Source: Bacteroidota bacterium (lineage in GTDB: Bacteria; Bacteroidota; Bacteroidia; Chitinophagales; Chitinophagaceae). From it: a stretch of DNA of 64,000 nucleotides. Location: assembly GCA_029558715.1 (NCBI GenBank), contig JAKQEA010000190.1, positions 1-64,000 of the forward strand, in the 5' to 3' direction. Of this stretch, positions 1 to 64,000 are shown in pieces (within the stretch, counting starts at the first letter, position 1; every line of letters starts with the position of its first letter). Both the position numbers and the translations under genes were made by a program. The notes beneath the pieces were generated by a model. That model was not told where the DNA came from. It saw only the letters and a program-made list of their open reading frames with translations, and ran no database searches.

Positions 1-501
1 ACAAAAGCATTAGCCCAGTTTACCGGTTCTATGGTTTCTGCTGATTCAAAATATGATCGTTATAAAAAAGGCATTGTAACATATACTGCACAGGAAGAAA
101 ATGGTTACCAGTTATACAAAGCCAATTGTGCCGGTTGCCACCCGGAACCAATGTTTACAGATTATAGCTTCCGGAATATTGGTTTACCAGTTGATAACTT
201 ATTGAATGATTATGGCCGGATGAGAATTACCGGAAAGGGTGAAGATTCACTAAAATTTAAAGTGCCTACGCTGCGTAACACCTATATCTCTTCCAACTAT
301 ATGCATGATGGCAGGTTCAATACGCTTCAGCAATGTATCAATCATTACCGTACCAATGTGCAGCAAAGCGCTACGCTTGATCCTTTGCTGACAAATGGAA
401 TTACACTGACCAATGCACAAGCCAGTGATCTTTTTATTTTTCTTCGCACTTTAACTGATTCTGCCTTATTAAGAGATCCCCGTTTTGCTAAACCAAATTA
501 G
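1..501 (+). CDS. Cytochrome-c peroxidase family protein, C-terminal part (5' end outside window)
   Basis: The reading frame is open from the first base, so this is the 3' end of a longer gene. It shows a class I haem-binding motif CAGCH at bases 127-141 (Cys, Cys and His ligands) and, further on, YMHDGRF followed by TLQQCINHY, the distal motif typical of the C-terminal haem domain of di-haem cytochrome c peroxidases/MauG. These periplasmic enzymes reduce hydrogen peroxide with electrons from small cytochromes, or act as MauG-like oxidases; which one cannot be told without the N-terminal domain. It converges on the next gene, sharing the four bases TTAG, so both stop codons overlap. Confidence 0.85.
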   Translation, partial: TKALAQFTGSMVSADSKYDRYKKGIVTYTAQEENGYQLYKANCAGCHPEPMFTDYSFRNIGLPVDNLLNDYGRMRITGKGEDSLKFKVPTLRNTYISSNYMHDGRFNTLQQCINHYRTNVQQSATLDPLLTNGITLTNAQASDLFIFLRTLTDSALLRDPRFAKPN

Positions 502-1145
502 GTCTTGTCAACTATTCTTTTAGCTTTCAGTGCATCAAGAGCCTGCTTCTTTGCTTCAATTTCTTTTTCCGTGTCCTTTTGTGCAGATTGATTATCCTTC
601 AATTTTTTTTCGAGATCATTCTGATCATCTTTCAGCCCCCTTAGTTTCTTTTCGGCTTTACTTACTGCTTCTTCCTGTGCTTTTATATCCAGCTCCAGGT
701 TTTCAGCAATGACATCAGGCTGCAGGCCGCTAAGAAAGGTTTTTGCTTTTTCTGTTTGTAAAACATCAAATCCGGATTTGGCATTGTTCCCATCTTTCAG
801 AATGATCATATATACCACAGATTCATCCTGGTTTTTCCGGCTTTTTGATTCTACTTTAATGATATAATCCATCCTTTCAGCATTAATATCAGTAATGAAC
901 GCATCCTTATATACCTTAAATCCTTTGTCTTTGTTAAAGAGTCCTTTCTCTTCCTTTGGCTTGTAACCAAGTTTTGCCATTTTTTTTGAAATGGCATTTT
1001 CTACTGCCTCCGGCGGGTAAGGATAATCGATCATAAAAGCTTCCTGTTTTTTCTTGTCATATTCGATTGTGCCTTCATATGCCTGTGCCGAAACAATATT
1101 CACAAAAGCCAGGGCAACTAATAAGGATAAAAATATCTTCTTCAT
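498..1145 (-). CDS. Exported protein with C-terminal coiled coil, unknown function
   Basis: The predicted product has 215 residues and begins with a clear signal peptide (MKKIFLSLLVALAFVNIVSAQ), which is why the internal ATG at 1145 is preferred over an in-frame start 51 bases upstream. The first 130 residues look globular with mixed charge. From about residue 150 to the end it is dominated by Lys/Glu-rich heptads (EKKLRGLKDDQNDLEKKL and similar) that should form a coiled coil. I do not recognise the family. It probably resides in the periplasm. No conserved neighbour suggests a function. Confidence 0.75.
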   Translation of the reverse strand: MKKIFLSLLVALAFVNIVSAQAYEGTIEYDKKKQEAFMIDYPYPPEAVENAISKKMAKLGYKPKEEKGLFNKDKGFKVYKDAFITDINAERMDYIIKVESKSRKNQDESVVYMIILKDGNNAKSGFDVLQTEKAKTFLSGLQPDVIAENLELDIKAQEEAVSKAEKKLRGLKDDQNDLEKKLKDNQSAQKDTEKEIEAKKQALDALKAKRIVDKT

Positions 1146-1254
1146 AACCGGTAAATTTTGCTGATAAAGATACAGCAAGGCAGAAAAGCGTTGCAATTGT
1201 CCTAAATATATTATTTGCTATTCGCCGGAATTCGTTTTTTGCCTGCTTAACAAT

Positions 1255-1262
1255 TACTTTTG
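1255..1262 (+). promoter_or_regulatory. Candidate -7 element of the flippase promoter
   Basis: TACTTTTG matches the Bacteroidota -7 consensus TAnnTTTG exactly. No TTTG at the usual 19-21 base spacing is present, so the call is tentative. If it is real, the TTG at 1260 lies inside the promoter and cannot be the start codon of the following gene. Confidence 0.35.
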
Positions 1263-1319
1263 TCCGGTTATTACCGCCGGAATACCCGGAAAGGCAATGA
1301 CCTAAAAATTTCCAATCCT

Positions 1320-2834
1320 TTGAGCGGAATAAAAAAACTGGCAGGACAAACTCTGTGGTACGGCATGAGCAGCATCTTCGGCAGGTTTCTCAATTACCTG
1401 CTGACGCCGCTGTTGGTTACCATCTTTGCTTCAGGAGAATATGGCAAGATCAGTACGTTGTTTACCATTGCTGCTTTTCTCAATATTGTCTATACCTACG
1501 GACTCGAAACATCCTATTTCCGTTTTTCAGCACTGCAGCCTGAATCAAAAGTTTACAATACCTGTTCCTCCTCTATAATTATAACAACAGCCCTGTTCAC
1601 CGGCTTATTGCTGCTCTCTGCACAAAGCTTTGCTTCCTTCCTGGAAATGCCTGACCACCCGGAATATATCTCCTGGGTGATCTTGATTGTAGCGCTGGAC
1701 ACACTTAGTGTGATGCCCTTCGCCAAGCTCCGGTATGAAGGAAGACCAAGAAAATTTGCAACTATAAAGGTCCTGAACATTCTTATTAATGTCGGGCTCG
1801 TCATTTTCTTCCTGGTGGTTTGTAAAAATGCTTTCGAAAAAGATAAGGACAATTTGTTTGCGACATTATATGATCCTAAGATTGGTCTTGGGTATGTCAT
1901 TCTTGCCAACCTGTTTGCAAGCGGTATCACCTTACTATTACTGGCAAGGGAATTTTTTCATTTCAAATTCAGGCTAAATCCGGGTTTTTGGAAAGAGATG
2001 ATGAGTTATAGCTGGCCGCTGATTATTGTTGGTTTTGGCGGCATGGTGAATGAAACGATTGATCGCATTATGCTGCTGAAATTGTACCCTGGAACTATAG
2101 ATGAAGCTTTTTCCCAATCGGGTATTTATTCCGCCAACTACAAACTGGCTGTACTGATCGTATTATTCATACAGGCCTTCCGGATGGGAGCAGAACCCTT
2201 TTTTTTCAAGCAATCCACCAGTGAAAACGCACAAAAAACATATGCCAGGGTGATGAAGTTCTTTGTGATCGCCTGCTGTTTTTGTTTTCTTGGTGTGACT
2301 TTGTTCCTTGATATCTGGAAATATTTTATGGGCACCAAACGTCCGGAGTATTATACAGGATTGAAAGTAGTACCCATACTGATGACGGCTAAAATATTTC
2401 TCGGTATTTATTACAATTTATCTATCTGGTATAAAATAAAGAACCAGAACCTGACCGGTGCCTGGATCACCCTTGGTGGCGCTGCAATTACTATAGTTTT
2501 CAACTGGATATTTATTCCTATCCTTGGTTATATGGCCTGCGCCATTGCCACTATTCTTTGTTATGGGTTTATGATGGTGGTAAGTTACATACTGGGACAA
2601 AAACACTATCCCATTCCCTATGCATGGAAAAAACTACTGGCTTATATTGTTATCTGCCTGCTTTTATTTGGTTTGCACCAGGCATTTCTTCTTTTAGGCC
2701 TCAACCCGTGGATCAACCGGGCTGTGGCTGTTTCCTTTATTGGTTTATTTACACTACTGGTGCTAAATGTAGAAAGGAAAGAATTTGAGAAGATGCCGGT
2801 AATTGGAAAGTTTTTGAAACCAACAACTGTTTAA
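1320..2834 (+). CDS. Polysaccharide flippase / lipopolysaccharide biosynthesis membrane protein (MATE/Wzx-like)
   Basis: This is a 504-residue, very hydrophobic protein with about 12-14 membrane helices. It opens with SGIKKLAGQTLWYGMSSIFG and NYLLTP, the typical first helix of Bacteroidota oligosaccharide flippases of the MOP superfamily (polysaccharide_synt/Wzx type). Such proteins flip lipid-linked sugars across the inner membrane for O-antigen or capsule assembly. There is no in-frame ATG near the start. TTG at 1320 begins the family-conserved part, and the upstream TTG at 1260 falls in a putative promoter element. No glycosyltransferases are adjacent, so the substrate is unknown. Its stop overlaps the convergent hydrolase stop (TTAA). 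Confidence 0.85.
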   Translation: MSGIKKLAGQTLWYGMSSIFGRFLNYLLTPLLVTIFASGEYGKISTLFTIAAFLNIVYTYGLETSYFRFSALQPESKVYNTCSSSIIITTALFTGLLLLSAQSFASFLEMPDHPEYISWVILIVALDTLSVMPFAKLRYEGRPRKFATIKVLNILINVGLVIFFLVVCKNAFEKDKDNLFATLYDPKIGLGYVILANLFASGITLLLLAREFFHFKFRLNPGFWKEMMSYSWPLIIVGFGGMVNETIDRIMLLKLYPGTIDEAFSQSGIYSANYKLAVLIVLFIQAFRMGAEPFFFKQSTSENAQKTYARVMKFFVIACCFCFLGVTLFLDIWKYFMGTKRPEYYTGLKVVPILMTAKIFLGIYYNLSIWYKIKNQNLTGAWITLGGAAITIVFNWIFIPILGYMACAIATILCYGFMMVVSYILGQKHYPIPYAWKKLLAYIVICLLLFGLHQAFLLLGLNPWINRAVAVSFIGLFTLLVLNVERKEFEKMPVIGKFLKPTTV

Positions 2835-3475
2835 TACATCTTTACAAAAGGATTATTCATTTTCTCAAATCCCACTGTTGTTACCGGGCCATGACCCGAA
2901 TATACTTTGGTTTCATCCGGTAGGGTGAAAAATTGTGTTTGTATACTTTGTACCAGCGTTTCCATGCTACCACCCGGCAGATCAGTTCGGCCTATGCTGC
3001 GGTTAAACAGTACATCACCGCCGATGATAAAACCACCGGCTTCATGGTAAAATGATACACTTCCAGGAGAATGACCGGGTGTGAAACGTATTTCCAACTC
3101 ATCCTCCCCGATTTTAATTTTATTTCCTTCTTTCAGGTAAACCAAAGGGCCCTCGTAATTGTCAAAAGGCAGCTGCCACATGAGGCCGGACTGGGGAGCA
3201 AAGTCTAAAACAGGTTTTTCATTCGGATGAATATGAAGGTCAAGTCTCCAGGTATCATGTACGAATTTGTTGCCAAAAACATGGTCCAGGTGGCAATGAG
3301 TATTAAGCAGCAAAACAGGCGTCAGGCCGGTCTTTTCAATGCCCGTTTTTAATTCGTCCCTTTCCTCCGGGAAATAACAACCGGGGTCTATAATGCAGCA
3401 CTGCTTTTGTTCGTTATACAAAACATAAGTATTCTCCTGAACGGGGCTAAAAGTGAAGGACTTAACAGCTAACAT
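2831..3475 (-). CDS. MBL-fold metallo-hydrolase, glyoxalase II/YcbL-like
   Basis: The 214-residue product contains the metallo-beta-lactamase metal motif THCHLDH (His60, His62, Asp64, His65), then TPGHSPGSVSF, the GGDVLF...SIGRTDLPGG signature, and a late YSGHGPVT histidine. This set is characteristic of the short YcbL-type glyoxalase II-like hydrolases, which cleave thioesters such as S-lactoylglutathione analogues; the true substrate is not evident. An upstream in-frame start at 3601 would add 42 residues without family similarity, and a TAnnTTTG element at 3520-3527 lies between the two candidates, so MLAVKSF at 3475 is preferred. Confidence 0.88.
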   Translation of the reverse strand: MLAVKSFTFSPVQENTYVLYNEQKQCCIIDPGCYFPEERDELKTGIEKTGLTPVLLLNTHCHLDHVFGNKFVHDTWRLDLHIHPNEKPVLDFAPQSGLMWQLPFDNYEGPLVYLKEGNKIKIGEDELEIRFTPGHSPGSVSFYHEAGGFIIGGDVLFNRSIGRTDLPGGSMETLVQSIQTQFFTLPDETKVYSGHGPVTTVGFEKMNNPFVKMY

Positions 3476-3519
3476 GGATTGTTTTTTCGTACTTTTAAAA
3501 TCCGGACGGTAACTACCGG

Positions 3520-3527
3520 CAAAGATA
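3520..3527 (-). promoter_or_regulatory. Candidate -7 element for the MBL hydrolase
   Basis: On the minus strand this reads TATCTTTG, an exact TAnnTTTG match about 45 bases upstream of the chosen ATG at 3475. The -33 TTTG is not visible at the usual spacing, so support is modest. Confidence 0.35.
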
Positions 3528-3650
3528 GTTTCAATTGTTACTACCGGCACTTTAACTTGCTTATCAGAAATAGCCCGGTAACTATCGGGACTGGCTGCCA
3601 AATCATATAAATGAACGATTAAACATTATCGAAACAGTAAGTAATAGTCT

Positions 3651-6600
3651 ATGAAGAAGTCATTAAGCCTGATTGCCTGTCTTTCCCTTTTCCTTTCTAT
3701 GGAAACTGCAGCACAAGTGAATACGGTGGAATTCGGAAAAAACCGGGTTCAGTACCAGAAATTCAAATGGAAATATTACCAGACAGAAAATTTTAACAGC
3801 TATTTCAGCCAGGATGGTTTGGGACTGGGAAAATATGTTGCCCAGGTTGCTGAAGCAGAGCTGCCCTCTATTGAAGAATTTGTGGAATATGGACTCCAGC
3901 GCCGGATCAATATCGTTATTTATAACAATTACGATGAAATGCAACAGTCCAATATCGGCATTGGCATTGACTGGCAAAATACCGGCGGTGTTACCAAACT
4001 GGTGAACAATAAAATGATCATTTATTATGATGGCAACCATGATAATCTCCGCCGGCAGATAAGGCAGGGAATTGCCCGTAACCTGGTAGAGAACCTGCTC
4101 TTTGGAGATGATCTCGGGGAGTTTGCAGCTAACCAGGCCTTACTTGATCTTCCCAAATGGCTGACTGATGGATATATTTCCTATGCTGCTGAAAGCTGGA
4201 ACACTACACTGGATGATGATCTGAGGGGTGTGATGCTGGCGGGCAGTTACCGGAATTTTTACCAGTTTGCATTTGAAAAACCATTACTTGCCGGGCATTC
4301 TTTCTGGAAATACATTGCCGATAAATATGGCAAAAGCAAGACCACTTACTTCCTGTACCTGGCCCGCATTTACCGTAACCTGAACAATGCTTCCTATAAG
4401 ATCGCTAAAAAGAAATTCAAGGTCATCCTGCGGGATTTTATGACGGATGTACAGGCACAATATTTTAAGGATATACGTGGCCGCCGAAATACACCAAGGG
4501 GTCAGCTTTCAGTAAGTGAATACATAGGTAAGAAAGATTATATCCGTTTTAATGCAAACCCTGTTCCCCGAAGCTTTACTTATGCCGTGGTTGAATTTAA
4601 CCAGGGCCGCTACCAGGTAGTGTTGATGGAAAATTTTGTAAACAAAAAAGTACTTCTGAAACTGGGTGTACGTTCAAGGGAAGATGATAAACATCCTAAC
4701 TATCCTATTCTTGCCTGGGATGGCAAGGGTACCCGGTTAGCTGTGTTATATAATGAAGAAGGAAAAACAAAATTCTTTGTGTACGACCTGGTGAACAGGG
4801 TGAAGTTATGGAAACAGGAGATCGACAAATTTGACCAGGTACAGGACATGAAATATATGCTTGATAACAATACCCTGTTGTTAAGTGCCGTAAAAAGCGG
4901 GCAAACCGACATATTTGTTTACAAGATCGATAAACAAACCGTAGAACAGATCACCAACGATGTGTATGATGACCTGGACCCTTCCTTTGTGGCCTTCCCA
5001 AATAAAACAGGTATCATCTACTCCAGTAATCGTCCGTCAGCTACCGCTGCCAGCAGTGACGACTCATTACCCGGCAGGCATTTCAATATATACCTGGTTG
5101 ACAACTGGAATAAATCGGAAGCCAAGCAAATATCAAAGCTTACTGATCTGAAACTGGGCAATGCAAGATTTCCTTCCCAATACAACACTTCCCATTTCAC
5201 TTTTATCAGTGACGAAAACGGAATCAATAACCGCTATGCCGGTTTCTTTAAAACAGAAAGGGCCGGTTTGGATACATTAGTATTCATTGGTGATGAAATG
5301 CTGCGCAATCCGCCGCAAAAAGATGTGGACAGCCTTCTTGCTGAATGGGGCAAGACAGATATTGATTCAGTCGGTTTTGTTTCTATCACTAATGATTCGT
5401 CATACGTATTCCCGCTGACGAATTATCAAAGCAGTATGCTGGAAACAAGAACTGCCGGTGATAACCAGCAGGTGAGTGAAGTGGTAAAGCTTGGTGATGT
5501 AAAACTATTGTACCGTTTAAAAGTGGATGAAAACACACTTCGCCGCCGGAATATAAATGCAAGACCGACTGAATACATCAGGAAAGTGATTGAGGAAGAA
5601 AAGAAAGCTGCCCGCAAAGAAGCAGTACAGACTATCAAAACAGATACTCTGACCAAAAAACAACAGGATTTTTTCAACAGCGGTTTTGAAGAAGATAAGC
5701 CAGACAGCACTAAGAAAGTAGGCGATATGGTGAAAGCAGATGAGATAATCAAAGAATCTGTTCTGAAGAAAGCTAAAGTGTTTGAATACAGACCCCCTAA
5801 GTTTTTCAATGATTATCTCGTCAGCGGATTTAACAATAATATTTTAGTAACCCGTTTTCAACCCTACCAGGGTGGCTATGGCCCGATACAATTGAGTAAT
5901 AACTCTCCGTTGAATGGAATCATCCGGGTAGGAACCTCCGACCTTTTTGAAGACTGGAAATTCGCCGGCGGTTTCCGTATTAGTCCGGATCTCACCAATA
6001 ATGAATACGTATTTACCACGCAATACCTTAAGAAAAGGATAGATTATGGTCTTACCTATTACCGGGTGACAGTAAAAAACCCTGCCTTGTATACCGACTC
6101 TACTTCTTTTAATGTAAAACAATACTCTAATTTATACCAGGCAACAGTAACGTATCCTTTCAGTAAGATCCGAAGCCTGCGTATGAATGTGGGATATCGC
6201 AGTGATAAATATGTAAAACTGGCTAACGAATTTTTCCCTGATGAATCATTGAAGGGCAAAGATGACCGCCTCACTTATGCACTGGCTCATCTTGAATTTG
6301 TACATGATGATGCTATCAGTACGGCGCTGAATATATGGAAGGGGCTTCGGTGGAAAATATACTTCGATTATATAACACAGGTGGGCAAGAATACCAAAAC
6401 AGGAAGCGGAGATTTTCCATACACCATGAACGTTGGGTTTGATGCCAGGCATTACCTGCCGGTATACCGTAATATCACCTGGGCTGTTCGTGCTGCAGCT
6501 GATTTCTCATGGGGTACAAAAAAACTTATTTACTACCTGGGCGGTGTTGACAACTGGCTGATGTTTGGTCAGAATCAGCGTAGCAATGGCTCCTTCCGCT

Positions 6601-7052
6601 ATTTTGATCCTTCCAATACCCCGGACCCCGATGCTGAATATGCATATGAATCTCTGGCAGTAAACATGAGAGGATTCAAGCAGAATGTGGCAAATGGTAA
6701 TAATGCATTTGTACTTAATAGTGAAATAAGGGTGCCTGTATTTACCAGCTTTTTTAATAAACCCATCAATAATGCTTTCTTGCGTAATTTTCAGATAGTA
6801 CAGTTTATAGATCTCGGTACTGCTTGGAATGGCGCTTATGATAAAATAGAAAGGCCTTCGGTTTCGTATACTTCACAGCCGCTTACCGTAAGGGTAAAAG
6901 CTGGTGGTATAGGACCTTTTGCAGGTGGCTATGGCTTTGGGGCCCGGAGTACTTTACTGGGCTACTTCCTGCGCTTTGATGCTGCCTGGGAAATGAATGG
7001 CTTTTTCCAGGGTAAACCGCTTTATTATTTTGCTATGGGTCTCGATTTTTAA
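3651..7052 (+). CDS. Outer-membrane TolB-propeller protein with degenerate peptidase-like domain and C-terminal beta-barrel
   Basis: The 1133-residue product has a signal peptide (MKKSLSLIACLSLFLSMETAAQ) and three parts. Residues about 25-285 resemble the peptidase-MA/gluzincin fold: PKWLTDGYISYAAESW (168-183) matches the usual downstream motif, but the HExxH position is occupied by a non-catalytic stretch near 135-150. Residues about 290-560 form TolB/WD40-like blades, for example DDLDPSFVAFPNKTGIIYSS near 440. A charged linker follows, and residues about 730-1133 look like a BamA-type surface-antigen barrel ending in an aromatic residue (GLDF). The family is common in Bacteroidota and usually called TolB-like; its function is unknown. 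It is probably a surface or envelope scaffold rather than an enzyme. Confidence 0.8.
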   Translation: MKKSLSLIACLSLFLSMETAAQVNTVEFGKNRVQYQKFKWKYYQTENFNSYFSQDGLGLGKYVAQVAEAELPSIEEFVEYGLQRRINIVIYNNYDEMQQSNIGIGIDWQNTGGVTKLVNNKMIIYYDGNHDNLRRQIRQGIARNLVENLLFGDDLGEFAANQALLDLPKWLTDGYISYAAESWNTTLDDDLRGVMLAGSYRNFYQFAFEKPLLAGHSFWKYIADKYGKSKTTYFLYLARIYRNLNNASYKIAKKKFKVILRDFMTDVQAQYFKDIRGRRNTPRGQLSVSEYIGKKDYIRFNANPVPRSFTYAVVEFNQGRYQVVLMENFVNKKVLLKLGVRSREDDKHPNYPILAWDGKGTRLAVLYNEEGKTKFFVYDLVNRVKLWKQEIDKFDQVQDMKYMLDNNTLLLSAVKSGQTDIFVYKIDKQTVEQITNDVYDDLDPSFVAFPNKTGIIYSSNRPSATAASSDDSLPGRHFNIYLVDNWNKSEAKQISKLTDLKLGNARFPSQYNTSHFTFISDENGINNRYAGFFKTERAGLDTLVFIGDEMLRNPPQKDVDSLLAEWGKTDIDSVGFVSITNDSSYVFPLTNYQSSMLETRTAGDNQQVSEVVKLGDVKLLYRLKVDENTLRRRNINARPTEYIRKVIEEEKKAARKEAVQTIKTDTLTKKQQDFFNSGFEEDKPDSTKKVGDMVKADEIIKESVLKKAKVFEYRPPKFFNDYLVSGFNNNILVTRFQPYQGGYGPIQLSNNSPLNGIIRVGTSDLFEDWKFAGGFRISPDLTNNEYVFTTQYLKKRIDYGLTYYRVTVKNPALYTDSTSFNVKQYSNLYQATVTYPFSKIRSLRMNVGYRSDKYVKLANEFFPDESLKGKDDRLTYALAHLEFVHDDAISTALNIWKGLRWKIYFDYITQVGKNTKTGSGDFPYTMNVGFDARHYLPVYRNITWAVRAAADFSWGTKKLIYYLGGVDNWLMFGQNQRSNGSFRYFDPSNTPDPDAEYAYESLAVNMRGFKQNVANGNNAFVLNSEIRVPVFTSFFNKPINNAFLRNFQIVQFIDLGTAWNGAYDKIERPSVSYTSQPLTVRVKAGGIGPFAGGYGFGARSTLLGYFLRFDAAWEMNGFFQGKPLYYFAMGLDF

Positions 7053-7069
7053 GCTCCAAAATTTTGAAT

Positions 7070-7105
7070 AATCACAATCCCTCCCTTGAAGGAGGGATTG
7101 TGATT
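7070..7105. terminator. Bidirectional intrinsic terminator
   Basis: A perfect 15-bp inverted repeat (AATCACAATCCCTCC and its complement) with a 6-base loop sits between the convergent stop codons of the TolB-like gene and the DUF1361 gene. It is followed by TTTTA on the plus strand and an AT-rich tail on the minus strand. It should stop transcription from both sides. Confidence 0.8.
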
Positions 7106-7789
7106 TTAGACAGTAAATGATTCCCCTAATTTTTTAACCGACAAATACAGCAATGTCATAAACACTGCATAGCAAAACGTCATTCCCCATGCAACACTGT
7201 TCTGAAGGGGATTAAAAAGTAAATCACTTATCTCTGAAACAAGGGAAAAAGGATCGGTAATAATATCCCAGCTATTGAACCGCAGATACCGTCCAATATA
7301 AACTCCCAGTGCATTAAGCCACATTACTGCAAACACCAGCATCACAGAAAAATGTCTCCCCCTTATCACTGCAGATATGACTTCTACTTTTCTCAGTGAC
7401 ACAATTCCGAACATAATTCCATTCCATGCAAAAGAAAAGATCAGCAACAGGTCAAACCATTTGGGTGCTGAACGTACCCTCGTAAAATGTACAAGATCGG
7501 TTATAATATAAAAGGCGTTAGGGATGAATAATAGCCATACAACCAGGGCCAAAACAAGTTTCCACCTGTTCTCAATAAAATCAATCCTGCCGGTTACCAG
7601 CTGGGTGATCCCATAAGGCACAAAAGCAAGAAAAAGATTCCAGGGAAGGAAAATATACTCCAGTGAATCAGTAACTATCATCCTTGCAGCCAATAATAAA
7701 CAACTAAAGCCGGAAGATACCAGCAACCAGTGGTGCAGGGTAACAGGCAAAGGAAATCCGGATTTGCGAAGGAATACTGCTTTTATCAT
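7106..7789 (-). CDS. DUF1361 domain-containing membrane protein
   Basis: This 227-residue integral membrane protein has about six helices. It carries the recognisable DUF1361 motifs PWNLFLAFVPYG and FIPNAFYIITDLVH. The biochemical function of the family is not known. It is the last gene of the CreD cluster, and its start overlaps the stop of the DgkA-like gene by four bases (ATGA), so translation is probably coupled. Co-transcription with CreD and a lipid kinase suggests an envelope role, but that is inference. Confidence 0.85.
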   Translation of the reverse strand: MIKAVFLRKSGFPLPVTLHHWLLVSSGFSCLLLAARMIVTDSLEYIFLPWNLFLAFVPYGITQLVTGRIDFIENRWKLVLALVVWLLFIPNAFYIITDLVHFTRVRSAPKWFDLLLIFSFAWNGIMFGIVSLRKVEVISAVIRGRHFSVMLVFAVMWLNALGVYIGRYLRFNSWDIITDPFSLVSEISDLLFNPLQNSVAWGMTFCYAVFMTLLYLSVKKLGESFTV

Positions 7790-8160
7790 ACAATTATTTT
7801 AGGAATAAATATTAAGCTCCCAGTAAGCAGAGCAACGGCAGCCATAACTAATACTGCAGCAGCAGCAATATCTTTAATGAACTTTATTTCCGGATGATCT
7901 TCTTTTGAAATAAGGTCTGTGGTTTTTTCAATAGCAGTATTGATCAGCTCCGTCACCCACACCAAACCCGTAACAATAACCAGTATAATAACTTCAAAGC
8001 GGGTAACCGGAAAAATAATACTCAATACGATCACTGCAACAGTTGCCAGTAAATGCAGTACCGCATTATGCTCCCGTTTAAAAAAGCTGAACATTCCTTC
8101 AAGAGCATAACAGAAACTTTTGCTTCTTTCACTTACCGAGAATCGTTTATACTCACTCAT
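7786..8160 (-). CDS. dgkA: Diacylglycerol kinase / undecaprenol kinase family protein (DgkA)
   Basis: The 124-residue product has three predicted membrane helices and the family signatures ELINTAIEKTTDLI (catalytic Glu and Asn) and KDIAAAAVL. DgkA-type enzymes phosphorylate diacylglycerol or undecaprenol at the inner membrane and so recycle lipid carriers. The N-terminal SFCYALEGMFSFFKREHNAVLHLLA is typical of the Gram-positive/Bacteroidota subtype, which often prefers undecaprenol; the substrate here is not proven. It overlaps both neighbours by four bases and belongs to the CreD operon. Confidence 0.9.
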   Translation of the reverse strand: MSEYKRFSVSERSKSFCYALEGMFSFFKREHNAVLHLLATVAVIVLSIIFPVTRFEVIILVIVTGLVWVTELINTAIEKTTDLISKEDHPEIKFIKDIAAAAVLVMAAVALLTGSLIFIPKIIV

Positions 8161-8918
8161 GCCCGCCAGTTTGATTGACTTGTTAATTGCTTTCCCATAC
8201 CATATGTGGGTTGATTAGCGGATTTCCCTGTCATCATATGCCTGCAGTGTATAAACTCTTTCCAAACATCACCTGCATATTGCTGAAATGAATAACCTCC
8301 GCTTCTTAATACTTTGTAATGCCATAGCCAGACCATGAGAATGGTGCCTGCCATTAGTAAATAATGAACTGTCCCTGAAAAGATTAATGTAAATCCCGCT
8401 TTGCGTTTATACAAACATTCAAGAGTGTAACTCTGAAAACGCAGGTGCATTTCTTCATCTTTTAATACCTGCAGGCATATTTGCTTAAGTATAGCTGACC
8501 GGGTGGCATTGAACAAAGCCTTATAATACACCATGGCTATTATTTCAGCGGTGAGCAATACGGTCACCGAACCCTCTAGCCCTGCCAGTTTTCGTAATCG
8601 CCGGAAAATAGAATCCAGCCAGTCTCTGCCCAGTTTTGGTATCCCCTCACCTTCCATAAACTTTCCTAATATTGCCGCATGATCCTGCTCTTCTTTAATA
8701 AACAGTTTGACAGTCTCTATGTAGCTGGTATCCTGCATACGCTGAGCAAACTGCAGAAAATGCTTCCCCTCAGAATGTTCTCCTCTTTGAAACTGGCGAA
8801 CAGATTGGGAGATATTTTGTTTTTCCTGAGCTGTTAGTGTCTGACAATCTTTCCATTCAAGATGGTCAAAATGGTCACGATTACCCAGGAAATATTGTTG
8901 CCATTGTAAAAAATTCAT
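8157..8918 (-). CDS. Ferritin-like di-iron protein with C-terminal membrane segment
   Basis: The 253-residue product shows a four-helix ferritin-like pattern with a full set of candidate iron ligands: Glu47 and Glu50 (FQRGEHSEGK), Glu77 and His80 (EEQDHAAIL), Glu125 (LLTAEIIAMV), and Glu155 and His158 (KDEEMHLR). After the fold comes a hydrophobic segment (about residues 175-198) that probably anchors it to the membrane. The exact family is not clear to me; some ferritin-like proteins are oxidases or hydroxylases rather than iron stores. The ATG at 8918 is used because the upstream start would run into the creD stop. It overlaps dgkA by four bases. Confidence 0.7.
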   Translation of the reverse strand: MNFLQWQQYFLGNRDHFDHLEWKDCQTLTAQEKQNISQSVRQFQRGEHSEGKHFLQFAQRMQDTSYIETVKLFIKEEQDHAAILGKFMEGEGIPKLGRDWLDSIFRRLRKLAGLEGSVTVLLTAEIIAMVYYKALFNATRSAILKQICLQVLKDEEMHLRFQSYTLECLYKRKAGFTLIFSGTVHYLLMAGTILMVWLWHYKVLRSGGYSFQQYAGDVWKEFIHCRHMMTGKSANQPTYGMGKQLTSQSNWRA

Positions 8919-8947
8919 ACCATCATTTTTGTAATGAAACAATACTA

Positions 8948-10264
8948 TTACCATTCCAGTTTCCGGGAGAAATACATGATGATGCCCAATGCCACAAATA
9001 AACCTATACTGCCCATCAGTAATGCATAATCCTGCAATTGAATAATACTGAATATATAACTGTACACTACAACCAGTACAAAGCTGATAAACAGGGCCAG
9101 TTTTGATGATTTTAATATGCTGCCCACATACCAGCTCACCAGTCCGATAGTAGCGGCACCTGCGATAAGATAAGCCAGGTTGAACCCGGTATACTCAGAA
9201 ACAGATAAGAGCAACGTATAAAATAATACCAGGGCTAATCCGGCAAGACCATATTGAACGAGGTGCAATGATTTTTTGTAAATAGTTTCTACCAAAAAAA
9301 ATGCAGCAAAAGTGAGCATTATACAGAGCAATGCATACTTAACCGAACGTCCGGTTTTATCATAACTATCAACCGGTATCAACAGATCTGCTCCAACCTG
9401 CGAAGAAGAGAAATTGTAAACGGTATTTTTCCAGACCTGTGGTATAGATCGGTTCATATATTTCCATGTAGCAGTGAATCCACTGTCCTTAACTGTCCTT
9501 GTATCGGGTAATCGTATACCCGTAAAACCAGGATCGGGCCAGGCAGACCGCATTTCAATTTTATTTTCCCGGGCCGCCGCAGCAAATAATAATTGCTCAG
9601 ATCCGTTGAGTGAAAATTTGATAGTAAATGATCCGCCGGCACCAGTTGTTTCCGGTAATAATGAAACAGGAGCAATAAAGGCTTCTTCCATTGGAGTTTG
9701 ACCCGCAGCCTGTGGCATAAATACAATATCGCTGTCGTTCCAGTTCAGATGAATATCTTCGTTAATACCCTTTAACTGATCCTGCACCTTAAAAAATAGC
9801 AGCGATTCATTCCATAAAATATTTTCTGCCGGTATATTTAATTTCTCCCATGGAATGCTGTTGAATTTCCCCGACAGGCTGATATCTGTTTTGTAAACCG
9901 CTACTTCATAGATGCCTCTTTTTCTTTTCTCAGGAAATACAGTTGATTGTATGTCGAGTTTATCTGCCATGAAATAAGCATTTGCTTTCTCCCATTGCTG
10001 ATTGCCCTTTTCATCTATTACCGCAACCTTATATGGCAATAACAGTATTGGCCCGGTCACTATTTGTTTACCAGCCCATTTACTGCTGATATCAGTAATA
10101 GCTTCTTTTTGCCTGCTTTCTCTTTCCTTTACCACACCCATTATAAAATAAGTAGGTATCCAGAGTACCATCGCCATTAAAAAAATGACAACACATTTGA
10201 GAAATAATTTCCCTTTATCCCACAGCGGGGATGATCCTTTAATTGTTTCAAAGGTTTCCATCAT
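8948..10264 (-). CDS. creD: Cell envelope integrity inner-membrane protein CreD
   Basis: The 438-residue product has an N-terminal membrane helix (about 20-42), a large periplasmic domain with the conserved opening KERESRQKEAITDISSKW and GPILLLPY, and a C-terminal block of five to six helices from about residue 310. This is the CreD family layout. In enterobacteria CreD belongs to the CreBC regulon and affects envelope stability and sensitivity to colicins and beta-lactams. Here no CreBC two-component system is adjacent; a winged-helix regulator lies upstream instead. The gene overlaps the preceding small membrane gene by 17 bases. Confidence 0.92.
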   Translation of the reverse strand: MMETFETIKGSSPLWDKGKLFLKCVVIFLMAMVLWIPTYFIMGVVKERESRQKEAITDISSKWAGKQIVTGPILLLPYKVAVIDEKGNQQWEKANAYFMADKLDIQSTVFPEKRKRGIYEVAVYKTDISLSGKFNSIPWEKLNIPAENILWNESLLFFKVQDQLKGINEDIHLNWNDSDIVFMPQAAGQTPMEEAFIAPVSLLPETTGAGGSFTIKFSLNGSEQLLFAAAARENKIEMRSAWPDPGFTGIRLPDTRTVKDSGFTATWKYMNRSIPQVWKNTVYNFSSSQVGADLLIPVDSYDKTGRSVKYALLCIMLTFAAFFLVETIYKKSLHLVQYGLAGLALVLFYTLLLSVSEYTGFNLAYLIAGAATIGLVSWYVGSILKSSKLALFISFVLVVVYSYIFSIIQLQDYALLMGSIGLFVALGIIMYFSRKLEW

Positions 10265-10685
10265 TGATTGTTTTATGAATTAAAAAGAAAAATTGTTTTG
10301 CCCTGAAAGCAATGGCCACTATTGCAGCGAGATAAGCAGGCCAGAAGTATAGTAGTGTCTCAAGATTAAGTATTTCGTCAGCAAAAAAAAGTAACAGCAA
10401 GATTAAGTTCATCACAATGGAAGCAACAGCTGCCAGTATCCATAAAAAGAATTTTTCGGAAGATGCAAATCCGGATGTTGTGATACAAAAAAGCAATGCC
10501 CAGGCAATTAAAAAAGAAGGTGATCCTGCCAGCATTATAAAAAACAGGGTTGAAAATAAATCAGGGGCAAACCACCCTGCCTGTCCATATAAAGCAGAAG
10601 AAAAAAACGTATAACCAGTAAGGCCAATCACTAACAGCAGTATTGATACTGTCCATGTATAAAAAGTGTGAAGAAAGAAATTCAT
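10248..10685 (-). CDS. Small four-helix membrane protein of the creD operon
   Basis: The 145-residue product consists almost entirely of hydrophobic segments, consistent with four membrane helices, and ends in a short charged tail. I do not recognise a named family. It overlaps creD by 17 bases and shares one base with the upstream gene, so it is certainly part of the same transcript. Proteins of this type often accompany creD in Bacteroidota, but no function can be read from the sequence. Confidence 0.75.
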   Translation of the reverse strand: MNFFLHTFYTWTVSILLLVIGLTGYTFFSSALYGQAGWFAPDLFSTLFFIMLAGSPSFLIAWALLFCITTSGFASSEKFFLWILAAVASIVMNLILLLLFFADEILNLETLLYFWPAYLAAIVAIAFRAKQFFFLIHKTINDGNL

Positions 10686-11167
10686 CAGTAATAAGTTTGA
10701 TCGTTTGAAGATTCAATAGCATTTATTTTCCTGAGACAGATCCCAAGAGGTAGCAAACCGATGATACCAAAAGAACAATCAATCAGTCGCCACCAGAGGG
10801 GTATTTCCCTGAAATGACCAGCAACAAGGGCAAAAGGAATGATCAGCAGGCAGGCAATCATTCCAAACTCAACCACCCATTTATTTCGAACCGGGTTTTG
10901 TAAAGGACCGATAAATAATATAGCCAGAACAATATGAGCGAAGGCCAGCCAGTCGTAGCCGTAAGCCAGAAACGGATACTCTTTATTAGTATTCATTAAT
11001 CCCTGGTATACTTTATCAAGCCAGTCACCCACAACTGAGCCGGCGGGAAATAGCCTCGTTACAAAAGAAAGTTCTGTTTCTGCAGGAATAGCTGTAGCTC
11101 CGCTCAGGATAAGAATAATTATAAAAAGGATAATCCATCGTCTTATTACTCTTATTTGTTTTTTCAT
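10685..11167 (-). CDS. Membrane protein, first gene of the creD operon
   Basis: The 160-residue product begins MKKQIRVIRRWIILFIIIL and has about four membrane helices; the motif YGYDWLAFAHIVLAILFIGP lies in the middle. The ATG at 11167 is chosen over one at 11191 because the latter lies inside the operator palindrome. The family is not recognised. It heads the unit running through the small membrane gene, creD, the ferritin-like gene, dgkA and the DUF1361 gene, and is preceded by the palindrome at 11178-11194, so it is probably controlled by the winged-helix regulator encoded just upstream. Confidence 0.75.
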   Translation of the reverse strand: MKKQIRVIRRWIILFIIILILSGATAIPAETELSFVTRLFPAGSVVGDWLDKVYQGLMNTNKEYPFLAYGYDWLAFAHIVLAILFIGPLQNPVRNKWVVEFGMIACLLIIPFALVAGHFREIPLWWRLIDCSFGIIGLLPLGICLRKINAIESSNDQTYY

Positions 11168-11177
11168 TTTGAAAAGT

Positions 11178-11194
11178 ACTTTGTATTTCAAAGT
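11178..11194 (-). promoter_or_regulatory. Operator palindrome upstream of the creD operon
   Basis: ACTTTG-TATTT-CAAAGT is a perfect 6+6 inverted repeat with a 5-base centre, starting 10 bases upstream of the ATG at 11167. The same palindrome, within a longer shared block AAAAGTACTTTG-N5-CAAAGT, occurs before the regulator's own unit at 12195-12211. On the minus strand TCACTTTG resembles a -7 element with one mismatch, so binding here would block RNA polymerase. Confidence 0.7.
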
Positions 11195-11211
11195 GAAAGT
11201 ATAAAAAAAAA

Positions 11212-11511
11212 TTACTTCACTCCTTTGATCATATTTTCCAATGCTGTTATGTGATCTGTAAATGCCTTTTCTCCTGACTTGGTAACTGAATAAGTGGTAT
11301 TAGTCTTTTTACCAATGAAGCCTTTGTGCACTTTAATAAACCCATTTTCCTCCAAGTTCACCAGGTGCGTTGCCAGGTTACCATCTGTAACCTCAAGCAT
11401 TTCTTTCAGATCATTAAAATTCACTTCCTCATTCACCATCAAAACACTCATTACCCCAAGGCGAATGCGGCTTTCAAAAACTTTATTTAACCCAGTTATA
11501 GGATTCTTCAT
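11212..11511 (-). CDS. Winged-helix transcriptional regulator (HTH_34/ArsR-MarR-like)
   Basis: This is a compact 99-residue regulator. An N-terminal segment (NKVFESRIRLGVMSVLMV) is followed by helix-turn-helix EEVNFNDLKEMLEVTDGNLATHLVNLEENGFI and the wing KGFIGKKTNTTYSVTKSGEKAF, the standard pattern of the winged-helix DNA-binding family PF13601. It has no ligand-binding extension. Such regulators sit next to creD and membrane genes in many Bacteroidota. The gene follows the membrane gene 11545-12186 with a 33-base gap and probably represses both its own unit and the creD operon through the two identical palindromes. Confidence 0.88.
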   Translation of the reverse strand: MKNPITGLNKVFESRIRLGVMSVLMVNEEVNFNDLKEMLEVTDGNLATHLVNLEENGFIKVHKGFIGKKTNTTYSVTKSGEKAFTDHITALENMIKGVK

Positions 11512-11544
11512 ACATTTTTTCTCCTGACCGAACTGCTCCGGTTC

Positions 11545-12186
11545 TTACTTTCTTTCATATTTTGCCCACATACTGATTCCATAGACTATATGCAAAATAC
11601 CAAAACCAACGGCCCAAAACCACAGGCCGTAGCCAATAAACAACATGTTAATCAACCCTAATACAATTTCGCAATAACCCAGGTACCTTATCTCTGATAA
11701 AGTATACTTACTGGCATTGACAAGTGCCAGCCCATAAAAAATTAAACTGGCCGGAGCAACAAATGCCCATACATCATATCGCAGCATTCCAACAATAAAT
11801 GCTCCTCCTGTTGCCAAAGGTACCAGCATATTCCAGGCAAGCCGTTTTGATGTATGATCCCACAATGGCAAACCTTGTTTGTTTGCCTTGCGCCAGGTAA
11901 AATAATAGGACGAAGCAAATGCCACAACAAAAACGGATGCAGCAACAACCAGCAATTTGATCTTTAACCGGCTGAAATCATCCCCGGAGAAAAAACCACT
12001 ACTGTTATAATCACCATAATAATTATCAAGGATGCTATACGAAATAAATGCTCCTGTCAATGCACATACTCCCGCAGCTACCCCGCTTAATCCGCTCAGA
12101 GAAATAAAACGGCTCGACCGCTCCATAATACGGCGTATGTCTTTTAAGTCCTGTAAAGAATCGGTTTGCTGGTTTGGCTCATGCAT
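11545..12186 (-). CDS. Membrane protein co-transcribed with the winged-helix regulator
   Basis: The 213-residue product begins MHEPNQQTDSLQDLKDIRRIMERSSRFISLSG and then has about six hydrophobic helices. The soluble start with a DLKDIRRIMERSSRF motif is a pattern seen in Bacteroidota membrane proteins encoded beside PadR/ArsR-like regulators. The ATG at 12186 is preferred to the one at 12270 because the latter lies upstream of the operator and candidate promoter. The function is unknown; the pairing suggests that it senses or modulates the signal for the adjacent regulator, which is inference only. Confidence 0.75.
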   Translation of the reverse strand: MHEPNQQTDSLQDLKDIRRIMERSSRFISLSGLSGVAAGVCALTGAFISYSILDNYYGDYNSSGFFSGDDFSRLKIKLLVVAASVFVVAFASSYYFTWRKANKQGLPLWDHTSKRLAWNMLVPLATGGAFIVGMLRYDVWAFVAPASLIFYGLALVNASKYTLSEIRYLGYCEIVLGLINMLFIGYGLWFWAVGFGILHIVYGISMWAKYERK

Positions 12187-12194
12187 AAAAAAGT

Positions 12195-12211
12195 ACTTTG
12201 AATCACAAAGT
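12195..12211 (-). promoter_or_regulatory. Operator palindrome of the regulator unit
   Basis: ACTTTG-AATCA-CAAAGT is identical in both half-sites and spacing to the element at 11178-11194, and lies 8 bases upstream of the ATG at 12186. One half-site overlaps a minus-strand TTACTTTG, which is one base off the -7 consensus TAnnTTTG. A TTTG lies 20 bases further upstream, at 12234-12237, as a -33 element. This geometry fits autorepression. Confidence 0.7.
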
Positions 12212-12237
12212 AAATAAGCCTTATCCATATCTCCAAA
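12206..12237 (-). promoter_or_regulatory. Candidate promoter of the membrane protein/regulator unit
   Basis: On the minus strand TTTG (12234-12237) and TTACTTTG (12206-12213) are separated by 20 bases, close to the Bacteroidota -33/-7 arrangement. The -7 box shares bases with the operator. A start site near 12200 would give a very short leader before the ATG at 12186. Confidence 0.45.
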
Positions 12238-12314
12238 TACTTTTTTAGCCAAGGTACCTTTTCCAAACAATTTAACATTCGCAAAATATTATCCGGTTGT
12301 ATTTTTACCAATCG

Positions 12315-14798
12315 ATGTTCCGTCCTAAACAAAACCTGCTTCTTCTCCTCTTAGTCCTGCTGATCACGGGATTACCTGTCCTGTCCCAAACCAAAAAGGT
12401 TACAGGAACAGTAAAAGATGCACATAGTGAAGAGCCAATACCTTTTGCATCAGTTAGTTTTAAGAATACCACAGTGGGCAAACGGACAGACTCAGCAGGT
12501 GTTTTTTCCTTCTACCTGGCCAAATGGCCTTCCGATACACTCGAAATTTCCTGTGTGGGTTATCAGCCCTTTCGTTTAGTCCTTGTATTTGGTAAAGACT
12601 CAATCCATACAAATATCATGATGGAAAGAGGCACTTTCAACGAAGGTGCTCAGTTGAAAGTAAAAGTGAACAAAGGGCTGTTGGTGTGGCGAAAAATTGT
12701 CCAAAACAAGCCATTCAATGATCGTTACCGGTTCGATAATTTCTCCTACGAGTTATATAACAAATTAGAGCTGGATCTGAAAAATATCAATTTTGAAAAA
12801 TTTGGCAAATTCAAACCATTAAAACCTGTCAGCGAACTTATCAACGAAAATATTGATACCACTGAAGGCATAAAATACCTGCCCACTTACCTGGCAGAAG
12901 CCCTCTCCGATTACTTTTATCAGAAATCTCCAAAAAAAAGAAGAGAGATAATCAAAGCTGCTAATACTAACGGTATAAAAAATGAAAGTGCCTTAAAAAT
13001 GCTGGGAGGTATGGACCAGGTGGTGAATGTGTACAATAACTTTATCCCTGTTTTTGACAAGCAATTTGTAAGCCCGATCAGTGACAATGGTGATTACTAT
13101 TATAATTACCGGGTAACAGATACACAGGTTATTGCCAACAACCGCTACTACCATCTTGTATTCACTCCGAGAAGAAAAGGCGGAGATACATTTGAAGGAG
13201 ATTGCTGGGTGCATGTTGGCTCTTTCGCTATTCAACGAATGAACCTACGGCTTGGCAAAGAAGCCAATGTAAATTTTGTGGAGAATCTCAGCCTGATACA
13301 GGAATACAAAATGATCAATGACACTACCTGGTTCCTGTCTAAAGACAAATTTGTGGCAGATGTGTCGCCGATAGGTAAAGATCGTCCCGGCTTTATTGGT
13401 CGTAAAACGACAACTTATCAGAATATTGTAGTAAATGATTCTTCCGTACTTAGAGAATTAAACAAAAATAAAATACTCGAAGAGATCATTACTCTTCCAA
13501 ACGCAGCTGAGCAAAAAAAAGAATTCTGGGAAGGAGCAAGACATGAGCCCCTCAGCAAAACAGAAAGTGGTATCATTAAAATGATAGACACACTTACAAA
13601 TGCTCCGGTTTTCCAGCGATTCACTAAGACAATGGCATTTATAGGAACGGGCTATAAAGACATCGGTAATTTCCAAATCGGTCCCTGGATGAATTGGATT
13701 ACCTCGAACGGCTGGGAAGGTTTCCGTATGAGGTTTGACCTTGGTACAAACAAACTTTTTGATAAAAAGATCAAGCTGCATACCTACCTGGCTTATGGAT
13801 TTGGCGACAGAAAACTAAAAGGGATGGGAGAAATATTTTATCTCCCGAAAAAAGATCCCCGTATGTTTCTGTATGCTTCTTTTACCAATGACCTTGACTG
13901 GGGCCAGAACTACTATGGCGAAGTATCACAGGATAATATATTCGCCCTGGCAGTTAGAAAAAAAGGCATCCCGGTTAAAAATATTAAAGTAAATGAAAAA
14001 CGTTTTGAGTTTTACAAAGAAACATTTAAGTGGATGTCAAATAAACTGACTATTATACATAAATCCACTTTACCCCTCCGGAATCTTGTACCTATTGACT
14101 CTTTCAGGGCAACTGCCAGTGGTGATCCTCTTACAACTTTTGAAGTATCCTTCCGGCTTCGCTTTGCTTTTTTAGAAAGATTCCTGGAAAGTCATTTTTA
14201 TCGTACCAGCCTGGGGAGTATATACCCCATCGGTGAGATCAATATTACCCGGGGTTTCCCCGGAGTGCTGAAAAGCAGTTATAGTTATACAAAGATCTCC
14301 GGTAGTATCTCTGATAACATTAAAGTACCTCCGTTTGGTAATATCTCCTGGTATATATTTGGCGGAAAAACATTTGGCACACTGCCTTATACTTTACTGG
14401 ATATTGCGCCGGGAAACGAATTGTACTATTATAATAAGTATGCATTCAATATGATGAACCGGTGGGAATTCATTCATGATAGTTATGCCGGCCTGAACTT
14501 TGAACATAATATTGGTAACGGTATTTTTCGTCTTTTCCCTAAACTTCGTCTGCGCCAATTCTGGACAGCCAAGACACTATGGGGCAGTTTATCAACTGCT
14601 AATAAAGCACTGAACTTTAAACAGGGTCATACTTTCCAATCACTTGATGGAAAAACTTACCTCGAATTAGGTACTGGTGTTGATAATATCTTCAAAGTCT
14701 TCAGAATAGATTTTATATGGCGGGTATTACCTTCCACTTTACCTAAAGAAGAGGACAGGGCTTTTGGTATTTTTGGAAGTTTCCGCCTTGCATTTTAG
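12315..14798 (+). CDS. DUF5686 family outer-membrane protein with carboxypeptidase-regulatory-like domain
   Basis: The 827-residue product has a signal peptide (MFRPKQNLLLLLLVLLITGL). Residues about 30-110 form a CarboxypepD_reg-like beta-sandwich (KKVTGTVKDAHSEEPIPFASV, then DSAGVFSF). The long remainder is of the DUF5686 type and ends in beta-rich segments with a terminal aromatic residue (GSFRLAF), as expected for an outer-membrane barrel. The family is common in Bacteroidota and its function is unknown; it is not a full TonB receptor, since no plug domain is seen. The ATG at 12315 fits the signal peptide better than the TTG six codons earlier. Confidence 0.85.
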   Translation: MFRPKQNLLLLLLVLLITGLPVLSQTKKVTGTVKDAHSEEPIPFASVSFKNTTVGKRTDSAGVFSFYLAKWPSDTLEISCVGYQPFRLVLVFGKDSIHTNIMMERGTFNEGAQLKVKVNKGLLVWRKIVQNKPFNDRYRFDNFSYELYNKLELDLKNINFEKFGKFKPLKPVSELINENIDTTEGIKYLPTYLAEALSDYFYQKSPKKRREIIKAANTNGIKNESALKMLGGMDQVVNVYNNFIPVFDKQFVSPISDNGDYYYNYRVTDTQVIANNRYYHLVFTPRRKGGDTFEGDCWVHVGSFAIQRMNLRLGKEANVNFVENLSLIQEYKMINDTTWFLSKDKFVADVSPIGKDRPGFIGRKTTTYQNIVVNDSSVLRELNKNKILEEIITLPNAAEQKKEFWEGARHEPLSKTESGIIKMIDTLTNAPVFQRFTKTMAFIGTGYKDIGNFQIGPWMNWITSNGWEGFRMRFDLGTNKLFDKKIKLHTYLAYGFGDRKLKGMGEIFYLPKKDPRMFLYASFTNDLDWGQNYYGEVSQDNIFALAVRKKGIPVKNIKVNEKRFEFYKETFKWMSNKLTIIHKSTLPLRNLVPIDSFRATASGDPLTTFEVSFRLRFAFLERFLESHFYRTSLGSIYPIGEINITRGFPGVLKSSYSYTKISGSISDNIKVPPFGNISWYIFGGKTFGTLPYTLLDIAPGNELYYYNKYAFNMMNRWEFIHDSYAGLNFEHNIGNGIFRLFPKLRLRQFWTAKTLWGSLSTANKALNFKQGHTFQSLDGKTYLELGTGVDNIFKVFRIDFIWRVLPSTLPKEEDRAFGIFGSFRLAF

Positions 14799-14806
14799 TA
14801 CTCAGC

Positions 14807-17800
14807 TTACTTAGACTTCTTTTTTATGTACTCCTCCCCTTTTATGAGCAATTCTTTAAATTGCTTATCTAGAGCCTTTTTACTGAACTCTTCATCATAA
14901 TAGATATCTGTACCGTCATTATTGGTTTCTAAATTCTTTGCCTCCAGCGAATAAGGTCCTGCAATACCCAAATGGGCTTCCTCTTCCTTCCCATCCTCAT
15001 CATTAAATCCCAACCTGAAAAGAAAAAAACGTTTCTTTTGACCGTCAAATATGGCTTCTTTTTCTCCAAGGTATTCAATCGTTGAAGGGGAATAGTCTTC
15101 ATCGCCGAATTGATACATCTCACTTTCAGCAAAATACTTTTGTGCCAGGTATTTCGATGTGAAAAAAGACTCTTTCTTAATCCTTTTGAGCCCCTCATAT
15201 AAATCAAGCCTGTATTCTTTATCTGCAGCTACTTTTTCAATTTCCCTGGCATCAACCTGTTGATCATTCTTTAACAGACAGGTTACAGCCGTTTTCTTTA
15301 GAAAAATATCCGGGTGAGCAGCATATCTCTGTAGCATTTTGTTAGACTCAGTTGTATTAAGTTCGCCCAGCAAATGAAGCAGGCTTTCATAAGGCCAGGT
15401 CCATATATCCTCTCCTTTCAATGTTTGACCAACCAGTAGTGTATCTGCAATAAAAAGAATATCCTTTTCATAAGGTTTTATTATAGAAGGTTCAACAGTA
15501 TTGCTATCAAGTAAGGTGGAAGTATAATTAGCAACATCCTCCCAGAAATCACCATTTTTTAATAACACCAGGATATCAGGATATAATATTCTGGCAAGAT
15601 CCAATGAATCTGTAATACCATAACCAATAGAACTTCTGTTGCCCAGGTTAGTTGGTGTCTTTTTTACAAACAGATCTTTTAATGTGGCATAAGAGTAAGT
15701 AGTCTTATAGTCCACCAACAGGTTCAACATAGCCAGTTTATCACTTCCCCTGTCACCCAGTTTTTCATAATTATCTTTTATAAAATCAATCGTGCTGCTA
15801 TCGGATAAACCATCGAATACATTGATCAGTTTATTTCTCACTGAACCGTAGTATAAGGTATCATCAGGATAAGACGCCAGGAAAGCCTTGTGTAAAACCG
15901 GAAGATCCGCCTTTACAAAAGACACTTTGTCCAGCATATACTTTGCATTTTCTGCGGTGGCCGAGTCTTTGGACTGAAGCGCTTCGAGCAATTGTTTTGC
16001 TTTGCTGGTAAAAATTGTTGGTTTCTGCTGATCGTTCCTGATGCTGAATCTGCTGAAGAAATCGTTATGTCTTGTATCATTAACATGCTGGGAAGGCACA
16101 AATGTTATTAAGGTGTACAATGTATCTCCATGAAGGAGATATCTCATTCGCTTTAAGTTATTACTTCCCGGAGATTGCACTACCTGCTCTACTCCTGCTA
16201 TATTCCCATTTCTTACGTTAATATAACTAAGAACAGAATCACTATATCCTTTTGCTTCATTCGCTTTTGCTTTATAAAAACTGGTGTCAGCTTCTGCCCA
16301 ATAAAATGCAGGTAATTTATCTTTTACAACTTCATAAGAAATGGCTTCATTTGCGTTGTAGCTGGTATAATGGACCCTTGTACTGTCATCTTCATCTCCT
16401 TCTTCCTTTTTTGCCCGCTCAAATTTTGCAGGAGCCCAACCGCTGAAAGTATTATCATCCGCTGATTGCAGCGTATAATTAACAGGTTTATAATCGGTAA
16501 GCTTAAGGGAATTAAAAAAATAATCAGGACCACTATCTTCTTTCAGTGATTTGTGCCCCAATACCATCAGGGAATATACCCGGTTACCCCTTACAACATT
16601 CATTGTTCTATAGAATAATGATTCTTCATCCGATTCAGCATCAAATCTCATTGAAGGATATCCATTATGTAACCCTGTTTCTTCTCTTAGCTTTGTTATT
16701 TTATCTTTTAGCAGGTTCTCTTTAAACAACTCAAAAAAAGACGAATCGCCATCAAGAAAGTGGCCTGCATTAATATCTCGCACCTGGAAAAGATAATAGA
16801 GGCCTGCCGCAAGATCAGTGCAGTCAAAAACGGAAAAGGTCCAACCCGATCCCTCTGCCTGTTTTTCAAAGCTTTTATTCCTTTTAGGTGTAGAAGGCAA
16901 CAGTACTGACACTGCTTTTTCCGGAAGAGAAAACTCTTTCCAGTTGCTATGCTTTGTTCCCGTTTGTGTTTTACCGGTTTTGAATGAGTAAAAGAATTTA
17001 TCAGCATCTGACGTATTCAACTTATTCTTATTATCACCTCCCATCATCAGGAAGAAAGCTGTATTTCCTTTTTTCAATACCTGTACCCGGAAGTTCACCG
17101 ATGGCGCTGTTACTATACCTTCCACACCTTTTATATCGTTCCTGTCTACTTTCCGGGTGCTTTCCAGCCTGCCGGTTCTGCTCATTGATTTTGTCATCTC
17201 TTTCAATGCATCAGCCAGTTTATCATCTTCATACTGTGCAATGGTATGCCCGGTCATATAATAGGTCATGGTAGTGATATCTACAAAGACCTTCATCTTC
17301 ACCAACTCTCCAAATAAATTATACTCAGAAGGAATACCCGGCATATCGATAGAATACAAACTATCTGCCTGGCCCACCTCATACCAGGAAGCCGAGGGCA
17401 ATTTTTCAGCATACTTTTCTGCCGCCATTGTATTACCCGAAATAACAGGTGTGACCGTATATCCTTTGTTTCGCAATAATTTTATTACACCGGAATCTCC
17501 CGGTAGGTGTGCAGCCCCGACAGCATAGAACATACTTCTTATGTGACTCAAACTATCAATGCTTCTTGACATTTTGAGATTTCTATTGTTAAATACAATA
17601 GTTTTTGCTTTTGCAGAACCATACCTTTCCAGGTAATCCTCTATACGGTTCATATCCTGCGCCAGGTAAATTTTGATCATATTTTCTAATGAAAACATCA
17701 TCTTATCCTCTGGCAGTTTCATTTCTTCTTCCTCATCAATGTCTTTTCCTAATTCATCCCTGATGTTCAGCTGATCTTTCACTTCCTCCACGGCTCCCAG

Positions 17801-18325
17801 CCATTTACCTTGCTTCATGGCCATGCCATACAAATAAGCATCCAGAATAGTAGGCATCTGGCCATAGACCAACAATCTTTTTATCCTCTCATTACGTAGT
17901 TTCCTGAAATACTTCTTCATGGATTTACTTACCTCCTTTGGAGGAGGGGGTGCCGGTGCATTCAAAACGGCTGTATCCGGGATGTCAATTTTCACATCTT
18001 TGATGCTTTCCTCTTCTTCAGCCAATTCCCGTTCTTCCACCACCTGGAACGCTTTGGTGAAAATAGAGTCCAGGTATTCCTTAAAATCAACTTCTATAGC
18101 AAATCCTTCGGCTCTCTCGAAATGATGATAGAAAGAATCACCCAGGTTGAAGATCCTTTTATCCTGCAGGTGCATGGTCCCAAAAAGAAAAGAGGGCTTC
18201 TTCAGGTCCTTACCACTTATTTGCCAGAGTAATGTCTTGGGCCAATCTGTTTTTTGGGAAATAGCTTTATTGGTATTAAATAACAGGAAAGACAATATTA
18301 AAGCGAGGCCTTGTACTATTTTCAT
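14807..18325 (-). CDS. TraB/GumN family protein with long C-terminal extension
   Basis: This is a 1172-residue exported protein (signal peptide ending near residue 23). Residues about 30-300 are a TraB/GumN domain: TLLWQISG, PSFLFGTMHLQDKRIF and the closing AVGAAHLPGDSGVIKLLRNK. Related proteins (TIKI-like, TraB) are regarded as putative metalloproteases, the GTMH and GAAHLPG histidines being part of the proposed site. Family members normally have about 300 residues. The remaining 870 residues contain two beta-rich repeats of unknown type and, from about 790, a helical region that looks HEAT-like. It converges on the DUF5686 gene with an 8-base gap. Confidence 0.8.
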   Translation of the reverse strand: MKIVQGLALILSFLLFNTNKAISQKTDWPKTLLWQISGKDLKKPSFLFGTMHLQDKRIFNLGDSFYHHFERAEGFAIEVDFKEYLDSIFTKAFQVVEERELAEEEESIKDVKIDIPDTAVLNAPAPPPPKEVSKSMKKYFRKLRNERIKRLLVYGQMPTILDAYLYGMAMKQGKWLGAVEEVKDQLNIRDELGKDIDEEEEMKLPEDKMMFSLENMIKIYLAQDMNRIEDYLERYGSAKAKTIVFNNRNLKMSRSIDSLSHIRSMFYAVGAAHLPGDSGVIKLLRNKGYTVTPVISGNTMAAEKYAEKLPSASWYEVGQADSLYSIDMPGIPSEYNLFGELVKMKVFVDITTMTYYMTGHTIAQYEDDKLADALKEMTKSMSRTGRLESTRKVDRNDIKGVEGIVTAPSVNFRVQVLKKGNTAFFLMMGGDNKNKLNTSDADKFFYSFKTGKTQTGTKHSNWKEFSLPEKAVSVLLPSTPKRNKSFEKQAEGSGWTFSVFDCTDLAAGLYYLFQVRDINAGHFLDGDSSFFELFKENLLKDKITKLREETGLHNGYPSMRFDAESDEESLFYRTMNVVRGNRVYSLMVLGHKSLKEDSGPDYFFNSLKLTDYKPVNYTLQSADDNTFSGWAPAKFERAKKEEGDEDDSTRVHYTSYNANEAISYEVVKDKLPAFYWAEADTSFYKAKANEAKGYSDSVLSYINVRNGNIAGVEQVVQSPGSNNLKRMRYLLHGDTLYTLITFVPSQHVNDTRHNDFFSRFSIRNDQQKPTIFTSKAKQLLEALQSKDSATAENAKYMLDKVSFVKADLPVLHKAFLASYPDDTLYYGSVRNKLINVFDGLSDSSTIDFIKDNYEKLGDRGSDKLAMLNLLVDYKTTYSYATLKDLFVKKTPTNLGNRSSIGYGITDSLDLARILYPDILVLLKNGDFWEDVANYTSTLLDSNTVEPSIIKPYEKDILFIADTLLVGQTLKGEDIWTWPYESLLHLLGELNTTESNKMLQRYAAHPDIFLKKTAVTCLLKNDQQVDAREIEKVAADKEYRLDLYEGLKRIKKESFFTSKYLAQKYFAESEMYQFGDEDYSPSTIEYLGEKEAIFDGQKKRFFLFRLGFNDEDGKEEEAHLGIAGPYSLEAKNLETNNDGTDIYYDEEFSKKALDKQFKELLIKGEEYIKKKSK

Positions 18326-18358
18326 AGTGTATGATTAGTTATCAGTATAAAAAAACTA

Positions 18359-18380
18359 ACGGCATATGTCCGTGCCGTTT
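18359..18380. repeat. Short perfect inverted repeat between divergent genes
   Basis: AACGGCA and its complement TGCCGTT are separated by 8 bases in the 115-base gap between the TraB-like gene (minus) and glpK (plus). It could be an operator for the glycerol operon or a weak hairpin in a leader; only TTTT follows, so it is a poor terminator. Confidence 0.4.
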
Positions 18381-18440
18381 TACTGCGTAAAGATAAAATT
18401 GTAAATGTTTTTCACTTAACTTACTTCAATAATTTTTATT

Positions 18441-19946
18441 ATGCCTTTACATTACATACTGGCCCTTGACCAGGGCACAACCAGCAGCCGCAGCCTTTTG
18501 TTTGATAAACAGGGGAATATAATCAGTCAGGCACAAAAAGAATTCAGGCAAATATTTCCTCAACCCGGCTGGGTAGAACATGATGCAGAAGAAATCTGGA
18601 GCACCCAATACGGTACGATGGCAGAAGCAGTTGCCAAAGCCAATATTAATATGAAACAGATTGCAGGCATTGGCATTACCAATCAGCGGGAAACTACCGT
18701 GGTTTGGGACAAAAGTTCAGGTCAGCCTATTTATAATGCTATCGTCTGGCAGGACAGAAGAACTGCTTCGTATTGTGATGACTTAAAATCGGAAGGTTTG
18801 GCAGCAACTATTCAACAGAAGACAGGGCTTGTCATTGATGCCTATTTCTCTGGAACCAAGCTTAAATGGATACTGGATAATGTAACCGGCGCAAGAGAAA
18901 AAGCTGTAAAAGGTGAACTGGCTTTTGGCACTATTGATTCATGGCTTACCTGGAAACTTACAAATGGTGAAGTGCATGTGACGGATGTATCTAATGCATC
19001 AAGGACCATGCTGTACAATATTCATTCCATGGAATGGGATGAAGAGTTGTTGAAAATATTTGATATACCAGCTTCTGTGTTACCACAAGTAAAACCCAGC
19101 AGCAAGATCTATGGAGTCACCGGGAATATCATTCCTGATTCAAGAATTCCGATTGCGGGTATTGCCGGTGACCAGCAAGCTGCTTTGTTCGGGCAACTTT
19201 GTACGCAACCTGGTATGGTGAAAAATACCTATGGAACCGGTTGCTTTATGCTTATGAATACCGGCGTGAAAGCTATTGCTTCCAAAAACAATTTGCTGAC
19301 AACTATTGCCTGGCAAATTGACAAGAAAACTGAATATGCTTTGGAAGGAAGTGTATTCATTGCGGGTGCTGTAGTGCAATGGTTGAGAGATGAATTAAAG
19401 ATCATCCGCACATCTGCTGATGTGGAAAAACTGGCCGGACAAGTAAAAGATACTGATGGTGTTTATATCGTTCCTGCATTTGCAGGCCTGGGAGCACCTC
19501 ATTGGAACCAATATGCGAGAGGCAGCATTTTTGGTCTGACAAGAGGTAGCAGTAATGCTCATATTGCAAGAGCTGCTTTAGACAGTATTGCCTACCAAAC
19601 CTTTGATGTATTAAAGGCTATGGAAGCAGATGCGGGTATTCACATCAAAGAATTAAGAGTAGATGGCGGGGCCACTGTCAATAACCAGCTGATGCAGTTT
19701 CAAAGTGATATACTTAATACAAATGTCGTCCGGCCAAAGATTACCGAGACCACTGCACTGGGTGCTGCATACCTCGCGGGTCTTGCCGTTGGTTATTGGA
19801 AAAACGTTGAAGAAATACAACAACAATGGCAGGTAGACAAATCATTTTCCCCGTCAATGCCTGATGAGAAAAGAAATGAGCTAATTAGTGGCTGGCAAAG
19901 GGCTGTTAAGGCTTCGATTACATGGGCAGATAATAAACCTTTCTAA
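18441..19946 (+). CDS. glpK: Glycerol kinase
   Basis: The 501-residue length is typical. The N-terminus [16 protein letters not shown] is the FGGY phosphate-binding loop, and [21 protein letters not shown] and the C-terminal FGGY region ([28 protein letters not shown]) are all present. The enzyme phosphorylates glycerol to sn-glycerol-3-phosphate with ATP in the cytoplasm. It is the first gene of the unit glpK-glpD-glpF-RidA-like and should trap glycerol that enters through the GlpF channel. A short hairpin follows its stop codon. Confidence 0.98.
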
Positions 19947-19968
19947 ATCTCCCGTAAAGAAGAGATTT
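19945..19968 (+). terminator. Weak hairpin in the glpK-glpD gap
   Basis: AAATCTC and GAGATTT form a 7-bp stem with a 10-base loop that begins in the glpK stop codon and is followed by TTTTC. It is AT-rich and short, so it may only shape mRNA processing or partial termination between glpK and glpD. Confidence 0.3.
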
Positions 19969-20008
19969 TCAAAGAGTCTAAAAAACAAAATTTTTGAACA
20001 GAACAAAA

Positions 20009-21478
20009 ATGATACAGCAACTCGAATCCCAGACTGAATGGGATGTTTGTATCATCGGGGGTGGCGCAACAGGACTTGGAACAGCATTGGATGCAGCATC
20101 AAGAGGTTTAAAGACAATTCTCTTTGAACAATATGATTTTGCTAAAGGCACTTCTTCCAAAAGCACCAAGCTTGTTCATGGCGGCGTTCGTTACCTGCAG
20201 CAGGGAAATATCAGGTTAGTGATGGAAGCATTGAAAGAAAGAGGCCTGTTGCTGAAAAATGCTCCTCACCTGGTTCATAACCAGCAATTCATTGTTCCCA
20301 ATTATAAGTGGTGGGAAAAACCTTTTTATGGAATCGGGCTTAAGATTTATGACTGGATGGCTGGTAAACTCGGTCTTGGCCCATCAGCATTATTATCAAA
20401 AGAAGAAACGCTGGCATTGGCACCTACGTTGGATGCGGAAGGGCTTACCGGGGGAGTGGTGTACCATGATGGGCAGTTTGATGATGCAAGGCTCGCTATC
20501 AGCATTGCACAAACAGCTGTGCAGTATGGTGCAGTGGTACTGAATTACTTCCCTGTTACCGGTTTATTAAAGATGCAGCAGAAAGTTTGTGGTGTTTGGG
20601 CAAAAGATTCACAAACCGGTAAAGAGCGGGAAGTAAAAAGCAAAGTAGTGATCAATGCTACTGGTGTATTTACAGATACTGTCATGAAAATGGATGACCC
20701 TAAACATGAAAGTATCATCAGTCCCAGCCAGGGAATACATTTAGTGGTTGACAAAGAATTTCTACCAGGTGATACGGCCATCATGGTCCCCAGGACAGAT
20801 GATGGCAGGGTATTGTTTGCAGTGCCTTGGCATAATAAGATTGTATTAGGCACCACAGATACTCCCGTCAATAGTATCTCAGCAGAACCGGTTCCTTTTG
20901 AAGAAGAAATTGATTTCATACTTACACATATTGGCCGCTACCTGACCAAGGACCCGCAACGTAGTGATGTAAAAAGTATGTTTGCCGGGTTGAGGCCATT
21001 GGTAAAAGGGAAAACTAAAAAAACAGCAGCGCTGGCAAGAGACCATTTAATAACGATTGCTGATTCGGGAATGATAACTATTACCGGCGGCAAGTGGACC
21101 ACTTACCGGAAAATGGCAGAAGATGTGGTAGACATAGCAATGGAAAAAGCGGGGCTGGAGAAAAAAGACTGCATTACTGAAGACATGAAGCTGGCGGACT
21201 ATAGTGCAACGGTAATTCCTGCCGATATAAATTCTTTGAGCAACGATGAACTTAAAGCTATCGTTCAACAATCTGTAACCGAAGAAATGTGCATGACAAC
21301 AGAGGATTTTCTTTCAAGGAGAACGAGACAATTGTTACTCGATGCCAGGTTTGCTATTACGATTGCTCCGGTAGTTGCTACTATGTTAGCCGAAGAAATG
21401 AATAAAGATGAGAACTGGATAAAAGAACAAATCAATAACTTTAATGCGATTGCAAAAAATTACCTGCCACTTAAATAA
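20009..21478 (+). CDS. glpD: Glycerol-3-phosphate dehydrogenase/oxidase, FAD-dependent
   Basis: The 489-residue product has the FAD-binding motif DVCIIGGGATGLGTALDAA at residues 12-30, the family signatures GTSSKSTKLVHGGVRYLQ and GGKWTTYRKMAEDV, and the C-terminal DAO_C helical domain. It oxidises sn-glycerol-3-phosphate to dihydroxyacetone phosphate at the inner face of the membrane and passes electrons to quinones, or to oxygen in the oxidase subtype. ATG at 20009 matches the family start; a TTG five codons upstream is less likely. It lies 62 bases after glpK and 6 bases before glpF. Confidence 0.97.
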   Translation: MIQQLESQTEWDVCIIGGGATGLGTALDAASRGLKTILFEQYDFAKGTSSKSTKLVHGGVRYLQQGNIRLVMEALKERGLLLKNAPHLVHNQQFIVPNYKWWEKPFYGIGLKIYDWMAGKLGLGPSALLSKEETLALAPTLDAEGLTGGVVYHDGQFDDARLAISIAQTAVQYGAVVLNYFPVTGLLKMQQKVCGVWAKDSQTGKEREVKSKVVINATGVFTDTVMKMDDPKHESIISPSQGIHLVVDKEFLPGDTAIMVPRTDDGRVLFAVPWHNKIVLGTTDTPVNSISAEPVPFEEEIDFILTHIGRYLTKDPQRSDVKSMFAGLRPLVKGKTKKTAALARDHLITIADSGMITITGGKWTTYRKMAEDVVDIAMEKAGLEKKDCITEDMKLADYSATVIPADINSLSNDELKAIVQQSVTEEMCMTTEDFLSRRTRQLLLDARFAITIAPVVATMLAEEMNKDENWIKEQINNFNAIAKNYLPLK

Positions 21479-21484
21479 ACTAAC

Positions 21485-22225
21485 ATGGAATTATTGACAC
21501 CTGAATTTTCTTTCTGGTACCATTTCACCGGTGAATTCATCGGCACGGCATTACTTATCCTCATGGGAGGCGGAGTAGTAGCCAATGTGGTATTGAATAA
21601 AACCTATGGCCAGAACAGCGGCTGGATCGTCATCACCTTTGGGTGGGCTATGGCTGTTTTCCTGGGTGTTTACACTTCGTTGAAGTTTGGAGGCAGCGGG
21701 CACCTGAACCCGGCAGTTACTATTGCACTGGCAGCTACCGGAAAATTAAAAACATTACTTGTTCTTCCTTATATATTAGCACAGCTGGCCGGAGCTTTTA
21801 CTGGTTCGGTACTTGCATGGCTTACCTATCAAAAACATTTTGCTGTGTCCGACGATGCTGATGCAAAAAAGGCGATCTTCTGTACGGCACCAGCTATCCG
21901 CAGCTCTTTCCATAATCTTGCTACAGAATGTATCGGCACTTTTGTATTGATGTTTGGCGCATTGGCATTTACTGATCCTGCTTCCTCATTAGGAACATTG
22001 AATGCACTTCCTGTTGCTTTGTTAGTATTAGGCATTGGTTTATCGCTGGGAGGGCCAACAGGATATGCCATCAACCCCGCAAGAGACCTGGGACCAAGGA
22101 TTGCACATTTTCTTTTACCCATACCCGGAAAGAGAGACAGCGACTGGGGATACAGCTTGGTACCAATAGTTGGACCGATAGCAGGTGCTTTGCTTGCCGC
22201 CTGGACATTTTCACTTATCAAATAG
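21485..22225 (+). CDS. glpF: Glycerol facilitator / aquaporin family channel
   Basis: This 246-residue MIP-family channel has six membrane helices and two NPA boxes: GHLNPAVT and INPARDLGPR. The Asp directly after NPAR is the hallmark of glycerol-conducting aquaglyceroporins rather than water-only aquaporins, and the genomic position behind glpK and glpD supports glycerol uptake. It should admit glycerol across the inner membrane by facilitated diffusion. It starts six bases after the glpD stop codon. Confidence 0.95.
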   Translation: MELLTPEFSFWYHFTGEFIGTALLILMGGGVVANVVLNKTYGQNSGWIVITFGWAMAVFLGVYTSLKFGGSGHLNPAVTIALAATGKLKTLLVLPYILAQLAGAFTGSVLAWLTYQKHFAVSDDADAKKAIFCTAPAIRSSFHNLATECIGTFVLMFGALAFTDPASSLGTLNALPVALLVLGIGLSLGGPTGYAINPARDLGPRIAHFLLPIPGKRDSDWGYSLVPIVGPIAGALLAAWTFSLIK

Positions 22226-22231
22226 ACACAT

Positions 22232-22747
22232 ATGAGGATAGCTTTCTTTCTATTACTGCTGAGTTTATCTGCAAACGGGTTTGCACAGGATGCGGAAGCA
22301 AAACTTAAGGAACTGAAAATAGAATTACCAGCCGTTGGCAAACCCATTGCCAACTATGTGCATGTAGTAAGGAGTGGCAACTTGTTGTTTCTTGCTGGTA
22401 AGGGACCATCCGATGCACAAGGTATTTTCATTACAGGTAAAGTTGGCAAAGATCTGACAATAGAACAGGGACAACAGGCTGCGAGACTTACTGCCATAAA
22501 TCAGCTTGCTATACTTAAAGCTGAATTAGGTAATGTGAACAAAGTAAAACGTATTGTAAAAGTACTAGGCATGGTGAATTGTGAACCAGACTTTAAAGAT
22601 CACCCAAAAGTTATCAATGGTTTTTCTGATTTGATGGTAGAAATATTTGGAGAAAAAGGGAGACATGCAAGATCTGCCGTAGGCATGTGTTCCTTGCCAA
22701 GGAATATGGCAGTGGAGATTGAATTGATTGTTGAAATAACAGATTAA
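22232..22747 (+). CDS. Exported RidA/YjgF family protein
   Basis: The 171-residue product has an N-terminal signal peptide (MRIAFFLLLLSLSANGFAQ) followed by a RidA-like domain: VRSGNLLFLAGKGP, AARLTAINQLAILKAELG and RSAVGMCSLPRNMAVEIELI. The Arg in HARSAVG corresponds to the residue needed for imine/enamine deamination in RidA. Canonical RidA is cytoplasmic and has about 130 residues. Here the extra length and signal peptide suggest periplasmic location. It starts six bases after glpF and is the last gene of the glycerol unit, upstream of a strong terminator. Confidence 0.9.
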   Translation: MRIAFFLLLLSLSANGFAQDAEAKLKELKIELPAVGKPIANYVHVVRSGNLLFLAGKGPSDAQGIFITGKVGKDLTIEQGQQAARLTAINQLAILKAELGNVNKVKRIVKVLGMVNCEPDFKDHPKVINGFSDLMVEIFGEKGRHARSAVGMCSLPRNMAVEIELIVEITD

Positions 22748-22762
22748 CAACACTAGTGAAAT

Positions 22763-22797
22763 AAAAAAAAGGCTATTATTTCTAATAGCCTTTTTTT
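22763..22797. terminator. Bidirectional intrinsic terminator
   Basis: An 8-bp perfect stem (GGCTATTA / TAATAGCC) with a TTTC loop is flanked by eight A and seven T, so it works in both directions. It closes the glycerol operon and the opposing 22818-23315 gene. Confidence 0.9.
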
Positions 22798-22817
22798 ACA
22801 ATTATTTATCCTATTGA

Positions 22818-23315
22818 TCAAACCAAACTCCCCCCGGAAGCAATAATGATCAGCAAGATTGCTATCCACACTCCCCATCCTATCCAAGCCCACTTTACTC
22901 TATTCCTTTTCTGTTCATCTTTTATCAGATAGGCAATCAATACACCGATTAACCCAAGCAAAAGACCAAGGAAGAAACCGCCCGCCTGAAAACCTTCTCC
23001 ATCCCCTCTCCTTTGTAATTTCTTTGCAAAGCGTTTATCAAAGGTACCATCAGGGTTTATATTACGCTTAAGTGTTTTTTGTGCATCTTTAAAGGCAATC
23101 TTCTCCACCAGATTCATTTTTCTGCCTGTAAGTTGCTGAAGGTCTTTCATGCTGATTCTTGAAAGTTCCATCAATGAAATTTTGTATCCCGTGTTAGCTA
23201 TCGGGACAAATATTTTATCAGCCCTCGGTTGAGGTTTTTCTTCAGTCACATTACTGATGGCAAAGGAAGAAGAAACGAATGCAATAGCAGTGAGTAGTGT
23301 TAAAAGCTTTTTCAT
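22818..23315 (-). CDS. Exported protein with two C-terminal membrane helices, unknown
   Basis: The 165-residue product has a signal peptide (MKKLLTLLTAIAFVSSSFA). A charged central part follows (LMELSRISMKDLQQLTGRKMNLVEKIAFKDAQ in two stretches), then a Gly-rich hairpin of two membrane segments: FFLGLLLGLIGVLIAYLI, a basic loop, and AWIGWGVWIAILLIIIASG. The pattern of a signal peptide, a MxxLxxLTGRKMxxxEKIAFK segment and two C-terminal helices recurs in Bacteroidota proteins of unknown function. The upstream in-frame ATG at 23357 is disfavoured because it would spoil the signal peptide. Confidence 0.7.
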   Translation of the reverse strand: MKKLLTLLTAIAFVSSSFAISNVTEEKPQPRADKIFVPIANTGYKISLMELSRISMKDLQQLTGRKMNLVEKIAFKDAQKTLKRNINPDGTFDKRFAKKLQRRGDGEGFQAGGFFLGLLLGLIGVLIAYLIKDEQKRNRVKWAWIGWGVWIAILLIIIASGGSLV

Positions 23316-23457
23316 ACTTAAAGTTTTGGTTAACATTAACAAGATAAAAAAAAACAATCATTAAAAGGCTTTCTGTGAAAAAATTATAGGCTTTCACAAG
23401 CTTCAGGTCAGCCAAACATCCTGTTTCGCAGCCTTATTATTTTGCCTTTGGCAAATG

Positions 23458-24633
23458 CTAATCACAAGCCTTCACAATCACCGCACAGGCTTTTTCGGTC
23501 TGCTGTTCCGAAATGATCAATGGTGGAGAAATGCGCAGACAGTTGGAAGCAAACAAAAACCAGTCTGTCACTACACCATTAGCAATACAGGCATCTATCA
23601 CTTTTTTATTTGTTTCGAAGGAATCAAACTCTACTGCCATCCATAAACCAAAAGAACGAATGGCCTTAATTTTTGGATGAACTAAGAGTGAGGCAAACAA
23701 TTCTTCATTCTTTTTCACCATGCCAATCCACCCTTCTTCGAGCAATGCTTTCATACCTGCCATACCTGCTGCACAAGAAACAGGATGGCCACCGAACGTA
23801 GTGATATGCCCCAACACCGGGTTATCCGTAAAAGCATCCATCAGTTTTTTATCCGCAACAAAAGCACCGAGAGGCATACCTGCACCTAAGGCTTTTCCCA
23901 ATAACAATACATCTGGTACGATATCAAAGTGCTCAAAGCCCCAAAGTTTACCGGTTCTTCCAAAACCAGACTGTATCTCATCCAGTATTAAAAGGGTTCC
24001 GGTATCGGTGCATTTTTTCCGCAATGCCTGTATCCATGCTGTGTCCGGGGCTTTGATGCCGGCTTCCGCCTGCACCGTTTCTGCGATCACACAGGCAGTT
24101 TGTACGGATATCTCATTAAGTGAATCAAAATTATTGTAGGCAAGATGCAATACATCCGGCAACAAAGGCCTAAAGGCATTCCGCCAGTATTCATCACCGA
24201 TAATACTCAACGCACCCTGGGTGCTGCCATGGTAAGAATGATTGAACGCAACGATCTGTGTTCGGTTGGTGACCCGCTTGGCTAATTTCATCGCCCCTTC
24301 TACTGCTTCGGCTCCTGAATTGGTAAAATATACAGCGTTAAGAGATGAAGGCAGGTGCTCTATCAGCAGTTTGGCATACTGCACCTGCGGGGCTTCCACA
24401 AATTCACCATATACCATGATGTGGAGATAGGCATCCAGTTGCTGCTGTATCGCTGCGATCACTTTTGGATGCCGGTGGCCGATATTCGCCACACTGATGC
24501 CCCCAATGAGATCAATGTATTCCTTACCGTCTGCATCATACAAGGTGGCACAATCTGCTTTTACTATTTCCAGGGCAAGCGGAGCTGGTGAAGTCTGGCC
24601 CACATGCCGTAAAAAAAGTTCCCGCTGGTTCAT
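23458..24633 (-). CDS. Class III aminotransferase (acetylornithine/aspartate aminotransferase family)
   Basis: This 391-residue PLP enzyme of fold type I contains NSGAEAVEGAMKLAKR (105-120), FNHSYHGST (130-138), LILDEIQSGFGRTG (215-228, with the cofactor Asp218) and Schiff-base Lys247 in LLLGKALGAGMPLGAF. The pattern is that of acetylornithine/succinyldiaminopimelate-type class III transaminases, but no arginine or lysine biosynthesis genes are adjacent, so the substrate remains open. It is transcribed divergently from the hexapeptide protein gene. Confidence 0.9.
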   Translation of the reverse strand: MNQRELFLRHVGQTSPAPLALEIVKADCATLYDADGKEYIDLIGGISVANIGHRHPKVIAAIQQQLDAYLHIMVYGEFVEAPQVQYAKLLIEHLPSSLNAVYFTNSGAEAVEGAMKLAKRVTNRTQIVAFNHSYHGSTQGALSIIGDEYWRNAFRPLLPDVLHLAYNNFDSLNEISVQTACVIAETVQAEAGIKAPDTAWIQALRKKCTDTGTLLILDEIQSGFGRTGKLWGFEHFDIVPDVLLLGKALGAGMPLGAFVADKKLMDAFTDNPVLGHITTFGGHPVSCAAGMAGMKALLEEGWIGMVKKNEELFASLLVHPKIKAIRSFGLWMAVEFDSFETNKKVIDACIANGVVTDWFLFASNCLRISPPLIISEQQTEKACAVIVKACD

Positions 24634-24747
24634 TCGGCAAATGTCGGAAAGAAAAAAGGATATTTGCGAACTGCAAACTGAACGATGAACAGAGGTTGCA
24701 AGAAAAGATCATCCATATTAATGTAGCCGGTAACAAAAAATAATATT

Positions 24748-25287
24748 ATGCCTGTAATACTCCCCGTAGAAGACAAATACCCGCAATTTGGCAACAACTG
24801 TTTTATCGCTCCTAATGCCACTATCGTTGGTAATGTAGTTATGGGAGATGATTGCAGTGCCTGGTTCAATACAGTGATCCGGGGAGATGTGAATTTTATA
24901 AAAATGGGTAATAAGGTGAATGTACAGGATGGCGCCTGTATCCATTGCACATTTCAGAAATATGGGACAACCATCGGTAATAATGTTTCGATTGGACATA
25001 ATGCCATCGTACACGGTTGCACCCTGCATGATAATGTACTGGTGGGTATGGGAGCCATCGTAATGGACAACTGTGTGGTGCATAGCAATACGATCATCGC
25101 AGCCGGGGCGGTCGTATTAGAGAATACTATATGTGAGGCAGGAAGTATTTATGCAGGAGTACCCGCCAAAAAAGTAAAAGATATTTCGCAGGAACTGATA
25201 CATGGAGAGATCAATCGCATAGCCAATAACTATATCCGCTATGCCGATTGGTTTAGAAATCAACCCGGTAGTAATAAAGGCCAATAG
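24748..25287 (+). CDS. Gamma-carbonic anhydrase-like hexapeptide-repeat protein
   Basis: The 179-residue product is a left-handed beta-helix with hexapeptide repeats (IGNNVSIGHNAIVHGCTLHD and neighbours) and a C-terminal helix. The three metal-binding histidines of gamma-carbonic anhydrases are present at His66 (ACIHC), His84 and His89 (IGHNAIVHG), as in YrdA/PaaY/Cam proteins. The family forms trimers that bind zinc or iron between subunits. Many YrdA/PaaY-like members have weak or no carbonic anhydrase activity or act as thioesterases, so function is uncertain. Confidence 0.9.
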   Translation: MPVILPVEDKYPQFGNNCFIAPNATIVGNVVMGDDCSAWFNTVIRGDVNFIKMGNKVNVQDGACIHCTFQKYGTTIGNNVSIGHNAIVHGCTLHDNVLVGMGAIVMDNCVVHSNTIIAAGAVVLENTICEAGSIYAGVPAKKVKDISQELIHGEINRIANNYIRYADWFRNQPGSNKGQ

Positions 25288-25366
25288 TAATTATCCGGGA
25301 GGGTAGATTTACTATGGCAGGAGCAATTATTTCTATCTAATTTCGTTATTCAAGTAACCGAAAAAA

Positions 25367-25561
25367 ATGAAAAACCTTCGATTTTTTGCTGTAGCACTGA
25401 GCCTTGTGATGTTGCTTTCTTCCTGCGGTATGTTCAGCAACCTGTTTAAGCGTAAAACAGGCTGTCCCACCAATGGAAAAAATGTAGGTGCGGAGAAGAT
25501 TTTAAGCGGGGATCCTGATGCGACAAAAAACGCAAAAAAGGCCAAAAAATTCCGAAGTTAA
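25367..25561 (+). CDS. Small lipoprotein, unknown function
   Basis: The 64-residue product has a lipoprotein signal peptide ending in LLSSC (lipidated Cys20), then a short basic tail (FKRKTGCPTNGKNVGAEKIL, KKAKKFRS). The CPTNGKNVGAEKI segment recurs in short Bacteroidota lipoproteins. A TAATTTCG box at 25338-25345 resembles a -7 element. Function unknown. Confidence 0.75.
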   Translation: MKNLRFFAVALSLVMLLSSCGMFSNLFKRKTGCPTNGKNVGAEKILSGDPDATKNAKKAKKFRS

Positions 25562-25632
25562 TTTACTGTTATGTGCAGCTAAAATCCACCTCTTTCGGTC
25601 TTGTAGTATATAAACCTTTAAACATTAATACT

Positions 25633-25962
25633 ATGAGCCTTACCCTACGAACCACACTCGGCTGTACAGAAGCCATCATTGCGGATGACGGCGGTTTGAA
25701 ACAATTCTATCATATTGCAAATGTTTTGAGCCAGGATTTCAAAATAAAATTTTCCAACAAAGAAGACGATTTTGATACCATAAACTGGGAGTTCCGGTTT
25801 AAGGGTCATGATATGACTTTGCACTATAATATTTACAACGGGATTTCTCTTTTCCCCACCAAGACCCGTGATGCTGTAAATAAAGACAATAAAGCAGTAG
25901 TAGAATTAGCCGGTGTACTGGAAGGAAGATTGTTTAAGGAAGAACAGCGAAATATCGCTTAA
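25633..25962 (+). CDS. Hypothetical cytoplasmic protein of 109 residues
   Basis: The product begins MSLTLRTTLGCTEAIIADDGGL and is compact, mixed alpha/beta, with no signal peptide or membrane helix. I do not recognise it. Codon use matches the neighbours and the ORF stops four bases before the convergent rsgA stop, so it is likely a real gene. The ATG at 25633 is preferred to an upstream non-ATG start that adds an uncharacteristic leader. Confidence 0.7.
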   Translation: MSLTLRTTLGCTEAIIADDGGLKQFYHIANVLSQDFKIKFSNKEDDFDTINWEFRFKGHDMTLHYNIYNGISLFPTKTRDAVNKDNKAVVELAGVLEGRLFKEEQRNIA

Positions 25963-25965
25963 ACC

Positions 25966-26892
25966 TTAATAACTCTTTTCTTCGATGGAGTCAAGTATGC
26001 CAACATAACTCACATACCTGTCTTCGTGTATCTCTCCATTTATTACTGCTTCCTTGATGGCACAACCCGGTTCATTTATATGCAGGCAATTATTAAACTG
26101 GCAGCCATTTAACCTGTCCCGCATTTCAGGGAAATAATGAGACAATTCAGCTTTTGAAATATCCACCAGCCCAAATTCCCTCATACCGGGTGTATCAATG
26201 ATCTTACCGCCAAACGGCATGTCAAACATTTCGGCAAATGTAGTCGTATGCTGACCTTTACCACTCCAGCCACTTACGTCCTGGGTTTTCCGGTTCATCC
26301 CGGGAAAAAGTACATTCAATAACGAGGATTTCCCCACCCCGCTATGCCCGCTGATAAGAGTGGTCTTGTCTTTGAGTAATTTTTTCAGCTCTTCAAGCCC
26401 TTCCTCTTTCTCCGCACTTACAAGCAATACTTTATAACCAACCGCTTCATACATAGCCCTCCATTGCTCATACTTATCCATCTCCTTATTCCTGTATAGA
26501 TCAGATTTATTAAAAGCAATGATCGCCGGTACATGGTACATTTCTGATGCCACCAGGAAACGGTCAATAAAACCCTGCGATGTTTTGGGTTCTTTTAATG
26601 TAGCAACAAGCAACGACTGATCAAGATTTGCCGCTACAATATGATGCTGGTGTTTATGCCGGGGCGATTGCCGGTTGATATAATTATGCCGGTCGAGTAT
26701 CTCATTGATAGTTACCGTACTGCTCCCCTCGTTTTCTATTTCAGCCTCTATCCAGTCACCAACAGCTACCGGATTCGTACTGGTAATATCATCGAGTTTC
26801 ATTACTCCTTTCATCCGGCCATTCCAGACCCTGCCGGACTCATCCTTCAGGGTATACCAGCTACCGGTAGACTTATACACTAACGCTTTCAT
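25966..26892 (-). CDS. rsgA: Ribosome small-subunit-dependent GTPase A
   Basis: This is a 308-residue circularly permuted GTPase. An N-terminal OB-fold (to about 65) is followed by G4 NKSD (128-131), then G1 GHSGVGKSS (182-190) and G3 DTPG (233-236), and a C-terminal zinc knuckle with Cys264, Cys269, His271 and Cys277. RsgA/YjeQ binds the 30S subunit late in its assembly and hydrolyses GTP to release maturation factors. It lies 27 bases downstream of the BatA gene on the same strand and could be read from the same transcript. Confidence 0.97.
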   Translation of the reverse strand: MKALVYKSTGSWYTLKDESGRVWNGRMKGVMKLDDITSTNPVAVGDWIEAEIENEGSSTVTINEILDRHNYINRQSPRHKHQHHIVAANLDQSLLVATLKEPKTSQGFIDRFLVASEMYHVPAIIAFNKSDLYRNKEMDKYEQWRAMYEAVGYKVLLVSAEKEEGLEELKKLLKDKTTLISGHSGVGKSSLLNVLFPGMNRKTQDVSGWSGKGQHTTTFAEMFDMPFGGKIIDTPGMREFGLVDISKAELSHYFPEMRDRLNGCQFNNCLHINEPGCAIKEAVINGEIHEDRYVSYVGILDSIEEKSY

Positions 26893-26918
26893 GAACTGCA
26901 AGATACTGGATAAAAAAA

Positions 26919-27932
26919 TCAGGGAAATTTTCTGAATACAGTAAACTTTAATATTACTTCGAGGAAAAGAAAGGCCAAAGCAGCCAATACAAAGGGAATG
27001 AATTTTTCTTCATACCGTTTGAAAGATTGTATCTCAACTTTTGACTTTTCCATTTTATCGATCTGGGTGTAAACATTTTTCAACCCGTCTTTATCTCTTG
27101 CCCTGAAATATTTACCGCCTGTTTCACTGGCAATTTTATTCAGCAATTCTTCATCGAGAAAATCTGTAAGGGGATTTTTCTTTGGCCTCGCAACTCCTGT
27201 ATTTTCGACAATCGTAGAAGCTGCGGCACTCATACCAATGGTATATACTTTTACCTGCTTCGATTTGGCTATTTCAAGTGCCGTCAATGGATCGATCAGT
27301 CTCGTTCCGGGCGGATCTTCTTTCCCATCTGTAAGCAGGATGATCACTTTACTTTTACCTTCACTTTTAGAAAGCCTTGCAACTGCTGTGGCCAGGCCTT
27401 CTCCAATAACGGTACCATCAATCAGGTGTCGCCTGCTTTCCAGTGTCTGTATCTGGGTGATCAATGTATTTCTGTCGGTAGTAATTGGACATTGCGTAAA
27501 ACTCTCCCCGGAAAAAATCACCAACCCAATCCTGTCTACGGGTCTGCTTCTTACAAATTCTTCAGCCACTTCTTTAGCCACTTCCATTCTGGTTGGTAAA
27601 ATATCTCTTGATCCCATACTACCGCTCACATCCATACAAAGTACTATATCAATACCCTCCCCTTCTGTTCGCTGCTGATCATTTCTTTTTTGCGGCCTTG
27701 CCAGTGCAACAATAAGGCAGCTCAATGCCAGTAATCGCAAAATAAAAGGCAGGTACCTGAACCTGTTTTTCCACGATGAAGCACTAAAAGAATGAATGGT
27801 GGAAACTCTAAATGTTGGCTGATTGCTGCTGTATTTTCTTACATACCACCATACAAGAAATGGCAATATTATAAACAACCAAAACAGTTGAGGGTAAGCA
27901 AAGTCCATATGTTTTATCCATTCGTATAGCAT
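26919..27932 (-). CDS. batA: VWA-domain membrane protein, BatA-like
   Basis: The 337-residue product has two N-terminal membrane helices (about 12-30 and 60-79), a von Willebrand A domain with the MIDAS motif DVSGSM (Asp101, Ser103, Ser105) and LLTDGKEDPPG, and a C-terminal helix (about 314-333). This is the BatA layout of the Bacteroides aerotolerance family. Its start overlaps the stop of the previous gene as TGATG, so translation is coupled. Partners DUF58 and MoxR lie upstream; batB, batC and TPR genes are not found here. Confidence 0.9.
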   Translation of the reverse strand: MLYEWIKHMDFAYPQLFWLFIILPFLVWWYVRKYSSNQPTFRVSTIHSFSASSWKNRFRYLPFILRLLALSCLIVALARPQKRNDQQRTEGEGIDIVLCMDVSGSMGSRDILPTRMEVAKEVAEEFVRSRPVDRIGLVIFSGESFTQCPITTDRNTLITQIQTLESRRHLIDGTVIGEGLATAVARLSKSEGKSKVIILLTDGKEDPPGTRLIDPLTALEIAKSKQVKVYTIGMSAAASTIVENTGVARPKKNPLTDFLDEELLNKIASETGGKYFRARDKDGLKNVYTQIDKMEKSKVEIQSFKRYEEKFIPFVLAALAFLFLEVILKFTVFRKFP

Positions 27933-28816
27933 CAGCTTATCCTTTCTACTTCTTCAATTGATTTTTTTACAGCTTCAAAAGCTAACCTGTTATCCTCTTC
28001 AGCAGGAATATATTTGGCAAATTTCACAAAATCCCCCAGCCGGAGCGACTGTACTAATTGATCATACTCTTTCTTTTCCATTGCCAGTGCTTTTAATTGT
28101 ATTACCAGGTCATCAGTTGTTTTCTGTAATGACAATATGCCCTTCTTCCTGAATATGTATAACCTGAAAATATCTGCCAGGCTGGTATGATACTGTTTGG
28201 CATCTGCCGTATTACTTTTTAACAGCTGCAGGCTTTTCATCGCTTCCTCATAAGGATTGACTACTGAAGCCGGGGTTGCAGTAACTACCGGAGGTTTCTT
28301 TTTGCGAAGCAGCCAGATCAGGAGTAGTAAAAGCAATAATCCTCCCGCAACTGCATACCACCACCATTCTTTTTTCTTTGCAGGAGTGACTTCAATAATA
28401 TCCTTTATATCATGATAATCTTGTTCAGGATTGAAATCAGAAAATACTACATCCACAGGAATAGTATCCGTTTTGATCGCTCCGGAAAGGACAAAAGCAG
28501 GAATAACCCAATGCCCTGAATCAAAACTGGTGATCTTATAAATTCCTTTTATAGAAGTTCCCGAACTGGTATTGGCTGTATCGATTACCGGTTTATCCAT
28601 CAATTCAAAATGCTCAATAGAATCAATGGTAATAAAACGGATAGCTTCATTATCAGGTACCTGCACTTCCACAATAAGCTGCAAGGGTTCACCGATCAAA
28701 ATCCTGGATTTATCAACAGAGGCCCTGATAGTAGTACCAGATTGAGCAATCAGGGTATTTGCTGCAATCAGAAAAAAAAAGGAAAATATTATTCTTTGAC
28801 AACTCATTCTAATCAT
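27932..28816 (-). CDS. BatD-like membrane protein of the moxR operon
   Basis: The 294-residue product has a signal peptide (FFLIAANTLIAQ), a beta-rich periplasmic part resembling one BatD repeat (IRASVDKSRILIGEPLQLIVEV), a membrane helix at about 152-169 (WWWYAVAGGLLLLLLLIWLL) and a C-terminal cytoplasmic helical domain. Classical BatD proteins are about twice this length; here only the first domain plus anchor seems present. It lies between the DUF58 gene (4-base gap) and batA (1-base overlap). It probably works with the MoxR ATPase in envelope protein maturation. Confidence 0.75.
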   Translation of the reverse strand: MIRMSCQRIIFSFFFLIAANTLIAQSGTTIRASVDKSRILIGEPLQLIVEVQVPDNEAIRFITIDSIEHFELMDKPVIDTANTSSGTSIKGIYKITSFDSGHWVIPAFVLSGAIKTDTIPVDVVFSDFNPEQDYHDIKDIIEVTPAKKKEWWWYAVAGGLLLLLLLIWLLRKKKPPVVTATPASVVNPYEEAMKSLQLLKSNTADAKQYHTSLADIFRLYIFRKKGILSLQKTTDDLVIQLKALAMEKKEYDQLVQSLRLGDFVKFAKYIPAEEDNRLAFEAVKKSIEEVERIS

Positions 28817-28820
28817 TGAA

Positions 28821-29693
28821 TCAGCGGTTACGACTCAGGAAAAACCGTTGCAGCACTTTTACATAATCATCACCTGTCATTACATGCAGCAGATCACAAC
28901 CTGCCTTTTTGAAAACTTGTGTGGCATACTCAGTCACCCTGAAGAATTCCTGCTCATAACTATAACGAACAAAAGAATTACTGCTGTCCACCCACTTTGT
29001 TTTGCCTGTCTCTGCATCCTCCACCTGTAACAGGCCCGCATCGGGCAACTGCATATCCATTTTATCATAGAGCTTTATACCTATCACATCATGCTTCTTT
29101 CCGGCTATGCGTAATGCATCTTCATAACCGGCATCCAGGAAATCACTCAATATAAAAGCAATACTTTTTTGTTTGGTGGAGTTATTAAAATAACGAAGCG
29201 CCTTACTAACAGCTGTCCCCTTTCCTTTCGGTTCTTTACTCAATAACTCTCTTACAATATATAATGCATGTTGTCTTCCTTTCTTTGGCGGAATATAGGC
29301 TTCCACAACATCACTATAAAAAACAACACCAATCTTATCGGCATTATTTACAGCTGAAAAGCTAAGCACCGACCCTATCTCTGTTATAATGTCTCTTTTT
29401 CTTGCATACGTTGTTCCAAATAATGAACTGTTACTGATATCAACCAGCAACATTACTGTTAACTCTCTTTCTTCCTCGAATACCTTACTGAAGGGATGAC
29501 CGAACCGTGCTGACACATTCCAGTCGATAAAACGAATATCGTCACCAGCAGCATATTCTCTCACTTCTTTGAACGACATACCCTTGCCTTTAAAAGCACT
29601 GTGGTACTCACCGGTAAACAGATCGGTGGTGATTTTCTTGCTTTTGATCTCCAGCTCCCGGACCTTCTTTATTATTTCTGTAGTGGTAAGCAT
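28821..29693 (-). CDS. DUF58 domain-containing protein
   Basis: The 290-residue product carries the DUF58 hallmark RFIDWNVSARFGHPFSKVFEEERE and a following VWA-like strand (VMLLVDISNSS). DUF58 proteins are almost always encoded beside MoxR AAA+ ATPases and VWA proteins, as here. Function is not established biochemically; they are thought to be substrates or adaptors of MoxR. The start overlaps the moxR stop by one base. Confidence 0.92.
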   Translation of the reverse strand: MLTTTEIIKKVRELEIKSKKITTDLFTGEYHSAFKGKGMSFKEVREYAAGDDIRFIDWNVSARFGHPFSKVFEEERELTVMLLVDISNSSLFGTTYARKRDIITEIGSVLSFSAVNNADKIGVVFYSDVVEAYIPPKKGRQHALYIVRELLSKEPKGKGTAVSKALRYFNNSTKQKSIAFILSDFLDAGYEDALRIAGKKHDVIGIKLYDKMDMQLPDAGLLQVEDAETGKTKWVDSSNSFVRYSYEQEFFRVTEYATQVFKKAGCDLLHVMTGDDYVKVLQRFFLSRNR

Positions 29694-30691
29694 TATGGGA
29701 CATTAATTTGTCTGAGTACATCTTCAATTACATCCTCCACTTTTACATTCTCCGCCTCTGCTTCATATGTGAGGCCAATACGATGACGAAGTACATCTTT
29801 ACAAATACTCTTTACATCCTCAGGTATAACAAATCCCCTTTTATTCAAAAATGCCTGGGCTTTGGAAGCCAGGCCAAGATTTATACTTCCTCTTGGCGAA
29901 GCTCCATAAGATATCAATGGTTTCAACTTTTCCAGTTTATATTCTTCGGGCCTCCTTGTGGAAAACACAATATCAAGGATGTATTGCTCTATTTTTTCAT
30001 CCATATATATTTGTTTGGTCAGGTCCCTTGCATTCATTACTTCCTGAACAGATACAACTTGTTTTACTGAAGGAAAGTTGCCCTGTACACCCTGTCTTAA
30101 TACAAGCTGCTCTTCATGCATTTTGGGATAATCCACTATTACTTTCATGATAAACCGGTCTACCTGTGCTTCCGGAAGCGGATAAGTACCTTCCTGCTCT
30201 AATGGGTTTTGTGTGGCAAGCACCAAAAATGGCTCATCCAGTTTGTAGGTTGAATCTCCAATGGTCACCTGCCTTTCCTGCATCGCTTCTAACAAGGCAC
30301 TCTGAACTTTTGCCGGGGCCCTGTTTATTTCATCTGCGAGGATAAAATTGGCGAAAATGGGACCTTTTCGTACTATAAATTCATTTCGCTGCTGGTTATA
30401 TATCATGGTACCAATTACATCAGCCGGCAGCAGATCAGGAGTAAACTGAATCCGGCTGAATTTGGCATGAATAGCCTGTGCCAGTGATTTAATGGTAAGG
30501 GTCTTAGCGAGACCCGGTACTCCTTCCAGCAACACATGGCCATTACTTAGCAACCCGATCAATAGCCTGTCAAGCATATGGCTTTGCCCAATAATGACAT
30601 GACTTATTTCTTCCCTTAATTTGTCTGTAAACTGTCCGGCGTGGCTGATCTTCTCATTCAGTTGGCGGATATCTTCGGCGGTTTTGAACAT
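29693..30691 (-). CDS. MoxR family AAA+ ATPase
   Basis: The 332-residue product has Walker A EGVPGLAKTL, Walker B FILADEINRAPAKVQSALLEAM, sensor 1 ATQNPLEQEGTYPLPEAQVDRF and a C-terminal lid helix. MoxR ATPases act as chaperones that help metal-cofactor insertion or assembly of VWA proteins. It is the first gene of moxR-DUF58-BatD-like-batA and is transcribed divergently from a lipoprotein gene, with 154 bases between the two starts. Confidence 0.95.
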   Translation of the reverse strand: MFKTAEDIRQLNEKISHAGQFTDKLREEISHVIIGQSHMLDRLLIGLLSNGHVLLEGVPGLAKTLTIKSLAQAIHAKFSRIQFTPDLLPADVIGTMIYNQQRNEFIVRKGPIFANFILADEINRAPAKVQSALLEAMQERQVTIGDSTYKLDEPFLVLATQNPLEQEGTYPLPEAQVDRFIMKVIVDYPKMHEEQLVLRQGVQGNFPSVKQVVSVQEVMNARDLTKQIYMDEKIEQYILDIVFSTRRPEEYKLEKLKPLISYGASPRGSINLGLASKAQAFLNKRGFVIPEDVKSICKDVLRHRIGLTYEAEAENVKVEDVIEDVLRQINVP

Positions 30692-30845
30692 GATGGATAT
30701 TTAATTGAGTCACAAAATACGAACTTGCTGTAAGCAAATAATTTGCCGTTATTTAAGCGGCCGTAATTCCGGCACTATTTTGGAGTACTTTACCGTATAA
30801 AAACCAAAAAAGATTGAGTATTTTAGTCAAATAATCCAACGATTT

Positions 30846-31301
30846 ATGCAAAAACAACAGCTTTTATTGGCCATTTCAGTATTAATTTCTACAGCTTTTA
30901 TATCCGGCTGCGATAAGAACGATGATCCCCCTGCAAAAACAAAAACTGAATTGCTGGTACAAGCCGGCTGGAAGTTTCAAAGCGCCACTGCTTCCGGTAC
31001 TGATATAAGCAGTAACCCGGCTATTGCCTGCATCAAAGATGATGTAGTAACTTTTACATCTGCGGGTGGTGGCACTATTACAGAAGGAGCCATTGTCTGC
31101 AGCCCAACCACAGCTAACAGTTTTACCTGGGTTTTTCAGGACAGTGAAACCAAGCTGGTAATGTCTTCGGGGCTGTTTCCGGCTGGATCAGGCACTTTTA
31201 ACATAGTAACACTAAATGAGACTACGCTCACTTTATCGCAAGATGTTACTATTCCTCCTTCCCCGGTTGCGGTTCCTGTTGTGGCAACTTATGTTCATTA
31301 A
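30846..31301 (+). CDS. Lipocalin-like lipoprotein, unknown function
   Basis: The 151-residue product has a lipoprotein signal peptide ending FISGC (lipidated Cys22). The mature part opens with KTELLVQAGWKFQSA, close to the start of small lipocalin-like domains of Bacteroidota surface lipoproteins, and is beta-rich with many Thr/Ser. No ligand can be inferred. It converges on nadE with four bases between the stops. Confidence 0.75.
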   Translation: MQKQQLLLAISVLISTAFISGCDKNDDPPAKTKTELLVQAGWKFQSATASGTDISSNPAIACIKDDVVTFTSAGGGTITEGAIVCSPTTANSFTWVFQDSETKLVMSSGLFPAGSGTFNIVTLNETTLTLSQDVTIPPSPVAVPVVATYVH

Positions 31302-31305
31302 AACA

Positions 31306-32988
31306 TCAGGAAAGGTATTTTCCTACAATTGGCACCCGTCTGCCTACACCAAAAGCTTTAGGTGAAATACGGATGATAGGGCAAAACTGGTTTCTCTTGT
31401 ATTCATTGATGTTTACTAACCGCAAAACTCTGTCTACAAGCGCAGGTTCAAAACCCTGTGATTTTATTTCTTTTGGTCCTTGCCTCCTTTCAATATACTG
31501 GTACAATATCCTGTCCAGGATGGCATAGTCAGGTAAAGAGTCCGAATCCTTTTGACCGGGACGCAACTCTGCAGAAGGAGGTTTGGATATAATATTTTCA
31601 GGAATGATCTCCTTATCCTTGTTTATGTATTTAGCTAAAGCATATACCTGCATTTTGTAACAATCTCCTAATACGCCGAGTCCTCCCGCCATGTCTCCAT
31701 ACAGAGTGCCATAACCGGTAGCCAGTTCACTCTTATTGGATGTATTAAGCAAGATATAGCCGAACTTATTAGCAATTGCCATTAACAGGTTACCCCTGGT
31801 GCGGCTTTGAATATTCTCTTCAGCAATACTGAATGGCAAATCATTGAAGACCGGTTTCAGTTCATTCAGAAACGAATCATAAATGTTTCTGATAGGTACA
31901 ATATCATAAGGGTTTCTGAGGTTCTTACTCAGTTGCTCAGCATCACTTACACTATGCCCTGTTGAGTACTGAGAAGGCATCAATATAGCTCTCACATTCT
32001 CTTTACCCAGGGCTTTACAGGCTAATGCCAGTGTAACAGCACTATCAATACCACCACTGCTGCCAAGAATTGCTTTGGTAAATCCCATTTTTGTAAAATA
32101 ATCTCTGATGCCAATAATGATTGCACTGTATATTTCAGCAGTACATAAATTATAATCCAACTCTGAGGGATTGAATTCTGAATCCGGCAGGTCTTTCGAA
32201 AGAACAGAAACCGGCAGGGTAAAAGTTCCGTCATCATTCAGTTCAAATAGCTGCATGGCTTCCTCAAACAGTGGTAATTGCCTGATCAGGTTTGAATTTT
32301 TGTCAAAGACCAAAGAGCCACCGTCAAAAACAATTTCGGTTTGACTACCCACACAATTACAATACAGCATAGGCAGCTGATACTTAGAAGTATTCAATTT
32401 CACAATAGCTTTGCGGTCTTCTACATGGGTATAATCAAATGGTGAAGCTGACAGGTTTAACATCACATCCGGTTTTTGCTTCATGAGCTCATCCATCGGA
32501 CAATTCCGGTATAACGGATTGTCTCCAAGATTCCAGATATCTTCACAAATGGTAACTGCCAGTCTTTTTCCAAAAAATTCAATAATATTCCAGTCATATG
32601 CTGGTTCAAAATAGCGGTATTCATCAAATACATCGTAGTTAGGAAGACAGGTTTTATGTGCAATTCCTTTTATCTCTTTGTTGTGTAACAGGTAGGCAGC
32701 ATTAAACAAATCCTTTCCTTCACGGACAGGGTTTCTGTCAGGGGCACCTACTAAAACACCTATAGTGTCAGCATGTTGCTTTATTTCATCGATTGCCTGG
32801 TAACATTTACTAATAAAGTCTTCAAATTCGAGAAAATCACGGGGAGGATAACCGCAAACACATAATTCAGAGAATACTACCAGGTCAGCCCCTTGCCCTT
32901 TGGCCCAATTGATCCCTTCAATGATCTTTCGGGTATTGCTTTCAAAATTGCCGATATGATAATTTTGCTGGGCTAATGCTATTCTCAT
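31306..32988 (-). CDS. nadE: Glutamine-dependent NAD+ synthase
   Basis: This is a 560-residue two-domain enzyme. The N-terminal nitrilase domain has the Glu-Lys-Cys triad in FSELCVCGYPPRD, HKTCLPNYDVFDEYRYF and TICEDIW and releases ammonia from glutamine. The C-terminal synthetase domain has the ATP loop ILGSSGGIDSAVTLALA and later YGDMAGGLGVLGD. It amidates nicotinic acid adenine dinucleotide to NAD+ in the cytoplasm. nadC, which acts earlier in the same pathway, lies at 40771-41628 but in another unit. Divergent from gldB with 77 bases between starts. Confidence 0.97.
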   Translation of the reverse strand: MRIALAQQNYHIGNFESNTRKIIEGINWAKGQGADLVVFSELCVCGYPPRDFLEFEDFISKCYQAIDEIKQHADTIGVLVGAPDRNPVREGKDLFNAAYLLHNKEIKGIAHKTCLPNYDVFDEYRYFEPAYDWNIIEFFGKRLAVTICEDIWNLGDNPLYRNCPMDELMKQKPDVMLNLSASPFDYTHVEDRKAIVKLNTSKYQLPMLYCNCVGSQTEIVFDGGSLVFDKNSNLIRQLPLFEEAMQLFELNDDGTFTLPVSVLSKDLPDSEFNPSELDYNLCTAEIYSAIIIGIRDYFTKMGFTKAILGSSGGIDSAVTLALACKALGKENVRAILMPSQYSTGHSVSDAEQLSKNLRNPYDIVPIRNIYDSFLNELKPVFNDLPFSIAEENIQSRTRGNLLMAIANKFGYILLNTSNKSELATGYGTLYGDMAGGLGVLGDCYKMQVYALAKYINKDKEIIPENIISKPPSAELRPGQKDSDSLPDYAILDRILYQYIERRQGPKEIKSQGFEPALVDRVLRLVNINEYKRNQFCPIIRISPKAFGVGRRVPIVGKYLS

Positions 32989-33065
32989 TTGGCAAATTTA
33001 TGCTAATGTTTTTGTAGCTACATTCGCAGCACAACAATTTTAAACTGAATACGTTTTCACCAGCT

Positions 33066-34082
33066 ATGAAAAAACCCGGACTTTTATTAATAGCAGCCTT
33101 CGCCCTTTTTGCCTGTAACAACAAAGAAGGTGTTCCGGATGTATCATCAATTAAAGTTGATATACCGGTAGAAAGATTTGACAATAGCTTCTTCAGTATT
33201 GACTCTAATGATATCAGTAATGGGTTGAGGAAAGTTCAGCTACAGCACCCTGATTTCTATACTGATTTCATGCAAAATATACTGGGAGTGAGTGGAGTTG
33301 ATACAAACCAGAATACGATCCTGGTAACCAAAGAATTTCTTCGTGGATATCTGCCTGTTTATGATTCTCTGCAACTGAAGTATAAAAAAACTGATTGGCT
33401 GCAAAAGGAACTTGAAAAAGCATTTCAGTATGTGAAATACTATTTCCCCCACTACAAAACAGGGAAAGCAATTTTATTTACCGGTCCTTTTGATGCTCCC
33501 GGGGTTGCCTCGGTTAATGCAGGAATTGCTATTGGACTTCAGCAATTTGCCGGTAAAGATTTTTCTGTCTACCAGTCCCCGATGGGCCAGGAACTTTTTC
33601 CCATCTACATTTCAAAACGGTTTGCTCCCGAGTATATTACGGCAAATTGTATGAAAGCAGTGGTAGATGAGCTTTTCCCGGATAAAAGTGGTGATAAGCC
33701 TTTAATCGAACAAATGATAGAAAAAGGAAAGCGGTGGTATTTGCTAGATAAATTTCTTCCGGCAACTCCTGATTCCATCAAAACAGGATACACGAATAAA
33801 CAACTGAGCTGGTGCAGCGAAAATGAAGGGTTAATATGGAGTTACCTGGTAAAAAATGAAGATCTGAATTCACTTAGCCCTGCTGTGCTTCAAACCTATA
33901 TAGGGGAAGCACCATTTACACAAGGTTTTTCACAGGAATCTTCTCCGGGGAATATCGGCCAATGGATTGGCTGGCAAATCATAAAAAAATTTGTTGCAAA
34001 AAACCCTGATATGCTGCCCCAGGATATTATGAGGGCAGAAGCTAAAAAAATACTGGACGAGGCAAAGTATAAGCCAAAATAA
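33066..34082 (+). CDS. gldB: Gliding motility lipoprotein GldB
   Basis: The 338-residue product has a lipoprotein signal peptide ending LFAC (Cys17). The mature protein begins IKVDIPVERFDNSFFSID, matches GldB in length, and has the conserved PHYKTGKAILFTGPFDAPGVASVN region. GldB is needed for gliding motility in flavobacteria and is associated with the type IX secretion machinery; its exact action is unknown. gldC, often next to gldB, is not present here. The gldKLMN operon is 19 kb away on the other strand. Confidence 0.88.
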   Translation: MKKPGLLLIAAFALFACNNKEGVPDVSSIKVDIPVERFDNSFFSIDSNDISNGLRKVQLQHPDFYTDFMQNILGVSGVDTNQNTILVTKEFLRGYLPVYDSLQLKYKKTDWLQKELEKAFQYVKYYFPHYKTGKAILFTGPFDAPGVASVNAGIAIGLQQFAGKDFSVYQSPMGQELFPIYISKRFAPEYITANCMKAVVDELFPDKSGDKPLIEQMIEKGKRWYLLDKFLPATPDSIKTGYTNKQLSWCSENEGLIWSYLVKNEDLNSLSPAVLQTYIGEAPFTQGFSQESSPGNIGQWIGWQIIKKFVAKNPDMLPQDIMRAEAKKILDEAKYKPK

Positions 34083-34183
34083 ACAGCTACTCTGCAACCG
34101 TTTCAAACAGCAACTATCTTTTGCGGAAATAACTTCTACAGTAATAATATCCGGAATATAAATTCCATACATTTACGGGTAAC

Positions 34184-35236
34184 ATGAAGTCTCTTTCCAC
34201 TACTCTTACAGACCCTGTCTATACACCAAAGCTTTCATTAAGTGCTTATGACAAACTCTGGCTCCGTATCATGAATGATAAGCGGGATCTTCCTTTTATA
34301 TACCTTCTAACAAAAATTCACATACTTGTATTACCGGTTGCCGTATTGTTGTTCACTCCGGTATTATCCGGATGGTGGTGGTGGATGGTAGCAGTCCCCT
34401 ATTTCTATGTTTCCCAATTATATTTTAAAGGCCGTTTTGGGCTGATGTTCCATTGTCTATGCCACCGAAAAACTTTTAAAGCCCCTTACCAGCAACCATT
34501 TCTTACTTACATCACCTGGATTATCTGTCCCTTGTTTGGTCATGCCCCGGAAGGATACTTTAGTCATCATATGGGTATGCATCATATCGAAAATAATATG
34601 CCGGATGATACCAGCAGTACTATGGCATATCAGCGGGATAGCGTTAAGGATTTTCTGGCCTACTTCTTTAAATTCATATTCAGAGGTGTAATTGACACGA
34701 TCCGATATTTGTTTGCCAGGAAAAGAAAAAAATTATACCAGCGGCTTACCATAGGAGAATATGTTTTCATGCTGTTCTGTATAGGCATGTGTTTTATTAA
34801 CCTGAAAGCAACATTGGTTGTCTTTATTGTCCCTCTTCTATTTGCCAGGCTGGTAATGATGCTTGGCAACTGGGCTCAGCATTCTTTTGTTGACAGCAAT
34901 GATCCGGGAAATTTATATACTAATTCTATCAACTGTATAAATACGGTCTACAATAAGACTTGCTGGAATGATGGCTATCACATTATTCACCATCTCCGTC
35001 CGGGAATGCACTATACTGAAATGCCAGGCGAGTTTTTAAAAAGAAAGGATGAATTTGCAGCTAATAAAGCCATTGTTTTTGATGGCATTCATTATCTCCA
35101 CATATTTACCTGGCTGCTCACCAAACGGTATGATAAACTGGCTGATAATTTAGTAAATATCAATGGTAATATGTTTCAGTCAAAAGAAGAGGCGATTGAA
35201 TTGATGAAAGAGAGAACGAAGAAAATAATCATTTAG
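34184..35236 (+). CDS. Fatty acid desaturase family protein
   Basis: This is a 350-residue membrane protein with about four helices and three histidine-rich clusters that would hold a di-iron centre: HCLCH near residue 90, HHMGMHHIE near 130, and YHIIHHLRPGMHYTE near 268. The pattern follows the membrane desaturase/hydroxylase superfamily, though spacing differs from classic acyl-CoA desaturases, so the substrate may be a fatty acid or another lipid. Its stop overlaps the convergent apaG stop (TTAG). Confidence 0.8.
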   Translation: MKSLSTTLTDPVYTPKLSLSAYDKLWLRIMNDKRDLPFIYLLTKIHILVLPVAVLLFTPVLSGWWWWMVAVPYFYVSQLYFKGRFGLMFHCLCHRKTFKAPYQQPFLTYITWIICPLFGHAPEGYFSHHMGMHHIENNMPDDTSSTMAYQRDSVKDFLAYFFKFIFRGVIDTIRYLFARKRKKLYQRLTIGEYVFMLFCIGMCFINLKATLVVFIVPLLFARLVMMLGNWAQHSFVDSNDPGNLYTNSINCINTVYNKTCWNDGYHIIHHLRPGMHYTEMPGEFLKRKDEFAANKAIVFDGIHYLHIFTWLLTKRYDKLADNLVNINGNMFQSKEEAIELMKERTKKIII

Positions 35237-35619
35237 TTGTACTTCATCGGGACGATCATCTCAAAAGAAGGGATACTTACGTTGAACATTTTTTTGTTAT
35301 GCAGGTTTTCCATCTGGTATGTACCATACATCTTTCCCATTTCTGTCCGCAGATTACAGCCACTTACATACTGGTAATTTTCACCGGGTTGTAATGTAGG
35401 CTGAACTCCTACCACACCTTCCCCTTCCACCTCACGGTGACTGCCATTACTATCAAAAATATACCAATGACGCCGATGCAATTTTACGGGGAATGAATTA
35501 TGATTCTCAAGAGTAATCCTGTAAGCAAACATAAATTCAGATTGCAACGGGTTGCTGTAATCAGATTGGTAGAATGTTTCCACACTTACCTGTACGCCTT
35601 CTGAGATCATACTGGTCAT
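35233..35619 (-). CDS. apaG: ApaG domain protein
   Basis: The 128-residue length is right for ApaG (about 125). Signatures are VQVSVETFYQSDYSNP, FAYRITLENH, RRHWYIFDSNG, EVEGEGVVGVQPTLQPGE and the closing MYGTYQM. ApaG forms a fibronectin III-like fold; it has been linked to cobalt/magnesium efflux and to pyrophosphate binding, but the role is not settled. The ATG at 35619 matches the family start; upstream starts add a hydrophobic leader that homologues lack. Confidence 0.95.
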   Translation of the reverse strand: MTSMISEGVQVSVETFYQSDYSNPLQSEFMFAYRITLENHNSFPVKLHRRHWYIFDSNGSHREVEGEGVVGVQPTLQPGENYQYVSGCNLRTEMGKMYGTYQMENLHNKKMFNVSIPSFEMIVPMKYN

Positions 35620-35724
35620 GAAGTAAAAATAACTAAAAACAGCCACGATTCAAATCTTGCCCATATTTAGCCGGTAAATACCCCATCAGAGCTTAATTTT
35701 GCGCCTGATTCAAATAAATCATAT

Positions 35725-37176
35725 ATGAAAATAGCTGTAGCAAAAGGCGATGGAATAGGGCCCGAAATCATGGATGCGGTACTTAAAATATTCAAAGCCA
35801 ATAATGTACCCCTCGAATATGACTTTGTAGATATGGGTAAGTGGGTGTTTGACAAAGGCTTTAATAATGGAATGACCCCGGAAGCAAAGCAAACAATTGA
35901 GGCGCTTGGCCTCCTTTTCAAAGGACCGATGGAAACACCGAAAGGGAAAGGGGTGAAAAGCATAAATGTAACTGCCCGTAAAACCTGGAACACTTTTGCT
36001 AACAAAAGGGATTTCAGAACACTGCATGGAGTTGACACGGTATTCAGTAAAGCAGGAATTCCGATCGACATTACTGTTGTTAGAGAAAATATTGAAGACA
36101 CTTACGGCGGAATTGAACATATGCTCACACATGATGTAGCTCTTAGTCGTCGTTTTATTACCCGGCCCGGTAGTATGCAGGTTATTCGCTATGCCTTCGA
36201 AATGGCCAGGCAAAAAAAAGCCAGGAGGATCACTTGTGTGCACAAGGCGAACATCATGAAAATAACGGATGGTTTATTTCTTGAGTGCTTCCAGGAAGTA
36301 GCCAAAGAATTTCCAGACCTGAAAGCAGATGACATTATTGTAGATGATCTTTGTATGAAGCTGGTTACGAGACCTGATACATTTGATGTATTGGTACTCA
36401 CAAACCTGCAAGGTGATATTGTCTCTGATCTTTGTGCCGGTCTTGTTGGTGGTCTGGGCTTTGCCCCTTCTGCCAATATTGGTGATCATATCTCTATATT
36501 CGAAGCTGTGCATGGTACTGCACCGGATATCGCCGGTAAAAATATTGCTAATCCAACGGCATTATTATTAAGCGGTTTGGCCATGCTTCGTCATGTGGGC
36601 CTTACAGAAAATGCTGCAGTAATAGAAAATGCCTTGCTATATACGCTGGAAACCGGTGTGCATACCGGTGACTTTGGAGATAAGACAAAACCTTCTGTCA
36701 ACACAACACAGTTTGCCGATGCCATCATCAGCAATTTTGGTAAAAAACCGGAGATTGGTGCAAGAGAAATAATTCCAAACAAACCCGGCACTCCTACCCC
36801 GTTGAAATTAGAAACAAACCCGATGATGATCTCAAAGGAAGGTGAAAGTGAAACGATAGTCGGAGTAGATTTATTTATTGAAAGCGGAGAACAACCATCT
36901 TCCATTGCTGACAAGTGCAAACGACATGCGGGTGTAAAATTCAACCTTGTGAATATCAGTAATCGTGGCACACAGGTTTGGCCAACAGGCTCAGTATATA
37001 CCAATCTTGTAAATCAATATAATGTACGATTTGAAAGTATAAATGACGAGCCCCTGAACCAGCAGGATGTAATTGGTCTCTATGTAAGCATGAGTGGTAA
37101 TTTCAAAATTTGTTCATTTGAGTTGCTAAATAAGTGGGGTAGTATGAAAGGATACTCACAGGCACAGGGGCAATAA
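35725..37176 (+). CDS. icd: NADP-dependent isocitrate dehydrogenase (Thermus-type, with C-terminal extension)
   Basis: The 483-residue product has the isocitrate/isopropylmalate dehydrogenase fold: GDGIGPEI at residues 9-16, RENIEDTYGGIEH near 130 with the substrate-binding Arg and Tyr, the metal-binding Asp in LTNLQGDIVSDLCAG, and EAVHGTAPDIAGKNIANPTA for the nucleotide. About 140 residues after residue 340 form an extra domain, as in the 496-residue Thermus enzyme. It should oxidise isocitrate to 2-oxoglutarate in the TCA cycle; NADP preference is inferred from the family. Confidence 0.9.
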   Translation: MKIAVAKGDGIGPEIMDAVLKIFKANNVPLEYDFVDMGKWVFDKGFNNGMTPEAKQTIEALGLLFKGPMETPKGKGVKSINVTARKTWNTFANKRDFRTLHGVDTVFSKAGIPIDITVVRENIEDTYGGIEHMLTHDVALSRRFITRPGSMQVIRYAFEMARQKKARRITCVHKANIMKITDGLFLECFQEVAKEFPDLKADDIIVDDLCMKLVTRPDTFDVLVLTNLQGDIVSDLCAGLVGGLGFAPSANIGDHISIFEAVHGTAPDIAGKNIANPTALLLSGLAMLRHVGLTENAAVIENALLYTLETGVHTGDFGDKTKPSVNTTQFADAIISNFGKKPEIGAREIIPNKPGTPTPLKLETNPMMISKEGESETIVGVDLFIESGEQPSSIADKCKRHAGVKFNLVNISNRGTQVWPTGSVYTNLVNQYNVRFESINDEPLNQQDVIGLYVSMSGNFKICSFELLNKWGSMKGYSQAQGQ

Positions 37177-37190
37177 TTAGGATGACCGCT

Positions 37191-39443
37191 TTACTTTATT
37201 AACGTTATTGTACCCTTTCGGGTTTCCTGCGGCTTGTTTTCAAGTTGATAAATACAACTCCAGGCAAAGGTGCCTGAAGGTTGTTCGTTTCCCTGAATTT
37301 TTCCATCCCAACCCTCATGTGGATTGGTTGTTTCAAATAGTTTTTGACCCCATCTGTTGTAAACAGAAAACCTGTACACTATAACACGGCCAAAGAGCTT
37401 TGGCTGGCAAAGATCGTTTCTACCGTCATTGTTAGGAGTAAATGCGGTCGGCATATAAAATCCAATCGGACAACTCCTGGGGTCTATGCGTATTATTATC
37501 TTTGAAGAGGTATCGGAAGGTTGTGTTAAACAAGCGTAGTTACTTCTCATTATACAATCCACCTCATCTCCGTCTTTCAATGTGCTATTAATGTAAGAAG
37601 AGCTTGTATGACCAGTAAAAGAGCCATTGAGACGCCATTGAAATGCAGGTTGGCTTCCACCATTTAGCGATGACGTAACAAAAGTGGCAACAGTACCGTA
37701 ACAAATCTCTGAAGGAAATAACGCTATGTTCACAGAGGGAGTGGCATAAGGTTTTATGTTAACCTCTATCATGTTCGATATAAAATTCTTTGGCAAAATG
37801 CAGCCTGTGAGTGAAGTCATCACTACCCTTACACTATCCCCATCATTCAATGTGTTTGAAATAAATACCGGCAAATCCGCACCTACATTGATTCCATTTA
37901 CCTGCCACTTGTAGCTTACAGACGATCCTCCGTTCATTGCCACGGCATTAAATGTGAATGTGTCGCCTTCGCAAAGTTCTGTTGAAGTGGTATTGATGGT
38001 TACTGAGGTACGTTTCAAAAGAAATTTTGCAATAAAAATTTCTGAAATACCTCCCGAAAGAACTACCGATTGATCACATTTATTAAAATCTGCCGTCGCA
38101 GTAAAACTACCTGCCACATGAATATTTCCAAATGAATCTAAACAACTTCCCCTGATCCAATCAGTATTAGCCCCTCCCACTATCTTTCCACTTATAAAAT
38201 TTCCAGCTGAATCAAATGCTGATATAAATCCATCAAAAGAACCAAAAGTGTTAATCTCAAAAAAACCGGCAGTAGGATCCAGGTCAATCAACCCGCTACC
38301 GATAACTCCTGTGAAAAAAAAATTGCCGCTATTGTCAATATTAATATTCGCATACAAATCATTTCCGGTTCCCCCGATTTGTCCGGCCCAAATGAAATCT
38401 CCGGCTGAATTAAGTTGATAAACAGCAATATCCGATTGCCCTCGTGTCGTTAAATTAAAAACCCCGGGACCCGGGTCAAAATCTGCCATACCGTAGAAAC
38501 CTGCGGTCAAAAAAATATTGCCGGCTCTATCAATATCAATATCTACGCCTGCTGTAACGTTTGTACCACCAGCTTGTTTTACCCATATAAATGATCCGGA
38601 ACTATTGAGTTTTAATATAAAGGCATCCATTAGCCCGTTTGCTGTTATATAAGAAACACCTGAATCAGGATCGAAATCTACAAGTCCGGAAAAGGTACCG
38701 GTTATAAAAATACTCCCTGCAGCATCAAGACTAACTCCATTATTTGAATCGGTGGAAACACCCCCAATTTGCTTGCCCCATATAAAATTTCCATCCGAAC
38801 TAAGTTTTAGGACAAAACCATCATCTACCCCAGCAGAGGAGAGATTAATAACGCCGGCACCCGGATCAATATCAATGGTATTTCTAAAAGAACCCACTAA
38901 TATGACATCGGAATTATTTGTAAGCTCTATTGAAGAAATATCGTCTAGTCCCGAACCTCCGATCTGCTTTCCCCAAATCAGATTTCCAGCGGGATCGAAC
39001 TTTACAATAAGAACATCACTAAAGCCTAGGGAAAGAAAATTTGAAGTACCTGGTCCCGGATCGATATCTATAGAGGATTGAAAGTTAACAGTAAAATAAA
39101 TATTATTCTGATTATCCGCTTTAACATCACGACCAAAACAGATCGAGTTCCCTCCCAATTTTTTTGCCCATAAAATGAGACCCTCCTTACTATATTTTGC
39201 TATAAAAACATCCTGGGTCCCAGAAGCAGTCATATTAAAAACACCTGTGCCAGGATCGAAGTCAGCAGTACCAGTAAAGCCTCCGGTAACAATTATGTTT
39301 CCTTGTAAATCAATTGTAATGTCATTAGCATAATCAGCATCGTTTCCTCCTATACCTTTGACCCAATTTAAGTCGATAAATTGGGGGTAAGCAGAGATAT
39401 GACAGCTAAGTAAGAAAAAAAATAATAAGATTATCTTTCGCAT
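37191..39443 (-). CDS. T9SS type B cargo protein with seven-repeat beta-propeller
   Basis: The 750-residue exported protein starts MRKIILLFFFLLSCHISA. Residues about 25-440 hold seven repeats of roughly 52 residues, with DxDPGxG followed by D-x-FI-x-K-x-x-x-G-x-x-I-W-x-K-x-x-GG, typical of SBBP-type propeller blades. Two Ig-like modules follow (about 450-540 and 545-640, each with CEGDTF/CYGTVA and LNDGD). The end is a type B (CHU_C) sorting domain: AFTPNNDGRNDL, VYNRWGQKLFET, EGWDGK and GTFAWSCIYQL. It is presumably secreted by the type IX system and held at or released from the cell surface. Confidence 0.92.
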   Translation of the reverse strand: MRKIILLFFFLLSCHISAYPQFIDLNWVKGIGGNDADYANDITIDLQGNIIVTGGFTGTADFDPGTGVFNMTASGTQDVFIAKYSKEGLILWAKKLGGNSICFGRDVKADNQNNIYFTVNFQSSIDIDPGPGTSNFLSLGFSDVLIVKFDPAGNLIWGKQIGGSGLDDISSIELTNNSDVILVGSFRNTIDIDPGAGVINLSSAGVDDGFVLKLSSDGNFIWGKQIGGVSTDSNNGVSLDAAGSIFITGTFSGLVDFDPDSGVSYITANGLMDAFILKLNSSGSFIWVKQAGGTNVTAGVDIDIDRAGNIFLTAGFYGMADFDPGPGVFNLTTRGQSDIAVYQLNSAGDFIWAGQIGGTGNDLYANINIDNSGNFFFTGVIGSGLIDLDPTAGFFEINTFGSFDGFISAFDSAGNFISGKIVGGANTDWIRGSCLDSFGNIHVAGSFTATADFNKCDQSVVLSGGISEIFIAKFLLKRTSVTINTTSTELCEGDTFTFNAVAMNGGSSVSYKWQVNGINVGADLPVFISNTLNDGDSVRVVMTSLTGCILPKNFISNMIEVNIKPYATPSVNIALFPSEICYGTVATFVTSSLNGGSQPAFQWRLNGSFTGHTSSSYINSTLKDGDEVDCIMRSNYACLTQPSDTSSKIIIRIDPRSCPIGFYMPTAFTPNNDGRNDLCQPKLFGRVIVYRFSVYNRWGQKLFETTNPHEGWDGKIQGNEQPSGTFAWSCIYQLENKPQETRKGTITLIK

Positions 39444-39801
39444 ATATCTTACCGAGTAAACATAAATATACATCATTCCCCTTCTTAACAAAAGGACAAT
39501 CAGAAAAAATTCATGTAGAAAACAAGGTGATTAGTCTGCTCCATACCCTGCCCAAACGTTACACATGTTAAGTAAAAAAATCATGCTTTTCCCAGTTTTT
39601 TATTATAGCTAACCACAGGTATACCAAAAATAGTCCTCGCAACAATACTACCATCAAATCTGTAAAGCCCTAAATTGATTTACTTGTAAAAATGGAAATA
39701 TGCATACCATTTCCATTTTTAAATTTAGCTATTCTGTAAATTAGAATTTCATAATAACGATTCTTCCTACTTACTTTTAATATAAAATCATTCGTTCTGT
39801 T
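39444..39801. other. Divergent intergenic region of 358 bases
   Basis: This gap separates the T9SS cargo gene (minus) from the CDGSH gene (plus) and should carry both promoters. It is AT-rich. It contains a strong hairpin (39688-39720) and a 32-codon minus-strand open stretch without a start codon (39581-39679). No complete gene or known RNA is visible. Confidence 0.6.
39688..39720. repeat. Perfect 12-bp hairpin with terminator-like tail
   Basis: AAAAATGGAAAT and its complement ATTTCCATTTTT are separated by nine bases. It could act as a terminator in both directions, yet no gene runs into it from either side; it lies 82 bases upstream of the CDGSH gene. It may be a leftover terminator, an operator, or the end of an unannotated RNA. 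Confidence 0.55.
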
Positions 39802-40242
39802 ATGGCATTAGAAACACTGAAATACACTAACAACGAAGTAACCGTTGTTTGGAAACCGAAAATCTGTACCCATTCTACTATTTGCTGGAAAGGATTAATT
39901 GAAGTTTTTAATCCAAAGGAAAAGCCCTGGATAAAAATCGATGGAGCAACAACGGAGAAAATAATTGAACAGGTACGAAAATGTCCCAGTGGGGCATTAA
40001 GCTATTACCTGAATGCAGCCACTCAGGAGTCGCCGGATAAGGTAATTGCGGAATCTGCCAATATTATGAAAGTGGAAGTAACTCCTGATGGTCCTTACCT
40101 GATAAAAACCGAATGTGTTATTGTACATAGTAATGGAACTGAAGAAACAAAAACCGGAACGGTGGCTTTATGCCGTTGCGGATCTTCCGCTAATAAGCCC
40201 TATTGTGACGGCAGTCATAGAAAGATCGGTTTTGAGGGATAA
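39802..40242 (+). CDS. Divergent 4Fe-4S domain plus CDGSH iron-sulfur protein
   Basis: The 146-residue product fuses two iron-sulfur modules. Residues 1-70 are of the Fer4_19 type, with Cys22 and Cys28 (ICTHSTIC) and the CPSGAL motif around Cys61. Residues about 110-146 are a zf-CDGSH domain: CRCGSSANKPYCDGSH, giving three Cys and one His for a 2Fe-2S cluster. Similar fusions occur in many bacteria; they may act in redox or electron transfer, but no partner is encoded nearby. No signal peptide, so it is cytoplasmic. Confidence 0.9.
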   Translation: MALETLKYTNNEVTVVWKPKICTHSTICWKGLIEVFNPKEKPWIKIDGATTEKIIEQVRKCPSGALSYYLNAATQESPDKVIAESANIMKVEVTPDGPYLIKTECVIVHSNGTEETKTGTVALCRCGSSANKPYCDGSHRKIGFEG

Positions 40243-40244
40243 CA

Positions 40245-40424
40245 TCATTCAATAAGACGCAATTTCCTGGCCATTCCGATGGATATAAGAATAATACCAG
40301 CTAGTATTACTATAACCGGCATTAGTAATTTTTTATTTTCTTCAAATGCATTTCGTTGAAAAAAATACACTCCTGCGAGACAAAAAATAATACCAGTAAT
40401 AATTAGTGACCACGGATGTTGCAT
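40245..40424 (-). CDS. Small two-helix membrane protein coupled to the eIF1-like gene
   Basis: A 59-codon gene reads MQHPWSLIITGIIFCLAGVY at the start, then a short charged loop (FQRNAFEENKK), a second helix (LLMPVIVILAGIILISIGMA) and a basic end (RKLRLIE). Its ATG overlaps the stop codon of the eIF1-like gene as TGATG, a typical coupling signal, and its stop lies three bases from the convergent CDGSH stop. The coding look (two clean helices, charge placement) argues for a real gene. Function unknown. Confidence 0.7.
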   Translation of the reverse strand: MQHPWSLIITGIIFCLAGVYFFQRNAFEENKKLLMPVIVILAGIILISIGMARKLRLIE

Positions 40425-40765
40425 CAGAGCTTTTTAACATTTTTATACCCGTTCTTCAATAACCACTGCACTACTTTTTCCCGCTGGTCTCCCTGCACAA
40501 TAATCTCTCCATCCTTTGCTGAGCCGCCGGTACCGCAAAATGATTTTAGTTTTTTACCTAAATCTTCCAGATCATCTTCCCTGCCAACAAAACCTTCAAC
40601 AAGAGTAACAGCCTTACCTGCCCGATGTTTAGTATCTAATTTTACTTTTAGTTTCTGCTGAGCTGGTAGCAGGGTTTCAGCGGTGGTCTGTTCTTCTTCG
40701 AAAGAAAAATTAGGGTCTGTGCTGTAAACGAATCCCTTGGTATCTGGTTTATTCTTCTTAGACAT
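40424..40765 (-). CDS. eIF1/SUI1-like translation factor (YciH family)
   Basis: The 113-residue product has a disordered N-terminus and a SUI1 domain: VKLDTKHRAGKAVTLVEGFVG, LGKKLKSFCGTGGSAKDG and IIVQGDQREKVVQWLLKNGYK. Bacterial YciH proteins resemble eukaryotic eIF1 and can influence start-codon fidelity; their physiological role in bacteria is not settled. The gene lies five bases after the nadC stop codon and directly precedes the small membrane gene, giving the order nadC, SUI1-like, small membrane protein. Confidence 0.93.
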   Translation of the reverse strand: MSKKNKPDTKGFVYSTDPNFSFEEEQTTAETLLPAQQKLKVKLDTKHRAGKAVTLVEGFVGREDDLEDLGKKLKSFCGTGGSAKDGEIIVQGDQREKVVQWLLKNGYKNVKKL

Positions 40766-40770
40766 ATTTT

Positions 40771-41628
40771 TTATACAATTACCGCTTTCAAGCTTAAATC
40801 CAAACTCTTCGCCTGATGTATCAATGCCCCCACACTTACATAATCCACTCCTGTTCTTGCATAGTCCTCAATATTATCAAGATTGATGCCCCCGCTGGCC
40901 TCAGTTTCAAAATTGTTGCCAATTAGTTTTACAGCCTCCGCTATCTGTTCTGGTTTAAAATTGTCCAGCATAATGCGGAATACTTTTCCTTTCCCAACAG
41001 CAATTACTTTTTTCACATCATCCACACTCCTTGTTTCCACTTCTATTTTTAATCCGGGCTTTACGGTTCTTACATACTCCGCTGCTTTGTCAATTGCTTT
41101 TTCAATGCCCCCGCAATAATCAATATGATTATCCTTCAGCATTATCATATCATACAATCCAAACCTATGGTTTACGCCTCCCCCAATTCTTACCGCTTCT
41201 TTTTCAAGCAGCCTGAAATTAGGAGTCGTTTTTCTTGTATCCAGCAGCCTTGTTTTGTATCCTTTTAATTTGTCAGTGTATTGCTTTGTCAAAGTGGCAA
41301 TACCGCTCATTCGTTGCATACAATTAAGTACCAGTCTTTCACATTGCAAAATTGTATGTACTGAAGTTTCTACTTCAAACGCTTTTTCCCCATACCTCAT
41401 TTCTTCACCATCTTCTTTAAAGACAGTAATAACTGAAGCCGGCTCCTTATAACTGAATATTTTGAGGGCTACCTGCATTCCTGCCAGCACACCATCCTGT
41501 TTTATTTTCAGAACTGCTTTCCCTTTTGCACTTGCCGGGATACAGGATAAAGTAGAATGATCGCCATCCCCAATATCTTCCTTTAAAGCTTCATCAATCA
41601 GGTGATGCAGTTGCTCGTCAAAACTCAT
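40771..41628 (-). CDS. nadC: Nicotinate-nucleotide pyrophosphorylase (carboxylating)
   Basis: The 285-residue product is a typical quinolinate phosphoribosyltransferase: EDIGDGDHST near residue 19, CERLVLNCMQRMSGIAT, LDTRKTTPNFRLLEKEAVRIGGGVNHR in two adjoining stretches with the PRPP/quinolinate-binding Arg and Lys, and EASGGINLDNI with YVSVGALIH at the end. It converts quinolinate and PRPP into nicotinate mononucleotide, CO2 and pyrophosphate in de novo NAD synthesis. nadE in this window finishes that pathway. Confidence 0.97.
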   Translation of the reverse strand: MSFDEQLHHLIDEALKEDIGDGDHSTLSCIPASAKGKAVLKIKQDGVLAGMQVALKIFSYKEPASVITVFKEDGEEMRYGEKAFEVETSVHTILQCERLVLNCMQRMSGIATLTKQYTDKLKGYKTRLLDTRKTTPNFRLLEKEAVRIGGGVNHRFGLYDMIMLKDNHIDYCGGIEKAIDKAAEYVRTVKPGLKIEVETRSVDDVKKVIAVGKGKVFRIMLDNFKPEQIAEAVKLIGNNFETEASGGINLDNIEDYARTGVDYVSVGALIHQAKSLDLSLKAVIV

Positions 41629-41672
41629 AGCTGCAAAAATACTATTTCGTTTATTGATGATAGGGTATAAGC

Positions 41673-41703
41673 AAAAAAAACCCGTTATATTGATTATAAC
41701 GGG
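41673..41703 (-). terminator. Intrinsic terminator after the DUF4783 gene
   Basis: A 9-bp perfect stem (CCCGTTATA / TATAACGGG) with a 5-base loop is followed on the minus strand by eight T. It ends the DUF4783 transcript and insulates nadC. Confidence 0.88.
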
Positions 41704-41724
41704 GATAAAAAATATTTTACCAGT

Positions 41725-42114
41725 TTAGTCTATCGACTGAAATCGTATTTCTTTAACAACATCTTTCCCGCTTTTTGACTTCATAAAAATATTTGTGCGG
41801 AAATTACCTGAATTAGTTTGCAGGGTGCCGATAGCAAAATAGCCACCGGGAGAAGTTCCTTTATGCTTCAACTCAAAGCCCCTGACACCATTGTTAGAAA
41901 AAAAGTCCTTAACAATAAGTTGTGCCTGGGCTTTACTGTAGCTATCACTTTTATCAGGTAAGGTTAATTCCACCGTATCATCAAAATATTTAGCCAACTC
42001 CGAAGCGTTACCAGACTTTAAAGCGTTGATAACTTCATCAATACCTTCCTGCGCTTTAAAAGAAGAAAACAGCAAAATGGTAGAGAGCAATAAAGATGTA
42101 AAAATCTGTTTCAT
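41725..42114 (-). CDS. DUF4783 domain-containing exported protein
   Basis: The 129-residue product has a signal peptide (MKQIFTSLLLSTILLFSSFKAQ) and a DUF4783 domain: IDEVINALKSGNASELAKYFDDTVEL, then YSKAQAQLIVKDFF, KHKGTSPGGYFAIGTL and the end VKEIRFQ. The fold resembles NTF2/SnoaL-like cone barrels. The family is typical of Bacteroidota and often sits near nadC, as here. Function is unknown; it is likely periplasmic. Confidence 0.88.
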   Translation of the reverse strand: MKQIFTSLLLSTILLFSSFKAQEGIDEVINALKSGNASELAKYFDDTVELTLPDKSDSYSKAQAQLIVKDFFSNNGVRGFELKHKGTSPGGYFAIGTLQTNSGNFRTNIFMKSKSGKDVVKEIRFQSID

Positions 42115-42271
42115 ATCAATTCAAATGTTGGTTTTCACAGAAGTACTAAACTAAAAACATGCCATGTTATAAATCAGTAATCAACGGGTACTAAAATACT
42201 AAAAATCAGCATCTTTTGATAAATCCGGCTGGGAAATAGCTGATTTGGGTGTAGTTTTACAGGGTACGGAC

Positions 42272-42284
42272 GGGAATTATTCCC
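42272..42284. repeat. Short palindrome upstream of gpmI
   Basis: GGGAAT-T-ATTCCC is a perfect 6+6 inverted repeat about 35 bases upstream of the gpmI start codon, in the divergent DUF4783-gpmI gap. It may be an operator; no second copy was noticed. Confidence 0.3.
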
Positions 42285-42318
42285 TTAAAAATATGTTTAT
42301 ACCCCTTAATAATATTAC

Positions 42319-43845
42319 ATGTCAGCAAAAAAAGTAATTCTTATCATCATGGACGGCTGGGGATTAGGAAAAGTTGCATCCTCCGATGCTATCCAGCATG
42401 CTAATGTACCTTTTACGAAAAGCCTTTACTCGAAATATCCCAATACTACTCTTGTTACTTGTGGTGAGGCTGTCGGTCTGCCTGACGGGCAAATGGGCAA
42501 CTCTGAAGTAGGCCACTTGAACCTGGGTGCCGGCAGGATAGTATACCAGGAACTGCAGAGAATTAATGTAGCAGTAAGAGATGGCTCTTTTGCGAAGAAT
42601 CAGAAATTGCTGAGTGCTATGCGTATTGCGAAAGAAAATAACAAGCCCCTGCATTTGCTTGGATTGGTAAGTAATGGAGGAGTTCATTCACATATCAATC
42701 ACTTAAAGGCTATTGTGGATGTCTGTAATAATGAGGGGCTAAAAGAAGTATTCATTCATGCTTTTACCGATGGCCGTGATTGTGACCCAAAGAGCGGGCT
42801 GGCCTTTATCATCGAACTGCAACAACACCTGAACTATAGTATTGGAAAAATTGCATCTGTAAGCGGAAGATATTATGCCATGGACCGGGATAAAAGATGG
42901 GAAAGGATAAAACTGGCCTATGATGCATTGGTAAAAGGAGAAGGAGCCAAATCTACAGATGCAGTAGCAGCTGTTGAAAATTCATATAAAAACAATGTAA
43001 CTGATGAATTCATCAAACCGACAGTGATAGTGGATGAGTCACAGCAACCCCTGGCAACTATTAAAAATGGAGACGTAGCTATTTGTTTTAATTTCAGAAC
43101 AGACCGCTGCAGGGAAATTACACAAGTACTTACACAAATGGACCTGCCGGAATTTGATATGAATAAGCTATCCCTTCATTATACCACAATGACAGAATAC
43201 GATAAAACGTATAATAATATAGAAGTAATTTTTGAAAATGATAATCTCAACAATACTTTAGGCGAAATACTGGAACAAAACGGGTTAAAACAGATACGGA
43301 TAGCAGAAACAGAAAAATACCCCCATGTAAGTTTCTTTTTCAGTGGTGGCCGTGAAAAACCTTTTGAAGGAGAAAAAAGAATAATGATACCTTCTCCCAA
43401 GGTAGCCACTTACGATCTGCAGCCCGAAATGAGTGCATACCAGGTAACTGATGCAATTGTAGCAGAAATAAAGAATAAGTCAGCAGATTTTATTTGTTTG
43501 AATTTTGCCAATGCAGATATGGTGGGTCATACCGGCATTTGGGAAGCGGCTATAAAGGCGGTTGAAACGGTTGATAAATCTGTAGAAAAAGTAGTTACAG
43601 CAGGACTTGCAAACGGGTATACTATTTTCCTGACAGCAGATCATGGTAATTCAGATTATATGATCAACGAAGATGGTTCTCCAAACACGGCACATACTCT
43701 GAACCCTGTACCCTTCTTTATAATCGACAAGGAATGGAGTGGAACAATAAAGCCGGGTAAACTGGGAGATATTGCTCCTACTATTCTTACCATGATGAAA
43801 TTACCGGTACCAAAAGAAATGACCGGTAATATCCTGATTAATTAA
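42319..43845 (+). CDS. gpmI: 2,3-bisphosphoglycerate-independent phosphoglycerate mutase
   Basis: The 508-residue length is typical of iPGM. Motifs: IMDGWGLG (first metal Asp), the catalytic Ser in QMGNSEVGHLNLGAGR, FTDGRDCDPKSG, SGRYYAMDRDKRWER, NFRTDRCREIT, and the C-terminal metal sites NFANADMVGHTG and TADHGNSD. The enzyme needs manganese and interconverts 3- and 2-phosphoglycerate in glycolysis and gluconeogenesis. A haem-binding protein gene starts 22 bases after its stop and may be read through from it. Confidence 0.98.
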   Translation: MSAKKVILIIMDGWGLGKVASSDAIQHANVPFTKSLYSKYPNTTLVTCGEAVGLPDGQMGNSEVGHLNLGAGRIVYQELQRINVAVRDGSFAKNQKLLSAMRIAKENNKPLHLLGLVSNGGVHSHINHLKAIVDVCNNEGLKEVFIHAFTDGRDCDPKSGLAFIIELQQHLNYSIGKIASVSGRYYAMDRDKRWERIKLAYDALVKGEGAKSTDAVAAVENSYKNNVTDEFIKPTVIVDESQQPLATIKNGDVAICFNFRTDRCREITQVLTQMDLPEFDMNKLSLHYTTMTEYDKTYNNIEVIFENDNLNNTLGEILEQNGLKQIRIAETEKYPHVSFFFSGGREKPFEGEKRIMIPSPKVATYDLQPEMSAYQVTDAIVAEIKNKSADFICLNFANADMVGHTGIWEAAIKAVETVDKSVEKVVTAGLANGYTIFLTADHGNSDYMINEDGSPNTAHTLNPVPFFIIDKEWSGTIKPGKLGDIAPTILTMMKLPVPKEMTGNILIN

Positions 43846-43867
43846 TTTTAAACCCAAATAGAGAAAT

Positions 43868-44356
43868 ATGTTTAAAAAAATTATGCTGGGATTATTAGCA
43901 GCCCTTATAATAATACAATTCATACATCCAAAAAAGAATAAAGCAGAAGGTTCGCAGCCCAATTATATTGGAAATAATTTTTCTGTTCCGGCGGATGTAA
44001 AAACAATACTTGAAAAAGCCTGCAACGATTGCCATAGTAATAATAGCAACTACCCCTGGTATGCCAATCTTCAACCTGTTCACTGGTGGATGGAAAAACA
44101 TATAAAGGATGGGAAAAAACATTTAAATTATGACGAATACACTAGCCGTCCGCTCCGGTATCAATACCATAAAATGGAAGAAACGATTGAAATGATAAAA
44201 GAAGGTGAGATGCCATTAAATTCTTATACCTGGACCCATAAAGATGCAAAGCTCAGTGAGCAAGAAAAAACAAAATTGATCAGCTGGGCTGAATCCGTTA
44301 TGGACAATATGAAATCGAAATATCCGATTGATAGCCTGGTACGCAAAAAAAATTAG
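43868..44356 (+). CDS. Haem-binding domain-containing protein
   Basis: The 162-residue product has an N-terminal membrane anchor or signal (MFKKIMLGLLAALIIIQFIH), a single c-type haem motif CNDCH at Cys52, Cys55, His56, then YPWYANLQPVHWWMEKHIKDG and the end LSEQEKTKLISWAE. This matches the Haem_bd family of Bacteroidota cytochrome-like periplasmic proteins. Function is unknown; it may be an electron carrier or haem chaperone. It stands at the head of a haem/iron-related group reaching to 47750. Confidence 0.9.
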   Translation: MFKKIMLGLLAALIIIQFIHPKKNKAEGSQPNYIGNNFSVPADVKTILEKACNDCHSNNSNYPWYANLQPVHWWMEKHIKDGKKHLNYDEYTSRPLRYQYHKMEETIEMIKEGEMPLNSYTWTHKDAKLSEQEKTKLISWAESVMDNMKSKYPIDSLVRKKN

Positions 44357-44378
44357 TACCTTACACTACCAATTCAAT

Positions 44379-44885
44379 GTGAAAGCCAATTCAAAAAAAA
44401 CAGTCAGTCTTTTCTTCATCCTGCTTGGGGCTACCCCCTTATTGTTTATTCTTTCATCTGATATCAGAAAATGGGATATTAAGATCCGCATGAAAGAAAG
44501 AACTTCCGAGAAACAAGAATTACAAACTATTGTACTTCCTGAAAGTGAAGTTGTCTGGATGGATAAACATGAGATATATGTAAATGACAAAATGTTTGAT
44601 ATCAGCACTGTTAAACTTGAAAAAGGGATTTACACTTTTAAAGGATTATACGATGAAGAGGAAACAAAACTGGTAAAGCAGCAACAAAAACCTGTCTCGC
44701 AAAGCACAGAAAACATGAAACTTTTATCCCGGTTGTTTAAGTTTCTGCAAAATTTTTATTATAAGCAGCCTGTGCTTTGCTTTGATTTAACGCAACAACA
44801 AAACAATTACCCATCATTACAATCATCTGCAATAGTTTCACTGTACCTGAAAATAACTACTCCACCTCCACAGCTTATTTGCTAA
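44379..44885 (+). CDS. Single-pass membrane protein of the haem receptor cluster
   Basis: Taking the GTG at 44379, 22 bases after the haem-binding gene stop, the product has 168 residues: MKANSKKTVSLFFILLGATP gives a basic N-terminus and one helix, followed by a mostly hydrophilic periplasmic part with VVWMDKHEIYVNDKMFDIS and a Gln-rich tail (KQQQKPVSQSTENM). This is the arrangement of small accessory proteins encoded just before TonB receptors. I do not recognise the family. An upstream TTG at 44328 would overlap the previous gene and is less likely. Confidence 0.65.
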   Translation: MKANSKKTVSLFFILLGATPLLFILSSDIRKWDIKIRMKERTSEKQELQTIVLPESEVVWMDKHEIYVNDKMFDISTVKLEKGIYTFKGLYDEEETKLVKQQQKPVSQSTENMKLLSRLFKFLQNFYYKQPVLCFDLTQQQNNYPSLQSSAIVSLYLKITTPPPQLIC

Positions 44886-44925
44886 ACATACATAGCAAAT
44901 CACATTATTAACTAACTATATTATT

Positions 44926-47133
44926 ATGAGCAAAAAATGCTTGCTTGCTCTGTTATGCATTGTATGCATGACTGAAGCTGGCAATACCCAGGAGGATACA
45001 ACAACTGAAAAAACGTTGGGAGAGGTCATCGTATCTGTAAACAAATGGGAACAAAAACTGAATGAAGTACCCAACAAAATTGTAAAAGTCAATAGATATG
45101 ATATCTTAAAAAATAATCCCCAGACGGCGGCTGATTTATTAGGACAGACAGGTACTGTCTTCATTCAAAAAAGTCAGTTGGGTGGTGGAAGCCCGATGAT
45201 CCGTGGTTTTGCTACAAACCGTGTATTATTGGTCATTGATGGGGTTCGTATGAACAACGCTATTTACCGCAGTGGCAACCTGCAAAACATAATAAGTATT
45301 GATGCTTTGAGTACTGAAACAGCCGAAGTAATATTTGGCCCTGGTTCACTTATCTATGGCAGCGATGCCATTGGTGGTGTAATGGATTTTCATACCCTGG
45401 ATGCCCGGTTTTCAAAAGATAAAAAGATACTGGTGAAAGGAAGTGTGCTGGGCAGGTATTCAACAGCCAATAAAGAAAACACCTTTCATGCTGATATTAA
45501 TCTGGGTTGGAAAAAATGGTCGCTGTTATCATCCCTTTCTTACAGCCAGTTTGACGATTTAAAAATGGGAAAGCATGGCGGACAAGACAGCTATCTCCGG
45601 CCAGAGTATGTTGAAAGGATAAATGACAAAGACAGTATTGTGAAAAACGGCGATCCCCGCATTCAACGTTTCAGCGGATATGACCAGTTGAATTTCTTAC
45701 AAAAAATACGCTTCAGGCCAAATGAGCATTGGGATTTACAATACAGCTTTACCCATGCAAAAACAGGCGATGCCCCTCGCTACGACCGGTTGATTCAATA
45801 CCGGAACGGAGCACTGCGTTTTGCAGAATGGTATTATGGTCCCATGCTCTGGAATATGCATGCCCTGCAGATTTTGCATTCCAAAAAAACAAGTATCTAT
45901 AATGATGCCCGGTTAACAGTGGCATACCAGGGTTATGAAGAAAGCCGTATTGACCGCACAAGAGCTAACAACAATCGCAACAGGCAGGCAGAATTGGTTG
46001 ATGCCATCAGTGCCAATTGGGATGCAACAAAAAATATTGGCAACGGCCAGTTGTTTTATGGACTTGAATATGCGCACAACAAAGTTGGTTCCTTTGGAGA
46101 AAGAACCAATATCAGTACTGATGCCGTAACACCAATGGTAAGCCGTTATCCGGATGGTAGTACCTGGAGCACTACTGGTATCTATGGTAGTTATAAAATA
46201 AACCTGCATACAAAAGTAACATTGACGACAGGTTTGCGATACAGCTATAATACATTAGATGCCACTTTCGATACTACATTTATCAAGTTCCCGTACAAGA
46301 ATGCAGAACTGAGAGACGGCGCTTTGACTGGTAACGCAGGTCTTGTATTTCGACCATCAGAAGGCTGGCAATTGAATGGAAATATTTCTACTGGCTATCG
46401 TATGCCCAATGTAGATGATATTGGAAAACTGTTTGAAAGTGTGCCGGGAAATATTACCGTTCCAAATCCGGATCTAACTCCTGAATATGCCTGGAATTTT
46501 GAAATGGGTATCATAAAAAATATTCCTAATAAATTACGCATTGAGTTAAATGGTTTTCACACCGTTTTAAATAATGCTATTGTTCGTCGCCCAACCACAT
46601 TCAATGGCGCTGACAGTATTTTGTTCAATGGCGTATTAAGCCGGGTAGAAGCCTTACAAAATGTGGCAAAGGCAACCGTTTCTGGTTTTCAGGCAAGTGC
46701 AGAATTCTATTTTACCAAATTGGTATCATTGCAAACTCATGCTAACTGGATAAGTGGAAAAGAAACGGATGATGTAAAAGATGAAAAGGTACCGCTTCGT
46801 CATGCACCTCCTTTTTATGGAAGCACATTACTGCGTTGCCGCCTGAAAAAACTATTTGCAGAAGCATCGGTACAGTATAATAGTGAAATTGAAAATGCAG
46901 ACCTGGCACCTTCTGAACAGGCAAAAACAGATATTTATGCAAAAGATGCCGATGGCAAACCTTACTCACCGGGATGGTATGCATTGAACCTGAAAGCCTC
47001 TTACCAGGTATCAGGTAATTTGCTGGTAACAGCTGGTTGGGAAAACATAACTAACCAACGGTATCGTCCTTATTCGTCCGGCATAGTGGCTGCTGGCTCT
47101 AATTTTATTATTTCTTTGAGAGCTTCGCTTTAA
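44926..47133 (+). CDS. TonB-dependent receptor, haem/haemoglobin type
   Basis: This is a 735-residue outer-membrane receptor with a signal peptide (to about residue 21) and a plug domain: LGEVIVSVNKWEQKLNEVP, GGSPMIRGFATNRVLLVIDG and VRMNNAIYRSGNLQNI. The last two segments are those of haem/haemoglobin receptors (HmuR/HemR group). An NPDL box (VPNPDLTPEYAWNFEMG) lies in the barrel, as in the FRAP/NPDL pair of such receptors. The C-terminus is NFIISLRASL. It would import haem or a haem complex using TonB energy. It follows the small membrane gene by 40 bases and precedes the PepSY gene by 44 bases. Confidence 0.88.
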   Translation: MSKKCLLALLCIVCMTEAGNTQEDTTTEKTLGEVIVSVNKWEQKLNEVPNKIVKVNRYDILKNNPQTAADLLGQTGTVFIQKSQLGGGSPMIRGFATNRVLLVIDGVRMNNAIYRSGNLQNIISIDALSTETAEVIFGPGSLIYGSDAIGGVMDFHTLDARFSKDKKILVKGSVLGRYSTANKENTFHADINLGWKKWSLLSSLSYSQFDDLKMGKHGGQDSYLRPEYVERINDKDSIVKNGDPRIQRFSGYDQLNFLQKIRFRPNEHWDLQYSFTHAKTGDAPRYDRLIQYRNGALRFAEWYYGPMLWNMHALQILHSKKTSIYNDARLTVAYQGYEESRIDRTRANNNRNRQAELVDAISANWDATKNIGNGQLFYGLEYAHNKVGSFGERTNISTDAVTPMVSRYPDGSTWSTTGIYGSYKINLHTKVTLTTGLRYSYNTLDATFDTTFIKFPYKNAELRDGALTGNAGLVFRPSEGWQLNGNISTGYRMPNVDDIGKLFESVPGNITVPNPDLTPEYAWNFEMGIIKNIPNKLRIELNGFHTVLNNAIVRRPTTFNGADSILFNGVLSRVEALQNVAKATVSGFQASAEFYFTKLVSLQTHANWISGKETDDVKDEKVPLRHAPPFYGSTLLRCRLKKLFAEASVQYNSEIENADLAPSEQAKTDIYAKDADGKPYSPGWYALNLKASYQVSGNLLVTAGWENITNQRYRPYSSGIVAAGSNFIISLRASL

Positions 47134-47177
47134 CCAAAGAAGGGTTTGTATAAAAGCAAGCCCTTAATTTTTTAATT

Positions 47178-47750
47178 ATGAGCAATACTAAACAACAAGC
47201 TAAATGGATTCGCTGGCTCCGCTGGCTACACCGGAAGATTGCTATTTTCTTATTTGTTTTTTTCCTTGTCATTTCTATCACCGGGTTATTACTCGGCATA
47301 AAGAAACAAACGGGGTTACTAGCTCCAACCCGAAAAGGAACTTCCGCTAATCTCTCTACCTGGCTTAGTGTGGATAGTTTACACAAAAAAGCAATTGGTT
47401 ATCTTCAGGATTCCGTGTCAAAAAGCCTTTCTATTGATCTTGACAGAATCGATATCAGGCCTGATAAAGGCACTGTGAAATTCATATTCAAAGATCATTT
47501 TAATGGGCTCCAGTTAGATGGTACTACAGGACAGTTGCTTCAGGTGGAAAAAAGAAGAAGTGATTTTATTGAAAAGCTACATGATGGATCTATACTGGAT
47601 AAGATATTCGGGACCGATGGCGATCAGATAAAAGTCAGTTATACGGTTATCATGGCACTTAGCCTTCTAATGCTTATACTTTCCGGCCTGTGGCTCTGGT
47701 ATGGCCCCAAAAGGCTTAGAAAAAGCCGTATCCGCCAGACCCAAGGATAG
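47178..47750 (+). CDS. PepSY-associated TM domain protein
   Basis: The 190-residue product has an N-terminal helix following RWLRWLHRKIAIFLFVFFLV, a periplasmic PepSY-like part (about 60-150) and a C-terminal helix (VIMALSLLMLILSGLWLW) ending in a basic tail. PepSY_TM proteins are often encoded with TonB receptors for siderophores or haem and may act as inner-membrane ferric reductases. It has the usual context but is a short form (many have 350-500 residues with four helices). Confidence 0.85.
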   Translation: MSNTKQQAKWIRWLRWLHRKIAIFLFVFFLVISITGLLLGIKKQTGLLAPTRKGTSANLSTWLSVDSLHKKAIGYLQDSVSKSLSIDLDRIDIRPDKGTVKFIFKDHFNGLQLDGTTGQLLQVEKRRSDFIEKLHDGSILDKIFGTDGDQIKVSYTVIMALSLLMLILSGLWLWYGPKRLRKSRIRQTQG

Positions 47751-47873
47751 CCAATGCGTAAAAATCCTAAACCCAGAGGGGGTCGTTATCTGTTACTTTG
47801 CTCTAAATTTTACAATTTGGTGCAGCAATCGTACGGAAAAAATGTCTAATTTACAGGCAACCAAAGGGTAGTT

Positions 47874-48458
47874 ATGACCGAGGAAGCCATATTACAAGGT
47901 TGTTTAAAAAATGATGCCACAGCCCAACGGGAGTTGTATAACAGGTACAGCCCCAAAATGCTGGCAGTGTGTTATCGTTTTGCTCACAACCGGGAAGACG
48001 CTGAGGATATGCTTCAGGAAGGTTTTATCAAGGTGTTCCTGCAGATTCACACCTTTGAAAATCGGGGAGCTTTTGAAGGATGGGTTCGGCGAATCATAGT
48101 TCATACCTGCATCAATATCCTCAAAAAGAATAAGAAGTTCAATGAAAGTGTTGATATAATACATGCCACCGGGGTGCAGATCAGAGAAGAAAGTGTGCCA
48201 GCAATTATTCAGGCAAAACAGGTTGTGGAATGTATAAGGCTTTTACCGATAGGCTATAGAACTGTATTGAACCTGTATGCAGTGGAAGGTTACAGCCACC
48301 GGGAAATTGCCAATATGCTCGATATAGAAGAGAGCACCAGCCGCAGCCAATATACCAGGGCGAAAGCTATGCTTGAAGATATTTTGATCCGTAAAAGAAT
48401 ATTATTACAAAAACCAAAACATGAAAATAATTGGCTTGCTGCTGTTAGCCAGAGATAA
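47874..48458 (+). CDS. ECF-type RNA polymerase sigma factor
   Basis: The 194-residue product has sigma-70 region 2 (LYNRYSPKMLAVCYRFAHNREDAEDMLQEGFIKVF in two pieces; the DAEDMLQEGF part binds core polymerase) and region 4 (LPIGYRTVLNLYAVEGYSHREIANMLDIEESTSRSQ), with no region 1 or 3. The C-terminus extends with a basic stretch. It directs RNA polymerase to a regulon set by an extracytoplasmic signal. The next gene, 31 bases downstream, is a probable cognate anti-sigma/OMP fusion. Confidence 0.93.
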   Translation: MTEEAILQGCLKNDATAQRELYNRYSPKMLAVCYRFAHNREDAEDMLQEGFIKVFLQIHTFENRGAFEGWVRRIIVHTCINILKKNKKFNESVDIIHATGVQIREESVPAIIQAKQVVECIRLLPIGYRTVLNLYAVEGYSHREIANMLDIEESTSRSQYTRAKAMLEDILIRKRILLQKPKHENNWLAAVSQR

Positions 48459-48489
48459 ATTTAAAAGTACCCTTAATTGCTGACTGGTT

Positions 48490-49944
48490 ATGGAGAGTAA
48501 TTTTAATAATAGAGATTTTGAGCGGTTCCTGAAGCAAAATGCTGACCAGTACCGGATGTTTCCATCTGAGAATGTATGGAAAGGCATCCACAGTACATTA
48601 CATACCCGCAGAAGATGGTACGGTATAGGTCTTGCCCTTCTCCTCCTTACCACAGGTGCTGTGACCTGGGTAATGCTAACCAGCAGCCCATCTTCAAAGG
48701 AAAATGAACTGGCTGCTAATAAGCAGGTGATAGTTCCGGTTAAAAAAATACAAAAGGAACAACAACCAATTGTAATTACTCCTCTTAAAAAGAAAGATAT
48801 AGATGAAGAAATATTAATAGCCTCTCCGGGTAACCACCAGAAAAATCTTTTTTTGGCCACCCCTATAGTTGAAGATCAAGATAATAAGTTGACAGAATTA
48901 CAAAAAACAAATGCTGTTATTCCGATTTCCAATTCACCGGGCAGCCTTCCTGCTACAATAGCATCAGTTCCTTCTCCTGTGTCTAAAGTAAATACTTCCG
49001 GAAATAATAGGGCAGCTGTTAAGGCAGAAACACCAAAACATAATGTCGCTGTTAATATAGTTCCGGCTATCATTAATGAAGAAAAAATTGATCAACCCTC
49101 TCTTGTCCCTGCTGAAAATAATAAAACTGACGAGGTAAGCACAGCAGCGCAAAAAGATATATACCCTTTGAGTATCGAAAGTGTTATTAATTCTTATAAA
49201 AGCAGTAGAAAATCAAAGAGATTATCCTGGCAGGTTTACTTTACACCTACTATCAGCTATAGGGAATTAAAAGAAAATAAGCAATTTATTAACGCTGCAC
49301 GTTCAAATCTTACTTCTACTTCTGTAGTATTTTCTCCGGATTTAAATAGCATCGTTACACATAAACCGGACCTGGGATTTCAATTAGGATTTTCTACTGG
49401 CTATCCTCTCTCTAAAAAAATAAGACTTATAAGTGGCCTGCAATTTAACGTAAGTAAATACGATATAAGGGCCTACAACTATCCGGGTGAAGTTGCCACC
49501 ATTGCACTAAGTACGGCCAGTGGGGCTACCAGTACGGTTTCCACTATCACTAACTATCGTAGCGCAGGCGGTAGTAAGGCAAACTGGCTTCGCAATCTTT
49601 ATGTCTCTGCGTCAGCGCCTATTGGCGTTGAGCTAAAACTTGCTAGTAATAAGAAAACATATTGGGGTGTTAGCGGTACTGTTCAACCCACCTATGTATT
49701 GGGCAATACAGCCTATGTCATTTCAACGGATTATAAGAATTACGCAGAAATACCATCTTTGACCCGAAAGTGGAATATTAATACAGGCTTTGAAGCCTTT
49801 GCCGGCTTCTCTGTAGGGAAAACAGACTGGAGAGTGGGTCCGCAAGTTCGTTATCAAACCATGTCAAGCTTTAAAAAAGAATACCCTGTTCGAGAATATC
49901 TTTTTGATTTTGGTTTAAAAATGGGCATAATGCTCAAAAAGTAA
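48490..49944 (+). CDS. Anti-sigma-like inner-membrane anchor fused to outer-membrane beta-barrel domain
   Basis: The 484-residue product has a soluble N-terminus (residues 1-41, NNRDFERFLKQNADQYRMFP, VWKGIHSTLHTRRR) followed by one membrane helix (about 44-63), as in anti-sigma factors. A 180-residue low-complexity Lys/Pro/Ser/Asn linker follows, then from about 244 a beta-rich domain (WQVYFTPTISYRELKEN) with alternating strands to the end, of the OMP_b-brl/porin type. The design would tie a cytoplasmic sigma-binding part to the outer membrane. It sits directly after the ECF sigma factor. Confidence 0.7.
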   Translation: MESNFNNRDFERFLKQNADQYRMFPSENVWKGIHSTLHTRRRWYGIGLALLLLTTGAVTWVMLTSSPSSKENELAANKQVIVPVKKIQKEQQPIVITPLKKKDIDEEILIASPGNHQKNLFLATPIVEDQDNKLTELQKTNAVIPISNSPGSLPATIASVPSPVSKVNTSGNNRAAVKAETPKHNVAVNIVPAIINEEKIDQPSLVPAENNKTDEVSTAAQKDIYPLSIESVINSYKSSRKSKRLSWQVYFTPTISYRELKENKQFINAARSNLTSTSVVFSPDLNSIVTHKPDLGFQLGFSTGYPLSKKIRLISGLQFNVSKYDIRAYNYPGEVATIALSTASGATSTVSTITNYRSAGGSKANWLRNLYVSASAPIGVELKLASNKKTYWGVSGTVQPTYVLGNTAYVISTDYKNYAEIPSLTRKWNINTGFEAFAGFSVGKTDWRVGPQVRYQTMSSFKKEYPVREYLFDFGLKMGIMLKK

Positions 49945-49972
49945 AACTGACACTAACTGCCGCTTTGCTTAG

Positions 49973-50003
49973 AATATCCCGTCTGCTAACCAGGCGGGAT
50001 ATT
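49973..50003 (+). terminator. Intrinsic terminator after the sigma-factor unit
   Basis: A 9-bp stem (AATATCCCG / CGGGATATT) with a 13-base loop is followed by a T-rich tail (TTTGCTTTCTGTTTGTTTT). The tail is interrupted, so it may be moderate in strength. Confidence 0.6.
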
Positions 50004-50050
50004 TGCTTTCTGTTTGTTTTCAATAACCGTGTTTACGCTAATTTTAGGCC

Positions 50051-50632
50051 ATGAAACAATATTTCCGATTAGTACTGGCTGTTGCAGTCCTTTCATCCGC
50101 TTGCAAGGAAAAAGAAAAGGAAGATGAAAAAAAATTCATCTCTGTATTATCGTTAATAGAAAAACAAGTGGCACATATAGATACATCGCTTTATGCCATT
50201 ACGAAATATGTCATTAAAGACAGCCTGCATATTGATACCCTGTATATTCCAAGGGAGGAGTTTCGCTCTGTGGCAAAGGACTTTTTAGAAATCCCTGACC
50301 TGTCTGCAAAAAAAGTCGCAAAACGTTATAAAGAAGAAACCCGTTACGATGAACTGCTCAATCGTGTTATCATCAGTTATATTCCAGTAAACCCCGAAAA
50401 GGAAGAAATACAAAAACAGGAAATCCTTGTAACGCCAAATATAGCGACTGGTGACAAAGTCAATACGATTTTAATCAGCCGGGTCATCAATAACAGGGAT
50501 GGGTTTTTACAAAAAGAAATGCTCTGGCAAATGGATAAAAGTTTCCAGATGGTAACTTCCACGCAAAAGCCCGGGCAACCTGAAGTAATAACTACAACTA
50601 AAGTGACCTGGAACGAGGAAGATGATCAATGA
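50051..50632 (+). CDS. Lipoprotein of unknown function upstream of uvrC
   Basis: The 193-residue product has a lipoprotein signal ending VLSSAC (lipidated Cys18), then a Lys/Glu run (KEKEKEDEKK). The mature part is mixed alpha/beta with IDTSLYAITKYV and a Thr-rich end. I do not recognise the family, though proteins of this size, with IDTSL near the start, occur in Bacteroidota upstream of uvrC. Its stop overlaps the uvrC start by four bases (ATGA), so the two genes are co-translated. Confidence 0.75.
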   Translation: MKQYFRLVLAVAVLSSACKEKEKEDEKKFISVLSLIEKQVAHIDTSLYAITKYVIKDSLHIDTLYIPREEFRSVAKDFLEIPDLSAKKVAKRYKEETRYDELLNRVIISYIPVNPEKEEIQKQEILVTPNIATGDKVNTILISRVINNRDGFLQKEMLWQMDKSFQMVTSTQKPGQPEVITTTKVTWNEEDDQ

Positions 50633-52437
50633 CGGCTTCAGAATTTCAACATATAGCCACCAGTATACCTGCACAACCAGGCATTTATAAATACTTTGAT
50701 AACAATGATGAACTGCTCTATGTAGGCAAAGCAAAGCATTTGCGTAAACGGGTAAGCTCTTACTTTTCAAAAACTTTTACCAGCTATAAAACCTATGAAC
50801 TGGTTCAGCGGATTGCCAGGATTGAGTTTACCATTGTTAGCTCAGAGCAGGATGCCTTCTTGCTTGAAAATACCTTAATCAAGCAATTTCAGCCCAGGTT
50901 CAACATAAACCTGAAGGACGATAAGACCTATCCTTTCATCGTTATTAAGAATGAGCCTTTTCCAAGAGTGTTTCTTACCCGGAAAAAAGTCAATGACGGC
51001 TCCGAGTACCTGGGACCCTATACGTCTGTTAAAAAGGTAAGGGAATTACTGGAGTTCATTAAACAAACAATACAGCTCAGAAATTGCTCCCTGAATCTTT
51101 CCGAGACCAATATTAAAAAAGAGAAGTACAAAGTTTGTCTGGAGTATCATTTAGGTAATTGCAAAGGACCATGCGAGGGGCTGCAAACCGCTGATGATTA
51201 TATAGAAAACCTTATTCAACTTAAAAACCTGCTTCGGGGAAACCTGGCGCCGGTTATACGTCATTTCAAAGAGGAAATGAAGAAACTGGCAGCCGAACTT
51301 GCTTTTGAAAAAGCCTCGCTGGTAAAAAAGAAGATCGATTTTTTAGAGAATTATCAGTCACGATCTATAGTTGCCAATACCAAAACTGGCAGTATAGATG
51401 TTTTCTCTATACTAAAAGAAAAAGAAATTGCCTATGTAAATTACCTGATGGTTAGAAATGGGGCGATCATACAAACACAAACTAATAAAGTAGAAACCCA
51501 TCTTGATGAAGAACCGGAAGAAATATTAAGCTTCTCAGTGGCACAATTGCGAGATACATTTAATAGCGATGCTGCCGAAATAATAGTTCCATTCAATATT
51601 GATTACCCACAGAATGAAGTTATTGTGACTGTTCCAAAAGGTGGTGACAAGAAAAAACTTTTAGCACTTTCGGAGAAAAACGCCAATCATTTTATTGAGG
51701 AATTAAAAGCCAAAGAAAGACTAAAGCTTAATATCAAGAATGCTGATATGTTTAAAGTGCTTGAGCAGCTGCAGAAAGATTTGCAATTACAGGATATGCC
51801 TGTTCATATTGAGTGTTTTGATAATTCTAATTTCCAGGGTAGTTACCCGGTTTCCGCCATGGTATGCTTCAAAAATGGTGTACCTAGTAAGAATGACTAC
51901 AGAAAATTCAACGTTAAAACCGTGGAGGGCATTAATGATTTTGCGACCATGAAAGAGGCTGTTTTCAGGCGATATAAAAGAGTCAAAGATGAAGGACAGT
52001 CTTTCCCACAATTAGTGATTATTGATGGCGGCAAAGGCCAGTTAAACGCTGCCAATGAGGCTATAGCAGAACTGGGCCTGAATGGAAAAACTACTCTTAT
52101 GGGTCTTGCAAAAAATGAGGAGGAGATATTTTTTACAGGTGACACAAGCTCCCTTAAATTGCCTTACAACGGCAGCAGCCTGAAAATAATCAGGAGGATC
52201 CGTGATGAAGTGCATCGTTTCGGCATCACTTTTCACCGGCAAAAAAGAAGCAAAGGCACCTTTAAAAATGAATTAGAAGAAATTCATGGAATCGGTAAAT
52301 CAACAGCTGATATACTGATGAAAGAGTTTAAATCAGTAAAAAAAATAAGGGAAATGAGTGAGGAAAAATTAGCTGCAATAATAGGCAGATCAAAGGCCCG
52401 GATCCTTATTGAGTATTATCAAAAACAAATTTCCTGA
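50629..52437 (+). CDS. uvrC: UvrABC system protein C (excinuclease subunit)
   Basis: The 602-residue product has the GIY-YIG nuclease at residues about 15-95 (PGIYKYFDNNDELLYVGKAK), a short Cys-rich segment (CLEYHLGNCKGPCEG), the UVR domain near 205-240, the RNase H-like nuclease (HIECFDNSNFQGSYPVSAMV, LVIIDGGKGQLNAA) and a C-terminal helix-hairpin-helix (EEIHGIGKSTADILM). UvrC makes both incisions around bulky DNA lesions recognised by UvrAB. It is co-translated with the upstream lipoprotein gene. Confidence 0.98.
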   Translation: MTASEFQHIATSIPAQPGIYKYFDNNDELLYVGKAKHLRKRVSSYFSKTFTSYKTYELVQRIARIEFTIVSSEQDAFLLENTLIKQFQPRFNINLKDDKTYPFIVIKNEPFPRVFLTRKKVNDGSEYLGPYTSVKKVRELLEFIKQTIQLRNCSLNLSETNIKKEKYKVCLEYHLGNCKGPCEGLQTADDYIENLIQLKNLLRGNLAPVIRHFKEEMKKLAAELAFEKASLVKKKIDFLENYQSRSIVANTKTGSIDVFSILKEKEIAYVNYLMVRNGAIIQTQTNKVETHLDEEPEEILSFSVAQLRDTFNSDAAEIIVPFNIDYPQNEVIVTVPKGGDKKKLLALSEKNANHFIEELKAKERLKLNIKNADMFKVLEQLQKDLQLQDMPVHIECFDNSNFQGSYPVSAMVCFKNGVPSKNDYRKFNVKTVEGINDFATMKEAVFRRYKRVKDEGQSFPQLVIIDGGKGQLNAANEAIAELGLNGKTTLMGLAKNEEEIFFTGDTSSLKLPYNGSSLKIIRRIRDEVHRFGITFHRQKRSKGTFKNELEEIHGIGKSTADILMKEFKSVKKIREMSEEKLAAIIGRSKARILIEYYQKQIS

Positions 52438-52474
52438 AGCACTTGAATATTCTGTTTTTCACTCGACCAGGGGC

Positions 52475-52515
52475 AAAAAAAATGGGGCCGGAATAGAAAT
52501 TCAGCCCCGTTTTTA
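52475..52515. terminator. Bidirectional terminator behind uvrC
   Basis: A GGGGC/GCCCC stem extended by GAAT/ATTC, with a small bulge, is followed by GTTTTT on the plus strand and ATTTTTTTT on the minus strand. On plus it ends uvrC. On minus it would end a short transcript starting in this gap. Confidence 0.8.
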
Positions 52516-52537
52516 AAATCCAATATCCTATGAAAAA
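52475..52537 (-). ncRNA. Candidate small RNA between uvrC and gldN
   Basis: On the minus strand a TACTTTCG box (52544-52551, one base off TAnnTTTG) precedes, by about 60 bases, a hairpin with eight T (52475-52508). Both gldN and uvrC have other terminators, so a separate RNA of about 63 bases is possible. No -33 element is visible. The other reading is a 30-codon plus-strand ORF at 52530-52622. Evidence is limited to signals in the sequence. Confidence 0.35.
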
Positions 52538-52631
52538 CCAAGACGAAAGTACAACTTTTATCCAATTATCCTATAGGACTTTTACGATTTTCGAAACTTT
52601 TTTTCTTCTAATACTGAGCTAGTTATACGAC

Positions 52632-52658
52632 AAAAAAGCCCCTTAACAGGGGCTTTTT
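52632..52658. terminator. Terminator downstream of gldN
   Basis: AGCCCC-TTAACA-GGGGCT is flanked by A and T runs, symmetric in both directions. On the minus strand it ends the gldKLMN transcript 29 bases after the gldN stop. Confidence 0.9.
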
Positions 52659-52686
52659 GATTGATGTTTAAACAAACAATAAGGTA

Positions 52687-53724
52687 TTAGTACGACCAGA
52701 GATCCTGCTCGAAATTGAATATCTTTTCTTTAATATTTTCTCCCTCCAACAGCCTCAGGATGGGGTCATTGATATAGTTCCTGATCATTTTATTTCCTGG
52801 ATTATCCAAGGTTGATTTTACAATGTAACTGCTGAACATACGGCTCTCAAACAGTTCTTCCCATGTCATCCTGCTCTGACCCATATTCTTGGGATTATAT
52901 ACTTCAGCCTTTACAAGCATGGGTCTCAAATCAGGGTAGTAAACCCAAAACAATGAGGATGTACCTCTTTCTTTTGTTGTATTAGGAATATACTCAGTTT
53001 TGAGTAATCCTATACCTAAGATCCGAACAAACATACGGCTTGATTCCCTATCAAAGACCCACTCTTCTTTCAAACGGATTCTTGTAACAGATTTTGCATC
53101 AAAACTTGCTCTTGTCACATTCCATCCAACTATCTTATCAATTTGCTTTGTATCGTAAATTGGGAAAGTATCGAGCTTACCAGAGGTTAGTTGCTGAACA
53201 TCCGCAATAGCAAGCGGAGTAGTAAATCTATCGTCGGAAAAAGCAGTTACTTCTCCGGTTTGTACCGCTTTCATCAGCATATTAACGAATATCTGACTGC
53301 CGTTATCATCTACTGCCTCATACATGAATATTTTGTTCATTTTCTCCCTGAGATCCAGTTCTCTCCATACTTTCTCTGCATATAAGGCATCATCCCAGCG
53401 AAGATGTTCATAGATGAGTGGGGTACGCTGAGTAAGGCTACCCTTATCAAAAGCGTTATCATTTCTCAACGACTTCTTAGGGGAAATATCATTACTTGTA
53501 GTATCATATGTTATTGGCAAATTAGCCAGGGGATCATAACCAGACGGAGGCTGATTATTATTATTCTGCTGTTGTTCATTACCACCAGTAGTAGGTGGGG
53601 CCGGATTTGTAGAAGGATTATTTGTATCCTTCCTTTTCTTGGACGGTCTTTGTGCATTTGCATCGATCAGCAAAAAGGCTGAAACCACCAAGCATAAACC
53701 GAACTTTAAGAATTTCATATTCAT
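52687..53724 (-). CDS. gldN: Gliding motility / T9SS protein GldN
   Basis: The 345-residue product has a signal peptide (to about ANAQ), a Pro/Asn/Gln-rich linker, and a GldN domain: LRWDDALYAEKVWRELDLREKMNK, GWNVTRASFDAKSVTRIRLKEEW and WEELFESRMFSSYIVKSTL. GldN forms, with GldK, the periplasmic ring under the outer membrane in the type IX secretion system. It is the last gene of gldK-gldL-gldM-gldN and lies six bases after the gldM stop. No paralogous gldO is present in the window. Confidence 0.97.
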   Translation of the reverse strand: MNMKFLKFGLCLVVSAFLLIDANAQRPSKKRKDTNNPSTNPAPPTTGGNEQQQNNNNQPPSGYDPLANLPITYDTTSNDISPKKSLRNDNAFDKGSLTQRTPLIYEHLRWDDALYAEKVWRELDLREKMNKIFMYEAVDDNGSQIFVNMLMKAVQTGEVTAFSDDRFTTPLAIADVQQLTSGKLDTFPIYDTKQIDKIVGWNVTRASFDAKSVTRIRLKEEWVFDRESSRMFVRILGIGLLKTEYIPNTTKERGTSSLFWVYYPDLRPMLVKAEVYNPKNMGQSRMTWEELFESRMFSSYIVKSTLDNPGNKMIRNYINDPILRLLEGENIKEKIFNFEQDLWSY

Positions 53725-53730
53725 ATCGCA

Positions 53731-55245
53731 CTATTTAATATAATAAACGAGTGAAGGAGCCTTTGTAGTACGTCCATCCGGACCTTTTACCCTGATATCG
53801 TCAATTGTTACCATTCTATCAGCTTTAACATGCTGATTTATAGCATTTCTTACTGCACCAGAGAAAGCAGCTCCCTGAACGGGTATTGAAATAATATCAT
53901 CGTCTGTATCACAAGTAAACGTAAAGCTTACCACATCATAGTTCAGCTCGAAAGGGAAGTTTTTAATACCTGCCCCTACACCTCCCTGAGCTTTAAAAGC
54001 CCCGGCAAGGAATGGTTCGCCACTTTGCTTTCCTCCAACATAGGCTTGTGCTTCCGGTATAGTACGAACCCTGAAATTGCTTGCTCCAGCGACTTTGCCG
54101 TCAACTGTAACAGTGATAATCGTATTATCATTAACAGTATTTACACGAGCAACATATTTACCGGTGCCCGGTACTTTGACTAAAGAACCATTGTTAATAG
54201 TTGCTTTGATCCTGTCATCACCGCCTCCACTGGCAGCAATTGTAACAGGGTTATCAACTCCTATATACAATACGTTCATTTTATCAAGTGCTATTGAAGC
54301 ATTAGCTGAGCCGACAGTGTATTCAACAGGTATAGTCCTTGTTTGAGGATTTCCATCCTGGTCTGTAAATGCTACAGTAACATTAATCGTATGTGAACCA
54401 ACACCGCCTGCTGCTGCTTTATAAATTGCCTGACCTTTCTCATTTAATGACACACCCGAACCATTGATAGTAACAGTAGGTAGTTTTGTTTTACTGAACG
54501 CACCCAAACCGGCAGTAATTTCAATTTCCTGACCCGGCATAAGATACTTAGAGTTCTGCCCAACAATTGCTTCAAAAGTATCAAATCTCAGTTCAACTTT
54601 ACCAACCTGCTCATGACAGAATGTAACGACTTTATTTTCTGATGTTTTGATATCATTCTGAAATTTACTGAGGATACTTAGAGCTCCTACAGCAGGTGCC
54701 ATATAAAAATAAGCTTCCTCCCATGTTTTCTTTTTTGAAGTAGTTGGCTTAGGAGGAGTGAGATCGACCTGCAATGAATTTGTGAACTCTGTAGCTATTG
54801 CTGAATCAACTCCCAATATATTCTTCTTAAATGCTTCAAGAATCTTATAAAGTTCCTTACCTTTTCCTTGCTGGACAAAGATCCTTGTAGTTGCATTTTG
54901 CTCATCTTCTTTAAACTTGCCGCCCTTTGAAGATTCAGTGATTAATTCTTTCTTTAGATTTTCAATAAAATTATATGCCGTAGCAGAATAATCCATCACT
55001 TGCTTTGCTTTTGGCTGCCAGATTTCTGCCTTAGCCTTGGTGGTAGGGTCAGATATTTTTTCTGTCAACGAAGCAAAAATTCTGTCTGAAGATAATTTTA
55101 CTGCGCTATTGGTTTTCTCCAGGCTTTCATTTATCGTTTTAAAGGCATTGAGGATCTCAGCCGAAATGTTAATAGCCAGTAAGGCTGTCAACACCAGGTA
55201 CATGATATTGATCATCTTCTGCCGGGGTTCTTTAGGTAAAGACAT
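53731..55245 (-). CDS. gldM: Gliding motility / T9SS motor protein GldM
   Basis: The 504-residue product begins MSLPKEPRQKMINIMYLVLTALLAIN with one membrane helix (about 13-32) near the N-terminus. A large periplasmic part of helical and Ig-like domains follows (for example PGQEIEITAGLGAFSKTKLP) and the end KGPDGRTTKAPSLVYYIK. GldM spans the periplasm, joins the proton-driven GldL motor to the GldKN ring, and rotates. The length (about 515) and order match the family. Confidence 0.98.
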   Translation of the reverse strand: MSLPKEPRQKMINIMYLVLTALLAINISAEILNAFKTINESLEKTNSAVKLSSDRIFASLTEKISDPTTKAKAEIWQPKAKQVMDYSATAYNFIENLKKELITESSKGGKFKEDEQNATTRIFVQQGKGKELYKILEAFKKNILGVDSAIATEFTNSLQVDLTPPKPTTSKKKTWEEAYFYMAPAVGALSILSKFQNDIKTSENKVVTFCHEQVGKVELRFDTFEAIVGQNSKYLMPGQEIEITAGLGAFSKTKLPTVTINGSGVSLNEKGQAIYKAAAGGVGSHTINVTVAFTDQDGNPQTRTIPVEYTVGSANASIALDKMNVLYIGVDNPVTIAASGGGDDRIKATINNGSLVKVPGTGKYVARVNTVNDNTIITVTVDGKVAGASNFRVRTIPEAQAYVGGKQSGEPFLAGAFKAQGGVGAGIKNFPFELNYDVVSFTFTCDTDDDIISIPVQGAAFSGAVRNAINQHVKADRMVTIDDIRVKGPDGRTTKAPSLVYYIK

Positions 55246-55323
55246 GAAGATTCGTGGTTTTTAAATTAGAAATAGTGACTTCTTTGAATCACGGATACGG
55301 ATTCGTTCTTTTAAAGTTTTGTT

Positions 55324-56097
55324 TTAGCTGCGACCCTGCATGGCTGTTAACATGTTACCATAGATATTATTCAAACGGCCCAGGTTAGATGCCAGGTGTC
55401 CGATTTGCTCCTGTACTCTCTTCGCATCTTCAGCACTGTTAAGCATTGAATTAGATGTTTCAGAAAGTTTACCATAGAATGCATTCAATGCTTTCAGGTG
55501 GTTATTGCTCTCCTGCAATTCGAGTTCATAAATTGTATTCAGCGAAGACAGGTTTTTGGTCAATACCTGGATCTGCTCATGGAATACCTTAGCACCTTCT
55601 GTTGCTGTATTGAAGGCCCCTACTGAAGAAGCAGCTGTTGTGTAAGCATCTTTTACTTTTTCAAGCTGGCCGGTTACTTCTCTTGTCTTCGTAGTAAAGT
55701 CAGCCGTTGCATTGATAGTATCACCAATACCGTTCATACCTGTAACGGTAGTATTTAATTGTTTAAACCCTTCGCCCAAACGTTTCATTGTATCAGGTGT
55801 AATATCAGCTTCTGCAAGCATTTTATCCATAGCTCCGAAAGTAGCCCTGCTTTTGGCACCTGCAACCGAGAATTGCTCTTCATCATGTGAGGCATCTTTG
55901 ATAGGAGGATATATTGCATACAAAACGCCGTACAAGGCGAAAATTATTGCTTCTGTAGTAAGACCTATCCACAACCAGGTGTCTGCATCAGGCTGGTGGG
56001 TAATTTTTCTGAGTGCACCCCAGATTACTAATGCTGCGCCAAAAGAAACGCCTACGTCTACCCATTTACTTACCTTAGATGGAATTGCTGCTGCCAT
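55324..56097 (-). CDS. gldL: Gliding motility / T9SS motor protein GldL
   Basis: The 257-residue product has two helices near the N-terminus (about 14-31 and 41-64, the second WLWIGLTTEAIIFALYGVLY) and a long helical cytoplasmic tail with Asn/Thr-rich heptads. The Glu in LTTEAIIF is the conserved membrane charge proposed to carry protons. GldL forms a pentamer around the GldM dimer as the inner-membrane motor. The gap to gldM is 78 bases. Confidence 0.98.
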   Translation of the reverse strand: MAAAIPSKVSKWVDVGVSFGAALVIWGALRKITHQPDADTWLWIGLTTEAIIFALYGVLYAIYPPIKDASHDEEQFSVAGAKSRATFGAMDKMLAEADITPDTMKRLGEGFKQLNTTVTGMNGIGDTINATADFTTKTREVTGQLEKVKDAYTTAASSVGAFNTATEGAKVFHEQIQVLTKNLSSLNTIYELELQESNNHLKALNAFYGKLSETSNSMLNSAEDAKRVQEQIGHLASNLGRLNNIYGNMLTAMQGRS

Positions 56098-56206
56098 AAT
56101 TGGATTTTTTAAAAGTGGTTTTGTTGATATTAATTAAGAGAGAAAGAAGAGAGGACAGATTTTACTTTACTGCCCTCTCAATATGTTTGATTTAGTTCGT
56201 TATTTT

Positions 56207-57520
56207 TTATCTGCGACGTCCTTTTTGCGGAGCTGCGGGTAAATCAATCACACAACGGAAGCCGATGTAAGATTTAGTGGAGTCCTGGTATTCATAAGTG
56301 CTGGTACCTGTTTGCAGGTAATAACCAACATCTTTCCAGCTACCACCACGAATGATCTTACGTTTCATCAGGGGAGGATCATCATCTTTTGCGTTCCAGC
56401 GAACATCAGGGTTCATATCATGCTGAAAGTTATTACGACCTTCATAATAGATTGAAGAGGTCCACTCTGCCACGTTACCAGACATGCAGTACAGACCATA
56501 ATCATTAGGCCAGTAAGCATCGGCACGAACAGTGTAGAATCCACCATCTTCAGGATAGTTACCACGGCCTGGTTTGAAGTTGGCCATCAGACATCCTTTT
56601 TTATTACGCAGGTAATAATTACCCCAGGGGAACATCGATTGTGAACGACCGCCACGGGCTGCATACTCCCATTGTGCCTCAGTAGGCAGGCGGAAATCCG
56701 ATTCTTGTGTTCTTTTCTTTGAATCCAGGTAGGCGTTCAGGAAATGGGTTCTCCACTCACAGAAAGCAGTTGCTTGTTTCCAGTTCACACCTACAACAGG
56801 ATAGTTGCCAAAAGCCGGGTGAGAAAAATATCTTTTTGTCATCGGCTCATTATATGAATAGGAGAAGTCGCGGATCCATGCTAATGTATCAGGATAAATT
56901 GCTACGTCTTTCTTTACGATAAAAGTAGAGCGGGGTTTACCAGCATTCTCTCTTCTGGCAGCTTCTTTCAGATCGAAAGTCTCAGAATGGAATACTATTT
57001 TCGAAGGATCGATTTCTTTTTTTCCGAAAACCCTGTCATCCGGAGGGAGTATCATGGGTGTAGCGGCCAGTTTTTCCATTTCATTTGGATCACCCCACTT
57101 AAAGGTTTTCATTTTGGCCCAGTCCACATATTCGTTTCCATCTTTACCGGTTTTAAGGTAGCCCATGTTACGAGCTACTACAGAATCTCTAACCCAGTAT
57201 ACGAACTGACGATACTCGTTGTTGGTAATCTCAGTTGCATCCATCCAGAAGCCACTGATAGACACAGAGCGGTTACGGGCACTGAATGCGTAGGCAGGAT
57301 CCTCATCACTGGGACCCATATGGAATGTACCTTGAGGTACATACACCATGCCCGGAGGCTTCGGAAGTGTATATTTACTTCCAGGAGCAACTCCATGCAC
57401 CTGACCATCATTCGGAAGGCTACCGCCTTTGTTTTTCTTTCCTCCCAGTATTCCGCAACTGGTTAATACAGACACACAGGCGACTGCATAAAAGGTGTAA
57501 TAAAGGTTTCTCATTTTCAT
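56207..57520 (-). CDS. gldK: Gliding motility / T9SS lipoprotein GldK
   Basis: The 437-residue product is a lipoprotein with lipobox VLTSC (Cys22 counting from the ATG at 57520; a second ATG lies two codons later). A sulfatase-modifying-factor/FGE-like domain follows: GTFHMGPSDEDP, SISGFWMDATEITNNEYRQF, RLPTEAQWEYAARGG, YCMSGNVAEWTSSIYYEG and KIIRGGSWKD. The FGE catalytic cysteines are not retained, as in other GldK proteins, so it is structural. With GldN it forms the ring at the outer membrane. First gene of the gld operon. Confidence 0.97.
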   Translation of the reverse strand: MKMRNLYYTFYAVACVSVLTSCGILGGKKNKGGSLPNDGQVHGVAPGSKYTLPKPPGMVYVPQGTFHMGPSDEDPAYAFSARNRSVSISGFWMDATEITNNEYRQFVYWVRDSVVARNMGYLKTGKDGNEYVDWAKMKTFKWGDPNEMEKLAATPMILPPDDRVFGKKEIDPSKIVFHSETFDLKEAARRENAGKPRSTFIVKKDVAIYPDTLAWIRDFSYSYNEPMTKRYFSHPAFGNYPVVGVNWKQATAFCEWRTHFLNAYLDSKKRTQESDFRLPTEAQWEYAARGGRSQSMFPWGNYYLRNKKGCLMANFKPGRGNYPEDGGFYTVRADAYWPNDYGLYCMSGNVAEWTSSIYYEGRNNFQHDMNPDVRWNAKDDDPPLMKRKIIRGGSWKDVGYYLQTGTSTYEYQDSTKSYIGFRCVIDLPAAPQKGRRR

Positions 57521-57570
57521 ACACTTAAAGGGTATTGGGCAAATATAATGTTTAGAACTGTTCTCTGGCA

Positions 57571-57600
57571 CAAGGTTATAATTTATTTTTTTAAATCAAA
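57571..57600 (-). promoter_or_regulatory. Candidate gldKLMN promoter
   Basis: On the minus strand TTTG (57597-57600) and TAACCTTG (57571-57578, one base from TAnnTTTG) lie 18 bases apart, close to the Bacteroidota -33/-7 layout. The start would be near 57565, giving a leader of about 45 bases before gldK. Confidence 0.45.
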
Positions 57601-57667
57601 ACGTATTTTTCGAAGTAAATTTTCTAACGGATACCGGCTCTGTTTTATTGCATTAACTAAAAATTAA

Positions 57668-59731
57668 TTATTGCTTTTGGCCCTTGTTTATCAGCGACAT
57701 AAGCTCTTTTGCAGAAAATACGGGATTAAGGCAAGTGTAACTACGGCACAGGTATATAGTAGGATTCTCACTAATCTGTTTTCCTTCCAGTAAGGGGTAG
57801 TTATTGTCCGGTTTTTCTGTTACCATCATTACCCTGTGCGGGATAAATTGTTTCAAAATTTCTCGATGCAAGGCCGATAAATTTTCTCCTGTTACCACTA
57901 TTTCATTAGTTCCCTGAATTATTTCCTGGAGAAGACAGGCCCAATTGCCAAAAGAACCCGGGTAGCGGATGATGGCATTGCCAAGAGAGGTAAGCATCGC
58001 CCTGCTTCTTTGCGCCCAGTCCCTTTCATCACATAAAATGGAAAGAAGATGAAGATTATATGCCATTATTGAATTACCTGATGGTACCGCCCCGTCGTAC
58101 ACTTCTTTCTTTCTCACAATAATATCCTTTTGGCCTGCCGTTGTATAAAAAAAGAAAGGGCTGTCCGCTTCACTAAAATTCTCTATAACATGATTTGTCA
58201 GTTTCTTTGCTTTCTCTATCCATTTTGTTTCACCCGTTATTTCCTGTAAACGAAGAAGGGCCTGAATTAAAAAAGCATAATCATCCAAAAAAGCAGGATA
58301 CCGGGCAGCCCCGTTCTTATATGTATGATGATAGGGTAGATTGCCCTCATTAGTAAAGCTCGTCAGCAGAAAGTGCATATTATCAATTGCAAGCTTTTTA
58401 TATGATTCATTACCGGTCGCTTCATATGCCTTGCTACAAGCCGTATTCATTAAAGCATTCCATCCTAATATGATTTTATCGTCCAGCAGCGGTCTTATTC
58501 TTTTGTTTCTTTTATCAAGTAATGCTTTTTTACCACTTTCTAATTTCCTTTTTAACTCGTCAACTGATACATTTCTTGACACTGCAAAATCCTCTATTGG
58601 TCTTTTCACCCAAAGAATATTGGTATGTTCCCAATTACCTTGCTCAGTTATATCAAAGTATTCACAAAAGTCTGTTGCATCTGCTCCAAGTATTTCATGT
58701 ATTTCATCTAAGCTCCATACATAAAATTTTCCTTCTATTCCTTCACTATCTGCATCTAATGCTGCACAAAATCCTTTTTCCGGACTTAGCAACTCGCTTT
58801 GAATGAAGGCCATTGTTTCATCAATGACCTCTCTATACCTTTCTTTTTTAGTTAACTGGAAAGCCTCACTTAATACAGCCACTAATAATGCATTATCATA
58901 AAGCATTTTTTCAAAATGAGGGACCAGCCACTCTGCATCTGTTGAATACCTGGCAAAACCGCCGCCAACCTGGTCATATATACCACCATCAATCATTTTA
59001 TCAAGGGAGAGCAGGGCCTGATTAAGTGCTTTTTCATTTTTTGAAGTATAATAATAACGCAACAGAAACTGTATGGAAAAAGTTTGGGGAAACTTGGGTG
59101 CCTTCCCAAAACCGCCCCACTGCCGGTCAGCTGATCTCATTAAGTTTTGAAATGAATCGTCAGTTTTATCATTGGTGAAAAAGTCATCTGTTACCGAAGA
59201 CCCAAGTACTCCAAACTCATTTGATTTCGCCAGATGTTTGGTAAGGTTTTCCGCCTGAGCATCAATTTCATGTCTCCTTTCCCTAAATGCTTGTATAACA
59301 CCATACAAAGTTTCCTGCCATGAAGGCCTGTTAAAAGCCCTTTGGGGAGGAAAATAAGTACCTCCGTAAAACGGTTTTGTTTCAGGTGTTAAAAAAACAT
59401 TTAAAGGCCAACCTCCGCTTCCTGTCATTGCCTGAACGGCATCCATATAGAAATGGTCCAGGTCTGGCCGTTCTTCCCTGTCTATTTTGATATTGATAAA
59501 ATGATCATTCATCAGCTTTGCGGTTGTTTCATCTTCAAAACTTTCCCTTTCCATTACATGGCACCAATGACAGGCTGCATAGCCAATGCTAACCAGAATG
59601 GGTTTGTTTTCCTGTTTTGCTTTGTTTAATGCCTCATCTCCCCAGGGATACCAGTTTACCGGGTTATGAGCATGTTGCAGCAAATAAGGACTTGTTTCGT
59701 TGATAAGCTGATTCGTATGCTCTTTCATCAA
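57668..59731 (-). CDS. Thioredoxin-fold DUF255 protein (YyaL/SPATA20-like)
   Basis: The 687-residue product starts [25 protein letters not shown], has the thioredoxin-like site [20 protein letters not shown] (CxxC within CHWC) and [19 protein letters not shown], followed by a long alpha/alpha six-barrel-like region ([42 protein letters not shown]). The family occurs widely; its members are called thymidylate kinase-like or spermatogenesis-associated in old annotations, without evidence. Cytoplasmic; function unknown. The residual start choice is between two adjacent ATGs. Confidence 0.9.
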
Positions 59732-59784
59732 TTGTTATGTTATTATAACAACGAAGTTCGCTGAATATGGTTTCCAGAAAAAGA

Positions 59785-59810
59785 AAAGGACACTGGCAAA
59801 AGTGTCCTTT
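59785..59810 (-). terminator. Terminator after hemD
   Basis: AAAGGACACT and its complement AGTGTCCTTT form a perfect 10-bp stem with a six-base loop. On the minus strand it is followed by TCTTTTTCT. It ends the tamA-like - DUF4271 - hemD transcript. Confidence 0.85.
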
Positions 59811-59832
59811 ACAAATTAGGTATTCTGTAGAA

Positions 59833-60633
59833 TTATTTCTTTTTGACCAAAGTTGAGAGAAACTGGTCCAATGCAGCTACCATGCTTGGTGTTTGTGGTT
59901 GGGGAGCTTTTATTTCAAGCTTTAACCCCTTTTCTTCAATGGCCCTGAAAGTATTGTTCCCAAAAGCCCCTATCACTGTTCCGTTTTGTTTGTATTTCGG
60001 CAAGTTATCAAACAAACTTTTTACACCGCTGGGTGTAAAAAAGCAGATAACGTCGTATTCCGTTTTTAGTAAGATATCTTTTATGTCGCTGCTTACACTA
60101 CGATACATAAAAGCCAGTGTAAACTCACAATTATTGGCTTTTAGCCAGTTTACTATCTCATTATCTTGTTGGTTCTCTGAGCATACATAGAGAAATTTTT
60201 CATTAGCCTTATGTTTGTTAATCACATCAAACATGCTTTTGTTGGTTCCATCTGCTCCATAGAACACCTTTCTCTTTCTGTAGAGGATAAATTTCTGCAG
60301 GTACAGAGCTACAGCCTCAGTGATACAGAAATACTTTGTATCCTGCGGCACACTAACCTTCATTTCCTCACACATCCGAAAGAAATGATCAATAGCATTT
60401 CGGCTGGTGAATATTATACCGGTATAGTTGTGAATTTCAATCTTTTGCTTGCGGAAGTCCCGTGCCGGAATTCCTTCCAGACGGATAAAGGGATGGAAAT
60501 CCAGCTCAATGCTGTATTTCCTGGCCAGCTCGAAGTATGGTGACTTCTCACTTTCGGGCCTCGGTTGGGTAATCAGGATTTTCTTTATTGCTTTGGCCTG
60601 TTCACCGGCCTTTTTAACCCCATTTGTACTCAT
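59833..60633 (-). CDS. hemD: Uroporphyrinogen-III synthase
   Basis: The 266-residue product has the two-domain HemD fold with weak but clear motifs: KKILITQPRPESEKSPYFELA, YTGIIFTSRNAIDHFF, YVCSENQQDNEIVNWLKAN, VICFFTPSGVKSLFDNLP and VIGAFGNNTFRAIEEKGL. HemD closes hydroxymethylbilane to uroporphyrinogen III in haem synthesis. Other hem genes are not next to it, but hemW begins at the right end. The ATG at 60633 is chosen over an upstream start. It is the third gene of its operon, 29 bases after DUF4271. Confidence 0.9.
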   Translation of the reverse strand: MSTNGVKKAGEQAKAIKKILITQPRPESEKSPYFELARKYSIELDFHPFIRLEGIPARDFRKQKIEIHNYTGIIFTSRNAIDHFFRMCEEMKVSVPQDTKYFCITEAVALYLQKFILYRKRKVFYGADGTNKSMFDVINKHKANEKFLYVCSENQQDNEIVNWLKANNCEFTLAFMYRSVSSDIKDILLKTEYDVICFFTPSGVKSLFDNLPKYKQNGTVIGAFGNNTFRAIEEKGLKLEIKAPQPQTPSMVAALDQFLSTLVKKK

Positions 60634-60662
60634 GTTCGGTTCGGCTAAAGTTGGCTGCAAAG

Positions 60663-61649
60663 TTAAGTAGTTTGGCTGAAATACACTAACAAAGCCTTGT
60701 AAACCAGTAAAAGAGGGGTCACTTCGAAGGCTAAAAAGTATAGAAAGAAGTGAAAGGGGCTGACTTTGACCTGATTACGAACAACAGAATACGTCAAAAC
60801 AATCCTGTAAATAAGCATTGCACCAATTAAAATCCATGATAACGCAAGGCCTATTGAAAAGAGATCGCTGGTGGAAAATGCAAGGAGAATAAGGAATGGC
60901 AGCAATAGTATACCTATCATTTTGTTGATGATAAATACTATAAAAATGTAAGAATTAGCAGCCTCCTCGGTATTAAAAAGCCAGCCAGATATTTTAAGTC
61001 CTATGAATTTCACAAAATAGGCCACGGAAAGTCCCGTCATACAGTACACAAATAAGATCCAAAAATTATCAATCGGGCTTATCTGAAAATACTCGATCAA
61101 AAAGGTCAGATAGAGTCCGGCGCTAATAACAAAGAATCCATTTAATAAAATGGATGGTAGTGGTGTTTGTACCAATTGTTCACTGATCTGCCTTACTTTG
61201 AGAGTGTTCCTGAAAAACAACCTGAAAAGATCGTTGAAGTATTTTGGAAAGGCCTGCCGTAATAAAGCGAAAATGATTAAAAGTAAAACCAGGCTATAAA
61301 AAAGTATCTCCTTGCCATGAACCTGCCTGACTTCTCCTTCTTTAAAAGAAACTGATTTGGCTTTAAACCGAAATCCAAAATAAGGATGATGCTCTAGTAT
61401 CTGCCAGCAGATTTTCTGCAAGGAAAAGGTATCAGCAGGATTTAGCAGCCATCCTGAATCTTGCTGCGGCCGCCTTGAAATTTCCTGGCTTGTTTGCACA
61501 AGGGGTAAAGAATCCTGCTGCTTCAATGTATCTGTACCCGAGTATGTTGTATCTGCTGCTTTGCCGGCAGATGAATCAATAACAGTCTGTGCAGAAGAGA
61601 TAGCTGTCAGCGACAAAAAAAGAAATAAGAGAGATAATTTTTTTTTCAA
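60663..61649 (-). CDS. DUF4271 domain-containing membrane protein
   Basis: The product has 328 residues if started at TTG 61649, which gives a clean signal peptide (KKKLSLLFLFLSLTAISSAQ); a GTG 48 bases upstream is the alternative. A short periplasmic segment with WLLNPADTFSLQKICWQILEHHPYFGF is followed by about seven membrane helices in the DUF4271 pattern. This Bacteroidota family is often encoded directly before hemD, as here; its function is unknown. Confidence 0.85.
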   Translation of the reverse strand: MKKKLSLLFLFLSLTAISSAQTVIDSSAGKAADTTYSGTDTLKQQDSLPLVQTSQEISRRPQQDSGWLLNPADTFSLQKICWQILEHHPYFGFRFKAKSVSFKEGEVRQVHGKEILFYSLVLLLIIFALLRQAFPKYFNDLFRLFFRNTLKVRQISEQLVQTPLPSILLNGFFVISAGLYLTFLIEYFQISPIDNFWILFVYCMTGLSVAYFVKFIGLKISGWLFNTEEAANSYIFIVFIINKMIGILLLPFLILLAFSTSDLFSIGLALSWILIGAMLIYRIVLTYSVVRNQVKVSPFHFFLYFLAFEVTPLLLVYKALLVYFSQTT

Positions 61650-61703
61650 GAAAAACTGTTGAGATGCAAAAATATAAAGTGAGTCCGGACTCTGCACAAA
61701 TGA

Positions 61704-63509
61704 TTAAAAATAATTCACAAATCCAAAATGTATTTTTGATTGGCGAAGGTTCAATTCTGAATCATTTCTTTTCCCTATAGCCCAGGCGAGGTTAAATATA
61801 CCCGCCTTTGTTTCAAACGCAAGGCCAAGTCCTGTTCCAAAATAAGTATAGTTAACATTTGTATTCAAACTGTTGTTTCTGCCCCATCCACCATCTGCAA
61901 GGATATAAAAGAATGAATTTTGCCCGACCAGGTATCGGTATTCCACTGTTGCAATGGCAAATTGCGACAGGTATTGGCTTTCTTCATCAAAGCCTCTTAA
62001 TAGTTTATAGCCCCCTACCTGGAATAATTCATTCCTGAAAATGTTTCCGCTTTGAAACATACCGGCATTCACTGCTGTCTTTATTGTACTTCTCTGCCCG
62101 GTCAAGGGAAAATATTTTGCTACCATAGCCCTGACCCTAAACTGATATGTTTTAAGTTTAACCGTGTCATATAATTTATTAAAATCAAACAGCGGATCAG
62201 CGGGATCTTTTAATTCCAGTATTTCGTTGTTTTTCTTTAGTTTTTTAGTGCCGGCAGAAGTGATTATACGAAACTCGATACCCTTCCTTGGATTAAGACG
62301 GTAATCAGTGTTATTCAACTCATAATCCACTCCTATATTAAAAGAACTAACATCTCCGACATCCGGTAAACGGCGGTTAGTAATAATAAAAGATGAATCA
62401 ATCCCTCCCTGGCTGACAATGGTCTGAAAACGCTGCAGAAAAAGCTTACCCGATTGATTTTTACTTAACACATACTGTACACCGAGTTGAAAATTTACAT
62501 TCACAAAATTGCTGTCTTTACGAAACATCTCGAACGAAAAATCAAGCCCGTAAGGAGACTGAAAGATATAGGGATGCTGGTATAACAGGTTTAGTCGTTG
62601 AGACTTTACCTGCAGCTGTTGCCAGTTTAACCCGATGGTTTCTCCGGCACCTAATGAATTTCTCAGCAAGATATTTGCCTCACCCGTTACCAGTAATTTT
62701 TTGGACGCCAGTTGGTCGTTATTAGGTAAAAAACCGATAATTGCATTAACCTGACTGCTCTTTTTCTGTTTAAGATACATATTCAGGACCGATCCGGTTC
62801 CCAGCATAGTTATATCAAAAGGTTTTTCCTCCTCCACATAGGTAAGCTCCCTCATTTTTTGATTGATTCGCATTAATTTTTCTTTGTTATAAATGCTTCC
62901 ATTAGGAATACTTAGATATTGCTGCAGGTAATTGTTAGAAATCTTTGCATTACCAAAAATCCGGATACTGTCAATTTTATATAATGGTCCTTTATCTACT
63001 TTAAGTAAGGCAGATACTTTTTCTGTTTCTAACTGCAGACTATCAAGATAAATTTTGGCAAAAGGATATCCGTTATTCTCCAGGTATCGCAAAAGTTTCT
63101 CCTGCCACTCCTGTAACTGAGTAAAATCCATAGGCTTATTTACAAAAACTTTCTCCCTCCATCCAACGGCATCCAATACAGCAGGGTCCGCATATTTTGT
63201 GTCTAATTGAGCCCACAGATATTTTTTTCCGGTATACAAAACAATATATGCAGAGGCAGAATCGTACCTGATACTGTCAACAGAAGAAGTTACATACCCC
63301 TTAGCGTGAAGGGTACTGGTTAGCCTGGCTATATAATCTGAACAGGCTGTACGGGAAGTAAAATCAGTTTGAATACCCAGTTTAGACTGTAGTAGTGAAT
63401 CATCTTTATCGGCACCCCGGACAATAAGACTGTATTTACCCTGTCCTGATGTATAAATACTCAGCAACAACAGAGCCAGTACCGATATTTGCAGTCTGAA
63501 TTTTCTCAT
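61704..63509 (-). CDS. BamA/TamA family outer-membrane protein
   Basis: The 601-residue product has a signal peptide (MRKFRLQISVLALLLLSIYT). It has POTRA-like modules at about 30-255, the last one containing KIDSIRIFGNAKISNNYLQQ, and then a 16-strand-type barrel from about 280 with the RGF motif YKLLRGFDEESQYLS, where RGF is the L6 signature of the Omp85 superfamily. It ends SKIHFGFVNYF with a terminal Phe. The number of POTRA modules is small, so it is closer to TamA than to BamA. It probably helps insert outer-membrane proteins. It heads the unit with DUF4271 and hemD. Confidence 0.88.
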   Translation of the reverse strand: MRKFRLQISVLALLLLSIYTSGQGKYSLIVRGADKDDSLLQSKLGIQTDFTSRTACSDYIARLTSTLHAKGYVTSSVDSIRYDSASAYIVLYTGKKYLWAQLDTKYADPAVLDAVGWREKVFVNKPMDFTQLQEWQEKLLRYLENNGYPFAKIYLDSLQLETEKVSALLKVDKGPLYKIDSIRIFGNAKISNNYLQQYLSIPNGSIYNKEKLMRINQKMRELTYVEEEKPFDITMLGTGSVLNMYLKQKKSSQVNAIIGFLPNNDQLASKKLLVTGEANILLRNSLGAGETIGLNWQQLQVKSQRLNLLYQHPYIFQSPYGLDFSFEMFRKDSNFVNVNFQLGVQYVLSKNQSGKLFLQRFQTIVSQGGIDSSFIITNRRLPDVGDVSSFNIGVDYELNNTDYRLNPRKGIEFRIITSAGTKKLKKNNEILELKDPADPLFDFNKLYDTVKLKTYQFRVRAMVAKYFPLTGQRSTIKTAVNAGMFQSGNIFRNELFQVGGYKLLRGFDEESQYLSQFAIATVEYRYLVGQNSFFYILADGGWGRNNSLNTNVNYTYFGTGLGLAFETKAGIFNLAWAIGKRNDSELNLRQSKIHFGFVNYF

Positions 63510-63564
63510 TTGGCTTTTCGCCGGGATATTCGTTGCTAAATTATTCATTAAATCACAAATCAGC

Positions 63565-64000
63565 TTGGCAGGCATTTATATTCATATTCCTTTTTGCAAA
63601 CAGGCTTGTCATTATTGCAATTTTCATTTTGCCACTTCATTGCGGTACAAAAACGAATTGGTGACCGCTTTATTGAAAGAACTGGGACTTCAAAAGAATT
63701 TTTTGCAGGCATCCCCGGTTGAAAGCATCTATTTTGGCGGAGGCACCCCAAGTTTATGTACAGTTGAAGAAGTTCAACATATTATTGAAACAGTCAGGTC
63801 GTTATATAATGTGACAAAAGAAGCTGAACTAACTCTTGAAGCCAATCCCGATGATATTACAGAAGAAAAACTAATTGGCTGGAAAAGTGCAGGCATCAAT
63901 CGCCTGAGCATTGGTATTCAAAGTTTCTTTGAAGAAGACCTGAAATGGATGAACCGGGCACACAATGCCCGGCAAGCCCATGATAATTTACTTCTGGCCA
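63565..64000 (+). CDS. hemW: Radical SAM coproporphyrinogen III oxidase-like protein HemW (5' part)
   Basis: The frame begins at TTG 63565 (LAGIYIHIPF, read as MAGIYIHIPF) and runs off the window. It shows the radical SAM motif CKQACHYCNFHF (three Cys), then YFGGGTPSL, TLEANPDDI and INRLSIGIQSF, all typical of HemN/HemW. The short N-terminus, starting directly at AGIYIHIPF, is that of HemW, a haem chaperone, rather than HemN. No ATG is available upstream in frame, so the start is TTG. It is divergent from the tamA-like gene with 55 bases between starts. Confidence 0.9.
   Translation, partial: MAGIYIHIPFCKQACHYCNFHFATSLRYKNELVTALLKELGLQKNFLQASPVESIYFGGGTPSLCTVEEVQHIIETVRSLYNVTKEAELTLEANPDDITEEKLIGWKSAGINRLSIGIQSFFEEDLKWMNRAHNARQAHDNLLLA

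Follow-up and report, generated by a model that had tools for sequence, protein, structure and literature searches.

Why should a small DNA-binding protein have the same palindrome both in front of its own transcription unit and directly behind its own gene? The question is raised by a stretch of 64,000 nucleotides from a member of the Bacteroidota (the whole of which we call the window). Its minus strand encodes, in order, an operator, a membrane protein, a winged-helix regulator, a run of nine T, 8 nt, a second operator and then a small membrane protein, a 145-aa protein, CreD, a ferritin-like protein, DgkA and a DUF1361 protein. An earlier, sequence-only reading of the window had proposed a closed circuit, in which the regulator and its membrane partner are autorepressed and the same regulator controls the creD operon. 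Our comparison of genomes points the same way: a small DNA-binding protein found in Bacteroidia seems to govern both its own expression and an adjacent operon of membrane genes via two copies of one site. The regulatory features of the window are the following.

12233 to 12237, minus strand: TTTGG, read from the sequence as the -33 element of the upstream promoter
12206 to 12213, minus strand: -7-like box TTACTTTG, overlapping the first operator half-site
12190 to 12211, minus strand: upstream operator ACTTTGTGATTCAAAGTACTTT, comprising the palindrome at 12195-12211 and a third half-site
11545 to 12186, minus strand: membrane partner, 213 aa, about four predicted transmembrane segments
11212 to 11511, minus strand: HTH_34 winged-helix regulator, 99 aa
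11203 to 11211, minus strand: tract of nine T directly after the regulator stop codon
11195 to 11202, minus strand: 8-nt spacer between the T-tract and the downstream operator
11173 to 11194, minus strand: downstream operator ACTTTGAAATACAAAGTACTTT, comprising the palindrome at 11178-11194 and a third half-site

The operator is a palindrome with a third half-site

The two inverted ACTTTG/CAAAGT sites noticed in the sequence-only reading are exact matches. ACTTTG-N5-CAAAGT occurs at 11178-11194 (ACTTTGTATTTCAAAGT) and 12195-12211 (ACTTTGAATCACAAAGT) on the plus strand, and both palindromes are perfect. The starts given earlier, 11172 and 12189, lie outside the palindromes themselves and take in an AAAAGT prefix, which turns out to be conserved in its own right as a third half-site on the minus strand. 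Read on that strand, the full element is ACTTTG-N5-CAAAG-YR-CTTT, the palindrome followed by the conserved third half-site. The reported gap of 8 to 10 bases to minus-strand start codons also holds, the partner ATG (12186-12184) lying 8 nt from its palindrome and the ATG of the first gene of the creD operon (11167-11165) 10 nt from the other. Within the palindrome the half-site centres are 11 bp apart, a spacing that would suit one winged-helix dimer. The possibility that the palindrome functions mainly as an RNA hairpin was rejected by inspection, since conservation extends beyond it to the third half-site and the YR step.

The 4.02-Mb genome that contains the window (G000) has three exact copies of the 17-mer, namely the window pair and one at C22:5297, and all three bear the extension; the window holds exactly two mismatch-free copies of the extended element. 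With up to three mismatches allowed, the extended element has 8 matches in the window against 1.27 expected, a number reached by 0 of 100 shuffles, and the 17-mer alone, with up to two mismatches, is not above chance there (5 matches, 5.05 expected). Among 98 genomes of the family, the 17-mer alone is just weakly enriched (147 sites against 85 with a reversed control), so that the extension is needed for enrichment; the extended element has 164 matches, in 66 of the 98 genomes, where its reversed control has 0. These genomes are a sample, as are a set of 295 genomes and one of 395 from the class. The scan of related genomes that the sequence-only reading had suggested thus recovers the motif, and in most loci it is placed around the regulator unit.

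The operator goes with the regulator rather than with creD

Regulator orthologues, defined by a score of at least 89 bits (a 65.6-bit partial match in G022 was scored as absent), occur in 68 of the 98 family genomes and CreD in 54. Regulator orthologue and extended operator are both present in 64 genomes, the regulator alone in 4, the operator alone in 2 and neither in 28 (Fisher p = 5e-18, a value that overstates an association better called strong than exact, since the genomes are related and not independent). One of the operator-only assemblies is 83% complete, and in the other (G059) the regulator is cut by a contig end. The extended operator was not found in G020, G041 and G048, which have creD and no orthologue of the regulator; G059, where the regulator runs off the contig, is the fourth genome with creD but without a scored orthologue. 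From this co-occurrence, and from the absence of the operator in creD genomes that have no orthologue, we conclude that the operator goes with the regulator.

The placement of the two sites is conserved as well. The upstream site, with at most one mismatch, is present in 71 of 74 family loci (73 relative regulator genes and the window), mostly 620-780 nt before the regulator and directly before the partner ATG, with two at about 200 nt. The downstream site, with the same tolerance, is present in 66 of the 74, mostly about 316 nt after the regulator start, which is just behind the regulator stop codon. Forty further loci from other families of the class have the upstream site in 37 cases and the downstream site in 35, and the circuit is found in many families of Bacteroidia. 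This recurrence of the pair at the same places across the class makes the regulator-operator circuit well supported, and we infer from it that the protein binds both sites and represses. The closed circuit proposed earlier thus stands in two respects, the motif being found where the regulator is and the two sites lying, in most loci, on either side of the partner-regulator unit; it does not stand in so far as the two sites are taken to be equivalent, as set out below.

Several choices define the sets of sites used in what follows. L125, where a wrong nearby site had been picked, was left out, which gives 70 family upstream sites, and L166 and L171 were kept although their sites lie just 202 and 188 nt before the regulator. 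At L104 (G091) the downstream site lies 1.4 kb on, behind an inserted gene, and is excluded from the downstream count. The downstream criteria differ slightly between the family count of 66 of 74 and the set of 101 sites and 114 loci; by the criteria used, no downstream site was found in 13 of the 114 regulator loci. A set of 35 dispersed sites omits L217, L218 and L223, and its search pattern required the third half-site, so that the presence of that half-site there proves nothing. Four loci (L169, L170, L172, L173) carry a second, more distant regulator copy (55-60% identity) with an upstream and downstream pair of its own, in which TCTTT is the third half-site at the downstream site.

The regulator and its membrane partner

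The assignment of 11212-11511 to a winged-helix regulator is borne out by the PF13601 profile, which matches residues 16-95 with 96.3 bits (cut-off 27). The structure model is a confident winged helix (pLDDT 91) that ends in a helix, and its closest solved folds are PH1061 (1ub9) and then the PadR protein Rv3488, which superposes at 1.4 A. The sole PadR-type NCBIfam match of the regulator reaches 21.4 bits against a cut-off of 101.8.

The membrane partner has a homologue before the regulator in 70 of the 73 relative loci; a start at TTG 12270 was rejected in favour of the ATG that is conserved in these relatives. No Pfam match was found for the partner itself. Thirteen partner homologues have weak scattered Pfam matches, including LiaF-TM at 0.49 in one of them, and HAAS/DUF1700 models were not found in the 13 (Pfam, E up to 0.5).

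The same genome contains a paralogue, C110 (L012, near 15101-15385; 35% identity), behind two putative membrane proteins. It was considered as a second user of the operator and rejected, as the palindromes at its locus are different ones and a normal hairpin follows the gene; it probably belongs to a separate circuit.

The upstream site lies in a promoter

The upstream sites carry the features of a Bacteroidetes sigma-A promoter, a -33 TTG and a -7 TAnnTTTG at a spacing of about 20 nt. In the window, the TTTG that the sequence-only reading placed 20 bases upstream of the second palindrome is the TTTGG at 12237-12233. A -33 TTG is found at 67 of 70 family upstream sites, 28 of 37 upstream sites from the rest of the class and 22 of 35 dispersed sites. 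The first T of the -7 box (position -2) is present at 64, 36 and 31 of these sites, respectively, and the second base of the box is T, not A, in 63 of 70 upstream sites. Tracts of six or more T are rare at these promoter-type sites (family 3/70, class 2/37, dispersed 4/35). In a start-site map of F. psychrophilum the -7 box lies at -12 to -5 (PMC9723704). By this reckoning the upstream transcript of the window would start near 12201, inside the operator, so that bound protein should block initiation.

The downstream site has a phased T-tract and no promoter signature

The downstream operator, which in most loci lies between co-directional genes, looks different. Among 101 downstream sites, only 9 have a -33 TTG and 45 the first T of the -7 box, and the sigma-A promoter signature was thus not found there. 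What these sites have is a T-tract. The earlier reading made no mention of the nine T between the regulator stop codon and the downstream site of the window, which end 8 nt before the palindrome. A tract of six or more T is present at 95 of the 101 sites, A5TTT takes its place at 4, and neither TTG nor tract is present at 2. The tract is locked to the operator and not to the stop codon, because its last T is at -9 in 83 of 96 sites, although the gap between stop codon and tract ranges from -2 to over 130 nt (median 1); in most loci the tract lies about 9-17 nt before the first half-site. A T7 starting at most 5 nt from the stop codon is found in 74 of 114 regulator genes, as opposed to 4 of 688 other ORFs in the same loci. 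Across 395 genomes of the class, T7-N7..10-operator occurs in 74 (control 1) and AAAAATTT-N7..10-operator in 9 (control 1); the latter pattern has 11 sites, 9 of which have the regulator in their locus.

Two conventional readings of the tract were rejected. An ordinary intrinsic terminator would call for a hairpin, and as a rule none precedes the downstream tract (mean z -0.11 over 96 sites, of which 11 have a hairpin of at least -4 kcal/mol stability next to the tract). A promoter that uses the tract as its -33 element and the third half-site as its -7 box was dismissed by inspection, with a spacing of about 23 nt and an unfit box.

Individual loci vary on this theme. At L272, L273, L275-L277 and L279 an A run ending in TTT replaces the tract, with the same 8-nt spacing and directly behind the regulator stop codon; by eye, these variants nearly match the usual tract in reverse complement. 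At L326, L356 and L368 (Flavobacterium), L288 and L289, a hairpin that resembles an intrinsic terminator (of the AATAGCTG/CAGCTATT type) is followed by a T-tract abutting the operator, and a -33 TTTGG lies within the hairpin region, so that terminator and regulated promoter seem to share bases. L231 (G002 C7) has a tract-type site away from the regulator, with a hairpin-like repeat, T6, 8 nt and the operator followed by a dgkA-like gene. Further tract-type sites lie 126-283 nt behind an unrelated gene (L291, L292, L304), and at L303 the nearest upstream ORF of at least 80 aa is on the opposite strand.

Two genomes, G082 and G089, have creD apart from the regulator, and the in-phase tract at creD is absent in both. 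G082, which has lost the downstream site behind the regulator, has at creD a TTT before the first half-site, TGG at -25 to -23 and a T6 run ending at -7, on a contig that starts 219 nt before the site. The creD site of G089 has neither a promoter mark nor a phased tract. These genomes, two cases only, lean towards control of read-through at the downstream site.

Tract and operator were also sought together in a genome collection, without information on the regulator. T7-N8-operator was found in at least 118 loci, at no fewer than 123 sites. Among the matches listed, 104 of 123 sites have the regulator just upstream in the same direction (70 of 83 sites in the first 80 loci), and 3 of these 104 have a -33 TTG. 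TTG is present at 11 of the 19 other sites listed, 5 of which have less than 300 nt of upstream DNA, and several of the 19 have by eye a hairpin before the tract, as for a neighbour's terminator overlapping an ordinary promoter. All but two of the loci among the matches listed are from Bacteroidota, the exceptions being a Calditrichota MAG (L325) and the gammaproteobacterium Saccharospirillum salsuginis (L351), both with the regulator, an upstream and a downstream operator and the T-tract. The Saccharospirillum locus (6128-7200, 59% G+C) encodes a partner homologue (26% identity) and has a one-mismatch upstream site and, behind the regulator, an exact downstream operator preceded by T7 and 8 nt. 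Retention of the tract in a host with other promoter rules argues, as one case, against a role tied to the Bacteroidetes sigma factor.

The creD operon and other candidate targets

The genes behind the downstream operator of the window are as follows.

10685 to 11167, minus strand: small membrane protein, first gene after the downstream operator
10248 to 10685, minus strand: 145-aa membrane protein without a family
8948 to 10264, minus strand: CreD (PF06123, 457.6 bits, cut-off 23; NF008712)
8157 to 8954, minus strand: ferritin-like or R2-like protein, a weak match (NF006200, 18.8 bits, below the cut-off of 194)
7786 to 8160, minus strand: DgkA, diacylglycerol kinase (PF01219, 108.2 bits)
7106 to 7789, minus strand: DUF1361 membrane protein (PF07099, 130.5 bits)

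The first of these genes likely starts at ATG 11167, as the listed TTG 11191 falls inside the operator. Of the targets named in the sequence-only reading, CreD, DgkA and DUF1361 recur on the same strand in 46, 40 and 36 of the 73 relative loci, some of which are cut by contig ends, whereas the ferritin-like gene has a homologue in 1 and is a local addition. By the same count, the small membrane protein has a homologue in 10 loci and the 145-aa protein in 2.

Other targets exist besides this operon. The third exact operator of G000 (C22:5292-5313, L001) is of the promoter type and precedes a gene for a 99-aa membrane protein, homologues of which stand at or near like sites in other genera (70% at L307, where the regulator is present too, 48% at L182 and 49% at L219). 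Genes behind dispersed sites encode DUF2809, a VIT-domain protein, a protein with a serine-hydrolase/beta-lactamase fold and several small proteins without Pfam matches that by eye are membrane proteins; a DUF4153 protein stands behind a tract-type site. The regulon thus looks like one of mostly membrane and envelope genes.

The CreBC system recognizes the cre-tag motif TTCAC-N6-TTCAC, and control of creD through this motif was rejected. The window contains 0 exact matches and 2 with one mismatch, both far from creD, where 4.27 are expected.

Proposed combined control of initiation and read-through

We consider it about an even bet that the HTH_34 protein represses initiation at the upstream site and, as a roadblock at the downstream site, controls read-through into the operon. 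Comparison of loci supports the operator, the upstream promoter, the downstream site without a promoter signature and the phased tract; from these we infer binding, repression, stalling, release and a signal. The 99-aa protein would bind ACTTTG-N5-CAAAG-YR-CTTT and, at the upstream site, cover the -7 box in the promoter shared by partner and regulator, repressing both. Bound at the downstream site, behind its own stop codon, it would most likely stop RNA polymerase coming from the upstream promoter. The T-tract, a U-tract in the RNA, would lie beneath the stalled polymerase and favour release, and the creD-dgkA-DUF1361 operon would thereby stay silent. An envelope signal relayed via the membrane partner may then make the protein leave both sites, so that initiation rises and read-through opens at the same time. 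In its full form, this would be a hairpin-less bacterial switch terminator, comparable to the Pol I T-rich element with its Reb1 site but under signal control, in which a repressor behind its own stop codon halts polymerase exactly over a release tract and one 99-aa protein sets both initiation and read-through, kept across Bacteroidia and in one gammaproteobacterium; this stronger proposal is tentative, and its chances fall somewhat below even.

Read-through control is favoured at the downstream site because promoter marks are absent, the site would lie in the path of the upstream transcript, the tract would give a U-tract and there are precedents. Bacterial roadblocks are established for LacI, PurR, GalR, CcpA and CodY, with Mfd removing stalled polymerase, and the authors of a LacI roadblock study consider that sequence upstream of the roadblock may matter (PMC4132739). 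The Chlamydia repressor YtgR blocks read-through at an operator in the trpR-trpBA intergenic region (PMC6504234). In yeast, pausing of Pol I occurs in T-rich sequence 15 bp before a Reb1 site (PMC12366685), and the position 15 bp upstream of the downstream palindrome is inside the T-tract. Other observations count against the roadblock. Pol I stalled by Reb1 on T-rich sequence in vitro is released only with an upstream hairpin (PMC12366685), and hairpins are mostly absent at downstream sites. A-rich variants of the tract (4 of 101 downstream sites; 11 sites in 9 of 395 genomes) speak against a pure U-tract model, as a role in DNA structure would predict them, and read-through is less likely at L291, L292, L304 and L303.

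These same three points keep alive the main rival, that the downstream site is an unusual internal promoter, with an A/T tract in its spacer instead of a -33 element and with initiation there repressed by the regulator; we regard this as possible but not probable. Some Bacillus and chlamydial promoters gain from T-tracts or AT-rich spacers. An element of DNA structure would suit the A-rich variants ending in TTT that occupy the place of T8, the near-constancy of the tract at downstream sites, where so few have neither tract nor TTG, and the tract-type sites that are not directly behind a co-directional gene. Against this rival, the first T of the -7 box, conserved at upstream and dispersed sites, is not conserved at downstream ones. 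A rule of "TTG or tract" also fails elsewhere, as 3 of 70 family upstream, 9 of 37 class upstream and 11 of 35 dispersed sites have neither. In addition, a gammaproteobacterium retains the tract, and the six sigma motifs of F. psychrophilum, in the part of the report available to us, are described without a T-tract class (PMC9723704). We think it improbable that the downstream site is instead an auxiliary operator, with the regulator bridging two sites and the tract bending the DNA for looping. Two like sites about 1 kb apart in most loci, and the occurrence of both A-rich and T-rich tracts, would fit such a loop, which leaves unexplained why, across families, the downstream site keeps its place behind the regulator and before the next gene and why the upstream site has no tract; a 99-aa winged helix would also offer little room for a tetramerisation domain. 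Least probable of all is that the operator belongs to another regulator or that the palindrome is a by-product of -7 boxes. The half-site ACTTTG does resemble a -7 box, and the 17-mer alone reaches just 1.7 times its reversed control, but the extended element (164 against 0) tracks the regulator in the 98 genomes and is missing from the three creD genomes without an orthologue, and the downstream copy lacks a -7 context.

Relation to known systems

A literature search for this operator, judged from titles and the starts of abstracts, found no paper, and a search for PF13601 found no mention of it. The comparison presented here assigns an operator, a membrane partner and an envelope gene set to an HTH_34 family. 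The phased T-tract before the operator offers a way to test whether polymerase release in cells is tuned by the sequence directly preceding a roadblock. Should the downstream site be a promoter instead, it would represent a Bacteroidetes promoter class without a -33 element, to be looked for in start-site maps.

In E. coli, CreD is a target of CreBC. The circuit described here differs from that system in that the cre-tag is not above chance in the window and the regulator belongs to another family. A closer parallel in composition is provided by the HAAS-PadR dyads, in which a small PadR-like winged-helix protein is likewise encoded with a membrane partner, as a proposed envelope-stress pair (PMC11237479); in the present pair, however, no HAAS/DUF1700 Pfam model fits the partner, and by score the regulator is an HTH_34 protein.

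In the trpR-trpBA locus of Chlamydia trachomatis, as here, an operator separates a regulator gene from the remainder of its operon, and upstream transcripts end there when the repressor YtgR is bound (PMC6504234). Unlike here, that repressor is not the product of the upstream gene and the site also controls a mapped promoter; a phased T-tract is not mentioned in the available part of that account. The Pol I terminator shares with the downstream site a T-rich stretch just upstream of a protein roadblock, formed by Reb1 or Nsi1, with pausing 15 bp from the site (PMC12366685). That terminator is constitutive and has an RNA hairpin further upstream, whereas the downstream sites are mostly hairpin-less and their proposed roadblock is a regulated repressor. 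Finally, LacI bound at O3 limits expression of its own gene as a polymerase roadblock at the operator (PMC3711431). There the roadblock acts on the repressor's own transcription, whereas here a site placed after the stop codon would spare the regulator and shut off the genes behind it.
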